Positions 1 through 64,000 of a stretch of 64,000 nucleotides of DNA are shown here, piece after piece. A model generated the notes under the pieces. That model was given only the letters and a program-made list of their open reading frames with translations, had not been told where the DNA came from and made no database searches. The stretch is from Geodermatophilus pulveris (GTDB taxonomy: Bacteria; Actinomycetota; Actinomycetes; Mycobacteriales; Geodermatophilaceae). The stretch lies in the NCBI RefSeq assembly GCF_900188375.1, contig NZ_FZOO01000005.1, positions 124,001 to 188,000 of the forward strand, given 5' to 3'. A program made the translations under genes and the position numbers. The stretch's first letter is position 1, and every line of letters begins with the position of its first letter.

Positions 1-1
1 C

Positions 2-253
2 ACGCTGGCCCGGTGGCGGATCATCGCCTCGACGCCCCGGCTGCGCTACCGGGCGGCGGGGTACGAGCGGGCGACGGCGCAGATGCTCCTCGACGAGCTG
101 GGGGTCGCCGAGGACGGCGACCCCGCCGTCGTCGTGGTCACCGCGCACTTCTCCGCCTACACGCAGGCGCTGCTGCGCTGGGGCGCCTCCGGCGGCACGC
201 TGCCGTTGGAGGAGGTCGCCGCGGAGGCCATGGCCGTGCTGCGCGGGATGTGA
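2..253 (+). CDS. TetR-family regulator, C-terminal part (5' end outside window)
   Basis: The reading frame is open from the window edge to a TGA at 251-253 and encodes about 83 residues. It contains an RYRAAGYERATAQMLLDEL helix followed by VVVVTAHFSAYTQALLRWG, typical of the helical ligand-binding and dimerisation domain of TetR-type repressors, ending with a helix (EEVAAEAMAVLRGM). The DNA-binding helix-turn-helix would lie upstream and is not visible, so family membership is inferred from the C-terminal pattern only. The stop codon lies within the first unit of a 14-bp tandem repeat. Confidence 0.6.
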   Translation, partial: TLARWRIIASTPRLRYRAAGYERATAQMLLDELGVAEDGDPAVVVVTAHFSAYTQALLRWGASGGTLPLEEVAAEAMAVLRGM

Positions 254-324
254 GCCGCGGGATGTGAGCCGCGGGATGTGAGCCGCGGGATGTGAGCCGC
301 GGGATGTGAGCCGCGGGATGTGAG
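241..324. repeat. 14-bp tandem repeat, six units, spanning the TetR stop codon
   Basis: Five perfect direct copies of CCGCGGGATGTGAG run from 255 to 324. They are preceded by a near-perfect copy (241-254, first base differs) that forms the last codons and stop of the TetR-like gene. Each unit carries a TGA, so loss or gain of units leaves the protein end unchanged. Confidence 0.9.
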
Positions 325-326
325 CC

Positions 327-1652
327 TCAGGGGGCGCGGAGCTCGACGACGGCCACCTCGGGGCGGGCGCCGACCCGCATCGGCGGCCCCCAGAACCCCG
401 CGCCGGTCGTGACGTACAGCTGGGTGTCGCCGACCCGGGACAGCCCCTGCACCGCCGGCTGGTCCAACCGCACCGCGTAGTCGAAGGGCCACAGCTGCCC
501 GCCGTGCGTGTGCCCGGACAGCTGCAGGCCCACGCCCGCGGCCGCGGCCTGGGCCACCTGCACCGGCTGGTGGGCCATCAGCACCACGGGGACGGCGTCG
601 TCGCGGCCGTCGAGGGCCGCGTCGAGGTCGGCGCCGTGCCCGGGCACCCCCGAGCCCAGCGCCGTCCGGTCGTCGATGCCGGCCAGGTCCACGTACGCAC
701 CGCCCCGCCGGATCGGCACCCGCTCGTTGCGCAGCACCTCGACGCCGAGTGTCGGCAGGTGCCGCAGCCAGGTCTCGGTGTCGACGAAGTACTCGTGGTT
801 GCCGGTGACGAAGTAGACGCCCTGCCCGCTCACCAGGTCGGCCAGCGGGGCGGCCTCCTCGCGCAGCTCGGACAGCTCGCCGTCGACCAGGTCGCCGACG
901 ATCGCCACGACGTCGGGCCGCTGGGCGTTTACGATGTCCACCAGCCGCTCGAACCGCCGCCCGCCGTACAGCGCCGAGAGGTGCCCGTCGGAGAAGGTGA
1001 CGATCCGCAGGCCGTCCAGGGCCGGGTCCAGCCCGGCCAGGGTGACCGGCACCCGGCGGACGACGGGCGGGCTGTTGGCGAAGTAGGCCCCGACCCCCGC
1101 CGTGCCCACCGCCGCCACGCCGGCCGTGGCGGCCAGCCCCCGCGCCAGCAGCAGCCGGCGCGCGGGGTCGATGACATCGTCGTCCTCCGGACGACCACCG
1201 CGGCCAGGTGCCGTCCCGACCGCCGGGGAGCCGACGTGGGCCCCGACCGGCACCGGCACCGCCGCGCGGGTCCACCCGCGCAGCAGCAGCCGCACCGGCT
1301 CGAGGGCCAGCAGGGTCAGGAACAGGTAGAAGAGCACGCCCAGCCAGCCGAAGCCGACCCACTGCAGCACGGTGGTCGCCGCGGAGTCCTCGCGCCGGAG
1401 GACGACCGCGGCCATGGGCAGCGGGGCCAGCAGCAGCAGGCCCAGGGTGAGCAGCCGCCGGGCGCGGCCCGGGACGGTGGTGCTGTGGGCCACCCGCCAC
1501 CACACGTAGCCGTGCAGGACGACGATGGCCAGGAGGACGACGGTGACGAACCCCAGCAGGCCGATCAGGGACAGCGGACGGACCTCCTCGTCCCCCTGGA
1601 GGGACCACCCCGCCCCCTGCAGGGAGGCCGGTCGAGGCTCGCAGCGGCCCAC
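327..1652 (-). CDS. Membrane-anchored calcineurin-like metallophosphoesterase (YkuE type)
   Basis: A likely phosphoesterase of up to 441 residues. Three hydrophobic segments in the first ~130 residues anchor it in the membrane, followed by a variable linker and a C-terminal calcineurin-like domain. The metal-binding motifs are all present in order: SDGH, GDLVD, GNHE, an isolated AHQP histidine and GHTHGGQ. This matches the YkuE-like membrane phosphoesterase family; the substrate is unknown. The start is uncertain: GTG at 1652 lies in a sequence resembling the dispersed intergenic repeat, and a GAGGAGG ribosome site only fits a downstream CTG near 1577. It follows the CYTH-CHAD gene by about 30 bp, so the two are probably co-transcribed. 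Confidence 0.85.
   Translation of the reverse strand: MGRCEPRPASLQGAGWSLQGDEEVRPLSLIGLLGFVTVVLLAIVVLHGYVWWRVAHSTTVPGRARRLLTLGLLLLAPLPMAAVVLRREDSAATTVLQWVGFGWLGVLFYLFLTLLALEPVRLLLRGWTRAAVPVPVGAHVGSPAVGTAPGRGGRPEDDDVIDPARRLLLARGLAATAGVAAVGTAGVGAYFANSPPVVRRVPVTLAGLDPALDGLRIVTFSDGHLSALYGGRRFERLVDIVNAQRPDVVAIVGDLVDGELSELREEAAPLADLVSGQGVYFVTGNHEYFVDTETWLRHLPTLGVEVLRNERVPIRRGGAYVDLAGIDDRTALGSGVPGHGADLDAALDGRDDAVPVVLMAHQPVQVAQAAAAGVGLQLSGHTHGGQLWPFDYAVRLDQPAVQGLSRVGDTQLYVTTGAGFWGPPMRVGARPEVAVVELRAP
1600..1650 (-). repeat. Possible diverged copy of the dispersed intergenic repeat
   Basis: Read on the minus strand this stretch contains CTGCGAGCCT, then CCCTGCAGGGGGC and GGTGGTCCCT, elements shared with the repeat family at 43814 and 36016. 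The order and spacing differ, so the assignment is tentative. Confidence 0.35.
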
Positions 1653-1682
1653 CGAGGGGCCGGCCCGAGCGGGGGGACCCGC

Positions 1683-3278
1683 TCAGCCTAGGCGGACGAC
1701 GGTCGTGATCGCCCGGCGCAGCTCCGGCTCCACGACCCAGAAGCCGTCCTCGGACGCGGCCGCCCGGACCTCCTCCAGGCCGTGCAACCGGCCGAAGGTC
1801 CAGGCGTTCTCGCCCGCCGCGAAGGCGGCCAGGCCCACCCGGACGGCGACCTCCCGGGTGACGACGGTGTCCTGCGCCGCGCCCAGCAGCTCCTGCACCT
1901 GCTTGGCGCAGGAGATCAGCGCGGTGGCCGGCTCGCCGAGCGTGCCCACCGCGACCTCCGCGGTGTACCGCACCCGCTTGGTGGCCTTGCGCACCTCGTG
2001 CAGCGCCAGGTGGCGGGCCTCCCCGGCGGCCTCGCGCGCCACCTCGATCTCCCCGCGCAGCCGCTTGCCGCTGCGCCGGACGGCGTCGGCGAGCACGCCC
2101 GGGGCCGGGGCGGCGGCCAGCTCGGTCAGCGGCGGGTCGGCCAGCAGCGCGTCGAGGGCGTCGAGCAGCAGCAGGTAGCGCCGCTCGGTGAGGGTGCGCC
2201 CGACCTGGCGGGCGCCGGCCCCGTGGTCCTTGGCCTCGGTCTGCTGCAGCCGGGCGGCGACCGGGCCGAGCACCAGCTCCGGGGGCTGGGCGGCGACCAG
2301 CGCGCGCAGGTGGGACAGCGCCACCTCGGTGTCCCGGGCGCCGGAGAGCTCGGCACCCACCCACTGCAGCTCCACGCGCAGCGGGTCGGTGCGCTCCCGG
2401 ACCAGCACCGGGCGGAAGGCGGCCAGGATGCTGCGCAGCCGGCGGCAGGCCACCCGCAGGTCGTGCACCCCCTCGGGCTGCTCGGTGCGCACCGCGAGGT
2501 CGGCGTCGCGCAGCGCCTGGAGCTGGCCGGCCACCGCCCCCAGCACGACCTCTCCCGCCGTGCGCACGGGGACCGCCCTCCCCTTCTTGCCCTTGCCGCC
2601 CTTCTTGCCCTTCCCGTCCCGCTCCCCCGCGGCCGGGGCGGGGCCGGGCACCACCGGCCCGGGCAGCCGGCCCTCCAGCACCCGGCCCAGCTTGGAGGAC
2701 GCGGCGGAGGGGCGGGCGCCGGCCGCGACGAGCCGCTCGCCGACCGCCTCGAGCAGTGCCTCGTCGCCGTCGACCAGCTCGACCTCGACCTCCCGCCAGC
2801 CCGTGACGGTGGTCGGCTCGCCGGGTCCGGTTGCCAGGGCGGTGCCGACGACGGAGTCGTCGGCCACCTCGGCCAGCACCCGGCCGTCGCCGTCGAGCAG
2901 CCGGTGCACCACCCGGCGGGTGGTGATCGTCGCGACCGGCGCGGCCGCGGCGGTCCCCAGCAGGCCGAGCACGGGGGCGACGACGGCACGCGGGGCGGTC
3001 CGGGCGGCCCGGCCGGCCGGCTGGTGCAGCTCCCGCCGGGAGCCGCCCTTCCCGGGCAGCTTGAGGTGCCAACCGGCGTCGGTGCCGCCGGTGCGCCGCC
3101 GCAGCGTCACCCGGGCGCGCAGCAGCCGCAGGTCCGGCGTGTCGTGGTAGGTGGCCTCCAGCGACTGCTCCTCCGGCGCACCGACCGCCACGACGCCCCC
3201 GGCGCCGGTGAGGTCGGGGAGGGAGAAGGTGTCGTCGGCCTCGTACTTGCGCTCGACCTCGACGTGCTCGGTGGTCAC
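1683..3278 (-). CDS. CYTH-CHAD domain protein
   Basis: A 531-residue protein with an N-terminal CYTH domain (about residues 5-210), recognisable from the ExExK signature at residues 7-11 (EVERK), and a C-terminal CHAD domain (about 245-525) rich in conserved His, Arg and Lys (VHDLRVACRRLRSILAAF; HEVRKATKRVRY). The domains are joined by a Lys/Gly linker (GKGKKGGKGKKG). CYTH enzymes act on triphosphates and CHAD domains bind polyphosphate, so a role in inorganic polyphosphate handling is likely but inferred. The GTG start has no ribosome site; a -10-like TACGGT lies 6 nt upstream, suggesting a leaderless mRNA. The metallophosphoesterase gene follows. Confidence 0.9.
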   Translation of the reverse strand: MTTEHVEVERKYEADDTFSLPDLTGAGGVVAVGAPEEQSLEATYHDTPDLRLLRARVTLRRRTGGTDAGWHLKLPGKGGSRRELHQPAGRAARTAPRAVVAPVLGLLGTAAAAPVATITTRRVVHRLLDGDGRVLAEVADDSVVGTALATGPGEPTTVTGWREVEVELVDGDEALLEAVGERLVAAGARPSAASSKLGRVLEGRLPGPVVPGPAPAAGERDGKGKKGGKGKKGRAVPVRTAGEVVLGAVAGQLQALRDADLAVRTEQPEGVHDLRVACRRLRSILAAFRPVLVRERTDPLRVELQWVGAELSGARDTEVALSHLRALVAAQPPELVLGPVAARLQQTEAKDHGAGARQVGRTLTERRYLLLLDALDALLADPPLTELAAAPAPGVLADAVRRSGKRLRGEIEVAREAAGEARHLALHEVRKATKRVRYTAEVAVGTLGEPATALISCAKQVQELLGAAQDTVVTREVAVRVGLAAFAAGENAWTFGRLHGLEEVRAAASEDGFWVVEPELRRAITTVVRLG

Positions 3279-3284
3279 CGTGCC

Positions 3285-3290
3285 ACCGTA
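3285..3290 (-). promoter_or_regulatory. Putative -10 box, leaderless start of CYTH-CHAD gene
   Basis: On the minus strand TACGGT is followed by exactly six bases and then the GTG start at 3278, placing the transcription start at or next to the start codon. Confidence 0.45.
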
Positions 3291-3408
3291 GGCAGCTCAC
3301 CTCGCGTGGGCACGTCCGCCGGGCACGTGATGTTCGGTCGGTGTCCCGGTTGGGCACGGTCGTCCGGAGGGTCCACGCGGACCCCCGTGGACGAGGGGAG
3401 CCGACCCG

Positions 3409-4278
3409 GTGTTGAGCGAGCGAGAGCTGTCCGCGGCGATCGGCAGCACGGCTTACGGGCCCGACGGCGAGAAGATCGGCACGGTCGAGCACTTCTTCAC
3501 CGACGACCGCACCGGGGCCGCCACCTGGGTGGCGGTCTCCACGGGGCTGTTCGGCACCCGGCACAGCGTGGTCCCCGCGGCCGACGCCACCTTCGCCGAC
3601 GGCAGCGTGCGGCTGCCCGTCACCCGGGACGCCGTCCGCGCCGCCCCGTCGGTGCCCGACCAGCACCTCGCCCCGGAGGACGAGGCGCTGCTGCGCCGGC
3701 ACTACGGCCTGGACACCGGCCTGCCCGCCGGCCCGGCCCCCGCCGCCGCAGCCGGGGACGACGCCACCACCCACGACCTGTCCCGGCTGCCGCGCGACAC
3801 CGCGTCGGCGCCCGCCCGGCAGGACACCGTCGACATCGACCGCTCCGCGGACCGCGGGGGGACCGTGCCGGTGTCCGCCGTCCCCTCACCCCCTGCCGCC
3901 GGCGCCATGACCCGCAGCGAGGAGCAGCTGCGGGTGACCCTGCAGCGCCACCCGGCCAAGCGGGTGCGGGTGGTGAAGTACGTGGTCACCGAGGAGGTGA
4001 CGGTCACCGTCCCGGTCCGCCGGGAGGAGATCCGGGTCGAGGAGGTGCCCCTGGACGCCGACGCGCCCGCGGCGGCCACCGGCACGGGAACCGGCACCGG
4101 CCTGCCCGAGGTGATCGTGCTGCACGCCGAGCGGCCGGTGGTCACCACCGAGGTCGTGCCGGTCGAGCGGGTGCTGCTGAGCACCGAGGTGGTCACCGAG
4201 CACGTGCAGGTCCGGGACACCGTGCGCCGCGAGCAGGTGGACGTCGACCAGGACCGCGTCCCGGCCCCGCGCCCGTGA
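3409..4278 (+). CDS. PRC-barrel and DUF2382 (YsnF/AvaK) domain protein
   Basis: A 289-residue soluble protein. The first ~80 residues form a PRC-barrel-like domain (YGPDGEKIGTVEHFFTDD then TWVAVSTGLFGTRHSVVP), and residues ~165-285 form a DUF2382 domain with alternating charged beta-rich repeats (KRVRVVKYVVTEEVTVTVPV; VTTEVVPVERVLLSTEVV). Proteins with this pairing are linked to envelope or desiccation stress in actinobacteria, but no biochemical role is established. The GTG start (GTG-TTG-AGC) follows a GAGGGGA ribosome site. The stop overlaps the next gene's GTG. Confidence 0.85.
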   Translation: MLSERELSAAIGSTAYGPDGEKIGTVEHFFTDDRTGAATWVAVSTGLFGTRHSVVPAADATFADGSVRLPVTRDAVRAAPSVPDQHLAPEDEALLRRHYGLDTGLPAGPAPAAAAGDDATTHDLSRLPRDTASAPARQDTVDIDRSADRGGTVPVSAVPSPPAAGAMTRSEEQLRVTLQRHPAKRVRVVKYVVTEEVTVTVPVRREEIRVEEVPLDADAPAAATGTGTGTGLPEVIVLHAERPVVTTEVVPVERVLLSTEVVTEHVQVRDTVRREQVDVDQDRVPAPRP

Positions 4279-4670
4279 CCACGCGCCTGTCCGCGTACGT
4301 CGTCCACCGCGACGCCCGGGCCGCCCTGGACTGGCTGACCGCGGTGGGTTTCACCGAGGTCCGGCGGCAGGAGGGGTCCGACGGCGTCGTCACCCACGCC
4401 GAGGTGCGCTGGGACGACGCGGTGCTCGTGGTGGACGGCGGCGGGGAGGCCGACCCCCCGGCGCCCCCGCTGGCCGGCCAGTCCACCGGCCGGGGTCTGC
4501 ACCTGCGCGTCGACGACGTCGACGGGGTGTTCGAGCGGGCCGTCGCCGCCGGTGCCCGGCCGGTGGTCCCGCCGGAGAACACCATCTGGCACACCCGCCG
4601 GGCCCGGGTGGTCGACCCCGGCGGTCAGGAGTGGACCTTCGCGACCTACGAGCCCGGCGTCGGCTGGTGA
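4275..4670 (+). CDS. VOC (glyoxalase/bleomycin-resistance fold) family protein
   Basis: A 131-residue single VOC module with paired beta-alpha-beta repeats: AYVVHRDARAALDWLTAVGF at the start and LHLRVDDVDGVFERAVAAGA then VVDPGGQEWTFATYEP at the end. The YVxxxDAxxAxxWL pattern resembles the PhnB/glyoxalase-like subgroup. The substrate cannot be predicted. Its GTG start overlaps the stop of the PRC-barrel gene (GTGA), implying translational coupling. Confidence 0.85.
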   Translation: MTTRLSAYVVHRDARAALDWLTAVGFTEVRRQEGSDGVVTHAEVRWDDAVLVVDGGGEADPPAPPLAGQSTGRGLHLRVDDVDGVFERAVAAGARPVVPPENTIWHTRRARVVDPGGQEWTFATYEPGVGW

Positions 4671-4706
4671 CCTCCGGGCCCGGCCACGGGCCGGAACGGC
4701 CCTCCC

Positions 4707-5465
4707 TCAGCGGCGGTCGGCGAGGAAGGCCAGCCGCTGCCGGGTGGCGGTGACCTCGGCGGGGTCGACATCGGCCACCAGCACGGTCTCCACGCCGGCC
4801 GCGGTCGCCAGCAGCTCGCCCATCGGGCTGACGATGCGGCTGTCGCCGGCGTGCGGGGTGCCGTCCCCGGCGGTGCCGACCCGGTTGCAGGCCACCACGT
4901 ACGCCTGGTTCTCGATCGCCCGGGCCTGGAGCAGCGTCTGCCAGTGCAGCCGCCGGGCCGCGGGCCAGTTGGCCGTCACCAGGTAGACGTCGGTGTCCAG
5001 GGCGGCGTGCCAGAAGACGTCGGCGAAGCGCAGGTCGTAGCAGACGAACGGGGTGACCCGCAGGCCACCGACGTCCACCGTGACCGGCTTCTCGCCGGCC
5101 CGGAAGCGCTCGTGCTCCCCGCCGTGGGTGAACGGGTGCAGCTTGCGGTAGCGGTGCACCGTGCCGTCGGGGCCGGCGAGGACGAAGGAGTTGTAGGGCA
5201 GCTGACCGTCCGGGGCGACCTCCGGGCAGCTGCCGGCCACCCAGACGCCGTGCTCGGCGGCCTGCGCCTGCAGGAACCCCGCCGACGGGCCGCCCTCGGG
5301 CTCGCCGATCCCCGGCGTCATGCTGAACCCGGTCGAGAACGTCTCGCTGAGCAGCACGAACTCCGCCCCCGCGCCGGCCGCGCGGGCCACCAGCGGCGCC
5401 AGCCGGGCGTAGTTCGCCGCCCGGTCCTCCCAGACGATGTCGTGCTGGACCACCCCGAACCTCAT
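4707..5465 (-). CDS. Carbon-nitrogen hydrolase, probable omega-amidase
   Basis: A 252-residue nitrilase-superfamily protein with the catalytic triad visible: Glu in VLLSETFSTGFSM, Lys in HRYRKLHPFTHGGE and Cys in VTPFVCYDLRFADVFW. The FSTGFSM segment and short length resemble the YafV/Nit2 omega-amidases, which hydrolyse alpha-ketoglutaramate or alpha-ketosuccinamate to the keto acid and ammonia. Its ATG overlaps the stop of the upstream aminotransferase (ATGA). That pairing supports the assignment, because glutamine transaminases generate alpha-keto-omega-amides. Confidence 0.85.
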   Translation of the reverse strand: MRFGVVQHDIVWEDRAANYARLAPLVARAAGAGAEFVLLSETFSTGFSMTPGIGEPEGGPSAGFLQAQAAEHGVWVAGSCPEVAPDGQLPYNSFVLAGPDGTVHRYRKLHPFTHGGEHERFRAGEKPVTVDVGGLRVTPFVCYDLRFADVFWHAALDTDVYLVTANWPAARRLHWQTLLQARAIENQAYVVACNRVGTAGDGTPHAGDSRIVSPMGELLATAAGVETVLVADVDPAEVTATRQRLAFLADRR

Positions 5466-6652
5466 GCCGCCATCCCCTCCAGTCGCCCGACCGCCTCGCC
5501 CAGGACGGCGTCGCTCTTGCAGAACGCGAAGCGCACCAGGTGCCGACCCAGGTGCGCGTGCTGCGCGGAGTAGAAGACCACCGTCGGGACGGCGACCACC
5601 CCCGCCCGCTGGGGCAGCGCGCGGCAGAAGGCCAGCCCGTCGCCGTCGGGCTGCACCGGCCGGACGTCGACCGTGGCGAAGTAGGTGGCCTCCGGGCACA
5701 CCACCGGCAGTCCCGCGGCGGTCAGGCCCGCGACCAGGACGTCGCGGCGGCGCTCCAGGTCCCGCGCGATGCCGGCGAACCAGGCGTCGGGCAGCCCCAG
5801 GCCGGCCGCGACGGCGGGCTGGAACGGGCCGCCGTTGACGTAGGTGAGGAACTGCTTGGCCGTGCGGACGGCGGACACCAGCGGCGCCGGGCCGCAGATC
5901 CAGCCGACCTTCCAGCCGGTCACGTTGAACGTCTTCCCGGCGCTGCCGACCACGAGGGTGCGCTCCCGCATGCCCGGCACCGTGGCCACCGACGTGTGCC
6001 GGGCGCCGCCGAACACCAGGTGCTCGTAGACCTCGTCGGCCAGCACCAGCAGCTCGTGCTCCATGGCCAGCGCGGCCACCGTGCCGAGCTCCGCCCGGGT
6101 GAACACCTTGCCGGTGGGGTTGTGCGGGGTGTTGAGCAGCAGCACCCGGGCCCGCGGGGTCACCGCGGCGCGCAGCTCGGCGGCGTCGAAGGTCCAGGGG
6201 CCGGCGCCGCCCGCCGGCGGGTGCAGCGGCACCGGCCGGGCGACCCCGCCGGCCATGGCGATCCCCGCGGCGTAGCTGTCGTACATCGGCTCGAACAGCA
6301 CGACCTCGTCGCCGGGCTCGAGCAGCGCCAGCAGCGCGGCGGCGACCGCCTCGGTCGCGCCCGCGGTCACCAGCACCTCGGTGTCGGGGTCGTAGCCGTG
6401 CCCGCCGAAGCGCTGCACGTGGTCGGCGACGGCGTGGCGCAGCTCGGGGGCGCCCGGCCCCGGCGGGTACTGGTCGTGCGGCCCGCCGATCGCCGCGCGG
6501 GCGACGTCGAGCACCTCGGGCGGTCCGGGGTAGTCGGGGAAGCCCTGCCCGAGGTTGATCGACCCGGTGGCGACGGCCAGCGCGCTCATCTCGGCGAACA
6601 CCGTCGTGCCGAAGCCCTGGAGGCGGGACGACAGGTACGGCGCGCGGGTCAT
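5462..6652 (-). CDS. Class I/II PLP aminotransferase (kynurenine/glutamine transaminase K or methionine aminotransferase type)
   Basis: A 396-residue fold-type I aminotransferase. The N-terminal INLGQGFPDYPGPPEV motif, the NTPHNPTGK segment and the PLP-lysine site SAGKTFNVTGWKVGW are those of the KAT/YbdL subgroup, which transaminate kynurenine, methionine or glutamine with keto acids. The overlapping omega-amidase downstream suggests a two-step glutamine-transaminase and omega-amidase route, e.g. salvage of the methionine keto acid. No ribosome site is seen; CAGGCT lies 6 nt before ATG, suggesting a leaderless mRNA. A parS site lies just upstream. Confidence 0.88.
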   Translation of the reverse strand: MTRAPYLSSRLQGFGTTVFAEMSALAVATGSINLGQGFPDYPGPPEVLDVARAAIGGPHDQYPPGPGAPELRHAVADHVQRFGGHGYDPDTEVLVTAGATEAVAAALLALLEPGDEVVLFEPMYDSYAAGIAMAGGVARPVPLHPPAGGAGPWTFDAAELRAAVTPRARVLLLNTPHNPTGKVFTRAELGTVAALAMEHELLVLADEVYEHLVFGGARHTSVATVPGMRERTLVVGSAGKTFNVTGWKVGWICGPAPLVSAVRTAKQFLTYVNGGPFQPAVAAGLGLPDAWFAGIARDLERRRDVLVAGLTAAGLPVVCPEATYFATVDVRPVQPDGDGLAFCRALPQRAGVVAVPTVVFYSAQHAHLGRHLVRFAFCKSDAVLGEAVGRLEGMAA

Positions 6653-6658
6653 GCCACC

Positions 6659-6664
6659 AGCCTG
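6659..6664 (-). promoter_or_regulatory. Putative -10 box, leaderless start of aminotransferase
   Basis: On the minus strand CAGGCT is separated from the ATG at 6652 by six bases. It lies directly beside the parS site at 6668. Confidence 0.35.
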
Positions 6665-6667
6665 GCA

Positions 6668-6681
6668 GTTCCACGTGGAAC
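6668..6681. promoter_or_regulatory. parS site (ParB-binding)
   Basis: GTTCCACGTGGAAC is a perfect 14-bp palindrome matching the core of actinobacterial parS. It lies in the 34-bp spacer between the S4 and aminotransferase genes. Confidence 0.9.
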
Positions 6682-6686
6682 CGCGC

Positions 6687-6911
6687 TCAGCGGACCCGCA
6701 CGTCCTCCATGCCCTCCACGCTCACCACGTCGCCGCGGCGCACCTGCCGCCCGCGCCGCTCCTCGGGCTCGCCGTTGACGCGGATGGCGCCGGTGAGCAG
6801 CACGTCCTTCACCTGGGCGCCGGTCGGGACGGCGTCCACCAGCTTGAGCAGCTGCCCCAGCCGGATGGACTCCTCCCCCGGCCGCAGGTGCACGGTGCGC
6901 ACGCTCACCAC
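6687..6911 (-). CDS. S4-domain RNA-binding protein (YbcJ-like)
   Basis: A 74-residue protein consisting almost entirely of an S4 RNA-binding fold (IRLGQLLKLVDAVPTGAQV then VRVNGEPEERRGRQVRRGD). Small stand-alone S4 proteins of this kind (YbcJ/RlbA-like) bind structured RNA, probably ribosomal. The 5' end overlaps the MOSC gene stop. Three GTG codons are close together (6911, 6908, 6902); 6908 gives the usual GTGA overlap with the upstream stop. Confidence 0.85.
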   Translation of the reverse strand: MVSVRTVHLRPGEESIRLGQLLKLVDAVPTGAQVKDVLLTGAIRVNGEPEERRGRQVRRGDVVSVEGMEDVRVR

Positions 6912-7621
6912 CCGGCCAGCTCGTCGCCCACGGCCACGGGGCCCGGCCGGCTGACCAGCGCGGCGATCGCCAGGCAGCCGTTCCGCTCGCGGTGGACCGC
7001 CTTCAGGACGCCGGTGTCACGGCCGATCCCACCGGGCTGCGGGCGGGTCACCATGACGCAGCGGGGCACCTGCGCGACGACGTCCAGCCCGGCGCCACCG
7101 AGCCACACCCGCTGCCCGACCAGCGCGTCCTCCCCCTCGCCGTCGAGCACGACGTTGGCGCGGAACCGGCGCCGGTCCCAGGTGCCCAGCGTGCCGGTGG
7201 ACACCAGGGAGACCCGGGTCCGCGAGCTGTCGTGGAAGGCGCCGCGGGCCCCGGCGAAGGTGTCCCAGTCGTACTCGCCGTCCTCCCCCACCCCGAAGGG
7301 GTTCTCGTAGTGCCGCTCCCCCGGCGCGTCGGTGGCGGACCGCAGCGTCACCGGGCGGCCCAGCCGCTCCGAGAGGACGGCGTCCTCCGACGTGACGGAC
7401 CCGTCCGGCAGCACCACCGCCACGGTGCCGTCGCCGCGCATCCGGCCGGTGAGGAACAGCAGGTCGGGGACCCGCCGGGCGGTCAGGCCCAGGCCGGTGG
7501 TGGCGTCGAACAGCGCCCACCGGCGGTCGCCGGCCAGCCCCTCGGGCCCGACCTCGGCGCCCGCCAGCCGCTCCCCCTGCAGCGACTTGACCGGGTAGCG
7601 CCACAGCTCGGCGACCCGCAC
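6905..7621 (-). CDS. MOSC domain-containing protein
   Basis: A 238-residue protein beginning VRVAELWRYPVKSLQGE, the typical MOSC N-terminal (beta-barrel) motif, and containing GLAGDRRWALFD and a C-terminal MOSC core with a conserved Cys (VAQVPRCVMVTRPQPG). MOSC proteins relate to molybdenum-cofactor sulfurases and the amidoxime-reducing mARC family and use the Cys for sulfur or Mo ligation. I chose the GTG at 7621 because homology begins there and a GGAGAG ribosome site precedes it; longer starts add a low-complexity tail. It sits one base after the mutarotase stop. Confidence 0.85.
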   Translation of the reverse strand: MRVAELWRYPVKSLQGERLAGAEVGPEGLAGDRRWALFDATTGLGLTARRVPDLLFLTGRMRGDGTVAVVLPDGSVTSEDAVLSERLGRPVTLRSATDAPGERHYENPFGVGEDGEYDWDTFAGARGAFHDSSRTRVSLVSTGTLGTWDRRRFRANVVLDGEGEDALVGQRVWLGGAGLDVVAQVPRCVMVTRPQPGGIGRDTGVLKAVHRERNGCLAIAALVSRPGPVAVGDELAGW

Positions 7622-7622
7622 G

Positions 7623-8540
7623 TCAGCTCTCCCAGCCCAGGGTCCAGGTGCCCGACCAGTCCGCGCCGGGCTCGAGGACGACGAGGTCGGCACGGTCGGC
7701 CAGCGCGTCGGGCGGGCAGGTCATCGGCTCGACGGCGATGCTGCGCCGCCGTTCCCCGGGCGGGAGGGTGTCGCCGGTGAAGACCTGCAGCCACGGCCAG
7801 GCGCCGTCGACGGCCAGCTCCAGGGTGCCGAGGGCCGGGCTGCGCAGCCGCACCCGCGCCCAGCCGTCGGGGTCGCGGTCGAGGTCGGTGAGGGGCGTGT
7901 CGAGCACCCGGTCGCCGACCCGGCCGACCGCGCCGTCGAAGGGGCGTCGCTCCCCCGTCGGCAGGCCGCCGCCGTCCACCACCAGCTCGGTGCGGGCCGG
8001 GAGCTCGAGCTCGGCACCGGCGACGTCGCCGTCCTGCTGCGCGCCGACGGCGAGGTACGGGTGGAACCCGGCGCCGAGGGGTGCGGGTTCGGCGCCGGCG
8101 TTGCGGACCCGCATCGTCACCGTCAGCCGGCCGGGCGCCAGCGCGTGGTCGACCGCCGCGGCCAGCCGGAACGGGTAGCCGGAGCGGGCCTCGACCACGG
8201 TGCCGACGGTGACCGCGTCACCGGACCGCTCCAGCACCGACCAGGGCTGCCAGCCGACCAGCCCGTGCATCGCGACCGGCTTGTCCGGGCCGGCGAGGTC
8301 CAGCTGCAGGTCGCGGTCGCCCCAGCTCCAGCGGCCCTCGCGGATGCGGTTCGGCCAGGGCAGGAGCACCCGGCCGCGGCTGCCCCGGGGCACCGTGCCC
8401 GCGGCGTAGCCGTCGAGCAGCTCGCGGCCGGCGACGGTCAGGGAGCGCAGCGCCCCGCCGCGCAGGTCGACCGCCAGCCGTGCGTCCCCGCTGGCGATCT
8501 CGACCTCGGTGGGCTCGGTCGCGGGCCAGGCAGCGCTCAT
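7623..8540 (-). CDS. Aldose 1-epimerase (galactose mutarotase) family protein
   Basis: A 305-residue protein that should interconvert alpha and beta anomers of an aldose. The active-site histidines appear in VAMHGLVGW and GFHPYLAVG; the LPWPNRIREGRW segment carries the Asn-Arg motif of the family. It heads a tight run of minus-strand genes (mutarotase, MOSC, S4). The sugar substrate and pathway are not evident from the neighbours. Confidence 0.88.
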   Translation of the reverse strand: MSAAWPATEPTEVEIASGDARLAVDLRGGALRSLTVAGRELLDGYAAGTVPRGSRGRVLLPWPNRIREGRWSWGDRDLQLDLAGPDKPVAMHGLVGWQPWSVLERSGDAVTVGTVVEARSGYPFRLAAAVDHALAPGRLTVTMRVRNAGAEPAPLGAGFHPYLAVGAQQDGDVAGAELELPARTELVVDGGGLPTGERRPFDGAVGRVGDRVLDTPLTDLDRDPDGWARVRLRSPALGTLELAVDGAWPWLQVFTGDTLPPGERRRSIAVEPMTCPPDALADRADLVVLEPGADWSGTWTLGWES

Positions 8541-8621
8541 GGGCCCACCCCACCACACCGTCCGCATCCCGGCGGTCGCCGCAGCCGGCGGACCCCTGGG
8601 TCGACTCCGGGCCCGGCGCAG

Positions 8622-9038
8622 CTGGGCTGCGGCGCGCTGATCTCCGCCGCCCGGGCCCGCTGGCTGGCCTGCGACTCCGCCGTCACGAGGATCGTGCTGG
8701 GCCCGGACGGCACCCCGCTGGACCACGGCCGCACCCACCGGCTGGTCCCGCCGCACCTGCGCCGGGCGGTCGAGGTCCGCGACCAGGGTTGTGTGTTCAC
8801 CGGCTGCGCCGCCCCCACCACCTGGTGCGACGTGCACCACGTACTGGCCTGGATCGACGGCGGGGACACCAACCTGGCCAACTCCGCGCTGCTGTGCGAA
8901 CGGCACCACACCGAGGTCCACCACGGCTTCCGCGTCCAACGACGACCCGACGGCCGATGGCGCACCTGGCGCCCCGACGGCACCGGGATCCGCACCGGCC
9001 TGGGCAGCACCGGCCCACCCCTGACCGGCGCCGCCTGA
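8622..9038 (+). pseudogene. DUF222/HNH endonuclease (13E12 repeat family), C-terminal remnant
   Basis: The last ~138 codons of a DUF222-HNH protein are intact: LACDSAVTRIVLGPDG, then the HNH module with zinc-type cysteines (CVFTGC), DVHHVLAWIDGGDTNLAN and CERHHTEVHHG. The several hundred residues of DUF222 that normally precede this are missing; upstream is the start region of the mutarotase gene on the other strand. No start codon with a ribosome site serves the fragment. These genes are multicopy in actinobacteria, so this is best read as a decayed or recombined copy. A strong hairpin follows the stop. Confidence 0.75.
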
Positions 9039-9058
9039 CCGCAGCGCCCAACACCCGA

Positions 9059-9085
9059 GCCGCACGACCACCGAGGTCGTGCGGC
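9059..9085 (+). terminator. Hairpin terminator after HNH remnant
   Basis: An 11-bp perfect stem (GCCGCACGACC with its complement) around a 5-nt loop, 20 bp after the HNH stop and before the convergent HhH-GPD gene. No T-tract is present, as is common in actinobacteria. Confidence 0.7.
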
Positions 9086-9138
9086 CCGGCGTGCGCCCAC
9101 AGGTCCGGGCGTGGAGGTCACCCGCGCCGGCGTTGCGC

Positions 9139-9780
9139 TCAGCCGCCCAGCGGGTCCTCGTCGTCCCCCAGCAGCCGGATCCGCACCAGTCCCGCGGCGA
9201 AGCGGGCCAGCTCGTCCCCCGGGACCAGGCGGGCCAGTGCATCGGCGTCGGTGGGCAGGCCGACCCGCCGTGCGCCGTCGAGGGCCCGGTCGTCGAGGTG
9301 CGGCCGCACCCACGGCCAGACCGCCTGCACCTCCCGGAGGAACACCGCGGCGCCGGTCGGCCCGATGCCCTTGACCTCCTGGAGCAGCCCGGCCGCCCGG
9401 CCGCGGTCCCCGTCCGCCTCCGCCGCCAGCCGGCGCAGGTCGCCGCCGTACCGGTCGAGCACCAGCCCGGCCAGGTCCCCGAGCTGGGTGGCCGTGCGCT
9501 CGTCGTACCGGCGGTAGTGGCCGCGGCCGAGCGCGTCGACGCGGTCCTGCCCGGCGGCCGCCCGCATCCGCTCCGGCGTGGTGAACCCGGCCTCGCGCAG
9601 CTCGACCGCGGCGGCGACCGCGATGCCCGCGTCGATCCGCGCCGACAGCAGCTCGGCGAGCACGAGGAGCTGGAACAGCGGCGCCGGGGTGTCGGCCAGC
9701 CGGATGCCGGCCTCCTCGGCGTACGTGGTGCCGTACCGGTCGAGGACGGCGCAGGCGGTCTGCTCGGCGGAGCTGCTCAT
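9139..9780 (-). CDS. HhH-GPD-like DNA glycosylase family protein
   Basis: A 213-residue all-helical protein with a helix-hairpin-helix motif near residues 135-150 (LLQEVKGIGPTGAAVF) and a following conserved Asp region (WPWVRPHLDDRAL), as in the endonuclease III superfamily of base-excision enzymes. The lysine that bifunctional EndoIII enzymes carry after the hairpin is absent (TG instead of KT), and there is no iron-sulfur cysteine cluster. If active it would be a monofunctional glycosylase; it could also be a non-catalytic member. Confidence 0.75.
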   Translation of the reverse strand: MSSSAEQTACAVLDRYGTTYAEEAGIRLADTPAPLFQLLVLAELLSARIDAGIAVAAAVELREAGFTTPERMRAAAGQDRVDALGRGHYRRYDERTATQLGDLAGLVLDRYGGDLRRLAAEADGDRGRAAGLLQEVKGIGPTGAAVFLREVQAVWPWVRPHLDDRALDGARRVGLPTDADALARLVPGDELARFAAGLVRIRLLGDDEDPLGG

Positions 9781-9832
9781 GCCGCGCCCGGTACCCGCGC
9801 CGGCACCGGCAGCAGCCCTGGACGCCTGACGC

Positions 9833-9846
9833 GTTCCACGTGGAAC
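9833..9846. promoter_or_regulatory. parS site (ParB-binding)
   Basis: A perfect GTTCCACGTGGAAC palindrome in the divergent spacer between the HhH-GPD and DUF1707 genes. Confidence 0.9.
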
Positions 9847-9920
9847 CGGTGACGTCCGTCAGTACCGCGCGGGCCCCACCCCGCCCGAGACTGGACGCCC
9901 GTACCGAGGAGGAGCCCGAG

Positions 9921-10373
9921 ATGCCCGAGCCGCACCTGCGTGCCGCAGACGCCGACCGCGCCGCCGTCGCCGACCGGCTGGGTGAGCAGATGAGCGCGGG
10001 GCGGCTCACCGTCGCCGAGTACGACGAGCGCCTGGCCCGTGCCTACGCCGCCCGCACCTACGGCGAGCTCGACGAGCTCACCGCCGACCTGCCGCGGCCG
10101 GGGACGCGCCGCGCGGCCCCCGTGCCGTCCGCCGTCCCGGCCGTCCGCGGCGGCTGCGGGGGGTGGAGCGGCGGGCCGAGCCGGCAGGCCGCCTGGCGCA
10201 CCTGGGCCGTGACCGCCGTCATCGTGCTCGCCGTCTGGACCACGTCCTCGATCGCCCAGGGCGACCTCCAGTACTTCTGGCCGTTCTGGGTGGTCGGCCC
10301 GTGGGGCGCGGTGCTGCTGGTCCAGACGCTGCACCGCAGCCCGGCCGGCGAGCGCCGCCGCCAGCTGACCTGA
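9921..10373 (+). CDS. DUF1707 membrane protein (2TM)
   Basis: A 150-residue protein. An N-terminal DUF1707 domain (LRAADADRAAVADRLGEQMS, then GRLTVAEYDERLARAYAARTYGELDELTADLP split across residues 6-60) is followed by a Pro/Gly linker and two transmembrane helices near residues 95-140 with an aromatic turn (YFWPFWVV). DUF1707 is an actinobacterial domain of unknown function that often precedes membrane segments. ATG at 9921 is chosen over an upstream start because GGAGGAG lies just before it. Confidence 0.85.
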   Translation: MPEPHLRAADADRAAVADRLGEQMSAGRLTVAEYDERLARAYAARTYGELDELTADLPRPGTRRAAPVPSAVPAVRGGCGGWSGGPSRQAAWRTWAVTAVIVLAVWTTSSIAQGDLQYFWPFWVVGPWGAVLLVQTLHRSPAGERRRQLT

Positions 10374-10375
10374 CG

Positions 10376-10422
10376 GGTGTCCCGGCCGGAGCGGGACCCC
10401 GCTCCCTTCGTGCCGGGACACC
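10376..10422 (+). terminator. Nested hairpin terminator after DUF1707 gene
   Basis: An outer 11-bp stem (GGTGTCCCGGC with its complement at 10412-10422) encloses a second 8-bp stem (GGAGCGGG/CCCGCTCC). It begins 3 bp after the stop. The rest of the spacer to 10683 (about 260 bp) shows no gene or clear motif. Confidence 0.65.
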
Positions 10423-10683
10423 TCCCGCCCCAGGGTGACGGCACACCGGCGGGTCCTCCGGATCGCCTCCGAGGCGGTGCACACCGCCGTCGGGCACGCC
10501 GCCGCCACCGCGGTGCGGGTGACCGTCCGTGTCCGGGGTGTCCGCCGAGCTCGGCGCCCGCGACCGCGCGCAGGCCGTGGACAGGGCACGGGAGGCGGGC
10601 CCGGGCCGGTCGTGACCGGCGGGTGGGGACGCCGGGACCCGGGTAGGTGGCGGGCCAGTGCCCGGACCACCAGGAGGACTGCC

Positions 10684-11070
10684 TTGCACTCGATGACCGA
10701 ACGCTTCACCGACGCCCTGCACCGGATCGACAGCGACCGCGACGTCGGCCCCATGGTCGAGCTCACCGGGGACGACGCCGAGCTGGTCAAGCTCGACGAG
10801 CACCACCAGACCCGCGGCAAGGACGGCGCCAGGACGTTCTGGGAGGACTACCGCAACGTCTTCGGTGACCTGGAGACCACCTTCACGCACAGCGTCGTCG
10901 GCGAGGACAGCGCCGCCCTGGAGTGGACGTCGACCGGCACCCTGCGCAGCGGCAAGCCCTTCCGCTACCGCGGCGTGACCGTCATCCAGGGCGACGACGA
11001 GCGGCTCACCGGCGTGCGCACCTACTACGACTCCGCGGCCTTCATCCAGGAGCGCGGCGGCACCGCCTGA
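10684..11070 (+). CDS. SnoaL-like (NTF2-fold) nuclear transport factor 2 family protein
   Basis: A 128-residue cone-shaped NTF2-fold protein: a first helix (MTERFTDALHRIDSDRDVGP) then DARTFWEDYRNVFG-like helix-turn and a beta-sheet (AALEWTSTGTLRSGKPFRYR; RTYYDSAAF). Such proteins can be ketosteroid-isomerase-like enzymes or ligand-binding proteins; the role here is unknown. AGGAGG is 5 nt before TTG 10684 and 14 nt before ATG 10693, so TTG is preferred, though ATG remains possible. Confidence 0.8.
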   Translation: MHSMTERFTDALHRIDSDRDVGPMVELTGDDAELVKLDEHHQTRGKDGARTFWEDYRNVFGDLETTFTHSVVGEDSAALEWTSTGTLRSGKPFRYRGVTVIQGDDERLTGVRTYYDSAAFIQERGGTA

Positions 11071-11075
11071 CACGC

Positions 11076-11105
11076 GAGGGCCCCGGGGACTTCCCCGGGG
11101 CCCTC
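11076..11105 (+). terminator. Hairpin terminator, SnoaL-like gene
   Basis: A perfect 14-bp stem GAGGGCCCCGGGGA with a 2-nt loop. It lies between the SnoaL-like gene and the convergent tRNA-Leu and could serve both. Confidence 0.8.
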
Positions 11106-11115
11106 GTCGCACCTG

Positions 11116-11198
11116 TGGGCAAGGGGGGAGTTGAACCCCCACGTCCTCTCGGACACACGGACCTGAACCGTGCGCGTCTGCCATTCCGCCACTTGCCC
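11116..11198 (-). tRNA. tRNA-Leu (anticodon CAG)
   Basis: The minus strand folds into a class II tRNA: acceptor GGGCAAG pairs with CTTGCCC, the D arm reads GCGGAATGGCAGACGC, the anticodon loop is TTCAGGT flanked by CACGG/CCGTG, a long variable arm follows, and the T arm reads GGGGGTTCAACTCCCCC. CCA is not encoded. Confidence 0.95.
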
Positions 11199-11321
11199 CG
11201 GCGAGGCACGACAGTAGCAGCCCCGCGGGGGAACCCCGGGAGGCCCCCGGACGTCGTCCCTGGGGTCCGCCGGGTGCCGCCCGACGTGAGTCGGTCCGCG
11301 GCTGGCCGGCCCGCACCCGGC

Positions 11322-11327
11322 TACGAT
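11322..11327 (+). promoter_or_regulatory. Candidate -10 box for the fhaA-pknA operon
   Basis: TACGAT lies 46 bp upstream of the fhaA start, between tRNA-Leu and fhaA. No convincing -35 is seen. Confidence 0.3.
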
Positions 11328-11372
11328 CACCGGTGGCGGAGCGGACGACCGGGCGAGGGCGGGGGAGCGACT

Positions 11373-12179
11373 GTGGGTGTGCTGCAGCGCTTCGAGCGGC
11401 GGCTGGAGGGGATGGTCGGGCTCGCCTTCGCCCGCATCTTCAAGGGCAAGGTGCACCCCGCGGAGATCGCCAAGGCGCTGACCCGGGAGGCCGACGAGCA
11501 ACGCGCGGTGATGGGCGAGGGCCGGGTGCTCGCGCCCAACGTCTACGACGTCCGCCTCGGCGCCACCGACTACGACCACCTCGCCGAGTGGTCCGAGCAG
11601 CTGGCCGCGCAGCTCGCCGACATGGTCACCGAGCACATCGAGGGCGAGGGCTACCAGGTCTTCGACGCCGTCCAGGTCCGCCTGCAGCGGGACGACGACC
11701 TGCCCACGGGCGTCTTCGAGGTCAGCTCGCACGTCGCCGACCCGGCCCGCCCGAGCACCCCGCTGGACCCCCCCGCCGGTCCGCGCAGCGGCGCGATGCC
11801 CCCCCTGCCCCCGCTCAAGGGCCGCATGGCCACCGACACCGGCCGGCAGGCGCCCTCGACCGTGGTCGGCCGCGCCGGCAGCCGCCCCGGCGTCACCCAC
11901 GTCCTGCTCGTCGACGGCCCGGGCACGCGGCACGAGCTGACCACCGGGCGCAACGTCATCGGCCGCGGCACCGACGCGGACATCCGGCTGCCCGACACCG
12001 GGGTGAGCCGCAAGCACGTCGACGTCGTCCTGGACAACGGGACGGCGATCGCGGAGGACCTCGGCTCCACCAACGGCACGCTGGTCAACGGCCGCCGGAT
12101 CACCCGCCAGCCGCTCGCCGACGGCGACGTCATCCGGATCGGCCACTCGGTGCTGGTCTACCGGCAGGACGGCGCGTGA
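11373..12179 (+). CDS. fhaA: FhaA: DUF3662 and FHA-domain phosphothreonine reader
   Basis: A 268-residue protein, first gene of the kinase/cell-wall operon. The N-terminal DUF3662 domain (residues 1-120: LQRFERRLEGMVGLAFARIF; HPAEIAKALTREAD) is joined by a Pro-rich linker to a C-terminal FHA domain (about 175-265) with the pThr-binding residues in GRGTDADIRLPDTGVSRKH and STNGTLVNG. In mycobacteria FhaA binds the phosphorylated pseudokinase domain of MviN and restrains peptidoglycan synthesis; that pseudokinase is encoded at 59971-61611 here. The linker is much shorter than in M. tuberculosis FhaA (about 527 residues). Start chosen at GTG after GGGGGAG. Confidence 0.93.
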   Translation: MGVLQRFERRLEGMVGLAFARIFKGKVHPAEIAKALTREADEQRAVMGEGRVLAPNVYDVRLGATDYDHLAEWSEQLAAQLADMVTEHIEGEGYQVFDAVQVRLQRDDDLPTGVFEVSSHVADPARPSTPLDPPAGPRSGAMPPLPPLKGRMATDTGRQAPSTVVGRAGSRPGVTHVLLVDGPGTRHELTTGRNVIGRGTDADIRLPDTGVSRKHVDVVLDNGTAIAEDLGSTNGTLVNGRRITRQPLADGDVIRIGHSVLVYRQDGA

Positions 12180-12192
12180 GGCGGGTCGTGTC

Positions 12193-12654
12193 ATGACCGC
12201 CGAGATCGTGCTGCAGATCTTCCGCTTCGGGTTCCTGCTGCTGCTGTGGCTGTTCATCTTCGCCGCCTTCCGGGTGGTGCGGGCCGACCTGTTCGGCGGC
12301 CGTGCCGGCCGGGTGGCGTCGGTGCCACCACGCGCGGCGTCGGGGGGCCGCAAGCGCTCCCGCGGGCCCCGCACGCTCGTGGTCACCGCCGGCCCGCTGA
12401 GCGGCACGAAGATCACCCTGTCCGACCAGCCGATCCTCATCGGCCGCGCCGACGACTCCACCCTGGTGCTGACCGACGACTTCGCCAGCTCCCGGCACGC
12501 GCGGCTGACCAACCGCAACGGCCAGTGGTACGTCGAGGACCTCGGCTCCACCAACGGCACCTACCTCGACCAGCAGCGCGTGCAGGGCCCGCTGCTGGTC
12601 GCCCCGGGCCAGCCGATCCGGATCGGCCAGACCGCCCTGGAGCTGCGCTCGTGA
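12193..12654 (+). CDS. fhaB: FhaB (FipA-like): membrane-anchored FHA protein
   Basis: A 153-residue protein with one N-terminal transmembrane helix (residues ~5-28, LQIFRFGFLLLLWLFIFAAF) and a cytoplasmic FHA domain (about 60-150) with GRADDSTLVLTDDFASSRHA and STNGTYLDQQ. The mycobacterial orthologue is phosphorylated by PknA and links FtsZ and FtsQ at septation under stress. It starts 13 bp after fhaA and is followed 28 bp later by the phosphatase. Confidence 0.93.
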   Translation: MTAEIVLQIFRFGFLLLLWLFIFAAFRVVRADLFGGRAGRVASVPPRAASGGRKRSRGPRTLVVTAGPLSGTKITLSDQPILIGRADDSTLVLTDDFASSRHARLTNRNGQWYVEDLGSTNGTYLDQQRVQGPLLVAPGQPIRIGQTALELRS

Positions 12655-12682
12655 CCGGCGGCACCGCGGGGGGCCGGCCCCG

Positions 12683-14110
12683 ATGAGCCTCGCGCTGCGC
12701 TACGCAGCCCGGTCCGACCGCGGCCTGGTCCGCGGCAACAACCAGGACTCCGTCTACGCCGGCCCGCGGCTGCTGGCCGTCGCGGATGGCATGGGCGGGC
12801 ACGCCGCGGGCGACGTCGCCAGCAAGGTGGTCATCGCCGCGCTGGAGCACCTGGACGACGACGCGCCGTCCGGCGACATGCTGCAGGCGCTGCGCGAGGC
12901 GGTCTTCGACGGCAGCGAGCACCTGCGCGAGGTCATCCGGGACTCGCCGCAGCTGGAGGGCATGGGCACCACGCTCACCGCCGTCCTGTTCGCCGGCGGC
13001 CGGCTGGCGCTGTGCCACGTCGGGGACTCCCGCGCCTACCTGCTGCGCGACGGCGTGCTGCAGCAGATCACCCACGACGACACGTTCGTGCAGACGCTCA
13101 TCGACGACGGGCGGATCACGCCCGAGGAGGCCAACCACCACCCGCAGCGGTCGCTGCTGCTGCGCGCGCTCAACGGCCAGGACGTCGACCCCGACCTGTC
13201 CATGCGCGAGGCCCGCGCCGGCGACCGCTACCTGCTGTGCTCCGACGGGCTGTCCGGCGTGGTGAGCGAGGAGACCCTCGCCGAGGCGCTGCAGGACCCC
13301 GACCCGCACGCCACCGCGGACCGGCTGGTGGAACTGGCGCTGCGCAGCGGCGGGCCGGACAACATCACCGTGATCGTCGCCGACGTCGTCGAGGACGGCG
13401 GGGAGGGCACCTACCCGGTCGACCCGGTCGTCGACGGCGCCGCCGGGGACAACGTCGGGCAGCGCGCGGTCGACCCCCGCTCGGCCGCCGGCCGGGCCGC
13501 GCTGGCCGACCCGCGGCCGGCGCCGCCGGCCGCCGGGGTGGGTGGCGGAGCCGGCCGGGCCGCCGCCCCGCCGCCGGGCCGCCGCCGGCGCCGCGTGCTG
13601 GCCGCGCTGGCCGCCGTCGTCCTGCTCGGTGCCGCCGCTGTCGGCGCCTACCTGTGGGTGCTGTCCAACTGGTTCGTCGGGGTGCAGGACACCGCGGACG
13701 GCGAGCGGGTGACCGTGTTCCGCGGGCTGGAGACCTCGCTGCTGGGCATGGACCTCAACCGCGTCTCCAGCGTCACCGACCTGCCCGTCGCCGACCTCAC
13801 GCCGGCCGGCGCGAGCAAGGTCGAGCGGGGCATCGAGGCCACCGACGCCGGCCACGCCGAGCGCATCGTCGCCATGCTGCGCGACCAGCGCCTGCAGCCG
13901 TGCCCGCCCCCGGAGGAGCCCGAGCCGACCCCGTCGCCGTCCCCGGCGCTGCCCAGCGCGGCACCGGCGACGCCCCCCGACCCGGCGGTGCCCGGCGCCG
14001 TCCCCACCGACGGCGTGCCCGCCACGCCGACCCCGACCACAGCCGCGCCGACATCGCCGCGCGCCACGGCCACACTGGAGCCCGGGGTGGACTGCCGGGA
14101 GGCGCCGTGA
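12683..14110 (+). CDS. pstP: PstP: PP2C-family Ser/Thr protein phosphatase
   Basis: A 475-residue phosphatase that should reverse PknA/PknB phosphorylation. The cytoplasmic PP2C domain (residues 1-240) shows RGNNQDSV, ADGMGGHAAGDVAS, GTTLTAVLF, HVGDSRAYLLRDG, CSDGLSGVV and GGPDNITVIV with the metal-binding aspartates. A Pro/Ala linker leads to a single transmembrane helix (~300-325) and an extracytoplasmic tail ending in a Pro/Thr-rich low-complexity region with two possible disulfide cysteines. Placement between FHA proteins and RodA/PbpA is the conserved actinobacterial order. Confidence 0.95.
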   Translation: MSLALRYAARSDRGLVRGNNQDSVYAGPRLLAVADGMGGHAAGDVASKVVIAALEHLDDDAPSGDMLQALREAVFDGSEHLREVIRDSPQLEGMGTTLTAVLFAGGRLALCHVGDSRAYLLRDGVLQQITHDDTFVQTLIDDGRITPEEANHHPQRSLLLRALNGQDVDPDLSMREARAGDRYLLCSDGLSGVVSEETLAEALQDPDPHATADRLVELALRSGGPDNITVIVADVVEDGGEGTYPVDPVVDGAAGDNVGQRAVDPRSAAGRAALADPRPAPPAAGVGGGAGRAAAPPPGRRRRRVLAALAAVVLLGAAAVGAYLWVLSNWFVGVQDTADGERVTVFRGLETSLLGMDLNRVSSVTDLPVADLTPAGASKVERGIEATDAGHAERIVAMLRDQRLQPCPPPEEPEPTPSPSPALPSAAPATPPDPAVPGAVPTDGVPATPTPTTAAPTSPRATATLEPGVDCREAP

Positions 14111-14150
14111 ACCGGCCGGCCGGCCGGCGTCGGGTGCGGGAGGAGGTCGC

Positions 14151-15566
14151 ATGAGCAGCGGTCCCACGACCGACCCGCAGGCGACGGCGGGGGCGGCCCC
14201 GCCCACCCGCCGCAGCACCGAGCTCGCCCTGCTCGGCTTCGCCGTCCTCATCACGGTGGTCGCCCAGGCGATCGTCGACCTCACCGTCACCGGAGCGCTG
14301 ACCACCGAGCTGGCCACCTTCGGCCTGTGGTTCACCGCCCTGTGGGCCGTCGCGCACCTCGTCGTGCGCCGGTGGGCCCCCTACGCCGACCCGCTGCTGC
14401 TGCCCTCGGTCGCGCTGCTGGTCGGCCTCGGGCTGTCCTTCATCCACCGGCTGGACCTCGCCGCCCGGCAGGCCGGCAGCACGGCCAGCCGGGAGGACGC
14501 CCCGGTCCAGCTGGTCTGGGCCACCCTCGGCCTGGTCCTGTTCGTCGCCGTCCTGCTGGTGCTGCGCGACCACCGGCTGCTGTCCCGCTTCGCCTACACC
14601 CTGGCCCTGGTCGGCCTGGTGCTGCTCGCCATCCCGGCGGTGCTGCCGGCCTCCCTGTCGGAGGTCAACGGCGCCAAGATCTGGATCCGGGTGGCCGGCT
14701 TCAGCATCCAGCCCGGCGAGTTCGCCAAGATCTGCCTGACCGTCTTCTTCGCCGCCTACCTGGTCGACAAGCGCGACGTGCTGGCGCTGGCCAGCCGCCG
14801 CGTCATGGGCCTGGAGCTGCCCCGCGGCCGCGACCTCGGCCCGGTCCTGGTGGCCTGGATGCTGTCGATCCTCGTGCTGGTCTTCGAGCGCGACCTGGGC
14901 AGCTCGCTGCTGCTGTTCGGCATCTTCGTGGTGATGCTCTACGTGGCCACCGAGCGGGCCAGCTGGCTGGTCATCGGCCTGGGCCTGTTCGCCGGCGGGG
15001 CGTTGATCGCCTACCAGTTGTTCGGCCACGTGCAGCAGCGCGTGGACTCCTGGCTGGACCCCTTCGAGTACTACGACGGCTCCGGGTTCCAGGTGGCCCA
15101 GGCGCTGTTCGGCCTGGGCACCGGCGGGCTGTTCGGCGCCGGCCTCGGTGGCGGGCGCCCCGACCAGGTGCCGGTCGCCAAGAGCGACTTCATCGCCGCC
15201 GCGGTCGGTGAGGAGCTGGGCCTGTTCGGCCTGGTCGCGGTGATCATCGTCTATCTCGTGCTGGTCGAGCGCGGCCTGCGCACCTCGCTGATCTGCCGCG
15301 ACGCCTTCGGCAAGCTGCTCGCCGCCGGGCTGTCCTTCACCATCGCCTGGCAGGTGTTCGTCGTGCTCGGCGGGGTCACCGGCCTGCTCCCGCTGACCGG
15401 GCTGACCACCCCGTTCCTCGCCTACGGCGGGTCCTCGCTGGTGGCCAACTTCGTGCTGGTCGCCGTCCTGGTGCGGATCAGCGACGCCGCCCGCCGCCCG
15501 GCCGCCCCCACCGGGCCGCCCCGCCCGGCCCTCGGCGACGCCCCGACCGAGGTGGTGCAGACGTGA
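14151..15566 (+). CDS. rodA: RodA: SEDS peptidoglycan glycosyltransferase
   Basis: A 471-residue SEDS-family polymerase for lipid II with about 12 transmembrane helices. Family landmarks include the periplasmic NGAKIWIRVAGFSIQPGEFAK segment (one continuous stretch of 20+ residues near 175-195), the QVAQALFGLGTGGLFGAGLG loop, AAAVGEELGLFG and the C-terminal TTPFLAYGGSSLVANF. It works with the transpeptidase PbpA, whose GTG start overlaps its stop, in cell elongation. The C-terminal tail is short and Pro-rich. Confidence 0.95.
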   Translation: MSSGPTTDPQATAGAAPPTRRSTELALLGFAVLITVVAQAIVDLTVTGALTTELATFGLWFTALWAVAHLVVRRWAPYADPLLLPSVALLVGLGLSFIHRLDLAARQAGSTASREDAPVQLVWATLGLVLFVAVLLVLRDHRLLSRFAYTLALVGLVLLAIPAVLPASLSEVNGAKIWIRVAGFSIQPGEFAKICLTVFFAAYLVDKRDVLALASRRVMGLELPRGRDLGPVLVAWMLSILVLVFERDLGSSLLLFGIFVVMLYVATERASWLVIGLGLFAGGALIAYQLFGHVQQRVDSWLDPFEYYDGSGFQVAQALFGLGTGGLFGAGLGGGRPDQVPVAKSDFIAAAVGEELGLFGLVAVIIVYLVLVERGLRTSLICRDAFGKLLAAGLSFTIAWQVFVVLGGVTGLLPLTGLTTPFLAYGGSSLVANFVLVAVLVRISDAARRPAAPTGPPRPALGDAPTEVVQT

Positions 15567-17008
15567 ACGCCCCGCTGCGCCGCGTCGCGATCAGCGTGCT
15601 CGTGCTGTTCACGCTGCTCATCGTCAACGTCAACGTCATCCAGGTGGTCCGCTCCGAGGAGCTGCGCTCCGACGGCCGCAACACCCGCGTGCTGGCCGAG
15701 GAGTACGACCGCGAGCGCGGCTCGATGATCGTCGGCGGCACCGAGGTCGCCTTCTCCGTGCCGACCGACGACCGGCTGACCTACCTGCGGCAGTACGACC
15801 AGGGCCCCGTCTACGCCCCGGTCACCGGCTACTACTCCCTGGTCTACGGCAACGTTCAGATGGAGCGGGCGGCCAACGAGGTGCTCGCCGGCACCGACGA
15901 GCGGCTGTTCGTCCGGCGGCTGGCCGACCTGTTCACCGGGCGCGACCCCTCCGGCGGCGACATCGTGCTCACCCTGGACCCCGCCGTCCAGCAGACCGCG
16001 ATGGCCGGCCTGGAGGGCGTCACCGGCGCCGTCGTGGCCCTGGACCCCTCCACCGGCGCGGTGCTGGGCATGGCCAGCACGCCGACGTACGACCCGAACC
16101 TGCTGTCCAGCCACCAGCCGGCGGAGATCCGCGCCTACGCCGACCAGCTGGACGCCCAGGAGCTCGACCCGCGGCTGAACCGGGCGACCGACGCCCGGTA
16201 CTCCCCCGGGTCGATCTTCAAGGTGGTGGTGTCCGCCGCGGCGCTGGCCGGCGGCGACTACAGCCCGGACACCGTCGTCCCGGCGCCCGACGAGCTGGTC
16301 CTGCCCGGCACCCGGACGCCGCTGGAGAACTTCGGCGGCTCGGCCTGCGATCCCAGCGGCCGGCAGAGCCTGCTGGACGCCCTGACCGTCTCCTGCAACA
16401 CCGCCTTCGCCCAGCTGGGCATCGACCTCGGCGAGGACCGGGTGCGGGAGATGGCCGAGGCGTTCGGCATCACCGGCGAGGGCATGGAGATCCCCCTGGG
16501 GGTCGCGGGCAGCACCCTGGGCGAGATCGAGAACGACGCCCAGCTCGGCGTCAGCTCCATCGGCCAGCAGGACGTGCAGCTCACCCCCCTGCAGGCGGCC
16601 ATGATCGCCTCCGCGGTGGGCAACGACGGGACGCTGATGAGCCCCCACCTCGTCGAGCAGGTCCGTGCCCCGGACCTGTCGGTCATCGACCAGGCCGATC
16701 CCGACGAGTTGGGCGAGCCGGTCACCCCCGAGGTCGCCGACCAGCTGACCGAGATGATGGTCAGCGTCGTCGAGGACGGCAGCGGCCGGCGCGCGCAGAT
16801 CGACGGCGTCACCGTCGCGGGCAAGACCGGGACGGCGGAGAACGAGGGCCCCGACCACAACTGGTTCATCGGATTCGCCCCGGCCGACGACCCGCAGATC
16901 GCCGTCGCGGTCTTCGTGGCCAACGGCGGGGGCACGGGCGGCGACGTGTCGGCGCCCATCGCGCGTGAGGTCATGCAGGCCCACCTCGAGGGACAGGGCG
17001 GCTCATGA
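15563..17008 (+). CDS. pbpA: PbpA: class B penicillin-binding protein (transpeptidase)
   Basis: A 481-residue bitopic protein with an N-terminal membrane anchor (LRRVAISVLVLFTLLIVNVN), a dimerisation domain and a C-terminal transpeptidase. Active-site motifs: SxxK in SPGSIFKVV, SxN in SCNTAFAQ and KTG in GKTGTAEN. It cross-links peptidoglycan made by RodA. GTGA overlap with rodA and ATGA overlap with pknA show tight coupling. Length matches mycobacterial PbpA (491). Confidence 0.95.
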   Translation: MNAPLRRVAISVLVLFTLLIVNVNVIQVVRSEELRSDGRNTRVLAEEYDRERGSMIVGGTEVAFSVPTDDRLTYLRQYDQGPVYAPVTGYYSLVYGNVQMERAANEVLAGTDERLFVRRLADLFTGRDPSGGDIVLTLDPAVQQTAMAGLEGVTGAVVALDPSTGAVLGMASTPTYDPNLLSSHQPAEIRAYADQLDAQELDPRLNRATDARYSPGSIFKVVVSAAALAGGDYSPDTVVPAPDELVLPGTRTPLENFGGSACDPSGRQSLLDALTVSCNTAFAQLGIDLGEDRVREMAEAFGITGEGMEIPLGVAGSTLGEIENDAQLGVSSIGQQDVQLTPLQAAMIASAVGNDGTLMSPHLVEQVRAPDLSVIDQADPDELGEPVTPEVADQLTEMMVSVVEDGSGRRAQIDGVTVAGKTGTAENEGPDHNWFIGFAPADDPQIAVAVFVANGGGTGGDVSAPIAREVMQAHLEGQGGS

Positions 17009-18849
17009 CGCTGTCGACCGGGACCATGCTCTCCGGGCGCTACGAGATCACCGCACCCATCGCCACCGGCGGCATGGGCGAGGTGTGGCGGGCCCGGGAC
17101 CGCGTGCTGGACCGCGAGGTCGCCGCCAAGGTGCTGCGCAGCGAGTTCACCGGCGACCCGAGCTTCGTGGCCCGCTTCCGCAACGAGGCGCGACACACCG
17201 CGGCGCTGTCGCACCCCAACATCGCCTCGGTCTACGACTACGGCGAGACCACCGACGAGCGCGGCTCGCAGCTGGCCTTCCTGGTCATGGAGCTGGTCGA
17301 GGGCAAGCCGCTGGTGACCATCCTGCACGAGGAGGGGACGCTGCCGGTCGACTGGACGCTGCACGTCCTCGGCCAGGCCGCCGACGGGCTGTCCGCGGCC
17401 CACCACGCCGACGTCGTGCACCGCGACATCAAGCCGGGCAACCTCATCGTCCGGCCCGACGGCGTGGTGAAGCTGACCGACTTCGGCATCGCCCGGGCCC
17501 GCGACGCCACCCCGCTGACCCGCACCGGCATGGTCGTCGGCACCGCCCAGTACCTGTCCCCCGAGCAGGCGCAGGGCTTCGAGGTCACCGCTGCCTCCGA
17601 CGTCTACTCCCTGGGCGTCGTCGGCTACGAGTGCCTCACCGGCGGGCGGCCGTTCGACGGGACGTCGCAGGTCGCGGTGGCCCTGGCGCACATCAACCGG
17701 CCGCCGCCGCCGCTCCCGGCCGACGTGCCCCCGGCGGTGCGGCTGCTGATCGAGCGGGCCCTGGCCAAGGACCCCGCCGACCGGTTCCGCGACGGCGCCG
17801 CGTTCGCCGCCGCCGTCCGGTCGGTGGCCGCCGGGAACGGCCTCGCCTCCGGCCACGTCCCCGCCGTCCCCGCGGCGCCGGGGCCCGGGACGACGCCGCC
17901 CGTGCCGCTCGCCGCCGGGGCCGCCACCGCCCAGACCGAGGTGGTCGACGACCTCGCCGACTCGCGCACGCAGGTGATCGGCGCCGCCTCCGCGGGCGGT
18001 GCCGCCGGCACGCGGACGTCGGTGGGCGCCATGCCGCCGCTGCGCCGCCCCCCGGAGGACGACGGGGACCGCTACGCCCCCGCAGCTGCCCCCGCCGGCG
18101 ACGCCGGCCGCCGCCGCTCCCGGTGGCCGCTGGCGGTGGCCGGCCTGGTGCTGCTCGTGCTGCTCGGCGTCGGCGCCGCGTTCCTGCTCGGCGGTGGCGA
18201 CGAGGACCCCGCGGGCACCACCGCCGACCCCACGGCCCCGGCGCCCACCACCGCGGCCGCCCCGGCCCCCGGGACGGTGTTCGTCGACAGCAGCGCCTTC
18301 GTCGGCGACCCGGTCGACGACGTCGAGCAGCTCCTGGCCGGCCAGGGCCTGCAGGTGGTCACCGAGGAGGCCGACGCCGACGACCTGGCCACGCTGGGCC
18401 GCGCGCTCGACGAGGGCGACGTGGTCACCACCGACCCGTTCGACCAGGCCGTGGCCGAGGGCGCGACGGTCACCCTCTACTACGCGCCGGAGGACTACTC
18501 CCCCGACACCGGCGACGGGGACACCGGGACCGGCCAGGACGACGCCCCGGCGCCCGCGGACCCGACCACCGAGGCCCCGCAGCCCCGGACGTCCGCCCCC
18601 GCGCCGGCCCCGACGCCCACCCGCAGCAGCTCCGCGCCGACGACCGCGGCGACGACGACCGCCTCGACGTCCGCGCGCCCGTCGACCAGCGCGTCGGCCT
18701 CGCCCACGCAGCCCGGCAGCCCGGCGCCGACGGCGACCCCGACGACGAGCGTGCAGCGCGGCCAGCCCGCCCCGAGCCCGGCGGACGACACCGTCGCGGA
18801 GGGCCGGGCGGCCGCGCCGCAGCAGACGGGCCCGGGCGCGGACGGGTGA
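17005..18849 (+). CDS. pknA: PknA: transmembrane Ser/Thr protein kinase
   Basis: A 614-residue Hanks-type kinase. Kinase domain residues ~10-270: glycine loop ATGGMGEVWRARD, VAAKVL lysine, HRDIKPGNLI catalytic loop, DFGIARA and the TRTGMVVGTAQYLSPEQAQG activation loop with phosphorylatable Thr. A ~100-residue Ala/Pro juxtamembrane linker precedes one transmembrane helix (~374-396). Outside the cell there is a single PASTA-like module (DDVEQLLAGQGLQVVTEEAD; GDVVTTDPFDQAVAEGATV) and a long Ser/Thr/Pro-rich tail. The PASTA-like module is not in mycobacterial PknA, which has a short extracytoplasmic part. Confidence 0.93.
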   Translation: MTLSTGTMLSGRYEITAPIATGGMGEVWRARDRVLDREVAAKVLRSEFTGDPSFVARFRNEARHTAALSHPNIASVYDYGETTDERGSQLAFLVMELVEGKPLVTILHEEGTLPVDWTLHVLGQAADGLSAAHHADVVHRDIKPGNLIVRPDGVVKLTDFGIARARDATPLTRTGMVVGTAQYLSPEQAQGFEVTAASDVYSLGVVGYECLTGGRPFDGTSQVAVALAHINRPPPPLPADVPPAVRLLIERALAKDPADRFRDGAAFAAAVRSVAAGNGLASGHVPAVPAAPGPGTTPPVPLAAGAATAQTEVVDDLADSRTQVIGAASAGGAAGTRTSVGAMPPLRRPPEDDGDRYAPAAAPAGDAGRRRSRWPLAVAGLVLLVLLGVGAAFLLGGGDEDPAGTTADPTAPAPTTAAAPAPGTVFVDSSAFVGDPVDDVEQLLAGQGLQVVTEEADADDLATLGRALDEGDVVTTDPFDQAVAEGATVTLYYAPEDYSPDTGDGDTGTGQDDAPAPADPTTEAPQPRTSAPAPAPTPTRSSSAPTTAATTTASTSARPSTSASASPTQPGSPAPTATPTTSVQRGQPAPSPADDTVAEGRAAAPQQTGPGADG

Positions 18850-18892
18850 CCGGTCCCCCTCGCGCCGTCCCGGTCCGCGGGGCCGCAGCGGT

Positions 18893-18898
18893 TAGGCT
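18893..18898 (+). promoter_or_regulatory. Candidate -10 box for pknB
   Basis: TAGGCT sits 78 bp upstream of the pknB ATG in the 127-bp pknA-pknB spacer; the same TTAGGCTG string occurs upstream of crgA. No clear -35 is seen. Confidence 0.35.
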
Positions 18899-18976
18899 GC
18901 CCGCCGGCCCAACCGTCCGTTGCGGTCCGCCGAGCACCGCCCGGATGCAGGACCGCACCGCCCGAGAGGACCTCCG

Positions 18977-20902
18977 ATGACCACGCCTCCCGTGCTGGGC
19001 GAGCGCTACGAGATCGGTGGGGTGCTCGGCCGCGGCGGCATGGCCGAGGTGCACCGCGGCCGGGACCTGCGGCTGGGCCGCGAGGTGGCGGTCAAGGTGC
19101 TGCGCCAGGACCTGGCCCGGGACCCCTCCTTCCAGGTCCGGTTCCGCCGGGAGGCGCAGGCCGCGGCGTCGCTGAACCACCCGGCCATCGTCGCGGTGTA
19201 CGACACCGGCGAGGACCGCAGCTCCAGCGGCGCGACGCCCTACATCGTCATGGAGTACGTCGAGGGGGAGACCCTGCGCGACGTGCTGCGCCGCGAGGGC
19301 GTGCTCGCCCCGCAGCGGGCCATGACGCTGGCGGCCGACATCTGCAACGCCCTGGACTTCAGCCACCGCAACGGCATCGTGCACCGCGACGTGAAGCCCG
19401 GGAACGTGATGATCACGCCCGAGGGCACCGTCAAGGTCATGGACTTCGGCATCGCCCGGGCGGTGTCGGACTCCGCGGCGACCATGACCTCCACGGCCGC
19501 GGTGATCGGGACCGCCCAGTACCTCTCCCCCGAACAGGCCCGCGGCGAGAGCGTGGACGCCCGGTCCGACGTCTACTCCACCGGCTGCCTGCTCTACGAG
19601 CTGGTCACCGGGGCACCGCCGTTCACCGGCGACTCCCCCGTCTCGGTCGCCTACCAGCACGTGCGCGAGGACCCGCGGCTGCCGTCGTCGGTCAACCCGG
19701 CCATCCCGCCGGACCTCGACGCGATCCTGCTCAAGGCGCTGAGCAAGAACCCGGCCAACCGCTACCAGTCCGCCGCCGACATGCGCACCGACCTGCTGCG
19801 GGCCCTGGCCGGCCAGCGGGTCGAGGCCACGCCGGTCATGGGCGACGCGGAGAGGACCGCGATCATCGGCGCACCGCCCGGCGGGTACGGCGGGGACTGG
19901 GACGACGAGGACGGCGAGGACCGCACCCGGCGGCGCAACCGGGTCATCGCCGCCGTCGTCGCCGGCCTGCTGCTGATCGGCGGCGTGGTCGCCGTGGCCC
20001 TGCTGCTCGGCGACGGCACCGAGCCGCCGGCCGCCACCCCGCCGGTGGCCACGCAGGTCTCGGTGCCCAACGTGGTCGGCCAGGACGAGGCGACGGCCAC
20101 TGCGACCCTGCAGGGGGCGGGGCTGACCGTCGGCCAGGCGACGACCCAGGTCACCCGGGACGAGGCCCAGATCGGCACCGTGCTGGGCACCACCCCGCCC
20201 AGCGGCACGCAGGTCGACCAGGGCAGCACCGTGGCCCTGGTGCTCGGCGTCGGGCCGGACACCGTCGAGGTGCCGGCCGTCATCGGGCTGGACGCCGACC
20301 GGGCCGAGGCGACGCTGGAGAACGCCGGGTTCGAGACCGTGACCACCGAGGAGATCGACTCGGTGGCCCCCGAGGGGCAGGTCACCGGGGTCGAGCCCGG
20401 AGAGGGCCAGGCGGTCGACCCGGGCACGACCGTCACCCTGCAGGTGTCCGACGGCGACGCCCAGGTGCCCGACGTGACCGGCCAGCAGCAGGCCGCGGCC
20501 ACCCAGGCGCTGCGGGCCGCGGGCTTCACCAACGTCGTCCCCGAGGAGGTCGAGGCCGAGCAGGCCGCAGGCACCGTCGTGGCGACCGACCCGGCCGCCG
20601 GCGACCAGGCGTCGGCCGACGACGAGATCACGCTGCAGGTGTCCAGCGGCCCGGCCGAGGAGGAGACCGTCGCGGTGCCGGACGTCGCCGGCCAGACGGG
20701 CACCGCCGCGCTCGACGCGCTCGAGGGCGCCGGCTTCACCGACGTGACCGTCGTGGACGCCACCGGCGAGGAGGCCGAGCCCGCCGGGGCGACGGCGGTC
20801 CGCACGAACCCGCCGGCCGGTTCCGAGGTCACCGTGGACACCCCGATCGTGCTCACCGTCCAGGGGCCCGCGCCGACGGCGACCCCCAGCCCCACCGGCT
20901 GA
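18977..20902 (+). CDS. pknB: PknB: PASTA-domain Ser/Thr protein kinase
   Basis: A 641-residue kinase that senses muropeptides or lipid II and phosphorylates cell-wall regulators. Kinase domain residues ~8-275: GRGGMAEVHRGRD, VAVKVL, HRDVKPGNVM, DFGIARA, and an activation loop TMTSTAAVIGTAQYLSPEQA with two Thr sites. A transmembrane helix (~325-350) is followed by four PASTA repeats (starts near VPNVVG, VPAVIG, VPDVTG and VPDVAG) and a short Pro/Thr tail. ATG 18977 follows GAGAGGA. Known mycobacterial substrates include CwlM and the MviN pseudokinase; both homologues are encoded in this window. Confidence 0.96.
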   Translation: MTTPPVLGERYEIGGVLGRGGMAEVHRGRDLRLGREVAVKVLRQDLARDPSFQVRFRREAQAAASLNHPAIVAVYDTGEDRSSSGATPYIVMEYVEGETLRDVLRREGVLAPQRAMTLAADICNALDFSHRNGIVHRDVKPGNVMITPEGTVKVMDFGIARAVSDSAATMTSTAAVIGTAQYLSPEQARGESVDARSDVYSTGCLLYELVTGAPPFTGDSPVSVAYQHVREDPRLPSSVNPAIPPDLDAILLKALSKNPANRYQSAADMRTDLLRALAGQRVEATPVMGDAERTAIIGAPPGGYGGDWDDEDGEDRTRRRNRVIAAVVAGLLLIGGVVAVALLLGDGTEPPAATPPVATQVSVPNVVGQDEATATATLQGAGLTVGQATTQVTRDEAQIGTVLGTTPPSGTQVDQGSTVALVLGVGPDTVEVPAVIGLDADRAEATLENAGFETVTTEEIDSVAPEGQVTGVEPGEGQAVDPGTTVTLQVSDGDAQVPDVTGQQQAAATQALRAAGFTNVVPEEVEAEQAAGTVVATDPAAGDQASADDEITLQVSSGPAEEETVAVPDVAGQTGTAALDALEGAGFTDVTVVDATGEEAEPAGATAVRTNPPAGSEVTVDTPIVLTVQGPAPTATPSPTG

Positions 20903-20915
20903 GCGGGCCGCCCGG

Positions 20916-21566
20916 CTACGCGGTGACCGTGGTGAGCCGGGCGGCCGCCGCGCCGGCCGCCTCGACGACGGCCGGGTCGGGGGCCAGCCCGCAGGACGCC
21001 AGCCAGGTGGCCAGCATCCGGTGGCCGCCCTCGGTGAGCACCGACTCCGGGTGGAACTGCACGCCCTCGACGGGCAGCTCGCGGTGCCGCAGCGCCATGA
21101 CGACGCCCGACGGCGTCGTCCCGGTGACCTCCAGCTCGGGGGGCACGGTGTCGCGGTCCACGGCCAGGGAGTGGTAGCGGGTGGCGGTGAACGGCGACGG
21201 CAGCCCGGCCAGCACGCCGGCGCCGTCGTGCACCACCTGGCTGGTCTTGCCGTGCAGCAGCTCGGGGGCGCGCACCACCTCGGCGCCGAACGCCTCGCCG
21301 ACGGCCTGGTGGCCCAGGCACACGCCCAGGACGGGCGTGCCGGCCTCCGCGGCCGCCCGCACCATCGGCACGGTCACCCCGGCCTGGGCCGGCGTCCCCG
21401 GGCCGGGGGACAGCAGCACTCCGGCGACGTCGAGGTCGGGCAGCTCGTCGACGGTGACGGCGTCGTTGCGCCGCACGACGCAGCGCACGCCCAGCTGGCC
21501 GAGGTACTGCACCAGGTTGTAGACGAAGCTGTCGAAGTTGTCGACGACGAGGACCGGGCGGCTCAC
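20916..21566 (-). CDS. Glutamine amidotransferase: anthranilate/aminodeoxychorismate synthase component II
   Basis: A 216-residue class I glutamine amidotransferase that supplies ammonia for chorismate amination. The nucleophile Cys is in GVCLGHQAVGEAFG and the His-Glu pair in GVQFHPESVLTEGG; the start VVDNFDSFVYNLVQYLGQ is typical of TrpG/PabA. Sequence alone does not separate anthranilate from p-aminobenzoate synthesis; the orthologue next to pknB in mycobacteria is called trpG or pabA. GTG start without ribosome site; TAGACA lies 6 nt upstream, suggesting leaderless transcription. It converges on pknB with a 13-bp gap. Confidence 0.9.
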   Translation of the reverse strand: MSRPVLVVDNFDSFVYNLVQYLGQLGVRCVVRRNDAVTVDELPDLDVAGVLLSPGPGTPAQAGVTVPMVRAAAEAGTPVLGVCLGHQAVGEAFGAEVVRAPELLHGKTSQVVHDGAGVLAGLPSPFTATRYHSLAVDRDTVPPELEVTGTTPSGVVMALRHRELPVEGVQFHPESVLTEGGHRMLATWLASCGLAPDPAVVEAAGAAAARLTTVTA

Positions 21567-21572
21567 GCCCCC

Positions 21573-21578
21573 TGTCTA
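21573..21578 (-). promoter_or_regulatory. Putative -10 box, leaderless start of pabA/trpG
   Basis: On the minus strand TAGACA is followed by six bases (GGGGGC) and the GTG start at 21566. Confidence 0.45.
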
Positions 21579-21586
21579 CCAGGAGG

Positions 21587-21660
21587 AGGACCCCCCGGAA
21601 GGACGCCGTCGCCCCCGCCACTCGCAGGCTCGCGGCGGGTCCCTGCGACGCGGCCGGGGC
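21587..21660 (-). repeat. Dispersed intergenic repeat, copy D
   Basis: Between DUF881 and pabA, starting one base after the DUF881 stop. The minus strand reads GGCCCCGG, GCAGGGACCCGCCGC, GAGCCTGCGAGTGG, then a G-rich run to GTCCT, and adds a second GGGGGGTCCT. It shares order and core words with the copies at 36016 and 43814. Confidence 0.7.
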
Positions 21661-21661
21661 C

Positions 21662-22429
21662 TCAGCCCCCGGCGGCGGTCGCGTACTCCATGGCCGGCGG
21701 GGTGTCGTAGCCCGGCAGGGTGAGCTCCGCGCGCTCCTGGACGCTGAACCCCAGCCCGTAGTCCTGGACCGCCTGCTGGAACACCCGCACCTGCGGGGAG
21801 GCGGCCAGCTGCGCCCGGACGGCGTCGGCGTCGGCCACGGCGGTCACCACGAACGGCGGGGAGTACGTGCGGCCCTGCAGGAGCAGCACGTTGCCCACGC
21901 AGCGGACGGCGCTGGTGGCGATCAGCCGCTGGTCCATGATCGCCACCGCGTCGGCGCCCGCGGCCCACACGGCGTTGACGACGGCCTGCACGTCGGACTG
22001 GTGGATGACCACGTCGTCGGGCTCGGCCCCCAGCGGCAGCGAGCCGTCCGGCCGCCGCGGGGCGTCGTCCAGGGTGATCTCCACGCCGGGGCCGGTGACC
22101 GGCAGCAGACCGGCCGAGAGCAGCCCGGCGTCCCCCGCGTCGCGGGCGGCGGCCACGTCGCCGTCCCGGGCGGCCGCGGCGTCGGTGAGGGCCTGCACCC
22201 GGGTCTGCAGCGCGGTCAGCTGGTCCTGCTGCTCGGCGACGACCACCTCGCGGGCGCGGATGAGCGCGGACAGCTCGGTGGCCTCCCCGCCGCGCAGGTC
22301 GGTGCCCTGGGCGGTCTGGCTGGAGGTGGCGAACAGCAGCCCGGCGGCCAGCGCCACCACCGGCACCAGGGCGGCCCACGCCGTCCCGCCGCGGGTCAGC
22401 CGCGGGCGCAGGCTGCGGGCTGTGGCCAC
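21662..22429 (-). CDS. DUF881 family membrane protein
   Basis: A 255-residue protein with one N-terminal transmembrane helix (~15-37), a coiled-coil (VVVAEQQDQLTALQTRVQAL) and a DUF881 domain with the family pattern GPGVEITLDDAP, VIHQSDVQAVVNAVWAAGAD and ATSAVRCVGNVLLL. The function of DUF881 is unknown, but it sits beside crgA, trpG and pknB across actinobacteria, suggesting a link to division or envelope. GTG start with TAAGCT 6 nt upstream, likely leaderless. Confidence 0.9.
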   Translation of the reverse strand: MATARSLRPRLTRGGTAWAALVPVVALAAGLLFATSSQTAQGTDLRGGEATELSALIRAREVVVAEQQDQLTALQTRVQALTDAAAARDGDVAAARDAGDAGLLSAGLLPVTGPGVEITLDDAPRRPDGSLPLGAEPDDVVIHQSDVQAVVNAVWAAGADAVAIMDQRLIATSAVRCVGNVLLLQGRTYSPPFVVTAVADADAVRAQLAASPQVRVFQQAVQDYGLGFSVQERAELTLPGYDTPPAMEYATAAGG

Positions 22430-22435
22430 CCCCGC

Positions 22436-22445
22436 AGCTTAGGCT
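22436..22445. promoter_or_regulatory. Overlapping divergent -10 boxes for DUF881 and crgA
   Basis: On the minus strand TAAGCT (22436-22441) precedes the DUF881 GTG by six bases. On the plus strand TAGGCT (22440-22445) lies 51 bp before crgA. The two hexamers share two bases, so the promoters may exclude each other. Confidence 0.4.
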
Positions 22446-22496
22446 GGGCCGGTCACGGCCGGTCGCGACGGACCGGCCCCGGAGGGAGTTCGCACG

Positions 22497-22769
22497 GTGC
22501 CCAAGTCCAAGGTGCGCAAGAAGTCGGTCTACACGCCACCGGCGGGTGTCCTGCAGCCGGGCACGTCGGCCGCCCGGGTCGCCGGGCCCAGCCCGCGCTG
22601 GTACGCCCCCGTGATGGTGACCCTCATGCTGCTCGGGTTGCTGTGGATCGTGGTGTTCTACGTGGCCGGCGAGAGCATCCCGTTCATGGCGGGTCTGAAC
22701 GTGTGGAACTTCGCCATCGGCTTCGGCCTCATGGTCGCCGGCCTGGTCATGTCGATGCGCTGGCGCTAG
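22497..22769 (+). CDS. crgA: CrgA: cell-division protein
   Basis: A 90-residue protein with a basic N-terminus (MPKSKVRKKSVYTPP), then two transmembrane helices (~40-62 and ~68-88) with the conserved FYVAGESIPFMAGLNVWNF loop. CrgA coordinates the divisome (FtsZ, FtsI, FtsQ) and sporulation septation in actinobacteria. GTG start after GGAGGGA. It is divergent from DUF881, as in other actinobacteria. Confidence 0.95.
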   Translation: MPKSKVRKKSVYTPPAGVLQPGTSAARVAGPSPRWYAPVMVTLMLLGLLWIVVFYVAGESIPFMAGLNVWNFAIGFGLMVAGLVMSMRWR

Positions 22770-22788
22770 CCGGGGAGCCACGCCGCTG

Positions 22789-22818
22789 CGGCCCTCGTCC
22801 CACCAAGGACGGGGGCCG
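22789..22818 (+). terminator. Terminator of crgA
   Basis: A 12-bp stem (CGGCCCTCGTCC with GGACGGGGGCCG, one G-T pair) around CACCAA, followed by a T-containing tail (TTCGTCTGT), 20 bp after the crgA stop. Confidence 0.75.
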
Positions 22819-22849
22819 TTCGTCTGTCATCGCTCGGATACGCACAGTG

Positions 22850-23068
22850 TTGTCCACAGACGGCGCTGTGCACAGCCCGAGAGCGCTGTCCACAGGTCGA
22901 CAAGGCGCTGGACCCCCAGGGTTGTCCACGACATGTGGAGAACGGGTGTTCGACGGCGAGCCGCTGACCTGCGGCTCCACCACCACTGTGGTGGGTGGGA
23001 CGGGAAGGGCACCCCGGTAACTACAGGACTGTGAGTCCATCCCCAGTTGTGCACAGCGCTGTGGACGA
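22850..23068. promoter_or_regulatory. DnaA-box cluster in the crgA-thiolase spacer
   Basis: This 219-bp stretch of a 474-bp gene-free convergent spacer holds a perfect actinobacterial DnaA box TTGTCCACA (22850-22858) plus one-mismatch boxes CTGTCCACA (22886), TTGTCCACG (22922), TGTGGAGAA (22934, reverse), TTGTGCACA (23047) and TGTGGACGA (23060, reverse), and a TGTGCACA palindrome near 22867. No reading frame looks real here. It could be a DnaA-titrating or reactivating locus, or part of the origin; see findings. Confidence 0.7.
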
Positions 23069-23191
23069 GTCGACACGTCGCCAGCCCCGGGGCCGGGGGT
23101 CCGGTCGCCGTCCCGCCCCGGCCGTGGTAGGCCGACACGCCGTCTGACCACGGCGGACGCCGGCCTCCCCGCACCGCCGACGGGACGCCGA

Positions 23192-23221
23192 CGGCCCCCG
23201 GTCCGCTGGGACCGGGGGCCG
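23192..23221 (-). terminator. Terminator of thiolase gene
   Basis: A perfect 13-bp stem (CGGCCCCCGGTCC) with a 4-nt loop, 22 bp past the thiolase stop on the minus strand. Confidence 0.8.
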
Positions 23222-23243
23222 CGGGGTGGACCGTGGACGGGCC

Positions 23244-24410
23244 TCAGTCGGAGGCGAGCAGCTCCAGGACGGTGGCGTTGGCCATCCCGCCGCCCTCGCA
23301 CATCGTCTGCAGGCCGTAGCGGGTCCCGGTGGCCAGCATGCTGTGGACCAGCGTGGTCATCAGGCGCGCCCCGGACCCGCCGAGCGGGTGGCCGAGGGCG
23401 ATGGCGCCGCCGCGGGGGTTGAGCCGGCCGGCGTCGGCGCCGGTCTCTGCCAGCCAGGCCAGCGGCACCGGCGCGAAGGCCTCGTTGACCTCGAACAGGC
23501 CGATGTCGCCGATCGACAGGCCGGACCGCTGCAGCACCCGGTGCGTGGCCGGGATGGGGGCGGTGAGCATGACCACCGGGTCGTCGCCGGCGACCACGGT
23601 GGTGTGGACGCGCACCAGCGGGCGCAGGCCGAGCTCGCGGGCCCGCTCGGAGGTGGTGACCAGCAGTGCGGCCGACCCGTCCGAGATCTGGCTGGCATTG
23701 CCGGCGGTGATGACGCCGTCGGCCCGGAACGGGGTCTTCAGCGTGGCCAGCTTCTCCAGGGTGCCGCCGGGGCGGATGCCCTCGTCGGCGCGGACCACCG
23801 TGCCGTCCGGCGCGGTGACCGGGACGACCTCCTCGTCGAACGCGCCGTCGGCCTGCGCCTTGGCCGCCGACTCGTGCGAGGCCAGGGAGTACTCGTCGAG
23901 CCGGGTGCGGGAGAACCCCCAGCGCTCGGCGATCATCTCCGCGCCCACGCCCTGGTTGGGGAAGACCCCCTCGTAGCGCTCCAGGAACCGCGGCCCCAGC
24001 GGCGCCCCGGCGCCGACGGCCTCGCCGTACGTGGAGCCCATCGGCACCCGGCTCATCGACTCCACCCCTCCGGCGACGACGACGTCGGCCTGGCCGCTGA
24101 CCACGGTGGCCGCCGCGAAGGCGACCGCCTGCTGGGAGGAGCCGCACTGGCGGTCGATGGTCGTCCCGGGCACCGACTCCGGCCAGCCGGCCGCCAGCAC
24201 GGCGTTGCGGCCGATGTTGGAGGTCTGCTCGCCGACCTGGCTCACGCAGCCCCAGAAGACGTCGTCGACAACGACCGGGTCGACGCCGGTGCGCTCGACC
24301 AGCGCCCCGAGCACGGCGGCGGACAGGTCGACGGCGTGCACGCCGGACAGCCCCCCGCCGCGCTTGCCCACCGGGGTGCGCACCGCGGCGCAGATGACGG
24401 CGTCTCGCAT
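23244..24410 (-). CDS. Thiolase family protein (acetyl-CoA C-acyltransferase)
   Basis: A 388-residue thiolase that should cleave or form beta-ketoacyl-CoA. The nucleophilic Cys is in TTIDRQCGSSQQAVAF, the activating His in ALGHPLGGSGARLMTTLV, and the second Cys in TMCEGGGMANATVLE. The start VICAAVRTPVGKRGG is typical. It may act in fatty-acid or steroid side-chain degradation; neighbours do not specify the substrate. ATG is preceded by AGGAGT, and a candidate -10 (TACCAT, minus strand 24452-24457) lies 41 bp upstream. Its position between crgA and the PH-like gene departs from the mycobacterial order, so it is probably an insertion. Confidence 0.92.
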   Translation of the reverse strand: MRDAVICAAVRTPVGKRGGGLSGVHAVDLSAAVLGALVERTGVDPVVVDDVFWGCVSQVGEQTSNIGRNAVLAAGWPESVPGTTIDRQCGSSQQAVAFAAATVVSGQADVVVAGGVESMSRVPMGSTYGEAVGAGAPLGPRFLERYEGVFPNQGVGAEMIAERWGFSRTRLDEYSLASHESAAKAQADGAFDEEVVPVTAPDGTVVRADEGIRPGGTLEKLATLKTPFRADGVITAGNASQISDGSAALLVTTSERARELGLRPLVRVHTTVVAGDDPVVMLTAPIPATHRVLQRSGLSIGDIGLFEVNEAFAPVPLAWLAETGADAGRLNPRGGAIALGHPLGGSGARLMTTLVHSMLATGTRYGLQTMCEGGGMANATVLELLASD

Positions 24411-24488
24411 GACCACTCCTCGTCCCTGGGCGGCGTTCCGCCCGCGCGGCGATGGTAGGACGTCCACGCACCCGCACCCGCCCGCTGG

Positions 24489-24494
24489 CAGGCT
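24489..24494 (+). promoter_or_regulatory. Putative -10 box, leaderless start of PH-like gene
   Basis: CAGGCT is followed by seven bases and the GTG start at 24502; no ribosome site is seen. Confidence 0.35.
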
Positions 24495-24501
24495 GGGGGC
24501 C

Positions 24502-24978
24502 GTGCAGTGGTCGCCACCCGCGGGGCAGACGGCCGTCCTGGCGGCCGCGGGCGTCCTGCTGGCCGGCGCCGCGGTGCTGCTCGACCCCCTGGGCCGGGTC
24601 CTGGTCGGCGGGGCCGCCGTCCTGCTGCTGGCGCTGGCCGCCCGCGAGCGGCTGCTGCGCCCGCGGCTGGCTGCCGGGCCGGCCGGGGTGGCCGTCCGCC
24701 GGCTGGGCCGCACCACCGAGCTGCCCTGGGCCACGCTGCGGGTGCGGGTGCGCGACACCCGGCGGCTCGGGCTGCGCTCGCGGCTGCTGGAGCTGGACAC
24801 CGCGGCCGGGCCGGACGACGGGCGGCCCCGTCTGGAGGCTCGCCCCGAGCTTGCGAGGGGTGAGAGGGACGGGGTCCTTCCTGAGGAGGACGGGGTCCTC
24901 GTACTGCTCGGCCGCCTGGACCTCGGCGCCGACCCGGCCGAGGTCGCCCGGGCCCTCGGCGCGCTGCGGCCCAGGTGA
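24502..24978 (+). CDS. Small membrane protein with PH-like domain, carrying an in-frame repeat insertion
   Basis: A 158-residue protein. Two hydrophobic segments (~8-28 and ~30-48) are followed by a bacterial PH-like domain (GPAGVAVRRLGRTTELPW, RVRVRDTRRLGLRSRLLELD) that ends in LVLLGRLDLGADPAEVARAL. Between LELDTAAGPDD and the LVLLGRLDLG strand lie about 25 residues encoded by a copy of the dispersed intergenic repeat, which keeps the frame open. Position near crgA matches the mycobacterial PH-domain gene Rv0010c. Whether the domain still folds is unknown. The stop codon lies in a 12-bp tandem repeat. Confidence 0.75.
   Translation: MQWSPPAGQTAVLAAAGVLLAGAAVLLDPLGRVLVGGAAVLLLALAARERLLRPRLAAGPAGVAVRRLGRTTELPWATLRVRVRDTRRLGLRSRLLELDTAAGPDDGRPRLEARPELARGERDGVLPEEDGVLVLLGRLDLGADPAEVARALGALRPR
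24824..24899 (+). repeat. Dispersed repeat, copy E, inside coding sequence
   Basis: Contains GGCCCCG, GAGCTTGCGAGGGGTG, GGGACGGGGTCCT and a second GGGGTCCT. It aligns base by base with GAGCCTGCGAGTGGTG...GGGGGTCCT of copy A. It lies within the PH-like gene without breaking the frame. Confidence 0.65.
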
Positions 24979-25006
24979 CGGACCAGGTGACGGACCAGGT
25001 GACGGG
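24971..25006. repeat. 12-bp tandem repeat, three units, across the PH-like gene stop
   Basis: CCAGGTGACGGA is present at 24971, 24983 and 24995 (last base G in the third). The first unit contains the TGA stop of the PH-like gene and the array ends at the convergent rhomboid stop. Confidence 0.85.
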
Positions 25007-25900
25007 CTAGCCCAGGACGACGAGCGTGGACACCGTCAGCGCGACCACGACGAGCGCCGCGGTGAGCAGCATGAGGCCGAGCACCTGCAGCTCGGTGCGC
25101 CGCCGGGCCAGCACCACGACGCCGGTGGCCACGAAGCCGGCCACCAGGCCGCCGAGGTGGCCCAGCAGCGAGACGCCGGGCAGGAAGCTGACCAGCACGT
25201 TGATGGCCAGCAGGGTGAGCAGGCCACGCAGGTCCTCGCGGCGGGACATCATGACCACGGCCAGCCCGCCCAGCAGGCCGTAGATCGCGGCCGACGCGCC
25301 GGCCACCGGCCGGCCGGGCTCGCCGAACAGCTGCAGGGCGACCGCCCCGCCGAGCAGCGACACCACGTAGACCGTCAGGTAGCGCCACCGGCCGAGCTGG
25401 CGCTCCAGCTCGGAGCCGAACACCAGCAGCGCGAGCATGTTGAGGACCAGGTGCATCAGCCCGATGTGCAGGAACGCCGCGGTGAGCAGCCGCCAGTCCT
25501 CCCCGAGCTGGACGAGCACCGGGATCTGCGCCAGCTGCGCGAACACCGGGGAGAGCTCGTTGTCCAGCGGGTTGGCGCCGGCCAGGCCGGCGGAGACGGC
25601 GGTGACCACGAAGACGGCCACGTTGAGCACGATCAGGCTGACCGTGGTGACGCCGAACTGCCGGCCGGCGCGGCGCAGCAGCGGCGTCTGGCGGACCGGG
25701 CGGACGCCGGCGTTGCCCGCGCGGACGTCGTCGGGGCACTGGAAGCCCACGGAGGCCGGGGTCATGCACTCCGGGCAGATCGGCCGCCCGCACCGGGTGC
25801 AGGAGATGCGGGTCGGCCGGTCGGGGTGCCGGTAGCAGGCGGGGGCCGGGGGCGCCGGCTGCGGCTGGCCGGCGCCCCCCTCGTCCGGGGTGGTGGTCAG
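25007..25900 (-). CDS. Rhomboid family intramembrane serine protease with N-terminal zinc-finger-like region
   Basis: The catalytic domain has six predicted membrane helices, HLVLNMLALLVFG (HxxxN on helix 2), the nucleophile in GASAAIYGLLGG and the base His in LLGHLGGLVAG. Upstream of the first in-frame ATG (25765) the frame stays open and encodes a cysteine-rich motif, CYRHPDRPTRISCTRCGRP then CPEC and FQCPDD, which is typical of actinobacterial rhomboids. The true start must therefore be upstream; the only in-frame candidate I see is CTG at 25900, overlapping the ppiA stop (CTGA). The end coordinate given assumes that CTG (297 residues). Confidence 0.8.
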   Translation of the reverse strand: MTTTPDEGGAGQPQPAPPAPACYRHPDRPTRISCTRCGRPICPECMTPASVGFQCPDDVRAGNAGVRPVRQTPLLRRAGRQFGVTTVSLIVLNVAVFVVTAVSAGLAGANPLDNELSPVFAQLAQIPVLVQLGEDWRLLTAAFLHIGLMHLVLNMLALLVFGSELERQLGRWRYLTVYVVSLLGGAVALQLFGEPGRPVAGASAAIYGLLGGLAVVMMSRREDLRGLLTLLAINVLVSFLPGVSLLGHLGGLVAGFVATGVVVLARRRTELQVLGLMLLTAALVVVALTVSTLVVLG

Positions 25901-26430
25901 CTGCGCTGCACCTCGACGGACTGCAGGACGACGTCCTCCGCCGGGCGGTCGCCGCGGCCGGTCGGCACCTTGGCGATCCGGTCGACGACGTCGCGGCCGG
26001 CCTGGTCGGCCACCTCGCCGAAGATGGTGTGCTTGCCGGTCAGCCAGGTGGTCGGGGCGACGGTGATGAAGAACTGGGAGCCGTTGGTGCCGGGCCCGGC
26101 GTTGGCCATGGCCAGCAGGTAGGGCCTCGTGAAGGCCAGCTCGGGGTGGATCTCGTCGCCGAACTGGTAGCCGGGGCCGCCGATGCCCTGACCCAGCGGG
26201 TCACCGCCCTGGATCATGAACCCGTCGATGATCCGGTGGAACACGGTGCCGTCGTAGAGGCGGTCGGTCGTCTTCGCGCGGGTCTGCGGGTGGGTCCACT
26301 CCCGGCGTCCCTCGGCCAGGTCGGCGAAGTTCGCCACCGTCTTGGGCGCGTGGTCGGGGAACAGGTCGACGGTGATGTCGCCGTGGTTGGTGTGCAGGAC
26401 GGCGCGGCGTGCGGGGGTCGCTTCGGTCAC
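25897..26430 (-). CDS. ppiA: Cyclophilin-type peptidyl-prolyl cis-trans isomerase
   Basis: A 177-residue cytoplasmic cyclophilin that isomerises prolyl bonds. The active-site core is FHRIIDGFMIQGGDPLG, then GPGYQFGDEIHPELAF and FFITVAPTTWLTGKHTIFGEV. GTG 26430 follows GGGAGA and homology begins just after it. The orthologue (ppiA) lies in the same relative place in mycobacteria. The frame upstream of this start has no stop and continues into the NYN-domain coding segment, so a longer fused product is formally possible. Confidence 0.9.
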   Translation of the reverse strand: MTEATPARRAVLHTNHGDITVDLFPDHAPKTVANFADLAEGRREWTHPQTRAKTTDRLYDGTVFHRIIDGFMIQGGDPLGQGIGGPGYQFGDEIHPELAFTRPYLLAMANAGPGTNGSQFFITVAPTTWLTGKHTIFGEVADQAGRDVVDRIAKVPTGRGDRPAEDVVLQSVEVQRS

Positions 26431-27048
26431 GGCATCCACTCTCCCACCGGACGGGCGGCGGCGTCGCAGCGGCCGGGGCCGCTCACCCCTCGGTGCAGGC
26501 GGCCCGGCCTGCGGACCCCTGAGGGCGGAGAACGGACGGAGGAAGTCGTCATCGAGGTCGACGACTCGGTCGGCCTCGTGGATCAGCGCCTGCGAGACGT
26601 CGCTGTTCCCAGCCGGCTCGACGGCCATCAGCACGACCTGGACGCCGAGGGACTGTGCCTCGGCCACGCCCTCGCACAGGTCCTCGTCCCCGGCCACGAG
26701 GTACGCGGTGGCCACCGACCTCTGTCGGGCGAGCGTGGTCAGGTCACGGTAGATCAGCGCGTCGACGCCCTTCTGCCGTCCCTGCACGAGGCGGCCCAGC
26801 CGCAGCTCGGTGTAGTCGAGCTCGCGCAGTGCGGCGAGTTCCGCGGAGAGCCGGCCATTGGGGACGCCGTCGTACCAGTACGTGCGCAGCAGAGGCAGCT
26901 CGGCGTCCCGCTCGACGCGGTCGGCCAGGGCAGCCGCCAGCTTGCACACCTCGACGTCCAGGCAGTTGCGCCGGTGCTCGGCCACGGTGAGGCTGCCACC
27001 GCCGGAGAGCAGGTGACCGGCGTCGATCAGCGGGACAGTGCGGTCCAC
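26431..27048 (-). CDS. NYN-domain (PIN-like) protein, inserted and lacking its own stop codon
   Basis: About 206 codons encoding a NYN domain: VPLIDAGHLLSGGGSL, LLRTYWYDGVPNG, GVDALIYRDLTTLARQ, AYLVAGDEDLCEGVAEAQ and NSDVSQALIHEADRVVDLDD, with acidic residues of the PIN-like nuclease fold. NYN proteins are putative RNases. The start is taken as GTG 27048. No stop follows: the frame passes through a duplicated copy of the sppA 3' end (26473-26504) and runs into ppiA. Base composition looks less GC-rich than neighbours, suggesting acquisition. The product may be a NYN-cyclophilin fusion. Confidence 0.7.
26473..26504 (-). repeat. 32-bp direct repeat, copy 1 (sppA 3'-end duplicate)
   Basis: Matches 27116-27147 with one mismatch (26486, C versus G). 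Contains CGGTGCAGGCGGCC and CCGGGGCCGCTCA. It lies downstream of the NYN domain. Confidence 0.9.
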
Positions 27049-27115
27049 CCCGACGACGGTGCCGATCGGGTCCCCGCTGGACCAGCACCGCCTGGCCCGT
27101 GTCCCGGACGTGGAC

Positions 27116-27147
27116 CCGGGGCCGCTCAGCCCTCGGTGCAGGCGGCC
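27116..27147 (-). repeat. 32-bp direct repeat, copy 2 (native sppA 3' end)
   Basis: Includes the last codons (ACTEG) and TGA stop of sppA. The 643-bp offset to copy 1 brackets the NYN coding segment. Confidence 0.9.
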
Positions 27148-28328
27148 GTGAGCTCCCCGTGGTAGGCCAGCACCAGCGGGGGGCCGCTGCACACGGTGCT
27201 GCGGCCGGGTTCGAGCGCCGCCGCGCCGGTGCCGCCCACGGAGGAGGTCGCGCCGAGGAAGGACTCGAGGAACCCGGGGCCGGCCACCCGGTCCACGCGG
27301 GTGTCGTCGGGGTCGGCGCCGTTCATCTCGGCGGCGTACCGGTAGGCCTCCTCGCGGCCCAGGACCCGGTCGACCAGGCCGCGGTCGACGGCGGTGTAGC
27401 CGTCGAAGACGAAGGCGCCCAGCTCGTCGACGATCGTCTGCGCCGGGATGCCCCGCGCCTGGGACACCCACGAGACGAACTCGGCGTACTCGCGGTCCAG
27501 GCCCGCGCCGAGCACCGCCCGCTCCTCCTCGGTGATGTCGCGGTAGGGGTTGCCGAAGTCCTTGCCGCGGCCGCGGGTGAAGTACTCCTCGGTGATGCCG
27601 CCCTCGGTGGTCACGCCCGGCTCCAGCAGCGAGCCGGGGATGCCGGTGACGTCCCGGAAGCGCTGCAGCGGGCCCATGATGACCCCGATGCTGCCGACCA
27701 GGCTGCCGTGGTCGGCGACGATCTGGTCGGCCCCGGCCATCGCGTACATGCCACCGGAGGCGGACAGGCCCTGCACGTGGGCCATCACCTGGTTGCCGGT
27801 GCGCTTCTGGTAGCGCTCCACGGCGTCGGCGATGGCGCGTGAGCCGTAGATCGTGCCGCCCGGGGTGTTGAGCTCCAGCACCAGCCCGTCGGCGTCCTCG
27901 GCGGTGAGGGAGTCGATGGTGTCGGCGACGTCGTAGCCGTAGGTCGCCGTGCCGAAGGTGGCGCCGTCGCTCTGCCCGCCCAGGATGACCCCGGTGACCG
28001 GGACGGCGATCAGCCGCCCGCCGGCCGTCGGCTCGCCCCAGACGGTCTCCGTGACCGGCCCGCTGGTCGCGGTCTCCCCGCCGCCGGAGGCGAGCCCGAC
28101 CAGGGCCAGCACCATGACCACGACCAGCCCCAGGCCGACCGTCCCCAGCGCCAGGCCGGCGCCCAGGCTCGCCCCCAGGCCCAGGCCGAAACCGCGCCGG
28201 AAGGGGCTCGGCTGCCGCGGGGGCGGCAGCGGACGCCAGACCGGCGGCGGTGACGGGGGCGGCATCGGCGGGGACGGCGACGACGGGGGCGGCGTCGACG
28301 CGTCGGGTGCCGGCTGCTGGGTGCTCAC
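27126..28328 (-). CDS. sppA: Signal peptide peptidase SppA (S49 protease)
   Basis: A 400-residue membrane protease for leftover signal peptides. A Pro-rich cytoplasmic N-terminus (~1-55) precedes a transmembrane helix (~65-95). The S49 domain shows LVLELNTPGGTIYGSRAIAD, the nucleophile region HVQGLSASGGMYAMAGADQI and GSLVGSIGVIMGPLQRF, in the single-domain (SppA 36K-like) layout. The tail includes two cysteines. GTG start follows GGAGGG. The 297 bp upstream (28329-28625) hold no gene I can support, only a CGGGATCGATCCCG palindrome at 28442. Confidence 0.92.
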   Translation of the reverse strand: MSTQQPAPDASTPPPSSPSPPMPPPSPPPVWRPLPPPRQPSPFRRGFGLGLGASLGAGLALGTVGLGLVVVMVLALVGLASGGGETATSGPVTETVWGEPTAGGRLIAVPVTGVILGGQSDGATFGTATYGYDVADTIDSLTAEDADGLVLELNTPGGTIYGSRAIADAVERYQKRTGNQVMAHVQGLSASGGMYAMAGADQIVADHGSLVGSIGVIMGPLQRFRDVTGIPGSLLEPGVTTEGGITEEYFTRGRGKDFGNPYRDITEEERAVLGAGLDREYAEFVSWVSQARGIPAQTIVDELGAFVFDGYTAVDRGLVDRVLGREEAYRYAAEMNGADPDDTRVDRVAGPGFLESFLGATSSVGGTGAAALEPGRSTVCSGPPLVLAYHGELTAACTEG

Positions 28329-28625
28329 GTCGGGCCCTCCAGGGTCTCGGGACAGCGAGGCGCGACAGTACCCATGCGCGTGCGGAGCGGGCGCTCAGCG
28401 CGCCACGCCGTGCCTGCACCGTGACCGAGGGGTGGCGACGACGGGATCGATCCCGGCCCCGCGTTGCCGAACCGATCGAGGGGAGGTCCCGGCGCGGTGA
28501 GCCGCTCCGACCACCCGTCGTGACCGGCGCTCCCGTCGACCTCGTGGCCGGTAGCAGTCCCGGGCCCCGGGAGGTGTCGCGCCCGGCAGATCTGCCACCA
28601 CCCGTGTGGCCCGCTGCAGGGAGCA

Positions 28626-29038
28626 TCAGCCCGGTCGCGGCGGCCGGGAGAACAGCTCGAGCGCGATCCCGTCCGGGTCACGGAAGTCCAGCACCTTGCC
28701 ACCACGTGGAGGCGCGCGTCCGCCACCGGCGAGTGCTGCACCGCCGGAGCGCTCAGCCGCTGCTGCCAGGTCAGCAGCGCCTCTGGATCCGGAACGGCCA
28801 GGGCGACGTGGTCGCGGCCGGTCCTCCGCTCGTCGAACTCCTGACCGCTGCCGGGCAGGTGCCGGTGGATCACGAGGATGGTCCCGCTCTCCGCGTGACC
28901 ACAGAGGGTCCGTCGCCAGCGGTCGGTCGTCTCCGTCGCCAGCGGCTGGAAGCCCAGGACGTCCCCGTACCAGCGGACGCTGCGGTCGTGATCCCCCACG
29001 GACAGCGTGACGTGCGCCCACCCGGCCATGGCCACCAT
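28626..29038 (-). pseudogene. VOC/glyoxalase family gene with a frameshift
   Basis: The first ~112 codons read as a normal VOC protein (AGWAHVTLSVGDHDRSVRWY, DHVALAVPDPEALLTWQQRL, HSPVADARLH). At about 28700 the frame breaks; the last conserved strand, GGKVLDFRDPDGIALELF, is in another frame and ends at 28626. CACGTGGTGGCAAG suggests a 2-base gain within a GTGGTG run (or one base lost). It is either a true pseudogene or a base-call error. It is divergent from the SnoaL-like gene at 29197. Confidence 0.8.
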
Positions 29039-29196
29039 CCCGCACAGGGCAAGGAGTGCCGCACCTGGCCGAGAAGGCGGAGGAGCGTCGAACCGACGCG
29101 GGGCGGCCGCGGCCCCGACGAGGCCGCCCGGGCCACCGCTCGACGAAGCAGCGCGCGACTGCCTCCGAGGCGGCCCCGGTGCAGGACGATGTCGAC

Positions 29197-29613
29197 ATGG
29201 ACGAGCTGGAGGTCGAGCGCTGGTTCGACTCCTACCTGGAGGAGTTCGCCGCGGTGGGTCGCGGTGACGTCGAGGACGTACGGCGACTGCTGGAGTACTA
29301 CGGCGTACCGCTGTTGGTCGGCACTGACACGGGGTGCCCAGCCCTCGAGGACGAGTCGCAGGTGCTCGCGTTCGCGCGGCAGCAGGTCGGGAGCCTGCGC
29401 TCGGCGGACTACGACCGCAGCGACAGGCTCACCGCCGAGACCACTGTCCTGAACGGGTCCTGCGCCGTCCACGAGGGGCGGTTCTCCCGCCTCCGGGCGG
29501 ATGGGAGCGAGATCGCACGGATCACCTGCACCTACCTGATCACCAAGGGCCCGGGTGGCCACCGGATCTCAGCCATCGTGGTGCACTCCGGGTCCCCCAC
29601 CCACGCGGACTGA
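29197..29613 (+). CDS. SnoaL-like/DUF6841-type protein
   Basis: A 138-residue NTF2-like protein: MDELEVERWFDSYLEEFAAV, then YYGVPLLVGTDTGCPALEDE and a beta-rich half (AETTVLNGSCAVHEGRFSRL; ITCTYLITKG). The WFxxYLxxFAAxGRG and YGVPLL pattern resembles DUF6841 proteins, whose function is unknown. ATG 29197 is preferred because homology starts there; the upstream in-frame extension is arginine-rich and looks non-coding. The following 179 bp to tRNA-Ala hold nothing I recognise. Confidence 0.7.
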   Translation: MDELEVERWFDSYLEEFAAVGRGDVEDVRRLLEYYGVPLLVGTDTGCPALEDESQVLAFARQQVGSLRSADYDRSDRLTAETTVLNGSCAVHEGRFSRLRADGSEIARITCTYLITKGPGGHRISAIVVHSGSPTHAD

Positions 29614-29792
29614 AGCCGGGTGCAGCTGCTCCACGGGCGGGACGGGCTCGGCGAGCGACTCCGGCAACGGCGCCCTGCCGAGCCGACTGACGGGTGACCG
29701 CGCCCGGCTCCGGGCCGGGTCGTCGCCGAGGACGTCCTGGTGCGCCGTGCCGGTCGTCCGCGGAGGCGCGGACAATCCGCAGGTCGTGCGCG

Positions 29793-29865
29793 TGGAGACG
29801 AGGGGAATCGAACCCCTAACCCCCGCCTTGCAAAGGCGGTGCTCTGCCAATTGAGCTACGTCCCC
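29793..29865 (-). tRNA. tRNA-Ala (anticodon TGC)
   Basis: The minus strand folds as a 73-nt cloverleaf: acceptor GGGGACG/CGTCTCC (one G-T), D arm GCTCAATTGGCAGAGC, anticodon stem CCGCC/GGCGG with loop TTTGCAA, T arm AGGGGTTCGATTCCCCT, discriminator A. The tRNA-Ile/tRNA-Ala pair downstream of gyrA is conserved in actinobacteria. Confidence 0.96.
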
Positions 29866-29884
29866 GGGGTGGGCGCGCCGGGAC

Positions 29885-30028
29885 TCAGCGGGTGGTGGGC
29901 CTGCTGACGGCCTGGGGGCCGCGGGTGGCCTCGGCCCAGAGGTCGGCCTCGGTTCGGCCGGCCGACCGTCTGCGGACGGCGGCGAGGGCGCTCGCCGCCG
30001 CGGCCGCGAGGACCAGCTTCCTGAGCAC
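29885..30028 (-). CDS. DLW-39 family small protein
   Basis: A 47-residue protein: a short hydrophobic N-terminal helix (LRKLVLAAAAASALAAVRRR) followed by the EADLWAEAT motif that names the DLW-39 family, tiny actinobacterial proteins encoded beside these tRNAs. Function unknown. GTG 30028 follows a GAGGAGG ribosome site. It sits between tRNA-Ile and tRNA-Ala. Confidence 0.85.
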   Translation of the reverse strand: MLRKLVLAAAAASALAAVRRRSAGRTEADLWAEATRGPQAVSRPTTR

Positions 30029-30121
30029 GCGCGGTACCTCCTCGAAGCGGGTCCCCTCCTCGCGGAGGGGCCGGGAGCCGGCCCGCGGAGCGGGTGCGGG
30101 CCGGTGGCGCCGGGACACGGG

Positions 30122-30195
30122 TGGGCCTGGGAGGACTTGAACCTCCGGCCTCATCCTTATCAGGGATGCGCTCTAACCGCCTGAGCTACAGGCCC
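30122..30195 (-). tRNA. tRNA-Ile (anticodon GAT)
   Basis: A 74-nt cloverleaf on the minus strand: acceptor GGGCCTG/CAGGCCC, D arm GCTCAGGCGGTTAGAGC, anticodon stem CATCC/GGATG with loop CTGATAA, T arm GGAGGTTCAAGTCCTCC, discriminator A. Confidence 0.96.
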
Positions 30196-30251
30196 GTGGA
30201 CCTTGGCCAGCGTACCCGGCGGCCCGGCCGGGGCCGCCGGGGGGTCCTGGC

Positions 30252-31022
30252 TCAGTCCCGCTCGGAGAGGGTGACCTCCAGGCCGCCGACCAGGTCGGAG
30301 CACATGTTGTAGATGAACGCCGCGACCGTGCACAGCGCGGTGAGCAGCACGATGTTGATCGCGCCGACGACCGCGGCCCCGCCGAAGACGATGCCCGGGG
30401 TGATGACCTCGCTGCGGCCGTCGGCGCCGGAGGCGGTGCCGAGCTGGCCGAACAGGTCGTTGAGGGTGTCGAAGACGCCGAGGCCGGACAGCACGCCGTA
30501 GAGCACGCCGACGGCGACCATCCAGATGAAGAACAGCGCGATCGACAGGACCAGCGAGATCTTCAGCGCGGAGAACGTGTCGATGTGCCGCAGCTGCAGG
30601 CGGGCCCGGCGCGGACCGCGGGCGGCCTTCTGCCCGGCCGCGGCGTTCTGCCCGGCCGCGGCGTTCTGCCCGGCCGCGGCGTTCTGCCCGGCCGCGGCGT
30701 TCTGCCCGGCCGCGGCCTTCTGCCCGGCCGCGGCCTTCGCGGGGCCGGCGGCCGGCTGCGTGCCGGTGACCGGGGCGACGGCGGGCTGCGTCGCGGACGC
30801 CGGGCCGGCCGCGGCGGGGGCGCCGCCGTCGGCCGCGGCGGGGGCGCCGCCGTCGGCCGCGGCCTGGGTCCGGGCGGTGTGCGCGCCGGGGATGGACTGG
30901 GTGGCCCCCACGGGCGGCACGCCGTCAGCCGCGGGCTGCTGGCCGGTGGCCGTCCCCTGTGCCGGGGCGGTGTCCCCGGTCCGGGACCCGGTGCGCACCG
31001 AACCCTGCGTCCGGTCGCTCAT
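30252..31022 (-). CDS. DUF3566 transmembrane protein
   Basis: A 256-residue protein. The first ~140 residues are an Ala/Gly/Gln/Pro-rich low-complexity tail with six AAAGQN-type hexapeptides. The C-terminal DUF3566 domain (~150-256) has RLQLRHIDTFSALKISLVLS and two transmembrane helices with VLLTALCTVAAFIYNMCSDL. The mycobacterial orthologue (Rv0007) follows gyrA in the same way and its function is not settled. It is separated from gyrA by a strong terminator. Confidence 0.88.
   Translation of the reverse strand: MSDRTQGSVRTGSRTGDTAPAQGTATGQQPAADGVPPVGATQSIPGAHTARTQAAADGGAPAAADGGAPAAAGPASATQPAVAPVTGTQPAAGPAKAAAGQKAAAGQNAAAGQNAAAGQNAAAGQNAAAGQKAARGPRRARLQLRHIDTFSALKISLVLSIALFFIWMVAVGVLYGVLSGLGVFDTLNDLFGQLGTASGADGRSEVITPGIVFGGAAVVGAINIVLLTALCTVAAFIYNMCSDLVGGLEVTLSERD
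30628..30735 (-). repeat. 18-bp tandem repeat, six units, in the DUF3566 gene
   Basis: TTCTGCCCGGCCGCGGCS is repeated six times head to tail (S = G or C), encoding an Ala-Ala-Ala-Gly-Gln-(Asn/Lys) hexapeptide on the minus strand. Near-identity at DNA level points to recent expansion. Confidence 0.92.
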
Positions 31023-31116
31023 GCGAGTCTCCCGTTCCCCAGCGGCCCACGCCGCTGCCTCGCACCCGGGGGTCCCGGCGCGCTGCCGGGGGCGCCTGGG
31101 CGCCCGTCATGGTCGG

Positions 31117-31176
31117 GACGACGGAGGCGGGGTGCCCCGATCCGGGGGAACCGGGCACCCCGCCTCCACCGTCGTC
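31117..31176 (-). terminator. Long inverted repeat downstream of gyrA
   Basis: GACGACGG plus AGGCGGGGTGCCC pairs with GGGCACCCCGCCT plus CCGTCGTC (3-nt bulge), about 21 bp of stem around a 15-nt loop, 10 bp past the gyrA stop. It probably ends the gyrB-gyrA transcript. Confidence 0.8.
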
Positions 31177-31185
31177 GGACCCAGC

Positions 31186-33654
<2,469 letters not shown>

Positions 33655-33699
33655 GGTTCAGTTCTCCGGTGTTGAGGCGAGGAAGCGAGTCCGGCGCAT

Positions 33700-33757
33700 G
33701 GCCCCCTCGCAGGGGCCCGCGCCGAGCGGAGCGAGGCGTGGGGGGCGAGGGGGTCCT
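33700..33757 (-). repeat. Dispersed intergenic repeat, copy B
   Basis: In the gyrB-gyrA spacer, beginning 3 bp after the gyrB stop. The plus strand reads GGCCCCCTCGCAGGGGCCCG, a GAGCGGAGCGAGGCGTGG centre and GAGGGGGTCCT. It is the same architecture as copies A and C, with a diverged centre. Confidence 0.7.
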
Positions 33758-33760
33758 GTC

Positions 33761-36073
<2,313 letters not shown>

Positions 36074-37498
36074 TCAGTTGTGCGGGCCGGTCGGCCCCCC
36101 GCCGGTCAGGTGGCCGGGGTCGAGACGGGGCGTCCCGCTGCCGCTGCGCCGGGTGGCCAGGACCGTCACGCCCCACAGGACGACGCCGATCCCCAGCAGG
36201 ACCCCGGCGATCCGGTACTGCTCGGCAGGCCGTCCGGCCCAGGGCGTGGCCAGGTAGGCGCAGGCCAGCGCCCCGACGACGGGGAGCACCGTGGGGGTGC
36301 GGAAGTGCTCGGCGTCCACCGGGTCGCGGCGCAGCACCAGGACGGCGACGTTGACGACGGTGAACACGATGAGCAGCAGCAGCGCCGTGGTGCCGCCGAG
36401 GGCCGGCACCGCCCCGACGAAGGTGATCAGGCCGAAGGCCAGGGCGGTGGTGAACAGGATCGCCGTGGTCGGCGTGCGGCGGCGGTGGTGCACCACGCCG
36501 AGGAAGCCCGGCAGCACCCGCTCGCGGCTCAGGCCGTAGACCAGCCGGCTGGCCATGAGCATGTTGATCAGCGCCGAGTTGGCGACGGCGAACATCGTGA
36601 TGACGCCGAACAGACCCAGCGGGAAGCCCGGGGCGCCGGCCTCCACCACCTGCAGCAGCGGCGTGTCGCCCTGGCTGAGCCGGTCGGCCGGCACCAGGGC
36701 GATCGCGGAGATCGACACCAGCACGTAGATCAGGCCGGTGAGGCACAGGCCGGCCAGCAGCACCCTGGGGAAGATCCGCCGCGGCTCCTTGCACTCCTCG
36801 GCCATGTTGACCGAGTCCTCGAAGCCGACCATCGCGAAGAACGCCAGGCCGGTCGCGGCGATGACCCCGCCGACGACCGAGCGCTCGCCGGTGTCGAACT
36901 CGGTCACCCGGGAGAAGTCCCCGCCCCCGCCGCCGAGGGCCCACACGCCGACGCCGATGACGATCAGCAGGCCGGTCAGCTCCACGCAGGTGAGTAGCAC
37001 GTTGGCCTTGACGCTCTCGCCGACGCCGCGCAGGTTGACCAGCGCGATCAGGGTCATGAAGCCCAGCCCGATCAGCGTGATGCCGATGCCCGTGCCGACG
37101 TCCAGGTCGACGACGTTGGCGAAGTTGGCGCTGAACGCCCGGGCGGCGGTGGACGCCGAGGTGATGCCGGAGCTCATCACCGCGAAGGCGACGAGGAAGG
37201 TCACGAAGTGGACGCCGAAGGCCTTGTGCGCGTACAGCGCGGCGCCGGCGGCCTGCGGGTACTTGGTGACCAGCTCCAGGTAGCTGAACGCAGTGACCAG
37301 CGCGACGAGGAAGGCGACCAGGAACGGCAGCCAGACCACGCCGCCCACCTGGGCGGCGACCTGGCCGGTGAGCGCGTAGATGCCGGTGCCCAGGACGTCG
37401 CCGACGATGAACAGCAGCAGCAGACCCGGGCCCATCACCCGCTTGAGGGCCGGCTGGCCGTCGGCGGTGCGGTCGGGTGCTGCCGTGGTGTCGGCCAT
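36074..37498 (-). CDS. APC-superfamily amino-acid permease
   Basis: A 474-residue permease with 12 predicted membrane helices. Helix 1 (GPGLLLLFIVGDVLGTGIYA) carries the G-rich substrate-binding bend of APC transporters, and helix 6 has GLAFFAMVGFEDSVNMAEEC. It resembles the YfnA/CAT-like amino-acid transporters; the substrate cannot be assigned. It lies in the block that separates gyrB from recF and is divergent from the NAD-epimerase gene. Confidence 0.88.
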   Translation of the reverse strand: MADTTAAPDRTADGQPALKRVMGPGLLLLFIVGDVLGTGIYALTGQVAAQVGGVVWLPFLVAFLVALVTAFSYLELVTKYPQAAGAALYAHKAFGVHFVTFLVAFAVMSSGITSASTAARAFSANFANVVDLDVGTGIGITLIGLGFMTLIALVNLRGVGESVKANVLLTCVELTGLLIVIGVGVWALGGGGGDFSRVTEFDTGERSVVGGVIAATGLAFFAMVGFEDSVNMAEECKEPRRIFPRVLLAGLCLTGLIYVLVSISAIALVPADRLSQGDTPLLQVVEAGAPGFPLGLFGVITMFAVANSALINMLMASRLVYGLSRERVLPGFLGVVHHRRRTPTTAILFTTALAFGLITFVGAVPALGGTTALLLLIVFTVVNVAVLVLRRDPVDAEHFRTPTVLPVVGALACAYLATPWAGRPAEQYRIAGVLLGIGVVLWGVTVLATRRSGSGTPRLDPGHLTGGGPTGPHN

Positions 37499-37620
37499 GG
37501 GGACCCCCTGATCGGTGGTACCGGTGCGTGCGACCGCCGTTGGCCCGGGTCCCGATCGTGGCGGGTGGACCGCCGCGGCGCGACCCGAGCGCGCGCGGCG
37601 ATGACGCCGGACACTGGGGC

Positions 37621-39150
37621 ATGGCCGAGACCCACGGCACCACCGCCGCCCCCCTGACCTGCCTCGTCACCGGGGCCACCGGCTACATCGGTGGCCGGCT
37701 GGTGCCCGAGCTGCTGGCCGCCGGCCACCGCGTGCGGGTGATGACCCGCTCGCCGGAGCGGCTGCGCGACCACCCGTGGGCCGGGGACGTCGAGATCGCC
37801 CGGGCCGACGCCGGCGACCCCGAGGCGGTCGCCGGGGCCTGTGCGGGTGTCGACGTCGTCTACTACCTGATCCACGCCCTGGGCACCGGCCCGGAGTTCG
37901 AGGGGACCGACCGGCGCACCGCGCGGGTGATAGCCCGCGCGGCGCGGGAGGCCGGCGTGCGGCGGCTGGTCTACCTCGGCGGGCTGCAGCCCGAGGGCGA
38001 GGAGCTCTCCCCGCACCTGCGCTCCCGGGCCGAGGTGGCCGAGATCCTCATGGGCTCCGGCGTCCCCACCGCCGTGCTGCGGGCCGCGGTGGTGCTGGGC
38101 TCGGGGTCGGCGTCCTTCGAGATGCTGCGCTACCTGACCGAGCGGCTGCCGGTCATGGTCACGCCCCGCTGGGTGCACAGCCGCATCCAGCCGATCGCCA
38201 TCCGCGACGTGCTGCGCTACCTCGTCGGCTGCGCGACCCTGCCGCCGGACGTGCACCGCTCCTTCGACATCGGCGGCCCCGACGTCATGACCTACCTGGA
38301 GATGATGCAGCGCTTCGCCGCGGTCGCCGGGCTGGGCCGGCGGCGGATCCTGCCCGTGCCGGTGCTCACCCCGGGGCTGTCCAGCCACTGGGTCGGCGTG
38401 ATCACCCCCGTGCCGCCGTCCATCGCCCGCCCGCTGGTGGAGTCGCTGCGCAACACCGTGGTCTGCTCCGAGCACGACATCGCCCGGTACGTGCCCGACC
38501 CGCCGGAGGGCCTGCTCGGCTTCGACGAGGCGGTGCGGCTGGCCGTGCAGAGGGTCCGGGACCAGACGGTGGCCACCCGCTGGTCGTCGGCGTCCGTGCC
38601 CGGCGCGCCCTCGGACCCGCTGCCCACCGACCCGGACTGGGCCGGCGGCACCCTCTACCTGGACGAGAAGACCCGGGTGACCGACGCCTCCCCGGAGGAC
38701 CTCTGGCGGGTGGTCGAGGGCATCGGCGGGGACAGCGGCTGGTACTCCTTCCCGCTGGCCTGGGAGGTGCGCGGCTGGCTGGACCGCGCCGTCGGCGGCG
38801 TGGGCCTGCGGCGGGGACGGCGCTCGCCGTCGGACCTCTACGTCGGCGAGGCCCTGGACTTCTGGCGGGTCGAGGCGCTCGACGAGGGCCGGCTGCTGCG
38901 GCTGCGCGCGGAGATGCGGCTGCCCGGGCTGGCCTGGCTGGAGTTCCACGTGGAACCACAGGAGGACGGGCGCCCCCTGCTGCGGCAGAAGGCGACGTTC
39001 AAGCCCTCCGGGCTGCTCGGCCACCTCTACTGGCGGGTGCTGGTGCCGTTCCACGGCCCGATCTTCGGCGGCATGGTCCGCAACATCTGCCGCGCGGCCG
39101 AACAGGGGACGGCGGCCTCGGTGGGCTCGCACCGCGCCCAGGCGGCGTGA
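37621..39150 (+). CDS. NAD(P)-binding atypical SDR with C-terminal DUF2867
   Basis: A 509-residue two-domain protein. Residues ~12-330 form an NmrA/epimerase-like Rossmann domain (LVTGATGYIGGRLVPELLAA; YYLIHALGT; AARVIARAAREAGVRRL-type helix). Residues ~340-505 form a DUF2867 (START/SRPBCC-like) domain (TRVTDASPEDLWRVVEGIGG; SGLLGHLYWRVLVPFHGPIF). Such fusions are widespread but uncharacterised. ATG 37621 has GACACT five bases upstream. A parS site lies within the coding sequence at 38943. Confidence 0.85.
   Translation: MAETHGTTAAPLTCLVTGATGYIGGRLVPELLAAGHRVRVMTRSPERLRDHPWAGDVEIARADAGDPEAVAGACAGVDVVYYLIHALGTGPEFEGTDRRTARVIARAAREAGVRRLVYLGGLQPEGEELSPHLRSRAEVAEILMGSGVPTAVLRAAVVLGSGSASFEMLRYLTERLPVMVTPRWVHSRIQPIAIRDVLRYLVGCATLPPDVHRSFDIGGPDVMTYLEMMQRFAAVAGLGRRRILPVPVLTPGLSSHWVGVITPVPPSIARPLVESLRNTVVCSEHDIARYVPDPPEGLLGFDEAVRLAVQRVRDQTVATRWSSASVPGAPSDPLPTDPDWAGGTLYLDEKTRVTDASPEDLWRVVEGIGGDSGWYSFPLAWEVRGWLDRAVGGVGLRRGRRSPSDLYVGEALDFWRVEALDEGRLLRLRAEMRLPGLAWLEFHVEPQEDGRPLLRQKATFKPSGLLGHLYWRVLVPFHGPIFGGMVRNICRAAEQGTAASVGSHRAQAA
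38943..38956. promoter_or_regulatory. parS site within a coding sequence
   Basis: The perfect palindrome GTTCCACGTGGAAC is read as part of the residues EFHVEP of the SDR-DUF2867 protein, so the ParB site and the protein share the same bases. Confidence 0.88.
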
Positions 39151-39227
39151 TCTGTCGGCCTACCGGCCGACACCGCGGCCAGGTGACGTGCCCCGGCTGC
39201 GCTGAGCCCATCCCGGCGACCCGGCGG

Positions 39228-39277
39228 GGACCCTCCGGGCCCGCCACCGGGCCACCGCCTCGCAGGGCGGCTCCCGC
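39228..39277 (-). repeat. Possible dispersed repeat, copy F (diverged)
   Basis: Just past the ABC transporter stop. The minus strand has GCCGCCCTGCGAGGCGGTGG and GGGCCCGGAGGGTCC, sharing CTGCGAG-type and GGGTCC words with the family but with changed order. Confidence 0.4.
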
Positions 39278-39280
39278 TCG

Positions 39281-41047
39281 TCAGACCAGCAGCTGGGCGG
39301 CGGCGAGCTCGCGGTAGAGCGGGCTGGTCTCCACCAGCTCCTCGTGGGTGCCGCTGGCGACCACCTGCCCGGCGTCCAGCACCACGATCCGGTCGCTGTC
39401 CAGCACCGTGGACAGCCGGTGGGCCACCACGAGCAGCGCCCGGTCGGCCGACGCCGCGGCCAGGGTGTCGCGCAGCAGGGCCTCGTTGCGGGCGTCGAGG
39501 CTGGCGGTCGGCTCGTCGAGCAGCAGCAGCGCGGGGCGGGCCAGCAGCGACCGGGCGATGGCCAGCCGCTGGCGCTCCCCGCCGGACAGCAGCACGCCGT
39601 CGTCGCCCACCGGCACGTCCAGACCGCGGGCCGAGCGCTGCACCACCCCGGTGAGCCCGACGTCGGCGAGCACCGCCCACAGCTCGGGGTCGGTGGCCTG
39701 CGGCGCGGCCAGCAGCAGGTTGTCGCGCACCGAGCCGGCCAGCACCGGCGCCTCCTGCTCGACGTAGCCCAGCCGGGCGCGCAGGCCGGCCCGCGGCAGG
39801 TCGCGCACGTCGGTGCCGGCCCACCGCACCGCCCCGCCGGTCAGCGGGTAGAAGCCCTCGACCAGCGCCAGCACCGTCGACTTGCCCGCCCCCGAGGGCC
39901 CCACCAGGGCCACCCGACTGCCGGCCGGGACGGCGAGGGAGACCCCGCGCAGCACCTCGGTGCCGTCGGGGTAGCCGAACGACACGTCGTCCAGCTCCAG
40001 GAGCGGCACCGCCCGCGACGGCGGGCGCGCCGGCACGGGCAGCGGCGCACCGCCCCGCTCCGGGCGCGCGTCGTCCTCCGGGTCGAGGGCGAGCACCTCC
40101 TGCACCCGCGCCAGCGCCCCGAGACCGCTCTGCAGCTGGGTCCACGCCCCGATGGCCTGGCCCAGCGGCATGACCAGCAGGAACAGGTACAGGATGAACG
40201 CGACCAGGTCGGCGACGGCGATCGAGCCGGTGGCCACCCGGTAGCCGCCCAGGCCCAGGACGGCGAGGAAGGCCCCCTGGACGGCGATCGAGCCGGCCGG
40301 GCTCACCAGCGCCTGCAGCCGGGCCACCCGCACGCCGGCCGTGTACGCCCGGCCGGCGCTGGCCGCGACGACGTCCACCTCGCGCGCGGTCGCGCCGCTG
40401 GCCCGGATGGTGCGCACCGCCGACAGCGCCCGCTCGACGGCGGCGGTCATCGCGCCGACCTCCTCCTGGGCCTGCTGCGACAGCCGCCGCACCCCGCGGG
40501 ACACCGACACGACCACCGCCAGGCCGACCCCGACCGAGACCACGGTGACCAGCAGCAGCCAGCCGTCCACCAGGGCCATCGCGACCACCGCGCCCACGGC
40601 CACCACCGCGGAGCCCGCGACCTCCACCACCCCCGAGGTGACCGTCGCGCGCAGCAGCGTGGTGTCCGCGCCCACCCGCGACATGAGGTCCCCGGTGCGC
40701 CGCCGGTCGTACTCGGCCACCGGCAGCCGCAGCAGCCGGTCGGTCAGCGTGCGCCGGGTGGAGAGCACGACGCCCTCGGCGGTGCGCTGCAGCAGGTACT
40801 GCTGCACCGCGTTCAGCGCCGCCGACGCCACCAGGACGACGACCAGCAGCCCCACCGGCGGCAGCAGGTCCCCGCCGGACCCGACCACGTCGATGACCCG
40901 GGCCACCAGCGCCGGCTGGGCCAGCGCCCCGGCCGCGGCGACCAGCGACAGCGCGGCGGCCGCGGCCAGGGGGCGGCGGTGCGGGCGGACCAGGGGCCAC
41001 AGCTGGCGCAGCGTGGCCTGCGGGGCGGCCTGCGCCGGGGTGCTCAC
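39281..41047 (-). CDS. ABC transporter, fused membrane and ATPase domains (exporter type)
   Basis: A 588-residue half-transporter. Residues ~20-310 form six membrane helices of the type I exporter fold; residues ~345-580 form the nucleotide-binding domain with Walker A GPSGAGKST, Q-loop VEQEAPVL, signature LSGGERQRLAIARSLL, Walker B LLLLDEPTASLD and H-loop VVAHRLS. It probably works as a homodimer exporting lipids, drugs or peptides. Downstream in the same direction is the proline-rich protein's partner gene; substrate unknown. Confidence 0.9.
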   Translation of the reverse strand: MSTPAQAAPQATLRQLWPLVRPHRRPLAAAAALSLVAAAGALAQPALVARVIDVVGSGGDLLPPVGLLVVVLVASAALNAVQQYLLQRTAEGVVLSTRRTLTDRLLRLPVAEYDRRRTGDLMSRVGADTTLLRATVTSGVVEVAGSAVVAVGAVVAMALVDGWLLLVTVVSVGVGLAVVVSVSRGVRRLSQQAQEEVGAMTAAVERALSAVRTIRASGATAREVDVVAASAGRAYTAGVRVARLQALVSPAGSIAVQGAFLAVLGLGGYRVATGSIAVADLVAFILYLFLLVMPLGQAIGAWTQLQSGLGALARVQEVLALDPEDDARPERGGAPLPVPARPPSRAVPLLELDDVSFGYPDGTEVLRGVSLAVPAGSRVALVGPSGAGKSTVLALVEGFYPLTGGAVRWAGTDVRDLPRAGLRARLGYVEQEAPVLAGSVRDNLLLAAPQATDPELWAVLADVGLTGVVQRSARGLDVPVGDDGVLLSGGERQRLAIARSLLARPALLLLDEPTASLDARNEALLRDTLAAASADRALLVVAHRLSTVLDSDRIVVLDAGQVVASGTHEELVETSPLYRELAAAQLLV

Positions 41048-41057
41048 CTGCGCGCGC

Positions 41058-42053
41058 TCAGAGCGCGGGGGCGAGGGCGCCGACGACGGCGGTCAGCAGC
41101 CGGGCGTGGTGCTCGATGAGCTGCGGCCGGTGCCCGTCGGGCCGGATCGCCGCGATCCAGCCACCCGCCAGCCCGCCCCCGCCGGGCCCGGGCGCCGTCC
41201 AGAACTCGTCCCCGTCGTCGGTGCCCAGCAGCAGGCCGCGGACGGCATCCGAGCCGACCAGCGCGCGGGCGGCCGGGCCGTCCTCGGCGGCCAGCAGGAC
41301 CCAGCGGGTGTCGAAGGCGGGGTCACCGCTGGGCACGTGCACCAGCCCGCCGGTGCGGTGCCGCCAGAAGCGGGCCGGCGAGAGCCGCAGCGGCGGCAGC
41401 GCACCCAGCACGGGGGCGGCGGTGACCGCGTACTCGGGCACCGCGTACCGCCCGGAGGCGAACAGCACGTCGAAGGCGACCAGGTCCAGGGTGCCGTAGC
41501 GGCCGCGCATCACCCCGGCCGGCCGGTGGTCCCTGGTGGCGCGGACCGGGGCCGTACGCACCAGCTCGGCCAGGGCGGCGTCCTCCGGGCCGGTGCCGTC
41601 GGAGATGTCCCAGCCCTGCTGCACCGCCCAGGCCTGCGCGCCGACCGGGTCGCCCTGGTAGGCGAAGAGCCGCTCCACCTCGCCGGGGGTGCGCGGCCGG
41701 CGCGGGCCGAACAGGCCGCCCCCCGCCGGCGGGCCGGCGGTCCGCGGCCCGGCCGGCGGCTGCTGCGCGGGGCGGTCGGGGGCGGCCGGCGGCAGCTCCC
41801 AGCCCGGGGGCTGCCAGGCGGTGCTGCCGCCGCCCTGCTCCGGCCCGGCGGGCGGCGGCTGCGAGGCGGGCGGCTCGGAGGCCGGGGGCTGCGGAGCCGG
41901 GGGCTGTGGGGCGGCGGGCTCGGCGCCGGAGCGGTCGCCGCCGCCGAGGTGGCCGGGCTCGCGCCAGCCGCTGCCCTCGTCGGGGCGCTGCTCGAAGCCG
42001 TCGCGATCAGAGCCGTCGCGATCGGAGCCGTCGCGGTCTCGCGGGCTGCTCAT
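41058..42053 (-). CDS. Proline-rich hypothetical protein
   Basis: A 331-residue protein I do not recognise confidently. The N-terminus begins with a short Asp/Arg/Gly repeat (DRDGSDRDGSDRDG) and a ~90-residue Pro/Gln/Ala-rich disordered region. The C-terminal ~190 residues look folded: EVERLFAYQGDPVGAQAWAV, GRYGTLDLVAFDVLFASGRY and a strand-helix unit FDTRWVLLAAEDGPAARALV. The latter recalls DUF3137-like domains, but this is weak. No membrane segment or signal peptide. It lies between the ABC transporter and DUF721. Confidence 0.65.
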   Translation of the reverse strand: MSSPRDRDGSDRDGSDRDGFEQRPDEGSGWREPGHLGGGDRSGAEPAAPQPPAPQPPASEPPASQPPPAGPEQGGGSTAWQPPGWELPPAAPDRPAQQPPAGPRTAGPPAGGGLFGPRRPRTPGEVERLFAYQGDPVGAQAWAVQQGWDISDGTGPEDAALAELVRTAPVRATRDHRPAGVMRGRYGTLDLVAFDVLFASGRYAVPEYAVTAAPVLGALPPLRLSPARFWRHRTGGLVHVPSGDPAFDTRWVLLAAEDGPAARALVGSDAVRGLLLGTDDGDEFWTAPGPGGGGLAGGWIAAIRPDGHRPQLIEHHARLLTAVVGALAPAL

Positions 42054-42098
42054 GCCTGCATCGTCCTCCCGGAGCCGCCCCGCACCGCGCGGCGGCTC

Positions 42099-42599
42099 CT
42101 ATCCGTACGTGTCGCGAGGTCCGCGTCCGCGGACCGAGCGGGGACCCTTCTTCCAGCTCGGGGCCGTCGGTCCGACAACGCGCAACCGCGTCACCACGTC
42201 CCCACCGACCGAGGCGTGCAGCCGGGCGAGGATCGTCGGGGCCAGCAGCCGCAGCTGGGTGGCCCAGGCGGTGGACTCCGCGACGACCAGCAGCTCGCCC
42301 TCGGTGAGGGTCTGCGGAGTGCAGTGCGCGGCGATGTCCGGGCCGACCAGCGCCGACCACCGGCCGAACACCGCACCGACCTTCGTGTGCTCCGACCAGT
42401 CCTGGGCCTGCACCAGGTGGTCGACCAGCCGGCCCAGGGGCTGCGGGTCGTCGTCCCCCGGCCGGGGGCCGCTCCAGCTCCGCTTCGGCCCGGCGATCCG
42501 GCGGCGGGTCGGGCGGGGCCGGGCCGCCGAGGCCGCGCGGGCGGCCTCCAGCGCCGCGCGCGCGATGTCGCTGGGCCGGGCCGGCCGTTCCTCGCTCAT
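42099..42599 (-). CDS. DUF721 (DciA-like) protein
   Basis: A 166-residue protein with a basic linker (ARPRPTRRRIAGPKRSWSG) and a DUF721 core (LVDHLVQAQDWSEHTKVGAV; WSALVGPDIAAHCTPQTLTE; ATQLRLLAPTILARL). DUF721 is homologous to DciA, the ancestral loader or regulator of the DnaB helicase, which fits its place after recF. The ATG overlaps the recF stop (ATGA). The C-terminal tail is basic. Confidence 0.9.
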   Translation of the reverse strand: MSEERPARPSDIARAALEAARAASAARPRPTRRRIAGPKRSWSGPRPGDDDPQPLGRLVDHLVQAQDWSEHTKVGAVFGRWSALVGPDIAAHCTPQTLTEGELLVVAESTAWATQLRLLAPTILARLHASVGGDVVTRLRVVGPTAPSWKKGPRSVRGRGPRDTYG

Positions 42600-43783
42600 G
42601 GGACCTCCTCCCGCACCGCCCCATCCTCGGCGGCCGCCGGGTCCAGCGGTACCGCCTGCCCGCCGGCGACCTGCACCACCGCGCCGCGCAGCTCCACCGG
42701 GACGTCGTCGAGCACCGCGGCGGTGACCAGCGTCTGCTCCGCCGACCGGGCCACCGCGGCGAGGGCCGCCCGCCGCTCGGCGTCCAGGGTGGCGAAGACG
42801 TCGTCCAGCACCAGGATCGGCTCGTCGCCGTCGGCCCGGAGCAGCGCGAAGCAGCCCAGCTTGAGCGCCAGGGCCAGCGACCAGGACTCGCCGTGGCTGG
42901 CGAACCCCTTGGCCGGCATCGACCCCAGCGACACCACCAGGTCGTCGCGGTGCGGGCCGACCAGCGTCATCCCGCGGTCGACCTCCTCGCCGCGCCGCTC
43001 GGCCACCCGGGCGCGCAGCGCGGCCGACAGCTCCGCCGCCGTCGGCAGCGGCGTCCCCTCGGCGAGGGGTGTCCCGTCCCCGGCGGCGGGCACGGTGCTG
43101 GCGTAGCCCAGGGCGGCCACGGCGGCGTCGGCCCCGGCCACCCCGGCGTAGGCCCGCGCCACGTGCGGTGCCAGGTCGGCGACCAGCCGCAGCCGGGCGG
43201 CCAGCAGCTGACCGCCGAGGTCGACCAGGTGGCCGTCCCAGACATCGAGGGTGGCCAGCGCGTCGGCGCGGGCCAGCCGCGCGGTCTTGAGCAGCGCGTT
43301 GCGCTGCCGGAGCACCCGGTCGTAGTCGCTGCGGACGCCGGCCAGCCGCGGGGTGCGGCTGACCAGCAGGTCGTCGAGGAACCGGCGCCGCTCGGCGGGG
43401 TCGCCGCGGACGAGCACCAGGTCCTCCGGGGCGAACAGCACCGACCGCACCAGCCCGAGCAGCTCGCGGGGCCGCGGCAGCGGCGCCCGGTTCACCCGCA
43501 CCCGGTTGGCCCGCCCGGGGTTGATCTCGATCTCCACCAGGAGCTCGCGGTCCTCCCGGCGCAGGGCGGCGCGGACCACCGCCTGGGCGGCGCCCTGCCG
43601 GACCAGCGGGGCGTCGCCGGCGACCCGGTGGCTGCCCAGCGTGGCCAGGTAGCCGACCGCCTCGACCAGGTTGGTCTTGCCCTCGCCGTTGCGGCCGACG
43701 AAGACCGTCGGCCCCGGACGCAGGGCGAGGTCCACCCGGTCCCAGTTGCGGAACGAGCCGAGCTGCAGGTGGCGCAGGTACAC
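42596..43783 (-). CDS. recF: RecF: DNA repair and replication-gap protein
   Basis: A 395-residue SMC-like ATPase that with RecO and RecR loads RecA at gaps. Start region YLRHLQLGSFRNWDRVDLAL, Walker A GRNGEGKTNLVEAV, signature region SHGESWSLALALKLG and Walker B EPILVLDDVFATLD. GTG 43783 is chosen because RecF homology begins there; it has only a weak ribosome site. Upstream are gnd and dnaN on the same strand. Confidence 0.95.
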   Translation of the reverse strand: MYLRHLQLGSFRNWDRVDLALRPGPTVFVGRNGEGKTNLVEAVGYLATLGSHRVAGDAPLVRQGAAQAVVRAALRREDRELLVEIEINPGRANRVRVNRAPLPRPRELLGLVRSVLFAPEDLVLVRGDPAERRRFLDDLLVSRTPRLAGVRSDYDRVLRQRNALLKTARLARADALATLDVWDGHLVDLGGQLLAARLRLVADLAPHVARAYAGVAGADAAVAALGYASTVPAAGDGTPLAEGTPLPTAAELSAALRARVAERRGEEVDRGMTLVGPHRDDLVVSLGSMPAKGFASHGESWSLALALKLGCFALLRADGDEPILVLDDVFATLDAERRAALAAVARSAEQTLVTAAVLDDVPVELRGAVVQVAGGQAVPLDPAAAEDGAVREEVP

Positions 43784-43813
43784 CTCAGCTCGCCCGCGGT
43801 GGTGTGCTGGGAC

Positions 43814-43870
43814 GGCCCCCCTGCAGGGCCCCGCCACGAGCCTGCGAGTGGTGGGGGGCAAGGGGGTCCT
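43814..43870 (+). repeat. Dispersed intergenic repeat, copy A (type copy)
   Basis: 57 bp between gnd and recF, 3 bp past the gnd stop. The plus strand has GGCCCCCCTGCAGGGCCCCG, CCACGAGCCTGCGAGTGG and GGGGGGCAAGGGGGTCCT. Its ends are partly complementary (GGCCCCCCT with AGGGGGTCC), so it can fold as a long hairpin. Confidence 0.85.
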
Positions 43871-43873
43871 CCA

Positions 43874-44806
<933 letters not shown>

Positions 44807-44888
44807 GATGCTGTCCTCTCCTCGGCGATCCTCGGTCCCATCGTGGTGGTCCGGCCCGGCCGCCGCCCGGCGGCAGCCGGGGCCGCGC

Positions 44889-46052
44889 TCAGCCCGGCAA
44901 CCGCACCGGCATGATCAGGTAGCGGTAGCTGCCCGCGCGCTCGGCCGGGCGGGCGGGGGCCTGGTCGTCGTCCGCGGCGGGCTCGGGCACCCCGGAGAGC
45001 ACGGCGGGCTTGAGCGGGCTGGTGAAGTCCATCCGCGCTCGCGGGGTGTGCACGGCGGCCAGCCCGTCGAGCAGGAACGTCGGGTTGAAGCCGATGGTCA
45101 GCGGGTCCCCGTCGAACTCGACGTCGCAGCGCTCCTCGGCCTGGCCCTCGTCGTCGGTGCCGCCGGCGCGCAGGGTGACCTGGCCGGGGGTGAACTCGCA
45201 GCGCAGCGGCGTGCCCCGCTCGGCGACCAGCGCGACGCGCTTGGCGGCGTCGGTGAACGTGCCCACCGGCAGCGTGGCGTTGCTCGCCGACTCGCTGGGC
45301 ATGATCGCGCGGTACTTGACGAACTCGGCGTCCAGCAGCCGCGTGGTGGTCTGCCGGTCCTTGCCCGAGAGGCCCAGGATGCCCTCGCCGGAGCCCCCGG
45401 AGGCCAGCGACAGGGTGATCTCCGGGCCACTGGTGAGCGTCTTCGCGGCGTCGGCCAGCGTGCGGGCGGGGACGAGCACTGCCGCGGTCACGCCGGGGGT
45501 GTCCGGGCGCCAGGCGAACTCGCGGACGGCGAGCCGGTAGCGGTCGGTCGCGGCCAGCGTGACCAGGTCGTCCTCGATCTCCAGCCGGACGCCGGTGAGC
45601 ATCGGCAGGGTGTCGTCGCGCCCGGCGGCCACGGCCACCTGCCCGACGGCCTCGGCGAACACGTCGCTGTCGACGACGCCGGCCGACGACGGCATGGCCG
45701 GCAGGGAGGGGTAGTCCTCGACCGGCAGCGTCGGCAGGCTGAAGCGGGCGTTGCCGCAGGAGATGGCCAGCCGCGGCCCCTCGGCGGTCAGGACGACCGG
45801 GTGCGGCGGCAGCGCGCGGGTGATCTCGGCGAGCAGCCGGCCCGGCACGAGCACCCGGCCGCTCTCGGAGGCCTGCACGTCGACCTCGGCACGCGCGGAG
45901 ACCTCGTAGTCGAAGCCGGAGACCGACAGCTGGTTGCCGTCGACCTCGAGCAGGATCCCGGCCAGGACCGGCACCGACGGCCGTGGCGGCAGGCTGCGCG
46001 CCGTCCACGCGACGGCATCGGCGAGCACCTCACGTGCCACCCGGAACTCCAT
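44889..46052 (-). CDS. dnaN: DNA polymerase III sliding clamp (beta)
   Basis: A 387-residue clamp of three similar domains. The first begins MEFRVAREVLADAVAWTARS with LPPRPSVPVLAGILLEV; the C-terminal peptide-binding pocket region reads GFNPTFLLDGLAAVHTPRAR and the end YLIMPVRLPG is the canonical clamp terminus. ATG 46052 is chosen by homology; longer starts run into the dnaA-dnaN spacer. It follows dnaA on the same strand. Confidence 0.96.
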   Translation of the reverse strand: MEFRVAREVLADAVAWTARSLPPRPSVPVLAGILLEVDGNQLSVSGFDYEVSARAEVDVQASESGRVLVPGRLLAEITRALPPHPVVLTAEGPRLAISCGNARFSLPTLPVEDYPSLPAMPSSAGVVDSDVFAEAVGQVAVAAGRDDTLPMLTGVRLEIEDDLVTLAATDRYRLAVREFAWRPDTPGVTAAVLVPARTLADAAKTLTSGPEITLSLASGGSGEGILGLSGKDRQTTTRLLDAEFVKYRAIMPSESASNATLPVGTFTDAAKRVALVAERGTPLRCEFTPGQVTLRAGGTDDEGQAEERCDVEFDGDPLTIGFNPTFLLDGLAAVHTPRARMDFTSPLKPAVLSGVPEPAADDDQAPARPAERAGSYRYLIMPVRLPG

Positions 46053-46587
46053 GACCCACTCCACCCCAGCCGTCGTCGTGTCCTCGCTGCCCGATGCGGT
46101 GCTCATCGTGCCCTGTGCCGCCGACGCGGTGGGCACCGCTGGCCTGCGATCGGGCCCCTCCTGGCGCAGCGTCCCCACCCAGAGTGTGGTTCGAGACACC
46201 CGATCTCTCTCCCTCATCCTCGTCATCACAGGTGTGGAAGCTGGGGATCGGGGTCGTCCGCCCAGGTCAGGGCACGAGTCGACGTGTTGGCGGACTGTGG
46301 GTGGACAGGGGCCTCCCTGTGTCGACACGTGGACATCTCGACGGTTGCCCACACCGGTCGCCGGCTCTCCACCCCCTGTCCCCCGGTTCCCCCAGGTCCG
46401 TCCCCAGGCCGTACCCAGGTGCGGGCGCCGGGCGTCCCCGCGAGCGGCCCGGTGCGGTGTCCGCGCAGGTCAGGACGGCGCCGGGCCGGTGCCGACGGTG
46501 CCGGAGGGGGCAGGCGGGCGACGATCTCCCCAGCCTGTGCACATCGTTGGGGACAACTCGTCGACTCCTCGACCGGCGGTCACCCGG
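46053..46587. other. dnaA-dnaN intergenic region, presumptive oriC
   Basis: 535 bp without a gene, in the place where most actinobacterial origins lie. Clear DnaA-box-like sites are few: TTGCCCACA (46345) and, on the reverse strand, TGGGGACAA (46548) each with one mismatch; CTGTGCACA (46535), CGTGGACAT (near 46328) and others have two or more. A GTGTCGACAC palindrome is near 46318. No AT-rich unwinding stretch is obvious. Origin function is inferred from context. Confidence 0.55.
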
Positions 46588-48351
46588 CTACTGGCGGGCG
46601 CGGCTCTTGATCCGCGCGGTGAGCTCGGTGACCTGGGTGTAGGTGGCCCGCCGTTCGCTCATCAGGTTGGTGATCTTCTTGACCGCGTGCATGACCGTGG
46701 TGTGGTCCTTGCCGCCGAAGGAGGCTCCGATCCGCGGCAGGGACAGCTCGGTGAGCTCCCGGCACAGGTACATGGCGATCTGGCGGGCGTTGACCAGCGT
46801 GCGGCTGCGGTTGGCGCCCTGCAGCTCCTCCATCGTCACGGAGAAGTACTCCGCGGTCGCGGCCATGATGATCGCCGCGGTGATCTGCGGGCCCTGCTCG
46901 TCGCTGATCAGGTCCTTGAGCACCAGCTCGGCCAGCGGCAGGTCCACCTGCTGGCGGTTCAGCGACGCGAACGCCGTCACCCGGATCAGCGCGCCCTCGA
47001 GCTCGCGGATGTTGGTCTGCACCTTGCTGGCGATGAACTCCAGCACCTGGTCGGGCACCTGCAGCCGCTCGCCGTAGGCCTTCTTGCGCAGGATGGCGAT
47101 GCGGGTCTCCAGGTCCGGCGCCTGGACGTCAGTGATGAGCCCCCACTCGAAGCGGGTGCGCAGCCGGTCCTCCAGCGTCGTCAGTTTCTTCGGCGCCCGG
47201 TCGGAGGTGATGACGATCTGCTTGCTGGCGTTGTGCAGCGTGTTGAAGGTGTGGAAGAACTCCTCCTGCGTCCGCTCGGCGCGCTCCAGGAACTGGATGT
47301 CGTCGATGAGCAGGAAGTCGATGTCCCGGAACCGGCGCCGGAACTCCTCGGCGCGGCCGGAGTGCACCAGGTTGATGAACTCGTTGGTGAACTCCTCGGT
47401 GCTGACGTAGCGCACCCGGACGTTGGGGAACATCCGCGCCGCGTAGTGCCCGATGGCGTGCAGCAGGTGGGTCTTGCCGAGCCCGGAGTCGCCGTAGACG
47501 AACAGCGGGTTGTAGGCCCGCGCCGGCGCCTCGGCCACGGCGACCGCCGCGGCGTGGGCGAAGCGGTTGCTGTTGCCGATGACGAAGGAGTCGAAGACGT
47601 ACTTGGGGTTGAGCCCCGGGTCCTGGCCGCCGGCCGGCGTCCGCCGGTCGCCGCCGAACAGGGGGACGGCGTCCCCGCCCCGGGAGCCGCCACGGCGGCC
47701 GCGGGAGGGCCCGGGCGGCTCCTGGGGACCCCCGGCGCCGTCCCCGCCGTCGAGGTCGAACGGCAGCACGGCGACGCCGTCCTCGTCGAGGTCGGTGCCG
47801 CCCCAGTCGCGCTCGGCCGCACGGGTGCCGCGGCCGGCCGGCCGCCGGGCCGCCGGGCTCCAGTCGGTGGGCGCCCACTCCTCGACGTCCCGCTCGGCGG
47901 GGCGGGGGTCGGGTGCGTCGGCGGCGCCGTCCTCCCACGCCGGCCGCACGTCGGCGCGCACGCCGAACGCGCTGCGCCCGTCGTCGGCCCGGTCGCGGGT
48001 CTCCCGGTCCTCCTCGGCCCGCTGGGCCTCGACCACCGACCAGGGACGGCGGGTGGGGACCTCCGGCCGCGGCGGGGCGGGCGGCGCGGCGGGGCTGTCC
48101 TCCACCTGCACGGCGACCCGGATCTCCCGCCCGAGGTGCTCGGACAGCGCCTCGGCCAGCACCCGGCGCATCCGGGACTCCAGCACGGTCTGGGTGAACT
48201 CGTTGGGCGCGGCGAGCACCGCGGTGTCCTCGAAGACGCCGACGGGCCGGGTGAGGTTGAGCATCGCGTTCTGCTGCGGGGACAGGCTCGTGGCCAGTCG
48301 CTCGCGGATCTGGTCCCAGACCGCCGCCAGGTCCACCGTGGCATCGGCCAT
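46588..48351 (-). CDS. dnaA: DnaA: chromosomal replication initiator
   Basis: A 587-residue initiator. Domain I (~1-90: [20 protein letters not shown]), a long Pro/Gly/acidic domain II (~95-250), domain III AAA+ (~255-470) with [20 protein letters not shown], Walker [17 protein letters not shown] and Walker [11 protein letters not shown], and domain IV DNA-binding helix-turn-helix with [20 protein letters not shown]. The long domain II is typical of Streptomyces-like DnaA. ATG 48351 follows CGGGAGGACG. Confidence 0.97.
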
Positions 48352-48436
48352 GGCCCTCGTCCTCCCGGGTTCCGTGTGTCGTCGCTCCGCCGTGACCGCC
48401 CACCGCCGGCCCCGTGGTCCCCCGGCCGGTCCCTGC

Positions 48437-48477
48437 TGTGGACATCCGGACACCCGGTGTCCACACCGGTGTCCACA
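48437..48477. promoter_or_regulatory. DnaA boxes upstream of dnaA
   Basis: Three one-mismatch boxes: TGTGGACAT (48437, reverse), GTGTCCACA (48457) and GTGTCCACA (48469), with a weaker CCGTCCACA at 48666. They lie in the 586-bp divergent dnaA-rpmH spacer and could mediate dnaA autoregulation or be part of the origin. The rest of the spacer shows no gene. Confidence 0.65.
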
Positions 48478-48821
48478 GGCTGTGCACGGTCCGGCGACGC
48501 ACGCCCACCGGGCCCGTGCGTGCCGTCCTCGTGGGAGCATCCTCGCTGGTCAGAGGCGAGTCGTCGCGCTCGTCGGGAGAGCGTGGGAGTCGGCCGGCGC
48601 CGGCGGGGCGGCCCCCGCGCCGGACGTCGGTGTCCGGTGTGGAGCGACGGCGACGCTAACAGCCCCGTCCACAGCCCGGCAACGAGCAGGGCGGCGGGGC
48701 CCGGCGTGCCGTGGGCGTGTCGCCCGGGGCCTCCAGCGTGGCACCGACGGGGCCGCCCGCAGTTGCGGGACCGTGAACAGTCGGCGTCCGCACGGGCCCC
48801 CGGCACCCCCCTCCCCTCGGC

Positions 48822-48827
48822 TATGCT
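48822..48827 (+). promoter_or_regulatory. Candidate -10 box for rpmH-rnpA
   Basis: TATGCT lies 110 bp before the rpmH start, in the typical long leader of rpmH; no good -35 is visible. Confidence 0.35.
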
Positions 48828-48937
48828 GGGCGGAGTCCTGTGGACGGGGACCCGGCTCCCGCCGTGCGCCCGTCCCCGTCGCGTGTGCCCGCCTGCCGGT
48901 GGGCGCGCCCCTCGATGCCGTGTAGTGGGAGTACCTC

Positions 48938-49075
48938 GTGAGCAAGCGCACGTTCCAGCCGAACAACCGTCGCCGGTCCAAGACCCACGGCTTCCGGCTG
49001 CGGATGCGCACCCGCGCGGGCCGGGCGATCATCGCCGGCCGTCGGCGCAAGGGTCGCGAGAAGCTCTCCGCCTGA
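48938..49075 (+). CDS. rpmH: 50S ribosomal protein L34
   Basis: A 45-residue basic protein, [19 protein letters not shown] with [20 protein letters not shown] at the end, the complete L34 sequence pattern. GTG start with GGGAG upstream. It is divergent from dnaA and followed one base later by rnpA. Confidence 0.97.
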
Positions 49076-49076
49076 G

Positions 49077-49454
49077 GTGTTGCCCGCGCAGGCCCGCCTG
49101 CGCCGGCGTCCGGAGTTCACCGCGGTCGTCCGGTCCGGGAGGCGGGCCGGACGGCCGACCATGGTGCTCCACTACCTCCCCGAGCGGCCCGTAGCCCTGA
49201 CCCCCCGCCACGCCGGGGCGGCGGGGGGTCCACGGGCCGGCTTCGTCGTGGGCCGGGCCGTGGGCAACTCGGTGGTCCGCCACCGCGTCACCCGCCGCCT
49301 GCGCGCCGTCGTCCTCGAGCAGCTGGACCGCCTGCCGGCGACCGCGGACGTGGTGGTCCGCGCCCGGCCGGAGGCGGCCGCCGCCACCTCCGCGGACCTG
49401 CGCCGGGACCTGACCGCCGGGCTGGACCGCGTGCTCCGGGTCCGCACCCCGTGA
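49077..49454 (+). CDS. rnpA: Ribonuclease P protein component
   Basis: A 125-residue basic protein that helps RNase P RNA mature tRNA 5' ends. [20 protein letters not shown] at the start and the RNR motif region [20 protein letters not shown] are diagnostic. It starts directly after rpmH (GTG-TTG) and its stop overlaps yidD. Confidence 0.95.
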
Positions 49455-49783
49455 CCGCCGGTCCGCAGGACGGCGCCGCGCGGGGCACGGTCGCGCGGGT
49501 GCTGCTGGCCGTCGTCGGGTTCTACCAGCGGGCGGTCAGCCCCAACCTGCCGCCGCGCTGCCGCTTCCAGCCCACCTGCAGCGCCTACGCCGTCGAGGCG
49601 CTCACCGTGCACGGCGCATGGCGGGGCGGCCTGCTGGCCCTGTGGCGACTGCTCAAGTGCGCACCCTGGCACCCTGGGGGCCTGGACCTGGTCCCACCGG
49701 TCCGCACGCCCCCGCCCGGACCCGACCGACCCGTCCCCCCGGCGCACCGCCGGGCCACGCAGCAGGAGGCTGGCGTTGCTTGA
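49451..49783 (+). CDS. yidD: YidD: membrane protein insertion efficiency factor
   Basis: A 110-residue protein with an amphipathic N-terminal helix ([20 protein letters not shown]) and the family core [20 protein letters not shown] with [19 protein letters not shown], including three conserved cysteines. It assists YidC, whose gene overlaps its 3' end. The Pro-rich C-terminal tail is longer than average. Confidence 0.95.
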
Positions 49784-50942
49784 CTGGCTGTACACCGCCA
49801 TCTCCTGGGTCATGGCCCAGTGGCACTCGCTGTGGAGCCTCGTCTTCGACGACCCCGAGGCCGGCACCGGGCTGTCCGGCCTGGCCTGGGCGCTGTCGAT
49901 CGTGTTCCTCGTGGTCACCGTCCGGCTGATCCTGTTCCCGCTGTTCGTCAAGCAGGTCAAGTCCCAGCGGGCGATGCAGGAGCTGCAGCCGGACATCCAG
50001 CGGCTGCGCACCCAGTACGGCAGCGACCGGCAGGGCTTCGCGGTGGCCATGCAGAAGCTGCAGAAGGAGCGGAACGTCAACCCGCTCGCCGGGTGCCTGC
50101 CGATCCTGCCGCAGATCCCGATCTTCCTGTCGCTCTTCCACGTGCTGCGCCGGCTCTCCCCGGAGGCGCAGGGCCTCTACAGCTGGTCGACCGAGCTGAC
50201 CCGCGAGGCGGCCGTCGCTCCGTTCTTCGGCGCGCCGATCTCCTCGTCGTTCTTCATGACCGGCCCCAAGGCGACGGCGATCCTCGACGTGGCCTCCTAC
50301 ACCAACATCCGGGTGGTCGGCTTCCTGCTCATCCTGGTGATGAGCCTGACCACCTACGTGACGCAGCGGCAGATCATGTCGCGCTCCGGCCCCGTCGAGG
50401 GGCAGGCCGCGATGGTGCAGAAGCTGCTGCTGTACGTGATGCCGATGAGCCTGTTCGTCTCCGGCTTCTTCTTCCCGATCGGCGTGCTGCTCTACTGGTT
50501 CACCAACAACCTGTGGACGCTGGGCCAGCAGTTCTTCATCCTGCGCAAGATGCCGCCGCCCGGGTCCCCCGCGGCGAAGGCCAAGGCTGCTGCCGACAAG
50601 CCGGCCGTCGACCCGAAGACGCTGGCGCCCAAGCCCGGTGCCAAGCCGGTGCGCCCGAGGACCGGCCGGACCGCCGCCCCGGCCTCCACCGTGGAGCCGG
50701 CGCCGACCGGTGACGCGACGGTCGGCCCGGACGGCAACGGCACGCCCACCAACGGCACGCCCACCAACGGCACGCCCACCAACGGCACGCCGCCCGCGGA
50801 CACCCCCACGCCCACCGGTGCCACCGCGGCCGGCGCCCACGCCCATCCGCCCGCGGCCCGGTCGGCCAACGGGCGCGCGCGTGGGACGGCCGGGCGCGGC
50901 AGCCCCGGCCCGGCCAACCGCGGCAAGCGCAAGCGCCGCTGA
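49776..50942 (+). CDS. yidC: YidC: membrane protein insertase
   Basis: A 388-residue Gram-positive-type insertase (Oxa1 family) without the large periplasmic domain. Membrane segments include [20 protein letters not shown], the hydrophilic-groove Arg is in that helix, then the cytoplasmic coiled coil [18 protein letters not shown] and [19 protein letters not shown]. The C-terminus (~290-388) is a basic Pro/Ala/Thr tail with NGTPT repeats ending in GKRKRR. TTG is the start codon, with AGGAGG seven bases upstream. Confidence 0.95.
50741..50785 (+). repeat. 15-bp tandem repeat, three units, in yidC
   Basis: CACGCCCACCAACGG is repeated three times, encoding Gly-Thr-Pro-Thr-Asn units in the disordered YidC tail. 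Confidence 0.9.
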
Positions 50943-51033
50943 CCCGGCGCGTGCGGCGCCCGCCCCCGGCGCCCGCGCCGGCCACCGACTCCCGGGGAGC
51001 ACCCGGACGCCCGCACCGACTGGAGGACACGTC

Positions 51034-51696
51034 ATGAGCGCCCCGCAACACCCCACCGAGCCGGCCGCCCCGACCAGCGAGGCCACCTCCGGCGCGGTCC
51101 TGAGCCCGGTGCCGACCGGCGACGGGGGCCCGGCGCAGCCGGACCTGCCCGACCCGGACGAGGACGGGGCGGACGCGGCCGTCGAGCCCGCGGACGTGAC
51201 CGGGGACGGCGACGGGGACGACGACGCGGCCGCCGACGACCTGCTGGTGCGCGAGGGCGACGTCGCCGGCGACTACCTGGAGCGGCTGCTGGACATCCTC
51301 GACGTGGACGGCGACATCGACCTCGACGTCGAGGGCGACCGGGCCTCGGTGGCCATCGTCGGCGGGGAGCTGCAGGACCTCGTGGGCCCCGACGGCGCGG
51401 TGCTGGAGGCGCTGCAGGAGCTCACCCGGCTGGCCGTCGCGCAGTCCACCGGCGTCCGCAGCCGGCTCATGCTCGACATCAGCGGTTTCCGCGCCCGGCG
51501 CCGCTCGGACCTCGCCTCGCTGGCCGCGGAGACCGCCCGCCGGGTCGCCGGCAGCAGGCAGCCGGAGCGGCTGTCGGCGATGAACCCCTTCGAGCGCAAG
51601 GTCGTGCACGACGTCATCGCCGGCGTCGCGGGGGTGCGCAGCGAGTCCGAGGGCGAGGAGCCCAACCGCCGCGTCGTGGTGCTGCCGGAGCGGTGA
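51034..51696 (+). CDS. Jag/KhpB: KH and R3H domain RNA-binding protein
   Basis: A 220-residue protein. An acidic, disordered N-terminus (~1-70) is followed by a KH-like domain (YLERLLDILDVDGDIDLDV; GPDGAVLEALQELTRLAVAQ) and an R3H domain (SLAAETARRVAGSRQPERLS; MNPFERKVVHDVIAG). Jag/KhpB proteins bind RNA and influence elongation and division. ATG after GGAGGA. Its stop overlaps the GTG of rsmG. Confidence 0.93.
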   Translation: MSAPQHPTEPAAPTSEATSGAVLSPVPTGDGGPAQPDLPDPDEDGADAAVEPADVTGDGDGDDDAAADDLLVREGDVAGDYLERLLDILDVDGDIDLDVEGDRASVAIVGGELQDLVGPDGAVLEALQELTRLAVAQSTGVRSRLMLDISGFRARRRSDLASLAAETARRVAGSRQPERLSAMNPFERKVVHDVIAGVAGVRSESEGEEPNRRVVVLPER

Positions 51697-52364
51697 CCGA
51701 GCCCACCCCCTCCGGCACGGACGCCCCGGCGGCCCCACCGGCCCCACCGGTGGCGCGGGCGGTCTTCGGCGCGGGCCTGGCCGACGCGGAGCGGTACGTG
51801 GCCCGGCTGGCCACCGACGGGGTGACCCGCGGGCTGATCGGCCCGCGGGAGGTGCCCCGGCTGTGGGAGCGGCACGTGCTCAACAGCGCGGCGGTCGCCG
51901 AGGCCGTCCCGCGGGGTGCGCGGGTGGTCGACGTCGGCAGCGGCGCCGGCCTGCCGGGCATCCCGCTGGCCCTGGCCCGGCCGGACCTGCGGCTCACCCT
52001 GGTCGAGCCGATGGCCCGCCGGGTGGAGTTCCTCGAGGAGGTCGTCGCCGAGCTGGGTGCCCCGTGGCGGGTCGTGCGCGGCCGCGCGGAGGAGCGCCCG
52101 GTGCGCGCGGCGGTGGGGGCGGTGGACGTCGTCACGGCACGGGCCGTGGCCGCGCTCCCCCGGCTGGTCGCCTGGTGCCGCGGCCTGCTGCGCCCCGGCG
52201 CCCAGCTGGTCGCCCTCGTCGGCGCCCGGGCGGTGGAGGAGCTGCCCGCGATGGTGCCGGAGCTCGAGGCGGCCGGGATGCGGGACGTGCACGTCCGGGC
52301 TGTCGGCGCGGAGCTGGGGGAGGCTGCCACTACCGTGGTGGTCATGACGCGTGGGGCCCGCTGA
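51693..52364 (+). CDS. rsmG: RsmG: 16S rRNA (guanine-N7) methyltransferase
   Basis: A 223-residue SAM-dependent enzyme methylating G527 of 16S rRNA. FGAGLADAERYVARLATDG and the WERHVLNSAAVAEAVPRGA region precede the SAM motif VVDVGSGAGLPGIPLALARP; the ARAVAALPRLVAWCRGLLRP motif is also conserved. Coupled to jag by GTGA. Two parS sites lie right after the stop. Confidence 0.95.
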   Translation: MTEPTPSGTDAPAAPPAPPVARAVFGAGLADAERYVARLATDGVTRGLIGPREVPRLWERHVLNSAAVAEAVPRGARVVDVGSGAGLPGIPLALARPDLRLTLVEPMARRVEFLEEVVAELGAPWRVVRGRAEERPVRAAVGAVDVVTARAVAALPRLVAWCRGLLRPGAQLVALVGARAVEELPAMVPELEAAGMRDVHVRAVGAELGEAATTVVVMTRGAR

Positions 52365-52369
52365 GGCAC

Positions 52370-52383
52370 GTTCCACGTGGAAC
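52370..52383. promoter_or_regulatory. parS site in rsmG-parA spacer (first)
   Basis: A perfect GTTCCACGTGGAAC, extended to a 16-bp CGTTCCACGTGGAACG palindrome, six bases after the rsmG stop. Confidence 0.92.
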
Positions 52384-52421
52384 GTCTCCGTGAGGAGCCC
52401 AGCCGTGAGGGGCGCGGCCGT

Positions 52422-52435
52422 GTTCCACGTGGAAC
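52422..52435. promoter_or_regulatory. parS site in rsmG-parA spacer (second)
   Basis: A second perfect GTTCCACGTGGAAC, 52 bp from the first and 22 bp before the parA start, where ParB binding could also affect parAB expression. Confidence 0.92.
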
Positions 52436-52457
52436 GGACCGGCAGGGAGGAGCTGGG

Positions 52458-53513
52458 ATGACCGACCCGGGCCAGCGGCTGCGCAGCAGCCTCACGGACC
52501 AGTCGGCCTCGACCGTCGAGTTCGACAGCCCCATCGCGATGGAGGCGCTGCGGGCCACCCGGGTGCTGCACGCGGCCGACCAGGAGCCGTTCCCCGCACC
52601 GGGCCGCATCCGGGTCATCACCATCGCCAACCAGAAGGGCGGCGTCGGCAAGACCACCTCGTCGGTGAACCTCGGGGTCGCCCTGGCGCTGTACGGGCTG
52701 CGCACCCTCGTCGTCGACCTCGACCCGCAGGGCAACACCAGCACCGCCCTCGGTGTCGACCACAGCGTCGGGACGCCGTCGGTCTACGACGCCCTGGTCG
52801 GTGACAGCTCGCTGGCCGAGGTGGTGCACCCGACGACGGCCACCCCGCTGCTGTCCTGCGTCCCGGCGACCATCGACCTGGCCGGCGCGGAGATCGAGCT
52901 GGTCTCCGTGGTCGCCCGCGAGTACCGGCTGCGCCGGGCGATCGAGACCCACCTGCAGGAGCTCCCGCCGGAGCAGCGGCCGCACTACGTGCTCATCGAC
53001 TGCCCGCCGTCCCTCGGCCTGCTCACGCTGAACGCGCTGGTGGCCGGCGACGAGGTGCTCATCCCGATCCAGTGCGAGTACTACGCGCTCGAGGGGCTGG
53101 GGCAGCTGCTCAACAACATCGACCTGGTCCGCCGGCACCTCAACCCGGGGATCGCCGTCCGGACCATCCTGCTCACCATGTACGACGGGCGGACCAGGCT
53201 CGCCGACCAGGTCGCCGAGGAGGTGCGCAACCACTTCGGCAGCCTGGTGCTGGACGCCGTCATCCCACGGAACGTACGGGTCTCGGAAGCCCCCGGGTAC
53301 GGGCAGTCGGTCGTCACCTACGACCCCGGCTCCCGGGGCTCCACCAGCTACGTCGAGGCCGCCCGCGAGCTGGCCCAGCGCGGTGTCGCGCTGCCGCCGC
53401 TGCCCTCCCGGCCCACGCCCGGCGCCCCGGTGGGCGCGCCCGTGGGTGCGGCCTCCCCCCACCGGTCCGCGGCGACCGTCCCCGTCCCCCCGTCCCCCGA
53501 GGAGACACCGTGA
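52458..53513 (+). CDS. parA: ParA: chromosome-partitioning ATPase
   Basis: A 351-residue Walker-type ATPase that moves ParB-parS complexes. The deviant Walker A is [20 protein letters not shown], Walker A' is [15 protein letters not shown] and Walker [18 protein letters not shown]. An N-terminal extension (~50 residues) and a Pro/Ala-rich C-terminal tail flank the core. ATG 52458 follows GGGAGGAG; an upstream in-frame ATG lies in the parS region and is less likely. Stop overlaps the parB GTG. Confidence 0.95.
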
Positions 53514-54592
53514 GCGAGCTCACCAGCGGCCCGGGCAGCGCCGCCACCCCGGCCGACCGCCGCGGGGGACCCGCCGGCCGGCGCGGCGGCCTGGGCCGCG
53601 GCCTGGCCGCGCTGATCCCCACCAGCGCGCCCGCCGACGAGCAGCCCGCACCGCCGGACGCCGGGGGCGACGCCGCCGGGGAGCAGGCCGCGCACCCCGC
53701 GCCGGTGCACCTGCTGCCGCCGGCCGCCCAGGCCGCGGCGACGGTGGCCGCCCAGGCCGCGGCGACGACGAGCGTGCCCGGCGCGCAACTGCGCGAGGTG
53801 GCCGTGGGCGACGTCGTCCCCAACCCCCGCCAGCCCCGCCAGGTGTTCGACGACGAGGCGCTGGAGGAGCTCACGCACTCGGTGCGCGAGTTCGGCCTGC
53901 TCCAGCCGGTGGTGGTCCGCGAGCGCGGCGAGGGCGGCTACGAGCTGATCATGGGCGAGCGGCGGCTGCGCGCCGCCCGCGCAGCCGGGCTGGAGGCGGT
54001 GCCGGCCATCATCCGGGACACCACCGACGACGCCCTGCTGCGCGACGCCCTGCTGGAGAACATCCACCGGGTGCAGCTCAACCCGCTGGAGGAGGCCGCC
54101 GCCTACCAGCAGCTGCTGGAGGAGTTCGGCGCCACCCACGAGGAGCTGGCCGCCCGGATCGGCCGCAGCCGCTCGCAGGTCACCAACACCATCCGGCTGC
54201 TCAAGCTGCCGGTGCGGGTGCAGGCGCGGGTGGCCGCCGGCGTCATCTCCGCCGGGCACGCCCGGGCGCTGCTCGGCCTGGCCGACGCCGAGGCGCAGGA
54301 GGCCCTGGCCACCCGGGTGGTCGCCGAGGGCATGTCGGTGCGGGCCACCGAGGAGGCGGTCGCGCTGGCCGTCGCCGAGCAGCCGGCCGCCAAGCGCCGG
54401 CCGCGGCGGTTCACCGCCCCCGGGGTCGAGGACCTCGCCGGCCGGCTGTCCGACGCCTTCGAGACCACGGTCCGCATCCAGATCGGCCGGGCCAAGGGCC
54501 GCATCGTCGTCGAGTTCGGCTCGGTCGACGACCTGCAGCGGATCATCGGCCAGATGGCCCCCGACGTCACCGGTCGCCGTTCGGAGGGGTGA
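53510..54592 (+). CDS. parB: ParB: chromosome-partitioning CTPase/DNA-binding protein
   Basis: A 360-residue protein. A basic [19 protein letters not shown] (ParA-stimulating) N-terminus and an Ala-rich linker lead to the ParB/Srx CTP-binding domain ([60 protein letters not shown]) and an HTH ([20 protein letters not shown]) that reads parS, then a C-terminal dimerisation helix. It should bind the five parS sites found here. Confidence 0.96.
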
Positions 54593-54604
54593 CCGGGGGC
54601 CGGA

Positions 54605-54635
54605 GACCTGGTTCCGTCACGGATGGATCCAGGTC
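54605..54635. terminator. Shared hairpin between parB and the ATP-grasp gene
   Basis: GACCTGG pairs with CCAGGTC around a 17-nt loop that can pair further, in the 48-bp convergent spacer. Weak but placed to serve both genes. Confidence 0.45.
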
Positions 54636-54640
54636 CCTCC

Positions 54641-55636
54641 TCAGCGGGTGGCGGCGGCCCGGCGGGCGAGCAGCCGGGCGAGGACGTCGCCCAGCGAGGA
54701 GCCGGCCGCCTCGACCGCCATGGGGAACATCGAGGTCTCGGTGAGCCCGGGGGAGACGTTCACCTCGAGGAAGTGGACCCCGCCGTCCGGGGTGACGATC
54801 GCGTCGGTGCGCGACAGGTCGGCCAGGCCGAGGACCTCGTGCACCCGGACGGCGATCCGGGCGGCGTGCCCGGCGACCTCGTCGGGCACCCGGGCCGGCG
54901 CGTGGTACTCGGTGAGGCCGGGGGTGTAGCGGGAGGTGTAGTCGAACACGCCGGACTCCGGCGCGATCTCCACGGCCGGCAGTGCCTCGGGTCCGTCACC
55001 CAGGTCGACGACGGACAGGGCCAGCTCCACGCCGTCGACGAAGCGCTCGACCATCACGGTGTCCCCGTAGGCGAAGCAGCTCACCATGGCGGCGGGCAGG
55101 TCCTCGACCCGGCTGACCTTCTGCACGCCGAGCGCGGAGCCGCCCGAGGCCGGCTTGACCACCAGCGGCAGGCCCAGCCGGGCGACGATCAGGTCCAGCA
55201 CCGCGCCGGCGCCCAGCTCCCGGAAGGTGCTGTGCGGCAGCGCCACCCAGTCCGGGGTGGTCACCCCGGCCGACCGGACGACGGACTTCGCGGCCGGCTT
55301 GTCCCACGCCAGGCGGCAGGCCGCGGCGGGGGACCCGACGTAGGGCACGCCGGCCAGGTCGAGCACCGCGCGCAGCGCGCCGTCCTCCCCGGTGGCGCCG
55401 TGCAGGGCGATGAACACGGCGTCGGCCGGCGCGGCCGCCAGCCCGGGCAGCAGCTCGGCGTCGGCGTCGCGCAGCTCGGCCTCCACGCCGGCGCGGGCCA
55501 GCTCCTCGGCCACCTGGGTGCCCGAGGACAGGCTGACCTCCCGCTCGACGTTGAGCCCGCCGGCCAGGACGACGGCGCGCAGCGGGTGCGCCGCCGCGCC
55601 CGGGCGGGGTGCGGCGGCCGGTGCGGTGTCGCTCAT
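54641..55636 (-). CDS. D-alanine-D-alanine ligase family (ATP-grasp) protein
   Basis: A 331-residue ATP-grasp enzyme. VVLAGGLNVEREVSLSSGTQ is the Ddl-type start; LGLPLVVKPASGGSALGVQK binds ATP and FLEVNVSPGLTETSMFPMAV is the metal-binding end. It resembles Ddl but occurs in a second, parB-linked context typical of actinobacteria, so the dipeptide made is uncertain. The ATG overlaps the stop of the upstream aminotransferase, suggesting they act together on an amino-acid or peptide precursor. Confidence 0.88.
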   Translation of the reverse strand: MSDTAPAAAPRPGAAAHPLRAVVLAGGLNVEREVSLSSGTQVAEELARAGVEAELRDADAELLPGLAAAPADAVFIALHGATGEDGALRAVLDLAGVPYVGSPAAACRLAWDKPAAKSVVRSAGVTTPDWVALPHSTFRELGAGAVLDLIVARLGLPLVVKPASGGSALGVQKVSRVEDLPAAMVSCFAYGDTVMVERFVDGVELALSVVDLGDGPEALPAVEIAPESGVFDYTSRYTPGLTEYHAPARVPDEVAGHAARIAVRVHEVLGLADLSRTDAIVTPDGGVHFLEVNVSPGLTETSMFPMAVEAAGSSLGDVLARLLARRAAATR

Positions 55637-57030
55637 GCCCGGTCCCCGTAGCGGTCGCTGGTGGCCGGGCCGACGATGCCCGGCTGGCCGCCGGACACGG
55701 CGCGGAAGGTGCCGGTGTCCACGCCGTCGAAGGTGGAGTGCAGGTCCAGCTCGGCCTCGATGACGCGGGCCAGCCGGCGCACCCCCTCGCGGATCTGGTC
55801 GGGCTCCGGGTAGCAGTAGGACAGCCGCATGAACTCCTGGCCCGACCCGTCGGCGTAGAAGCCGATGCCGGGCACGTAGGCGACGTGCGCGGTGACCGCG
55901 CGGGGCTGCATGAGCTTGGCGTCCAGGCCGTGCGGCAGCTTCAGCCACACGTAGAACCCGCCGTCCGGCCGGGTCCAGGTGGTGCCCGGCGGCATGAGCG
56001 CGGCCAGGGACTCCAGGGCGGCGTCGCGCCGCTCGCGGTAGAGCTCGACGAAGTGCTTGACCTGCTCGCGCCACGGCTGGGTGTCCAGGTACCGGGCGAC
56101 GGCGTACTGGGTGAGCGAGGGCGGGCAGAGCACCTGCGCCTCGGTGGCCAGCACCAGCTTCTCCCGGACGGCGAGCGGGGCGAGCACCCAGCCCACCCGC
56201 AGGCCCGGGGAGAACGTCTTGGAGAACGAGCCGAGGTAGATGACCCGCCGGTCGTCCCGGGCGCGCAGCGCGCGCATCGGCTCGCGGTCGAAGCCGAGCA
56301 GGCCGTAGGGGTTGTCCTCGATGACCAGCAGGTCGTAGCGGTCGGCGAGCTCCACGATGGCCTGCCGGCGCGGCTCGGACAGCGTCACGCCGGCCGGGTT
56401 GTGGTAGTTCGGCACCGTGTAGAGGAACTTCACCCGGTCGCCGGCGGCCCGGCACTCCAGCAGCGCCTGCTCCAGCGCCTCGGGGATGAGCCCGTCGTCG
56501 TCCATCGGCACGTGCCGCACCCGGGCCTGCGCGGCCTGGAACACGCCCAGGGCGCCGACGTAGGAGGGGCCCTCGGCGAGGACGACGTCGCCCGGGTCGA
56601 CGAAGACGCGGGTGACCAGGTCCAGGCCCTGCTGGGAGCCGACGGTGACGACGACCTCGCTGGGGCTGGCGTCGGTGATGCCCTCCAGCGCCATGACGTC
56701 GCAGATGCGCTCGCGCAGCCGCGGGTCGCCCTGGCCGGAGCCGTACTGCAGCGTCTGCGCGCCCATCCCGGACACCAGCTCGCCGATCATCGAGCCGACG
56801 GCGTCCAGCGGCAGCGCGGTGACCGCGGGCATCCCGCCGGCCAGCGAGACGACCTCCGGGCGGCTGACGACGGAGAACAGCGCGCGGATCTCCGAGGTCT
56901 TCATCCCGTGCGTGCGTGCCGCGTACCGGTCGGCCAGGGGGTCCAGCCGCGGGTGGCGCGGCACGTGGGTGGGCTGCGCAGGGTGGTGCGCACCGGGACC
57001 CGGGGGCGTGCCGGGCGGGAGGGAGGCCAC
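55633..57030 (-). CDS. PLP-dependent aminotransferase (2-aminoadipate transaminase-like)
   Basis: A 465-residue fold-type I aminotransferase of the LysN/MocR-like class without an HTH. The start of the core is RYAARTHGMKTSEIRALFSV; PLP contacts appear in TVGSQQGLDLVTRVFVDPGD, TVPNYHNPAG, VIEDNPYGLLGF and the lysine in YLGSFSKTFSPGLRVGW. GTG 57030 is preferred: TACACT lies 6 nt upstream (leaderless) and upstream codons look non-coding. It is coupled to the ATP-grasp gene. Confidence 0.88.
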   Translation of the reverse strand: MASLPPGTPPGPGAHHPAQPTHVPRHPRLDPLADRYAARTHGMKTSEIRALFSVVSRPEVVSLAGGMPAVTALPLDAVGSMIGELVSGMGAQTLQYGSGQGDPRLRERICDVMALEGITDASPSEVVVTVGSQQGLDLVTRVFVDPGDVVLAEGPSYVGALGVFQAAQARVRHVPMDDDGLIPEALEQALLECRAAGDRVKFLYTVPNYHNPAGVTLSEPRRQAIVELADRYDLLVIEDNPYGLLGFDREPMRALRARDDRRVIYLGSFSKTFSPGLRVGWVLAPLAVREKLVLATEAQVLCPPSLTQYAVARYLDTQPWREQVKHFVELYRERRDAALESLAALMPPGTTWTRPDGGFYVWLKLPHGLDAKLMQPRAVTAHVAYVPGIGFYADGSGQEFMRLSYCYPEPDQIREGVRRLARVIEAELDLHSTFDGVDTGTFRAVSGGQPGIVGPATSDRYGDRA

Positions 57031-57036
57031 CCGTCG

Positions 57037-57042
57037 AGTGTA
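57037..57042 (-). promoter_or_regulatory. Putative -10 box, leaderless start of aminotransferase
   Basis: On the minus strand TACACT is followed by CGACGG and then GTG at 57030. Confidence 0.45.
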
Positions 57043-57125
57043 GGGACGCGGCCGGCCGGGCGGCCCGCACACGGGGGTGCGGCCCGCTGGGACGGACCCG
57101 TCCCGTCCCGCCCGCCCCACGCGGC

Positions 57126-58292
57126 TCAGCCGGCGGTGCCGCTCCGGCCGGGCAGCACGAACGTGCCGGTGGGCGGGTCGGCCTCGGCGGGCAGGAACAG
57201 CCGCTGGACGGCGGCCAGGACGGCGCTGGCGACGGTGCTGCGCAGCCGGGCGTCGAGCAGCAGCAGCCGGTCGACGGGGTGGGACAGGTAGCCGCAGTCC
57301 AGCCGGACGGCGGGCATCCGGGTCATCCGCAGCAGGTCCCAGGTCTTGGGGTGCGACCCGAGGTCGAGCAGCCCGGTGCGGACGACGACCTCCCGGCGGA
57401 CCAGGTTGGCGAACTGCTCGCCCACCGTGGAGGACGGGCCCGAGCCGGTGCCGTAGTAGTAGCTGGCCACCCCGCGGGCGTGCTCGGAGCGGTGCGCGTC
57501 GGTGTGCAGGGAGAGGAACAGGTCGGCGCGGGCGTCGTTGGCGAACGCCGTCCGCTCGGCCAGGGTGGGGTCCTGCTGCCGGCCGCGGGTCAGGTACACG
57601 GTGGCCCCGGCGGCGGCGAGCCGGCCCTCGATGCGGGAGGCCAGGTCCAGCACCAGATCGGCCTCGGTGGTCTCCCCCGCGCTGTACCCGGGGTCGGTGC
57701 CGCCGTGCCCGGGGTCGACGACGATCCGCCGGCCGATCAGGTGCGGGCCGCTCTCGACGAAGCTGGCGCTCTGCCGCAGCAGCTGCGGCCGCCCGCCGGT
57801 GACCTTGCGGCCGAGCTGGCGCAGCGCGCGCAGCGTGGCCGGCCCGCAGGTGCCGTCGGAGGTCAGCCCGTAGTCGCGCTGGAAGGCCCGCAGCCCCGCC
57901 TCGGTGTCCGCGCCGAAGACGCCGTCGACCGGGCCGGCGTCGTAGCCGAGCTCGTGCAGCCGGTCCTGCAGGTTGGTGACGTCGTCCCCGCGCATGGGGC
58001 GGACCGGGTCGTGGTGCAGCAGCCGGTCACCCAGCGACCAGCGGGCCTCGGACAGTGCGCGATAGGTCTCCTCCCCGACGCGGCCGTCGACGGTGAGCCC
58101 GCGGACCTGCTGGAAGTGCCGGACGGCGAGCTCGGTGGCGGCGTCGTAGACCGCCTGGTCCAGCGGTGCCGGCTCCTGCGCGCCGCCGGTGGCCGGCAGC
58201 AGCGTCAGGGCGCGCAGCGCGGCGCGCACGTCGGCCACGGCGGGACCGCGGTCCCCGGGGCCCAGGGGCTGCATGTGGCTGTCGGTTCCCAT
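57126..58292 (-). CDS. cwlM: CwlM-like amidase-fold protein with two peptidoglycan-binding domains
   Basis: A 388-residue protein with no signal peptide. Two PG-binding modules (GPAVADVRAALRALTLLP; DDVTNLQDRLHELGYDAGPV) precede an Amidase_3 domain (~175-380) with VVDPGHGGTDPGY, ETTEADLVLDLASRI and LFLSLHTDAHRS zinc-site residues. Where active amidases have a catalytic Glu (VEIGFLSN type), this protein reads VRLDCGYLSHP. In mycobacteria CwlM is a cytoplasmic, PknB-phosphorylated activator of MurA, and the missing signal peptide here fits that role. A terminator separates it from trxA upstream. Confidence 0.9.
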   Translation of the reverse strand: MGTDSHMQPLGPGDRGPAVADVRAALRALTLLPATGGAQEPAPLDQAVYDAATELAVRHFQQVRGLTVDGRVGEETYRALSEARWSLGDRLLHHDPVRPMRGDDVTNLQDRLHELGYDAGPVDGVFGADTEAGLRAFQRDYGLTSDGTCGPATLRALRQLGRKVTGGRPQLLRQSASFVESGPHLIGRRIVVDPGHGGTDPGYSAGETTEADLVLDLASRIEGRLAAAGATVYLTRGRQQDPTLAERTAFANDARADLFLSLHTDAHRSEHARGVASYYYGTGSGPSSTVGEQFANLVRREVVVRTGLLDLGSHPKTWDLLRMTRMPAVRLDCGYLSHPVDRLLLLDARLRSTVASAVLAAVQRLFLPAEADPPTGTFVLPGRSGTAG

Positions 58293-58349
58293 CGGGGTCG
58301 ATTGTGGTCCCCGTCCGTCCGGTCGGCCCGGCGGGCCCCGGACGCGCGA

Positions 58350-58380
58350 GGGCCTCCCCCGCCGGTGGCGGGGGAGGCCC
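58350..58380 (-). terminator. Terminator of trxA
   Basis: A perfect 14-bp stem GGGCCTCCCCCGCC with a GGT loop, between trxA (stop at 58416) and cwlM. Confidence 0.85.
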
Positions 58381-58415
58381 TGGTGACGTGTCAGGCCGTC
58401 ACGGGTGTGCGGTCC

Positions 58416-58742
58416 TCACAGGTAGTCGGCGAGGTCGGAGAGGATCGCGCCCTTGGGCTTGGCGCCGATGATGCTCTTCACCGGCTTGCCGCCCTGGAAG
58501 ACGGTCATGGTCGGGATCGACATGACCTGGTAGTCGCGGGCGATCTGCGGGTTCTCGTCGATGTTGAGCTTGGCGATCGTCAGCTTGTCGCCGTGCTCGG
58601 AGGCGATCTCCTCCAGGACGGGGGCGACCATCTTGCACGGTCCGCACCACTCGGCCCAGAAGTCGACGAGCACGGGCTTGTCGCTGCCCAGCACGTCGTC
58701 GGCGAAGGTCGCGTCGGTGACCGTCACGGTGTTTGCTGCCAT
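58416..58742 (-). CDS. trxA: Thioredoxin
   Basis: A 108-residue thioredoxin with the redox motif in DFWAEWCGPCKMVAP, the cis-Pro loop MSIPTMTVFQGG and the conserved LTIAKLNIDENPQIA. It reduces cytoplasmic disulfides using TrxB encoded just upstream (142-bp spacer). ATG with GGAGAGCGACC upstream. Confidence 0.97.
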   Translation of the reverse strand: MAANTVTVTDATFADDVLGSDKPVLVDFWAEWCGPCKMVAPVLEEIASEHGDKLTIAKLNIDENPQIARDYQVMSIPTMTVFQGGKPVKSIIGAKPKGAILSDLADYL

Positions 58743-58884
58743 GGTCGCTCTCCTCGTGGTCCGGGGACGGCCGGGGCGCAGGGGCCCCGGCCGGTGGGTC
58801 TGTGCGGGACAACCCGCTCGACGGGCCGTGTATGCCCGGGCCGGCCACCCTCCACGGGCCCGCGCAGGGCAGGAGGGTGCTCCC

Positions 58885-59904
58885 TCAGCGCTCGCCGAAG
58901 GCGGTGGCCAGCCAGCGCTCGGCGTCGATGGCGGCCGCGGCCCCGGTGCCGGCGGAGGTGATCGCCTGCCGGTAGATGTGGTCGACCACGTCGCCGCAGG
59001 CGAAGACGCCCTCGAGGTTGGTCCGGGTGGTGGGGTGCTCGACCTGGATGTAGCCCTCGTCGTCGAGCTTGAGCTGGCCGACGAACAGCTCGCTGCGCGG
59101 GTCGTGCCCGATGGCGACGAAGACGCCGGAGACGGGCAGCTGCTCGGTCGCGCCGGTGCCGACGTCGGTCAGCTCGACGCCGGAGACGGTCTGCTCGCCG
59201 AGCACGTCGGTGACCTGCTTGCCCAGCGCCCAGCGGATCTTGTCGTTGCCCTGCGCCCGCTGCTGCATGATCTTCGAGGCGCGCAGCTCCTCCCGCCGGT
59301 GCACGACGGTCACCGAGCGGGCGAAGCGGGTGAGGAAGGTGGCCTCCTCCATCGCGGAGTCCCCGCCGCCGACGACGGCGATGTCCTGGTCGCGGAAGAA
59401 GAACCCGTCGCAGGTCGCGCAGGCCGACACGCCGCGGCCGAGCAGCCGCTGCTCGTTGTCCAGGCCGAGGTAGCGGTACTTCGACCCGGTGGCGACGATG
59501 ACCGCGTGCGCGCGGTGCACCTCGTCGCCGACCTTGACGATCTTGGGCTCGGCGGTCAGGTCGACCTCGGTGACGTCCCGGGCCACCAGCTCGGCGCCGA
59601 AGCGCTCGGCCTGGGTGCGCATGTCGTCCATGAGCTGCGGGCCCTGGATGCCCTCGGCGAAGCCGGGGAAGTTCTCGACCTCGGTCGTGGTCATCAGCGC
59701 GCCGCCGAACTGGGAACCCTCGAACACCAGCGGGTGCAGGTTCGCGCGGGCGGCGTAGACGGCCGCGGTGTACCCGGCCGGGCCGGACCCGATGATGACC
59801 AGGTCGCGGACGCCGTCGTGCTCGGCGGGCGGGATGGCGGGCACCGCGTGCTCCTCGGTCACCGCGGGGCCGGGCGTCGGGTGGTTCGTCGTCACGGGCT
59901 GCAC
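58885..59904 (-). CDS. trxB: Thioredoxin reductase (NADPH)
   Basis: A 339-residue flavoenzyme. FAD site [20 protein letters not shown], redox-active [25 protein letters not shown] site [17 protein letters not shown] and C-terminal [21 protein letters not shown] ~30-residue N-terminal extension precedes the FAD domain. The GTG start at 59904 has TACGAT seven bases upstream, suggesting a leaderless message; a second GTG four codons in is possible. In mycobacteria a sigM gene lies next upstream; none is present here. Confidence 0.95.
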
Positions 59905-59911
59905 AACGGGG

Positions 59912-59917
59912 ATCGTA
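59912..59917 (-). promoter_or_regulatory. Putative -10 box, leaderless start of trxB
   Basis: On the minus strand TACGAT is followed by CCCCGTT and the GTG start at 59904. Confidence 0.45.
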
Positions 59918-59970
59918 GGGGCCGCATTCCCCGGTGAGGCCCCACCGGAGGGGGGTGGGAGGGTCCTCCG

Positions 59971-61611
59971 TCACCCCGCCGGGGTGGGGCTCACCTCGGC
60001 CACCTCCGCGGAGAACCCACCCTCGGAGGGGGCCAGCCCGGTGACCCACACCAGCACGTACCGGGTGGTCACCGGCTCGTCGAAGGACAGGTCGGTCGCC
60101 TCGCCGAGCGTGCCGGCGGCCACCACCCGGTAGGCGTCCAGGCCGCCGTCGGGCCGGTCCCCGACGCGGACCTCCACGGTGGCGCCCGCGCTGCCGCTGA
60201 CGGCCACGCCGGCCAGGGGCTGCCCGGCACCGAGGTCGTAGAGGACCCCGACGCCGTCCTTGAGGTTGCCGAACGCCGGCGACCCCCGGTAGGTCACCGT
60301 CGACCAGGCGGTGGACGGGTCGCCGTCGAAGGACAGCGGGACCTCGTCGGGGTTCTCCGGGTCGCCGTCGCCCTGGGGGTTGTAGACGCTGCCGCCGACG
60401 ATGGTGGCGGCGGCCGGCGGAGCGGTCTCCTGCGGGGCGGGCGCACCGCTCGACGGCGCGCTGGGGACCGCGGCCGGCTCGCCGGCCACGTCGTCGGTGA
60501 CCGAGAGCACGCTGCTGCCCAGCCAGGCCGCCAGGGCGACCACCACGGCCAGCGCCAGCAGCGGCAGGCCCACCAGCAGCAGCCGCCGGCGGCGGGCGTC
60601 CGCCGGGGCCGGCCGGTCGCCGTCACCGCCGTCGGGGCCGTCCGCCCCGGCCGACAGCGGCAGGAGGTCGTCCTCGTCGTCGGCCGCGTGTCGCCGCGGG
60701 GGGACCGGCGGCAGGCCGCGGGCCGCCAGGGGCGGGGCGGAGCCGCCGGAGGCGTCGCGGGTCGGGGCGGGGTCGACCGCGGGCACCCGCCCGCCGGGCT
60801 CGGCGCGCTCCTCCTCGCGGCGCTCGCGCAGCCGGCGCAGCCACCCGCTGTCGGACTCGTCGGCGGCGCGCGCCGGGTCGGCGCTGTGCCCGGTGCGGGG
60901 CCGCTCCACGAGCAGGGCGGCCATCGCGTCGACGCTGGACAGCCCGGCGCCCGGGTCGGTGGAGCGGGCCCGGCGCACCAGCGCCGCCAGGTCCGGGGGC
61001 ATCCCGGCCGCCGTTGGGCCGGCGGGGACCGTGCCGGGACGGTGGCCGGTGAGGCAGTACTCGAGCAGCTCGCCGAGGGCGGCCACGTCGCCCCGCACGG
61101 TGCCGGTGGCGGCCGGCACCGAGCGCAGCCCGACCAGGCCGCCGCGGCGCAGCACGACGGTCTCCGGGGTGAGCCCGCCGACGGCCAGGCCGACCCGGTG
61201 GGCCGCGGCGACGCCCTCGGCGAGCCGGCGCAGCACGCCACGCGCCTCCCGCTCCGGCATGGGGCCCTCGGCCAGCCGCTCGGCGAGGGTGCGGCCCTCG
61301 ATCCACTCGTTGACGACGTACGCGGCGCTGCCCGGGGCGGCGTCCTCCCCCGCCCGGCCCGCGCCGCCCTCGGCGGCGTCGTAGACCATCGCCAGCGCGG
61401 GCGTGGCCAGCCCGCCGGCGGTCAGCGCGCGGGTGATCCACTCGCGGGCGGCCGGCCCGCCGGGGGTGTGCACCCGGATGGCGACGTCGCGGTTGAGGAT
61501 GCGGTCCTTGGCCCGCCAGGTGCGGATGACGCCGGTGGGCGTGGTCTCGGCGGGGCCGACCTGGTCGATCGGGCGGTAGCGGTCGGGGAGACCGGTGGTC
61601 GTGGACGTCAT
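59971..61611 (-). CDS. Membrane pseudokinase with extracytoplasmic carbohydrate-binding-like domain (MviN C-terminal counterpart)
   Basis: A 546-residue protein. Residues ~10-260 have the protein-kinase fold but not the catalytic residues: the VAIK lysine is Arg (RDVAIRVHTP), the HRD loop is replaced by GLAVGGLTPETVVLRRG, and DFG is absent (VGLRSV). A linker leads to one transmembrane helix (~355-380) and a C-terminal galactose-binding/discoidin-like domain (~420-540: VPLSFDGDPSTAWSTVTYRG; YVLVWVTGL). This is the layout of the C-terminal half of mycobacterial MviN, which PknB phosphorylates and FhaA binds. It is 62 bp downstream of murJ. Confidence 0.88.
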   Translation of the reverse strand: MTSTTTGLPDRYRPIDQVGPAETTPTGVIRTWRAKDRILNRDVAIRVHTPGGPAAREWITRALTAGGLATPALAMVYDAAEGGAGRAGEDAAPGSAAYVVNEWIEGRTLAERLAEGPMPEREARGVLRRLAEGVAAAHRVGLAVGGLTPETVVLRRGGLVGLRSVPAATGTVRGDVAALGELLEYCLTGHRPGTVPAGPTAAGMPPDLAALVRRARSTDPGAGLSSVDAMAALLVERPRTGHSADPARAADESDSGWLRRLRERREEERAEPGGRVPAVDPAPTRDASGGSAPPLAARGLPPVPPRRHAADDEDDLLPLSAGADGPDGGDGDRPAPADARRRRLLLVGLPLLALAVVVALAAWLGSSVLSVTDDVAGEPAAVPSAPSSGAPAPQETAPPAAATIVGGSVYNPQGDGDPENPDEVPLSFDGDPSTAWSTVTYRGSPAFGNLKDGVGVLYDLGAGQPLAGVAVSGSAGATVEVRVGDRPDGGLDAYRVVAAGTLGEATDLSFDEPVTTRYVLVWVTGLAPSEGGFSAEVAEVSPTPAG

Positions 61612-61673
61612 CGGCGCGCCCGGTCCCCCGTCCCCTCCCGGCCGGCGGCTGTGTTGCCCCGGCCCGACGCTGC

Positions 61674-63689
61674 TCACCCGCGCCCCCGCCGCGCCCTCAG
61701 GGCGGCCAGGGGCTCCTGGACCTCGGGGACGCGGGCGACCACGAGCCCGGTGAGGGCCGTGACGCCGATGACCACGGTACCCAGCAGCACGGTGGCGAGC
61801 GAGCCTGCCACCGACGGGCCCAGGGCGCCGTCGGCCAGGGACACCGCCAGCCACCCCAGCAGGCCGGCGACGACGGCGACGGCGGCCACGCGCAGCACCG
61901 GCAGCAGCGCGGCGCGGCTGTCCAGCGTGCCCAGGCGGCGGCGCAGCAGGACGTTGCCGAGCAGCCAGCCGGCGAGGTAGGTCAGCCCGGTGGCCAGCAT
62001 CAGCCCGGCCACGACGTGCTCCGGCTCGACCAGCGCCGGTACCAGCAGCAGCAGCGGCACCCGCACGCCGACCATGCCGAGCTGGAGCAGCGTGGGGGTG
62101 CGGGTGTCCTTCATCGCGTAGAAGACCCGCAGCTGCAGCAGGGTGACCGCCATCGGCAGCAGCCCGAACGCGCCCACGGCCAGCGCGACGCCGATGGTGC
62201 GGGCCTCCTCCACGCCGGTGTTGCCGCGGGCGAAGGCCACGACCGCGATCGCCGGGCCGAGCACGGTCAGCGCCGCGCTGACCGGCAGCAGGCCCACCGC
62301 GGACAGCCGGGTGCCCAGCGCCAGGTCGCGCACCACGCCGGGGACGTCGGAGCGGGCGGCGGCCCGGCTCATCCGCGGCACCAGGGCCGTCAGCAGGGCC
62401 ACGCCGATGATCCCGTAGGGCATCTGGAACAGCAGGCTGGCGTTGGCCAGGCCGAGCGACCCCAGCCCGCCGTCCCGCCCGGCGTCGTTGGCGATCCGGG
62501 TGGCCACCACGACGCCCACCTGGCTGATCGCCACGTAGCCGACCACCCACAGGCCGAGCGAGCCGACCTCGCGCAGCCCGGTGTCCCGCAGCCCCCAGCG
62601 CGGGCGCAGCGGCACGCCGGCCCGGCGCAGCAGCGGCAGCAGCACCAGCGCCTGGACGGCGATGCCCAGCGCGGTGCCGCCGCCGAGCAGCCAGACCTGC
62701 AGCGGGGTGATCGTCACCGGGGTCAGCTCGCCGGGCCCGGCCGCCGCGACGACGAGGAAGCCGGTGGCGATCACCACCACGTTGTTGAGCACCGGCGCCC
62801 AGGCCGGCGGGCCGAACACCCCCCGGGAGTTGAGGATCGCCTGGGCCAGGGCGCCGACCCCGTAGAAGACGATCTCCAGGAGCAGGATGCGGGCCAGCCA
62901 GGTGGCCAGCCGGTACTGGTCCGGGTCCTCGCCGAGGCCGTAGAGGCGGGTCAGCAGCGGTGCGGCCAGCACCGCCAGCGCGGTGACGACGACCAGCCCG
63001 AGGACGGCGACGGTGGCCAGCCGCTGGGCGTAGGCGGCGCCGCCGTCACGGTCCCGCTCCTGGGCGCGCACCAGCAGCGGCACGACCACCGAGGTCAGCA
63101 CTCCGCCGAGCAGCAGCTCGTAGACGATGTTGGGCAGCGTGTTCGAGGTGTTGTAGGCGTCGCCGACCAGGCCGACGCCCAGCGCCGCGGTGAGCACCAT
63201 GGTGCGCAGCAGGCCGGTGACGCGGGAGACCAGCGTGGCCACCGCCATCGTGCCGGCCGCGCGCAGGATGCCGCGGCTGGCGCCGGGGCGGCCCTCCCGG
63301 GCCTCGACCTCCTCGTCGGTCTCGTCGACCCGCCGCGGCACCGCGGGCAGCACCGGGATCAGCTGGGTGTCGTCCGGGCCGGGCACGAACCGCGACGGCT
63401 GCCGCGGCGGGGGCACCGGCGGCAGGTCCCGGACGCGCGGTGTCCGGGGCGGGACCGGCGGCAGCGGCCGCCCGCCCGACGGCGCCTTCGGGTACGGCGG
63501 CGGGGGCAGCGGCAGGGCCGCCGGGGTGGCCGGACCGGACACCGGCGGCGGGCCGGCCTCCCGCTGGGCCAGCTCGGCGGGCGGGGGCGTCGCGGCGCGC
63601 TCGCGGGCCGGGCGGCGCGGGGCGGCTGGGGGCGGCGGCACGGGCGGCAGCGGCCGGCGCTGCTGCTCGTCCACCGGGCGGTCGGTCAC
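61674..63689 (-). CDS. murJ: MurJ (MviN): lipid II flippase
   Basis: A 671-residue MOP-superfamily flippase that exports lipid II for peptidoglycan synthesis. A ~150-residue Pro-rich cytoplasmic N-terminus is followed by 14-15 membrane helices. Landmarks: AAGTMAVATLVSRVTGLLRT, YNTSNTLPNIVYELLLGGVL, LFQMPYGIIGVALLTALVPR and VFYAMKDTRTPTLLQLG. GTG 63689 is used because it lies just after the upstream gene's stop. It ends after the flippase domain, with the pseudokinase as a separate gene. Confidence 0.94.
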   Translation of the reverse strand: MTDRPVDEQQRRPLPPVPPPPAAPRRPARERAATPPPAELAQREAGPPPVSGPATPAALPLPPPPYPKAPSGGRPLPPVPPRTPRVRDLPPVPPPRQPSRFVPGPDDTQLIPVLPAVPRRVDETDEEVEAREGRPGASRGILRAAGTMAVATLVSRVTGLLRTMVLTAALGVGLVGDAYNTSNTLPNIVYELLLGGVLTSVVVPLLVRAQERDRDGGAAYAQRLATVAVLGLVVVTALAVLAAPLLTRLYGLGEDPDQYRLATWLARILLLEIVFYGVGALAQAILNSRGVFGPPAWAPVLNNVVVIATGFLVVAAAGPGELTPVTITPLQVWLLGGGTALGIAVQALVLLPLLRRAGVPLRPRWGLRDTGLREVGSLGLWVVGYVAISQVGVVVATRIANDAGRDGGLGSLGLANASLLFQMPYGIIGVALLTALVPRMSRAAARSDVPGVVRDLALGTRLSAVGLLPVSAALTVLGPAIAVVAFARGNTGVEEARTIGVALAVGAFGLLPMAVTLLQLRVFYAMKDTRTPTLLQLGMVGVRVPLLLLVPALVEPEHVVAGLMLATGLTYLAGWLLGNVLLRRRLGTLDSRAALLPVLRVAAVAVVAGLLGWLAVSLADGALGPSVAGSLATVLLGTVVIGVTALTGLVVARVPEVQEPLAALRARRGRG

Positions 63690-63708
63690 CGGCCGACCCG
63701 GCCGGGGC

Positions 63709-64000
63709 TCACACCGGGCTCCGCGTCGGCGGCAGCGGGACTGCCGCACCCTCGGGCACCGGACCGCCGGGCAGGTCGTCGTCGCCCTCGCCGGGGGTGC
63801 CGCGGCGGCGGCGCACCAGGAAGCGCACCAGCCGGCGCAGGAACAGCAGCCCGAGCAGCGCGGCCGCGCCGATGGTCACGACCACCGAGATGGACCCGTA
63901 GGCGGTGCTCTGCACCTGCAGCCGCACCGGCTCCCCCAGCGGGACGCCGTCCGGGGTGGTCAGCGTGGCCGCGACGCTGAACCGCCCGGACTGCCGCACC
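63709..64000 (-). CDS. DUF6049-type membrane protein, C-terminal part (5' end outside window)
   Basis: The last 97 codons of a minus-strand gene running past the window edge: an extracytoplasmic beta-strand segment (SGRFSVAATLTTPDGVPLGE; VRLQVQSTAYGSISVVVTIG), one transmembrane helix and a basic RRLVRFLVRRRRG anchor with a Pro-rich tail. Position upstream of murJ and the motifs match the large secreted protein Rv3909 (DUF6049) of mycobacteria. Only the end can be judged. Confidence 0.75.
   Translation of the reverse strand, partial: VRQSGRFSVAATLTTPDGVPLGEPVRLQVQSTAYGSISVVVTIGAAALLGLLFLRRLVRFLVRRRRGTPGEGDDDLPGGPVPEGAAVPLPPTRSPV

What the first reader, a model, noticed from the sequence alone, without database searches (positions are those of the whole stretch)
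22850..23068. DnaA-box cluster in a gene-free convergent spacer 24 kb from dnaA
Within 219 bp between crgA and a thiolase gene I see one perfect box TTGTCCACA and five one-mismatch boxes on both strands, more and better than in the dnaA-dnaN spacer, where I find two one-mismatch boxes. The spacer has terminators on both sides and no gene. Streptomyces is known to carry DnaA-box clusters near but outside oriC that bind DnaA more tightly than the origin and affect initiation timing; E. coli has datA and DARS. This could be such a regulator, or the true origin may not be in dnaA-dnaN in this lineage.
Basis: partly seen in the sequence, partly recalled or inferred. Interest (0 to 1): 0.72.

Follow-up and report, generated by a model that had tools for sequence, protein, structure and literature searches.

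The report
Ancient DnaA-binding site beside crgA
A gene-free stretch about 24,000 bases from the replication origin carries a cluster of probable docking sites for the replication-starting protein DnaA that has been kept next to the same cell-division gene in many families of actinobacteria, which suggests an old, little-studied control point linking DNA replication to cell division.

Summary
In detail: six TTGTCCACA-like boxes (one perfect, five one-mismatch) at 22850-23068, where about 0.011 are expected. The spacer is a ~216-bp conserved DNA element: 91 of 217 columns invariant in 26 genus sequences, strong matches in 85 of 96 family genomes. Boxes follow the crgA stop in 59 of 69 loci from 25 families and 72 of 80 named loci, including 29 of 29 Streptomyces. 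A core model built from other families has one match at E <= 0.01 in this genome, inside the spacer; in 76 of 88 genomes scored its best match lies beside crgA. The locus corresponds to the mycobacterial Rv0010c-Rv0011c (crgA) site, bound by DnaA in IDAP-seq, ChIP-seq and gel shift (PMC7738170); that paper saw 'no obvious correspondence' in other species, so the conservation across the class is what is added here. Best reading: an origin-proximal DnaA regulatory site tying replication to division. DnaA binding here and the mechanism are inferred. No evidence was found for an origin at this place; GC skew was uninformative.

The parts
22497..22769 (+). crgA, cell-division protein CrgA
   Evidence: ORF; its Pfam family PF06781 found at this place over the cut-off.
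22788..22819 (+). GC hairpin just after crgA (terminator-like, no T-run)
   Evidence: -27.7 kcal/mol, z -5.0; many hairpin letters conserved in the genus.
22850..22858 (+). perfect DnaA box TTGTCCACA
   Evidence: perfect at this place in only some genus relatives.
22862..23078 (+). conserved DNA element (model R1)
   Evidence: 91 of 217 columns invariant in 26 sequences; 85 of 96 family genomes match at E 5.9e-13 or better.
22886..22894 (+). DnaA box CTGTCCACA, overlapping conserved TCCACAGGTCGACA (22889-22902)
22922..22930 (+). DnaA box TTGTCCACG, overlapping conserved CCCCCAGNGTTGTCCAC (22913-22929)
22934..22942 (-). DnaA box TTCTCCACA
22940..22951 (.). LexA-like dyad GAAC-N4-GTTC overlapping the previous DnaA box
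   Evidence: 23 of 26 genus sequences, five different N4 spacers; the only such dyad in the window. LexA assignment recalled, not tested.
22965..22972 (+). TGACCTGC block, also in the dnaA-dnaN spacer and upstream of dnaB in this genome
23015..23073 (+). core shared with other families: degenerate palindrome (from GTAACTACA, 23017-23025) + TCCCCA + paired boxes
   Evidence: model R2, built from other families, E 5.3e-6, the only match at E <= 0.01 in this genome.
23047..23055 (+). DnaA box TTGTGCACA
23060..23068 (-). DnaA box TCGTCCACA
23190..23226 (-). GC hairpin after the convergent thiolase gene
   Evidence: -38.2 kcal/mol, z -4.8.
23244..24410 (-). convergent thiolase-like gene
46060..46587 (-). 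dnaA-dnaN spacer, presumed oriC, two one-mismatch boxes (46345, 46548)
48437..48477 (.). three one-mismatch DnaA boxes upstream of dnaA, in the rpmH-dnaA spacer
   Evidence: equivalent region bound by DnaA in mycobacteria (PMC7738170).

Best explanation
The spacer is a chromosomal DnaA-binding regulatory site, corresponding to the mycobacterial Rv0010c-Rv0011c (crgA) DnaA site, conserved across much of the class Actinomycetes. Shown here: a conserved non-coding DNA element with clustered boxes, a core shared with other families (palindrome TnACACnnGTGTnA, then TCCCCA, then a pair of DnaA boxes), and retention beside crgA with different genes following it, most often convergent ones. Inferred: DnaA assembles on the boxes, perhaps anchored by a second protein on the palindrome. 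Because the site lies close to oriC, it would be duplicated soon after initiation and would then change the pool or nucleotide state of active DnaA, helping to time replication against growth and division.
For: Boxes exceed chance. 27 of 27 genus loci have 3 to 6 boxes within 500 bp after crgA; 91 of 217 columns invariant. 85 of 96 family genomes match strongly, one place each at that level. Of the 18 class-level weak R1 matches outside this genome (17 of 294 genomes), 11 lie beside crgA and one is upstream of dnaB (G124). 59 of 69 loci from 25 families have a box within 600 bp of the crgA stop, 138 boxes against 15 for the reversed motif. In 80 named loci the density is 9.5 and 5.1 boxes per kb in the first two 200-bp bins after crgA, 0.7 in the third, mostly 0 to 0.3 elsewhere; by group, at least one box in 29 of 29 Streptomyces, 20 of 23 Geodermatophilaceae, 23 of 28 others. 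R2, built from other families, hits this spacer only; 76 of 88 genome-best matches lie beside crgA, 54 of 66 in genomes that gave no G-handle training row. The strict palindrome is rare: 22 sites in 21 genomes, 9 of them in crgA spacers (one search compared; the 21 genomes were chosen partly because a looser palindrome had been seen in their crgA spacer). The nearest of three genes searched for after the element varies: convergent rhomboid 52, co-directional PH-domain gene 15, convergent thiolase 12, none 1, of 80. Little RNA signal: 1 of 35 predicted pairs has a compensatory change. DnaA binds the mycobacterial counterpart by IDAP-seq, ChIP-seq and gel shift; variants there lengthen cells like dnaA variants, and neither flanking gene's expression changes in dnaA mutants (PMC7738170). 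Rv0011c is CrgA (PMC6656915).
Against: No binding or phenotype data exist for this lineage in what I saw. The mycobacterial work describes an unchanged initiation rate in the mutants, which argues against simple titration. Ten of 69 loci have no box, and five families (f3, f7, f21, f28, f38) have none in the loci read; 3 of 23 named Geodermatophilaceae have none within 400 bp. In the family, all 9 genomes of genera g5, g8 and g10 lack a strong R1 match, four of them 92 to 98% complete. Box number does not track distance from dnaA (Spearman 0.009, n=31; near 2.76 against far 1.33, p=0.04 with only 6 far genomes and phylogeny not corrected). The reversed motif also rises after crgA (30 of 80 loci with at least one, 3 with two or more, against 72 and 65). 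R2 misses 43 of 246 class genomes at E <= 0.01, several in f18 and f16. Twelve of 88 best R2 matches are not beside crgA. R2's rows were picked by score to a consensus I wrote by eye from crgA spacers. The palindrome is degenerate in this family: the ungapped consensus scores only 22 of 44 here, no better than the best shuffles.
Confidence: 0.62

Rival explanations
1. DnaA bound here acts as an ordinary transcription factor for crgA or for the following gene, coupling replication to division through CrgA level.
For: Kept beside crgA, a division gene; in 15 of 80 named loci the nearest recognised gene is co-directional, so the site could be at its 5' side. An in vitro study places another regulator, HigA2, at the mycobacterial site and reports raised Rv0010c in its mutant (PMC11205783, passages).
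Against: In 64 of 80 named loci the nearest recognised gene is convergent, as in the window (only three genes were searched for, others may intervene); no sigma-70-like promoter found in the window; expression of both flanking genes is unaltered in mycobacterial dnaA mutants.
Confidence: 0.15
2. The element is mainly a landmark for another protein (a palindrome-binding nucleoid, segregation or damage-response factor), with DnaA as partner.
For: Strict palindrome rare per genome; conserved non-box blocks GTAACTACA, TGACCTGC, TCGACA; LexA-like dyad in 23 of 26 genus sequences.
Against: The invariant letters of the core across families include the last DnaA box (TGTGGA) as well as the palindrome; the LexA-like dyad was absent from the 7 checked loci of other genera that carry the GTAACTAC block.
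Confidence: 0.13
3. The spacer is the true or a second replication origin in this lineage.
For: More and better boxes than dnaA-dnaN; shared TGACCTGC and GTCGACA blocks with that spacer.
Against: No AT-rich stretch beyond that of dnaA-dnaN (lowest 40-bp GC 0.525 in both); the dnaA-dnaN spacer keeps a TTGTCCCCA box in 9 of 9 family genomes read; GC skew uninformative either way.
Confidence: 0.05
4. The conservation reflects a small structured RNA.
For: Two sub-threshold Rfam matches, E 0.06 and 0.08.
Against: Both far below gathering scores; 1 of 35 pairs with a compensatory change; no promoter found.
Confidence: 0.03

Closest known systems
Mycobacterial DnaA site Rv0010c-Rv0011c (PMC7738170: abstract, passages and section 9 read)
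   Same: 3' side of crgA; cluster of DnaA-box-like sequences with a small palindrome; near oriC. Three other regions of that study also carry one-mismatch boxes in this genome: dnaA-dnaN 2, rpmH-dnaA 3, upstream of dnaB 1.
   Different: Here the following gene is convergent; the element is longer, with boxes 36 bp apart and family-specific blocks; the palindrome is degenerate. DnaA binding not shown here.
Streptomyces coelicolor DnaA-box clusters outside oriC (H69, H24, D78; recalled, paper not held)
   Same: Non-oriC box clusters near the origin; 29 of 29 named Streptomyces crgA spacers carry 3 to 6 boxes; in 7 of 8 f18 genomes (unnamed, taken to be Streptomyces) crgA is 18.7 to 29.6 kb from dnaA.
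   Different: Whether any of those clusters is the crgA spacer could not be checked.
Escherichia coli datA, DARS1 and DARS2
   Same: Non-coding DnaA-binding loci away from oriC that tune DnaA activity (start of the abstract of PMC4585315 in the listing).
   Different: Different gene context; IHF/Fis dependence and effects on DnaA nucleotide state not testable here.

Membership tests
Mycobacterial Rv0010c-Rv0011c type DnaA site | Lies just after crgA (Rv0011c) | tested here: met
   Rv0011c = CrgA.
Mycobacterial Rv0010c-Rv0011c type DnaA site | Cluster of DnaA boxes | tested here: met
Mycobacterial Rv0010c-Rv0011c type DnaA site | Shared palindrome-plus-box core sequence | tested here: met
   R2, built from other families including f2/g13 (unnamed, taken to be Mycobacterium), hits only 23015-23073 here, E 5.3e-6; but the ungapped consensus scan did not find the core.
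Mycobacterial Rv0010c-Rv0011c type DnaA site | Bound by DnaA in vitro and in vivo | not testable with these tools
   Shown only in mycobacteria.
E. coli datA / DARS | Changes the nucleotide state of DnaA with IHF (and Fis) | not testable with these tools
   No biochemical data.
Streptomyces non-oriC DnaA clusters | Same locus as a published cluster | not testable with these tools
   Paper not held.
Replication origin oriC | Lies next to dnaA | tested here: not met
   23.5 kb from the dnaA stop.
Replication origin oriC | AT-rich unwinding element | tested here: inconclusive
   Lowest 40-bp GC 0.525, equal to dnaA-dnaN.
Replication origin oriC | GC-skew turning point | tested here: inconclusive
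   Skew too weak over 400 kb of one relative.
Structured RNA | Compensatory base changes | tested here: not met
   1 of 35 pairs.

The most novel reading that the evidence does not exclude
A chromosomal control element shared by much of the class Actinomycetes: an unknown palindrome-binding protein and DnaA form a complex beside crgA that sets DnaA activity and ties replication to division, in effect an actinobacterial counterpart of datA/DARS with its own dedicated partner, and with a damage-responsive (LexA) overlay in this genus.
Probability: 0.3. Interest if true: 0.88.

Novelty: new variant of a known kind. Interest (0 to 1): 0.72.

Why it matters
As far as I recall, how actinobacteria restrain or recycle DnaA is poorly known. 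A DnaA site that was called cryptic in one genus turns out to be an old element kept beside crgA across much of the class, with a core that can be deleted or mutated in tractable actinobacteria. It also offers a defined bait for finding a factor that may bind the palindrome, and it bears on why variants at the mycobacterial counterpart change cell length.

Tried and rejected
Origin test by GC skew: 400 kb around the start of G022 gave no usable turning point. RNA reading: rejected. Global box excess: none. Dependence on distance from dnaA: no trend. T-run terminators: none, though strong GC hairpins flank the site. LexA-like dyad as a class feature: rejected, seen in 23 of 26 genus sequences and in none of the 7 checked loci of other genera that carry the GTAACTAC block; an eighth locus read (L304) lacked that block and was not scored. 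TGACCTGC as a general origin block: present in the dnaA-dnaN regions of the family genomes read, and in 1 of 11 regions read from other families. Literature: searches; the library holds only openly licensed PMC papers, so 'no class-wide description found' is limited to these. Lists that were cut: searches printed only part of their matches, so one search uses the printed part: 140 genomes had a printed best R2 match and 88 of those also a printed crgA place. Training genomes left out are the 22 with G handles; 8 further training rows came from named loci whose genomes may also be among the G handles. One search timed out and misread minus-strand loci; one search replaced both. One search gave dnaA places, dnaB places.

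Full report
OBSERVATION. One search confirms the six boxes at 22850-23068. They are far above chance locally (0.011 expected in 219 bp; scan estimate about 3e-10), although the genome as a whole shows no excess (234 against 225 reversed). Of 31 exact TGTCCACA in 4.38 Mb, only this spacer and the rpmH-dnaA spacer hold two or more within 250 bp. The dnaA-dnaN spacer holds two one-mismatch boxes. The spacer lies between crgA (+) and a convergent thiolase-like gene, with a strong GC hairpin on each side but no T-run terminator or sigma-70-like promoter.

CONSERVATION IN GENUS AND FAMILY. CrgA was found in 26 of 26 genus genomes (27 loci). All 27 loci have 3 to 6 boxes within 500 bp after crgA. Individual boxes come and go (the first box is perfect in only some), but the spacing is largely kept: the 12-bp pair TTGTCCACS(+)/TTCTCCACA(-) is present in 24 of 27. 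The aligned element (26 of the 27 loci; the second copy from G001, L027, was left out) has 91 invariant columns of 217, including blocks that are not boxes: TCGACA next to a box, CCCCCAGNGTTGTCCAC, TGACCTGC (near invariant), GTAACTACA, TCCCCAG. Only 1 of 35 predicted RNA pairs has a compensatory change, and single-base gaps in the alignment argue against coding. A sequence-only model (R1) finds the element at E 5.9e-13 or better in 85 of 96 family genomes. The other 11 are all 9 genomes of genera g5, g8 and g10 (four of them 92 to 98% complete) and two incomplete genomes of g11, so the element may be lost or diverged in those small genera.

CONSERVATION IN THE CLASS. R1 gives 18 weak matches in 17 of 294 other class genomes; 11 of the 18 lie beside crgA. 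Starting instead from crgA (found in 244 of 246 class genomes), I read downstream regions of 69 loci in 25 families, a hand-picked spread: 59 have at least one box within 600 bp, 42 at least two, 138 boxes against 15 for the reversed motif; families f3, f7, f21, f28 and f38 had none in the loci read. In 80 named loci (best 80 of 575 relatives) box density is 9.5 and 5.1 per kb in the first two 200-bp bins after crgA, 0.7 in the third and mostly 0 to 0.3 elsewhere; 72 of 80 have at least one within 400 bp, 65 two, 55 three; the reversed motif gives 30 with one and 3 with two. By group: 29 of 29 Streptomyces (3 to 6 boxes each), 20 of 23 Geodermatophilaceae, 23 of 28 others (one locus, L199, has less than 400 bp after crgA). 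An unexplained smaller rise (1.57 per kb) lies 2.0 to 2.2 kb before the crgA stop.

THE CORE. Loci from other families share a core: AnTnACACnnGTGTnATTC, a short gap, TCCCCA, then TGTGGATAAC and CTGTGGATAAC. ACA and TGT of the palindrome and TGTGGA of the last box are invariant in 30 chosen sequences. They were chosen by score to a consensus I wrote by eye, so the alignment itself is not independent proof. A model of it (R2), with no row from this family, has exactly one match at E <= 0.01 in this genome: C9:147015-147073, window 23015-23073, E 5.3e-6 (strict filters). In the class, 203 of 246 genomes match at E <= 0.01. For the 88 genomes with both a printed best match and a printed crgA place, 76 best matches are within 700 bp of crgA; leaving out the 22 G-handle genomes that gave training rows, 54 of 66. 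This holds out genomes, not whole families, and 8 named training loci may belong to some of those genomes. Of the 12 exceptions 8 are in small-genome family f22, two in f6 lie 1.8 kb away, one in f28 1.6 kb away, and one (f15) is on another contig. The strict palindrome TTACACNNGTGTA occurs 0 to 3 times per genome in 21 genomes (22 sites); 12 genomes have it, and in 9 of these one copy is the crgA spacer (one search compared by eye). Most of the 21 were chosen because a looser palindrome had been seen in their crgA spacer or that of a relative, so the 9 are not a free test; what is informative is how few other sites there are. It looks more like a landmark than a regulon site. Outside the class some nearly full-length R2 matches occur, not followed up.

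NEIGHBOURS AND DISTANCE. Of three genes searched for, the nearest after the element is a convergent rhomboid gene in 52, a co-directional PH-domain gene in 15, a convergent thiolase in 12, none in 1 of 80; unsearched genes may intervene (in L148 the nearest recognised gene is 2.2 kb away). So the element stays with crgA although what follows differs, and most often no promoter of a neighbour seems to be served. Distances to dnaA are 12 to 34 kb in 25 of 31 genomes and 54 to 176 kb in 6; box number does not correlate with distance.

LITERATURE. Hicks et al. 2020 (PMC7738170; abstract, passages and section 9 read) mapped DnaA binding on Mycobacterium tuberculosis DNA in vitro and in M. [quoted passage not shown] Rv0011c is CrgA (PMC6656915, passage). 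[quoted passage not shown] Variants there give longer cells, like dnaA variants; the initiation rate is described as unchanged; expression of the two flanking genes is unaltered in dnaA mutants. Four of the five regions carry one-mismatch boxes in this genome: this spacer 6, dnaA-dnaN 2, rpmH-dnaA 3, and 1 (perfect) upstream of dnaB, where R1 also matches weakly at G000:C9:205448-205553, beyond the window; the fifth was not looked for. Upstream of dnaB, 25 of 27 genomes have at least one box in 700 bp, 72 boxes against 14 reversed. PMC11205783 (passages) reports HigA2 binding to the mycobacterial site in vitro. The Streptomyces clusters H69, H24 and D78 are recalled; the paper is not held.

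MECHANISM. Shown: conserved DNA element, boxes, core, place. Shown elsewhere: DnaA binding and a cell-cycle phenotype at the mycobacterial counterpart. Inferred: DnaA binding here, a second factor on the palindrome, and control of DnaA activity rather than of a neighbouring gene. Simple titration of initiation is weakened by the reported unchanged initiation rate; control of DnaA state or of the coordination with division fits better. An origin at this place is not supported but not formally excluded.

VERDICT.

Noticed in passing
window 22940-22951: LexA-like dyad GAAC-N4-GTTC overlapping a DnaA box; kept in 23 of 26 genus sequences with varying spacer, the only such dyad in the window.
   Followed up: partly
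G000:C9:205448-205553 (beyond the window): Upstream of dnaB: one perfect DnaA box, a weak R1 match and a TGACCTGC block; 8 of 9 family genomes read also have a GAAC-N4-GTTC dyad there, so dnaB may be under LexA-type control in this family.
   Followed up: partly
window 48437-48477: Three one-mismatch DnaA boxes upstream of dnaA, as expected for autoregulation.
   Followed up: no
window 22965, 46465, G000:C9 near 205408: TGACCTGC and GTCGACA blocks recur at the crgA spacer, the dnaA-dnaN spacer and upstream of dnaB in this genome; meaning unknown.
   Followed up: partly
L147-L226, 2.0-2.2 kb before the crgA stop: Small rise of box density (1.57 per kb) upstream of crgA in the named loci.
   Followed up: no
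L012 and L027 (G001:C6 and G001:C30): Two crgA loci with the same score and box layout in one genome, possibly an assembly duplicate.
   Followed up: no
phylum genomes such as G426, G484, G449, G417: Nearly full-length matches to the core outside the class; gene context not read.
   Followed up: no
window 22891-23037: Two sub-threshold Rfam matches, M23 and npcTB_6715 (E 0.06 and 0.08), probably chance; the npcTB_6715 paper gave no genome place in the passages searched.
   Followed up: partly
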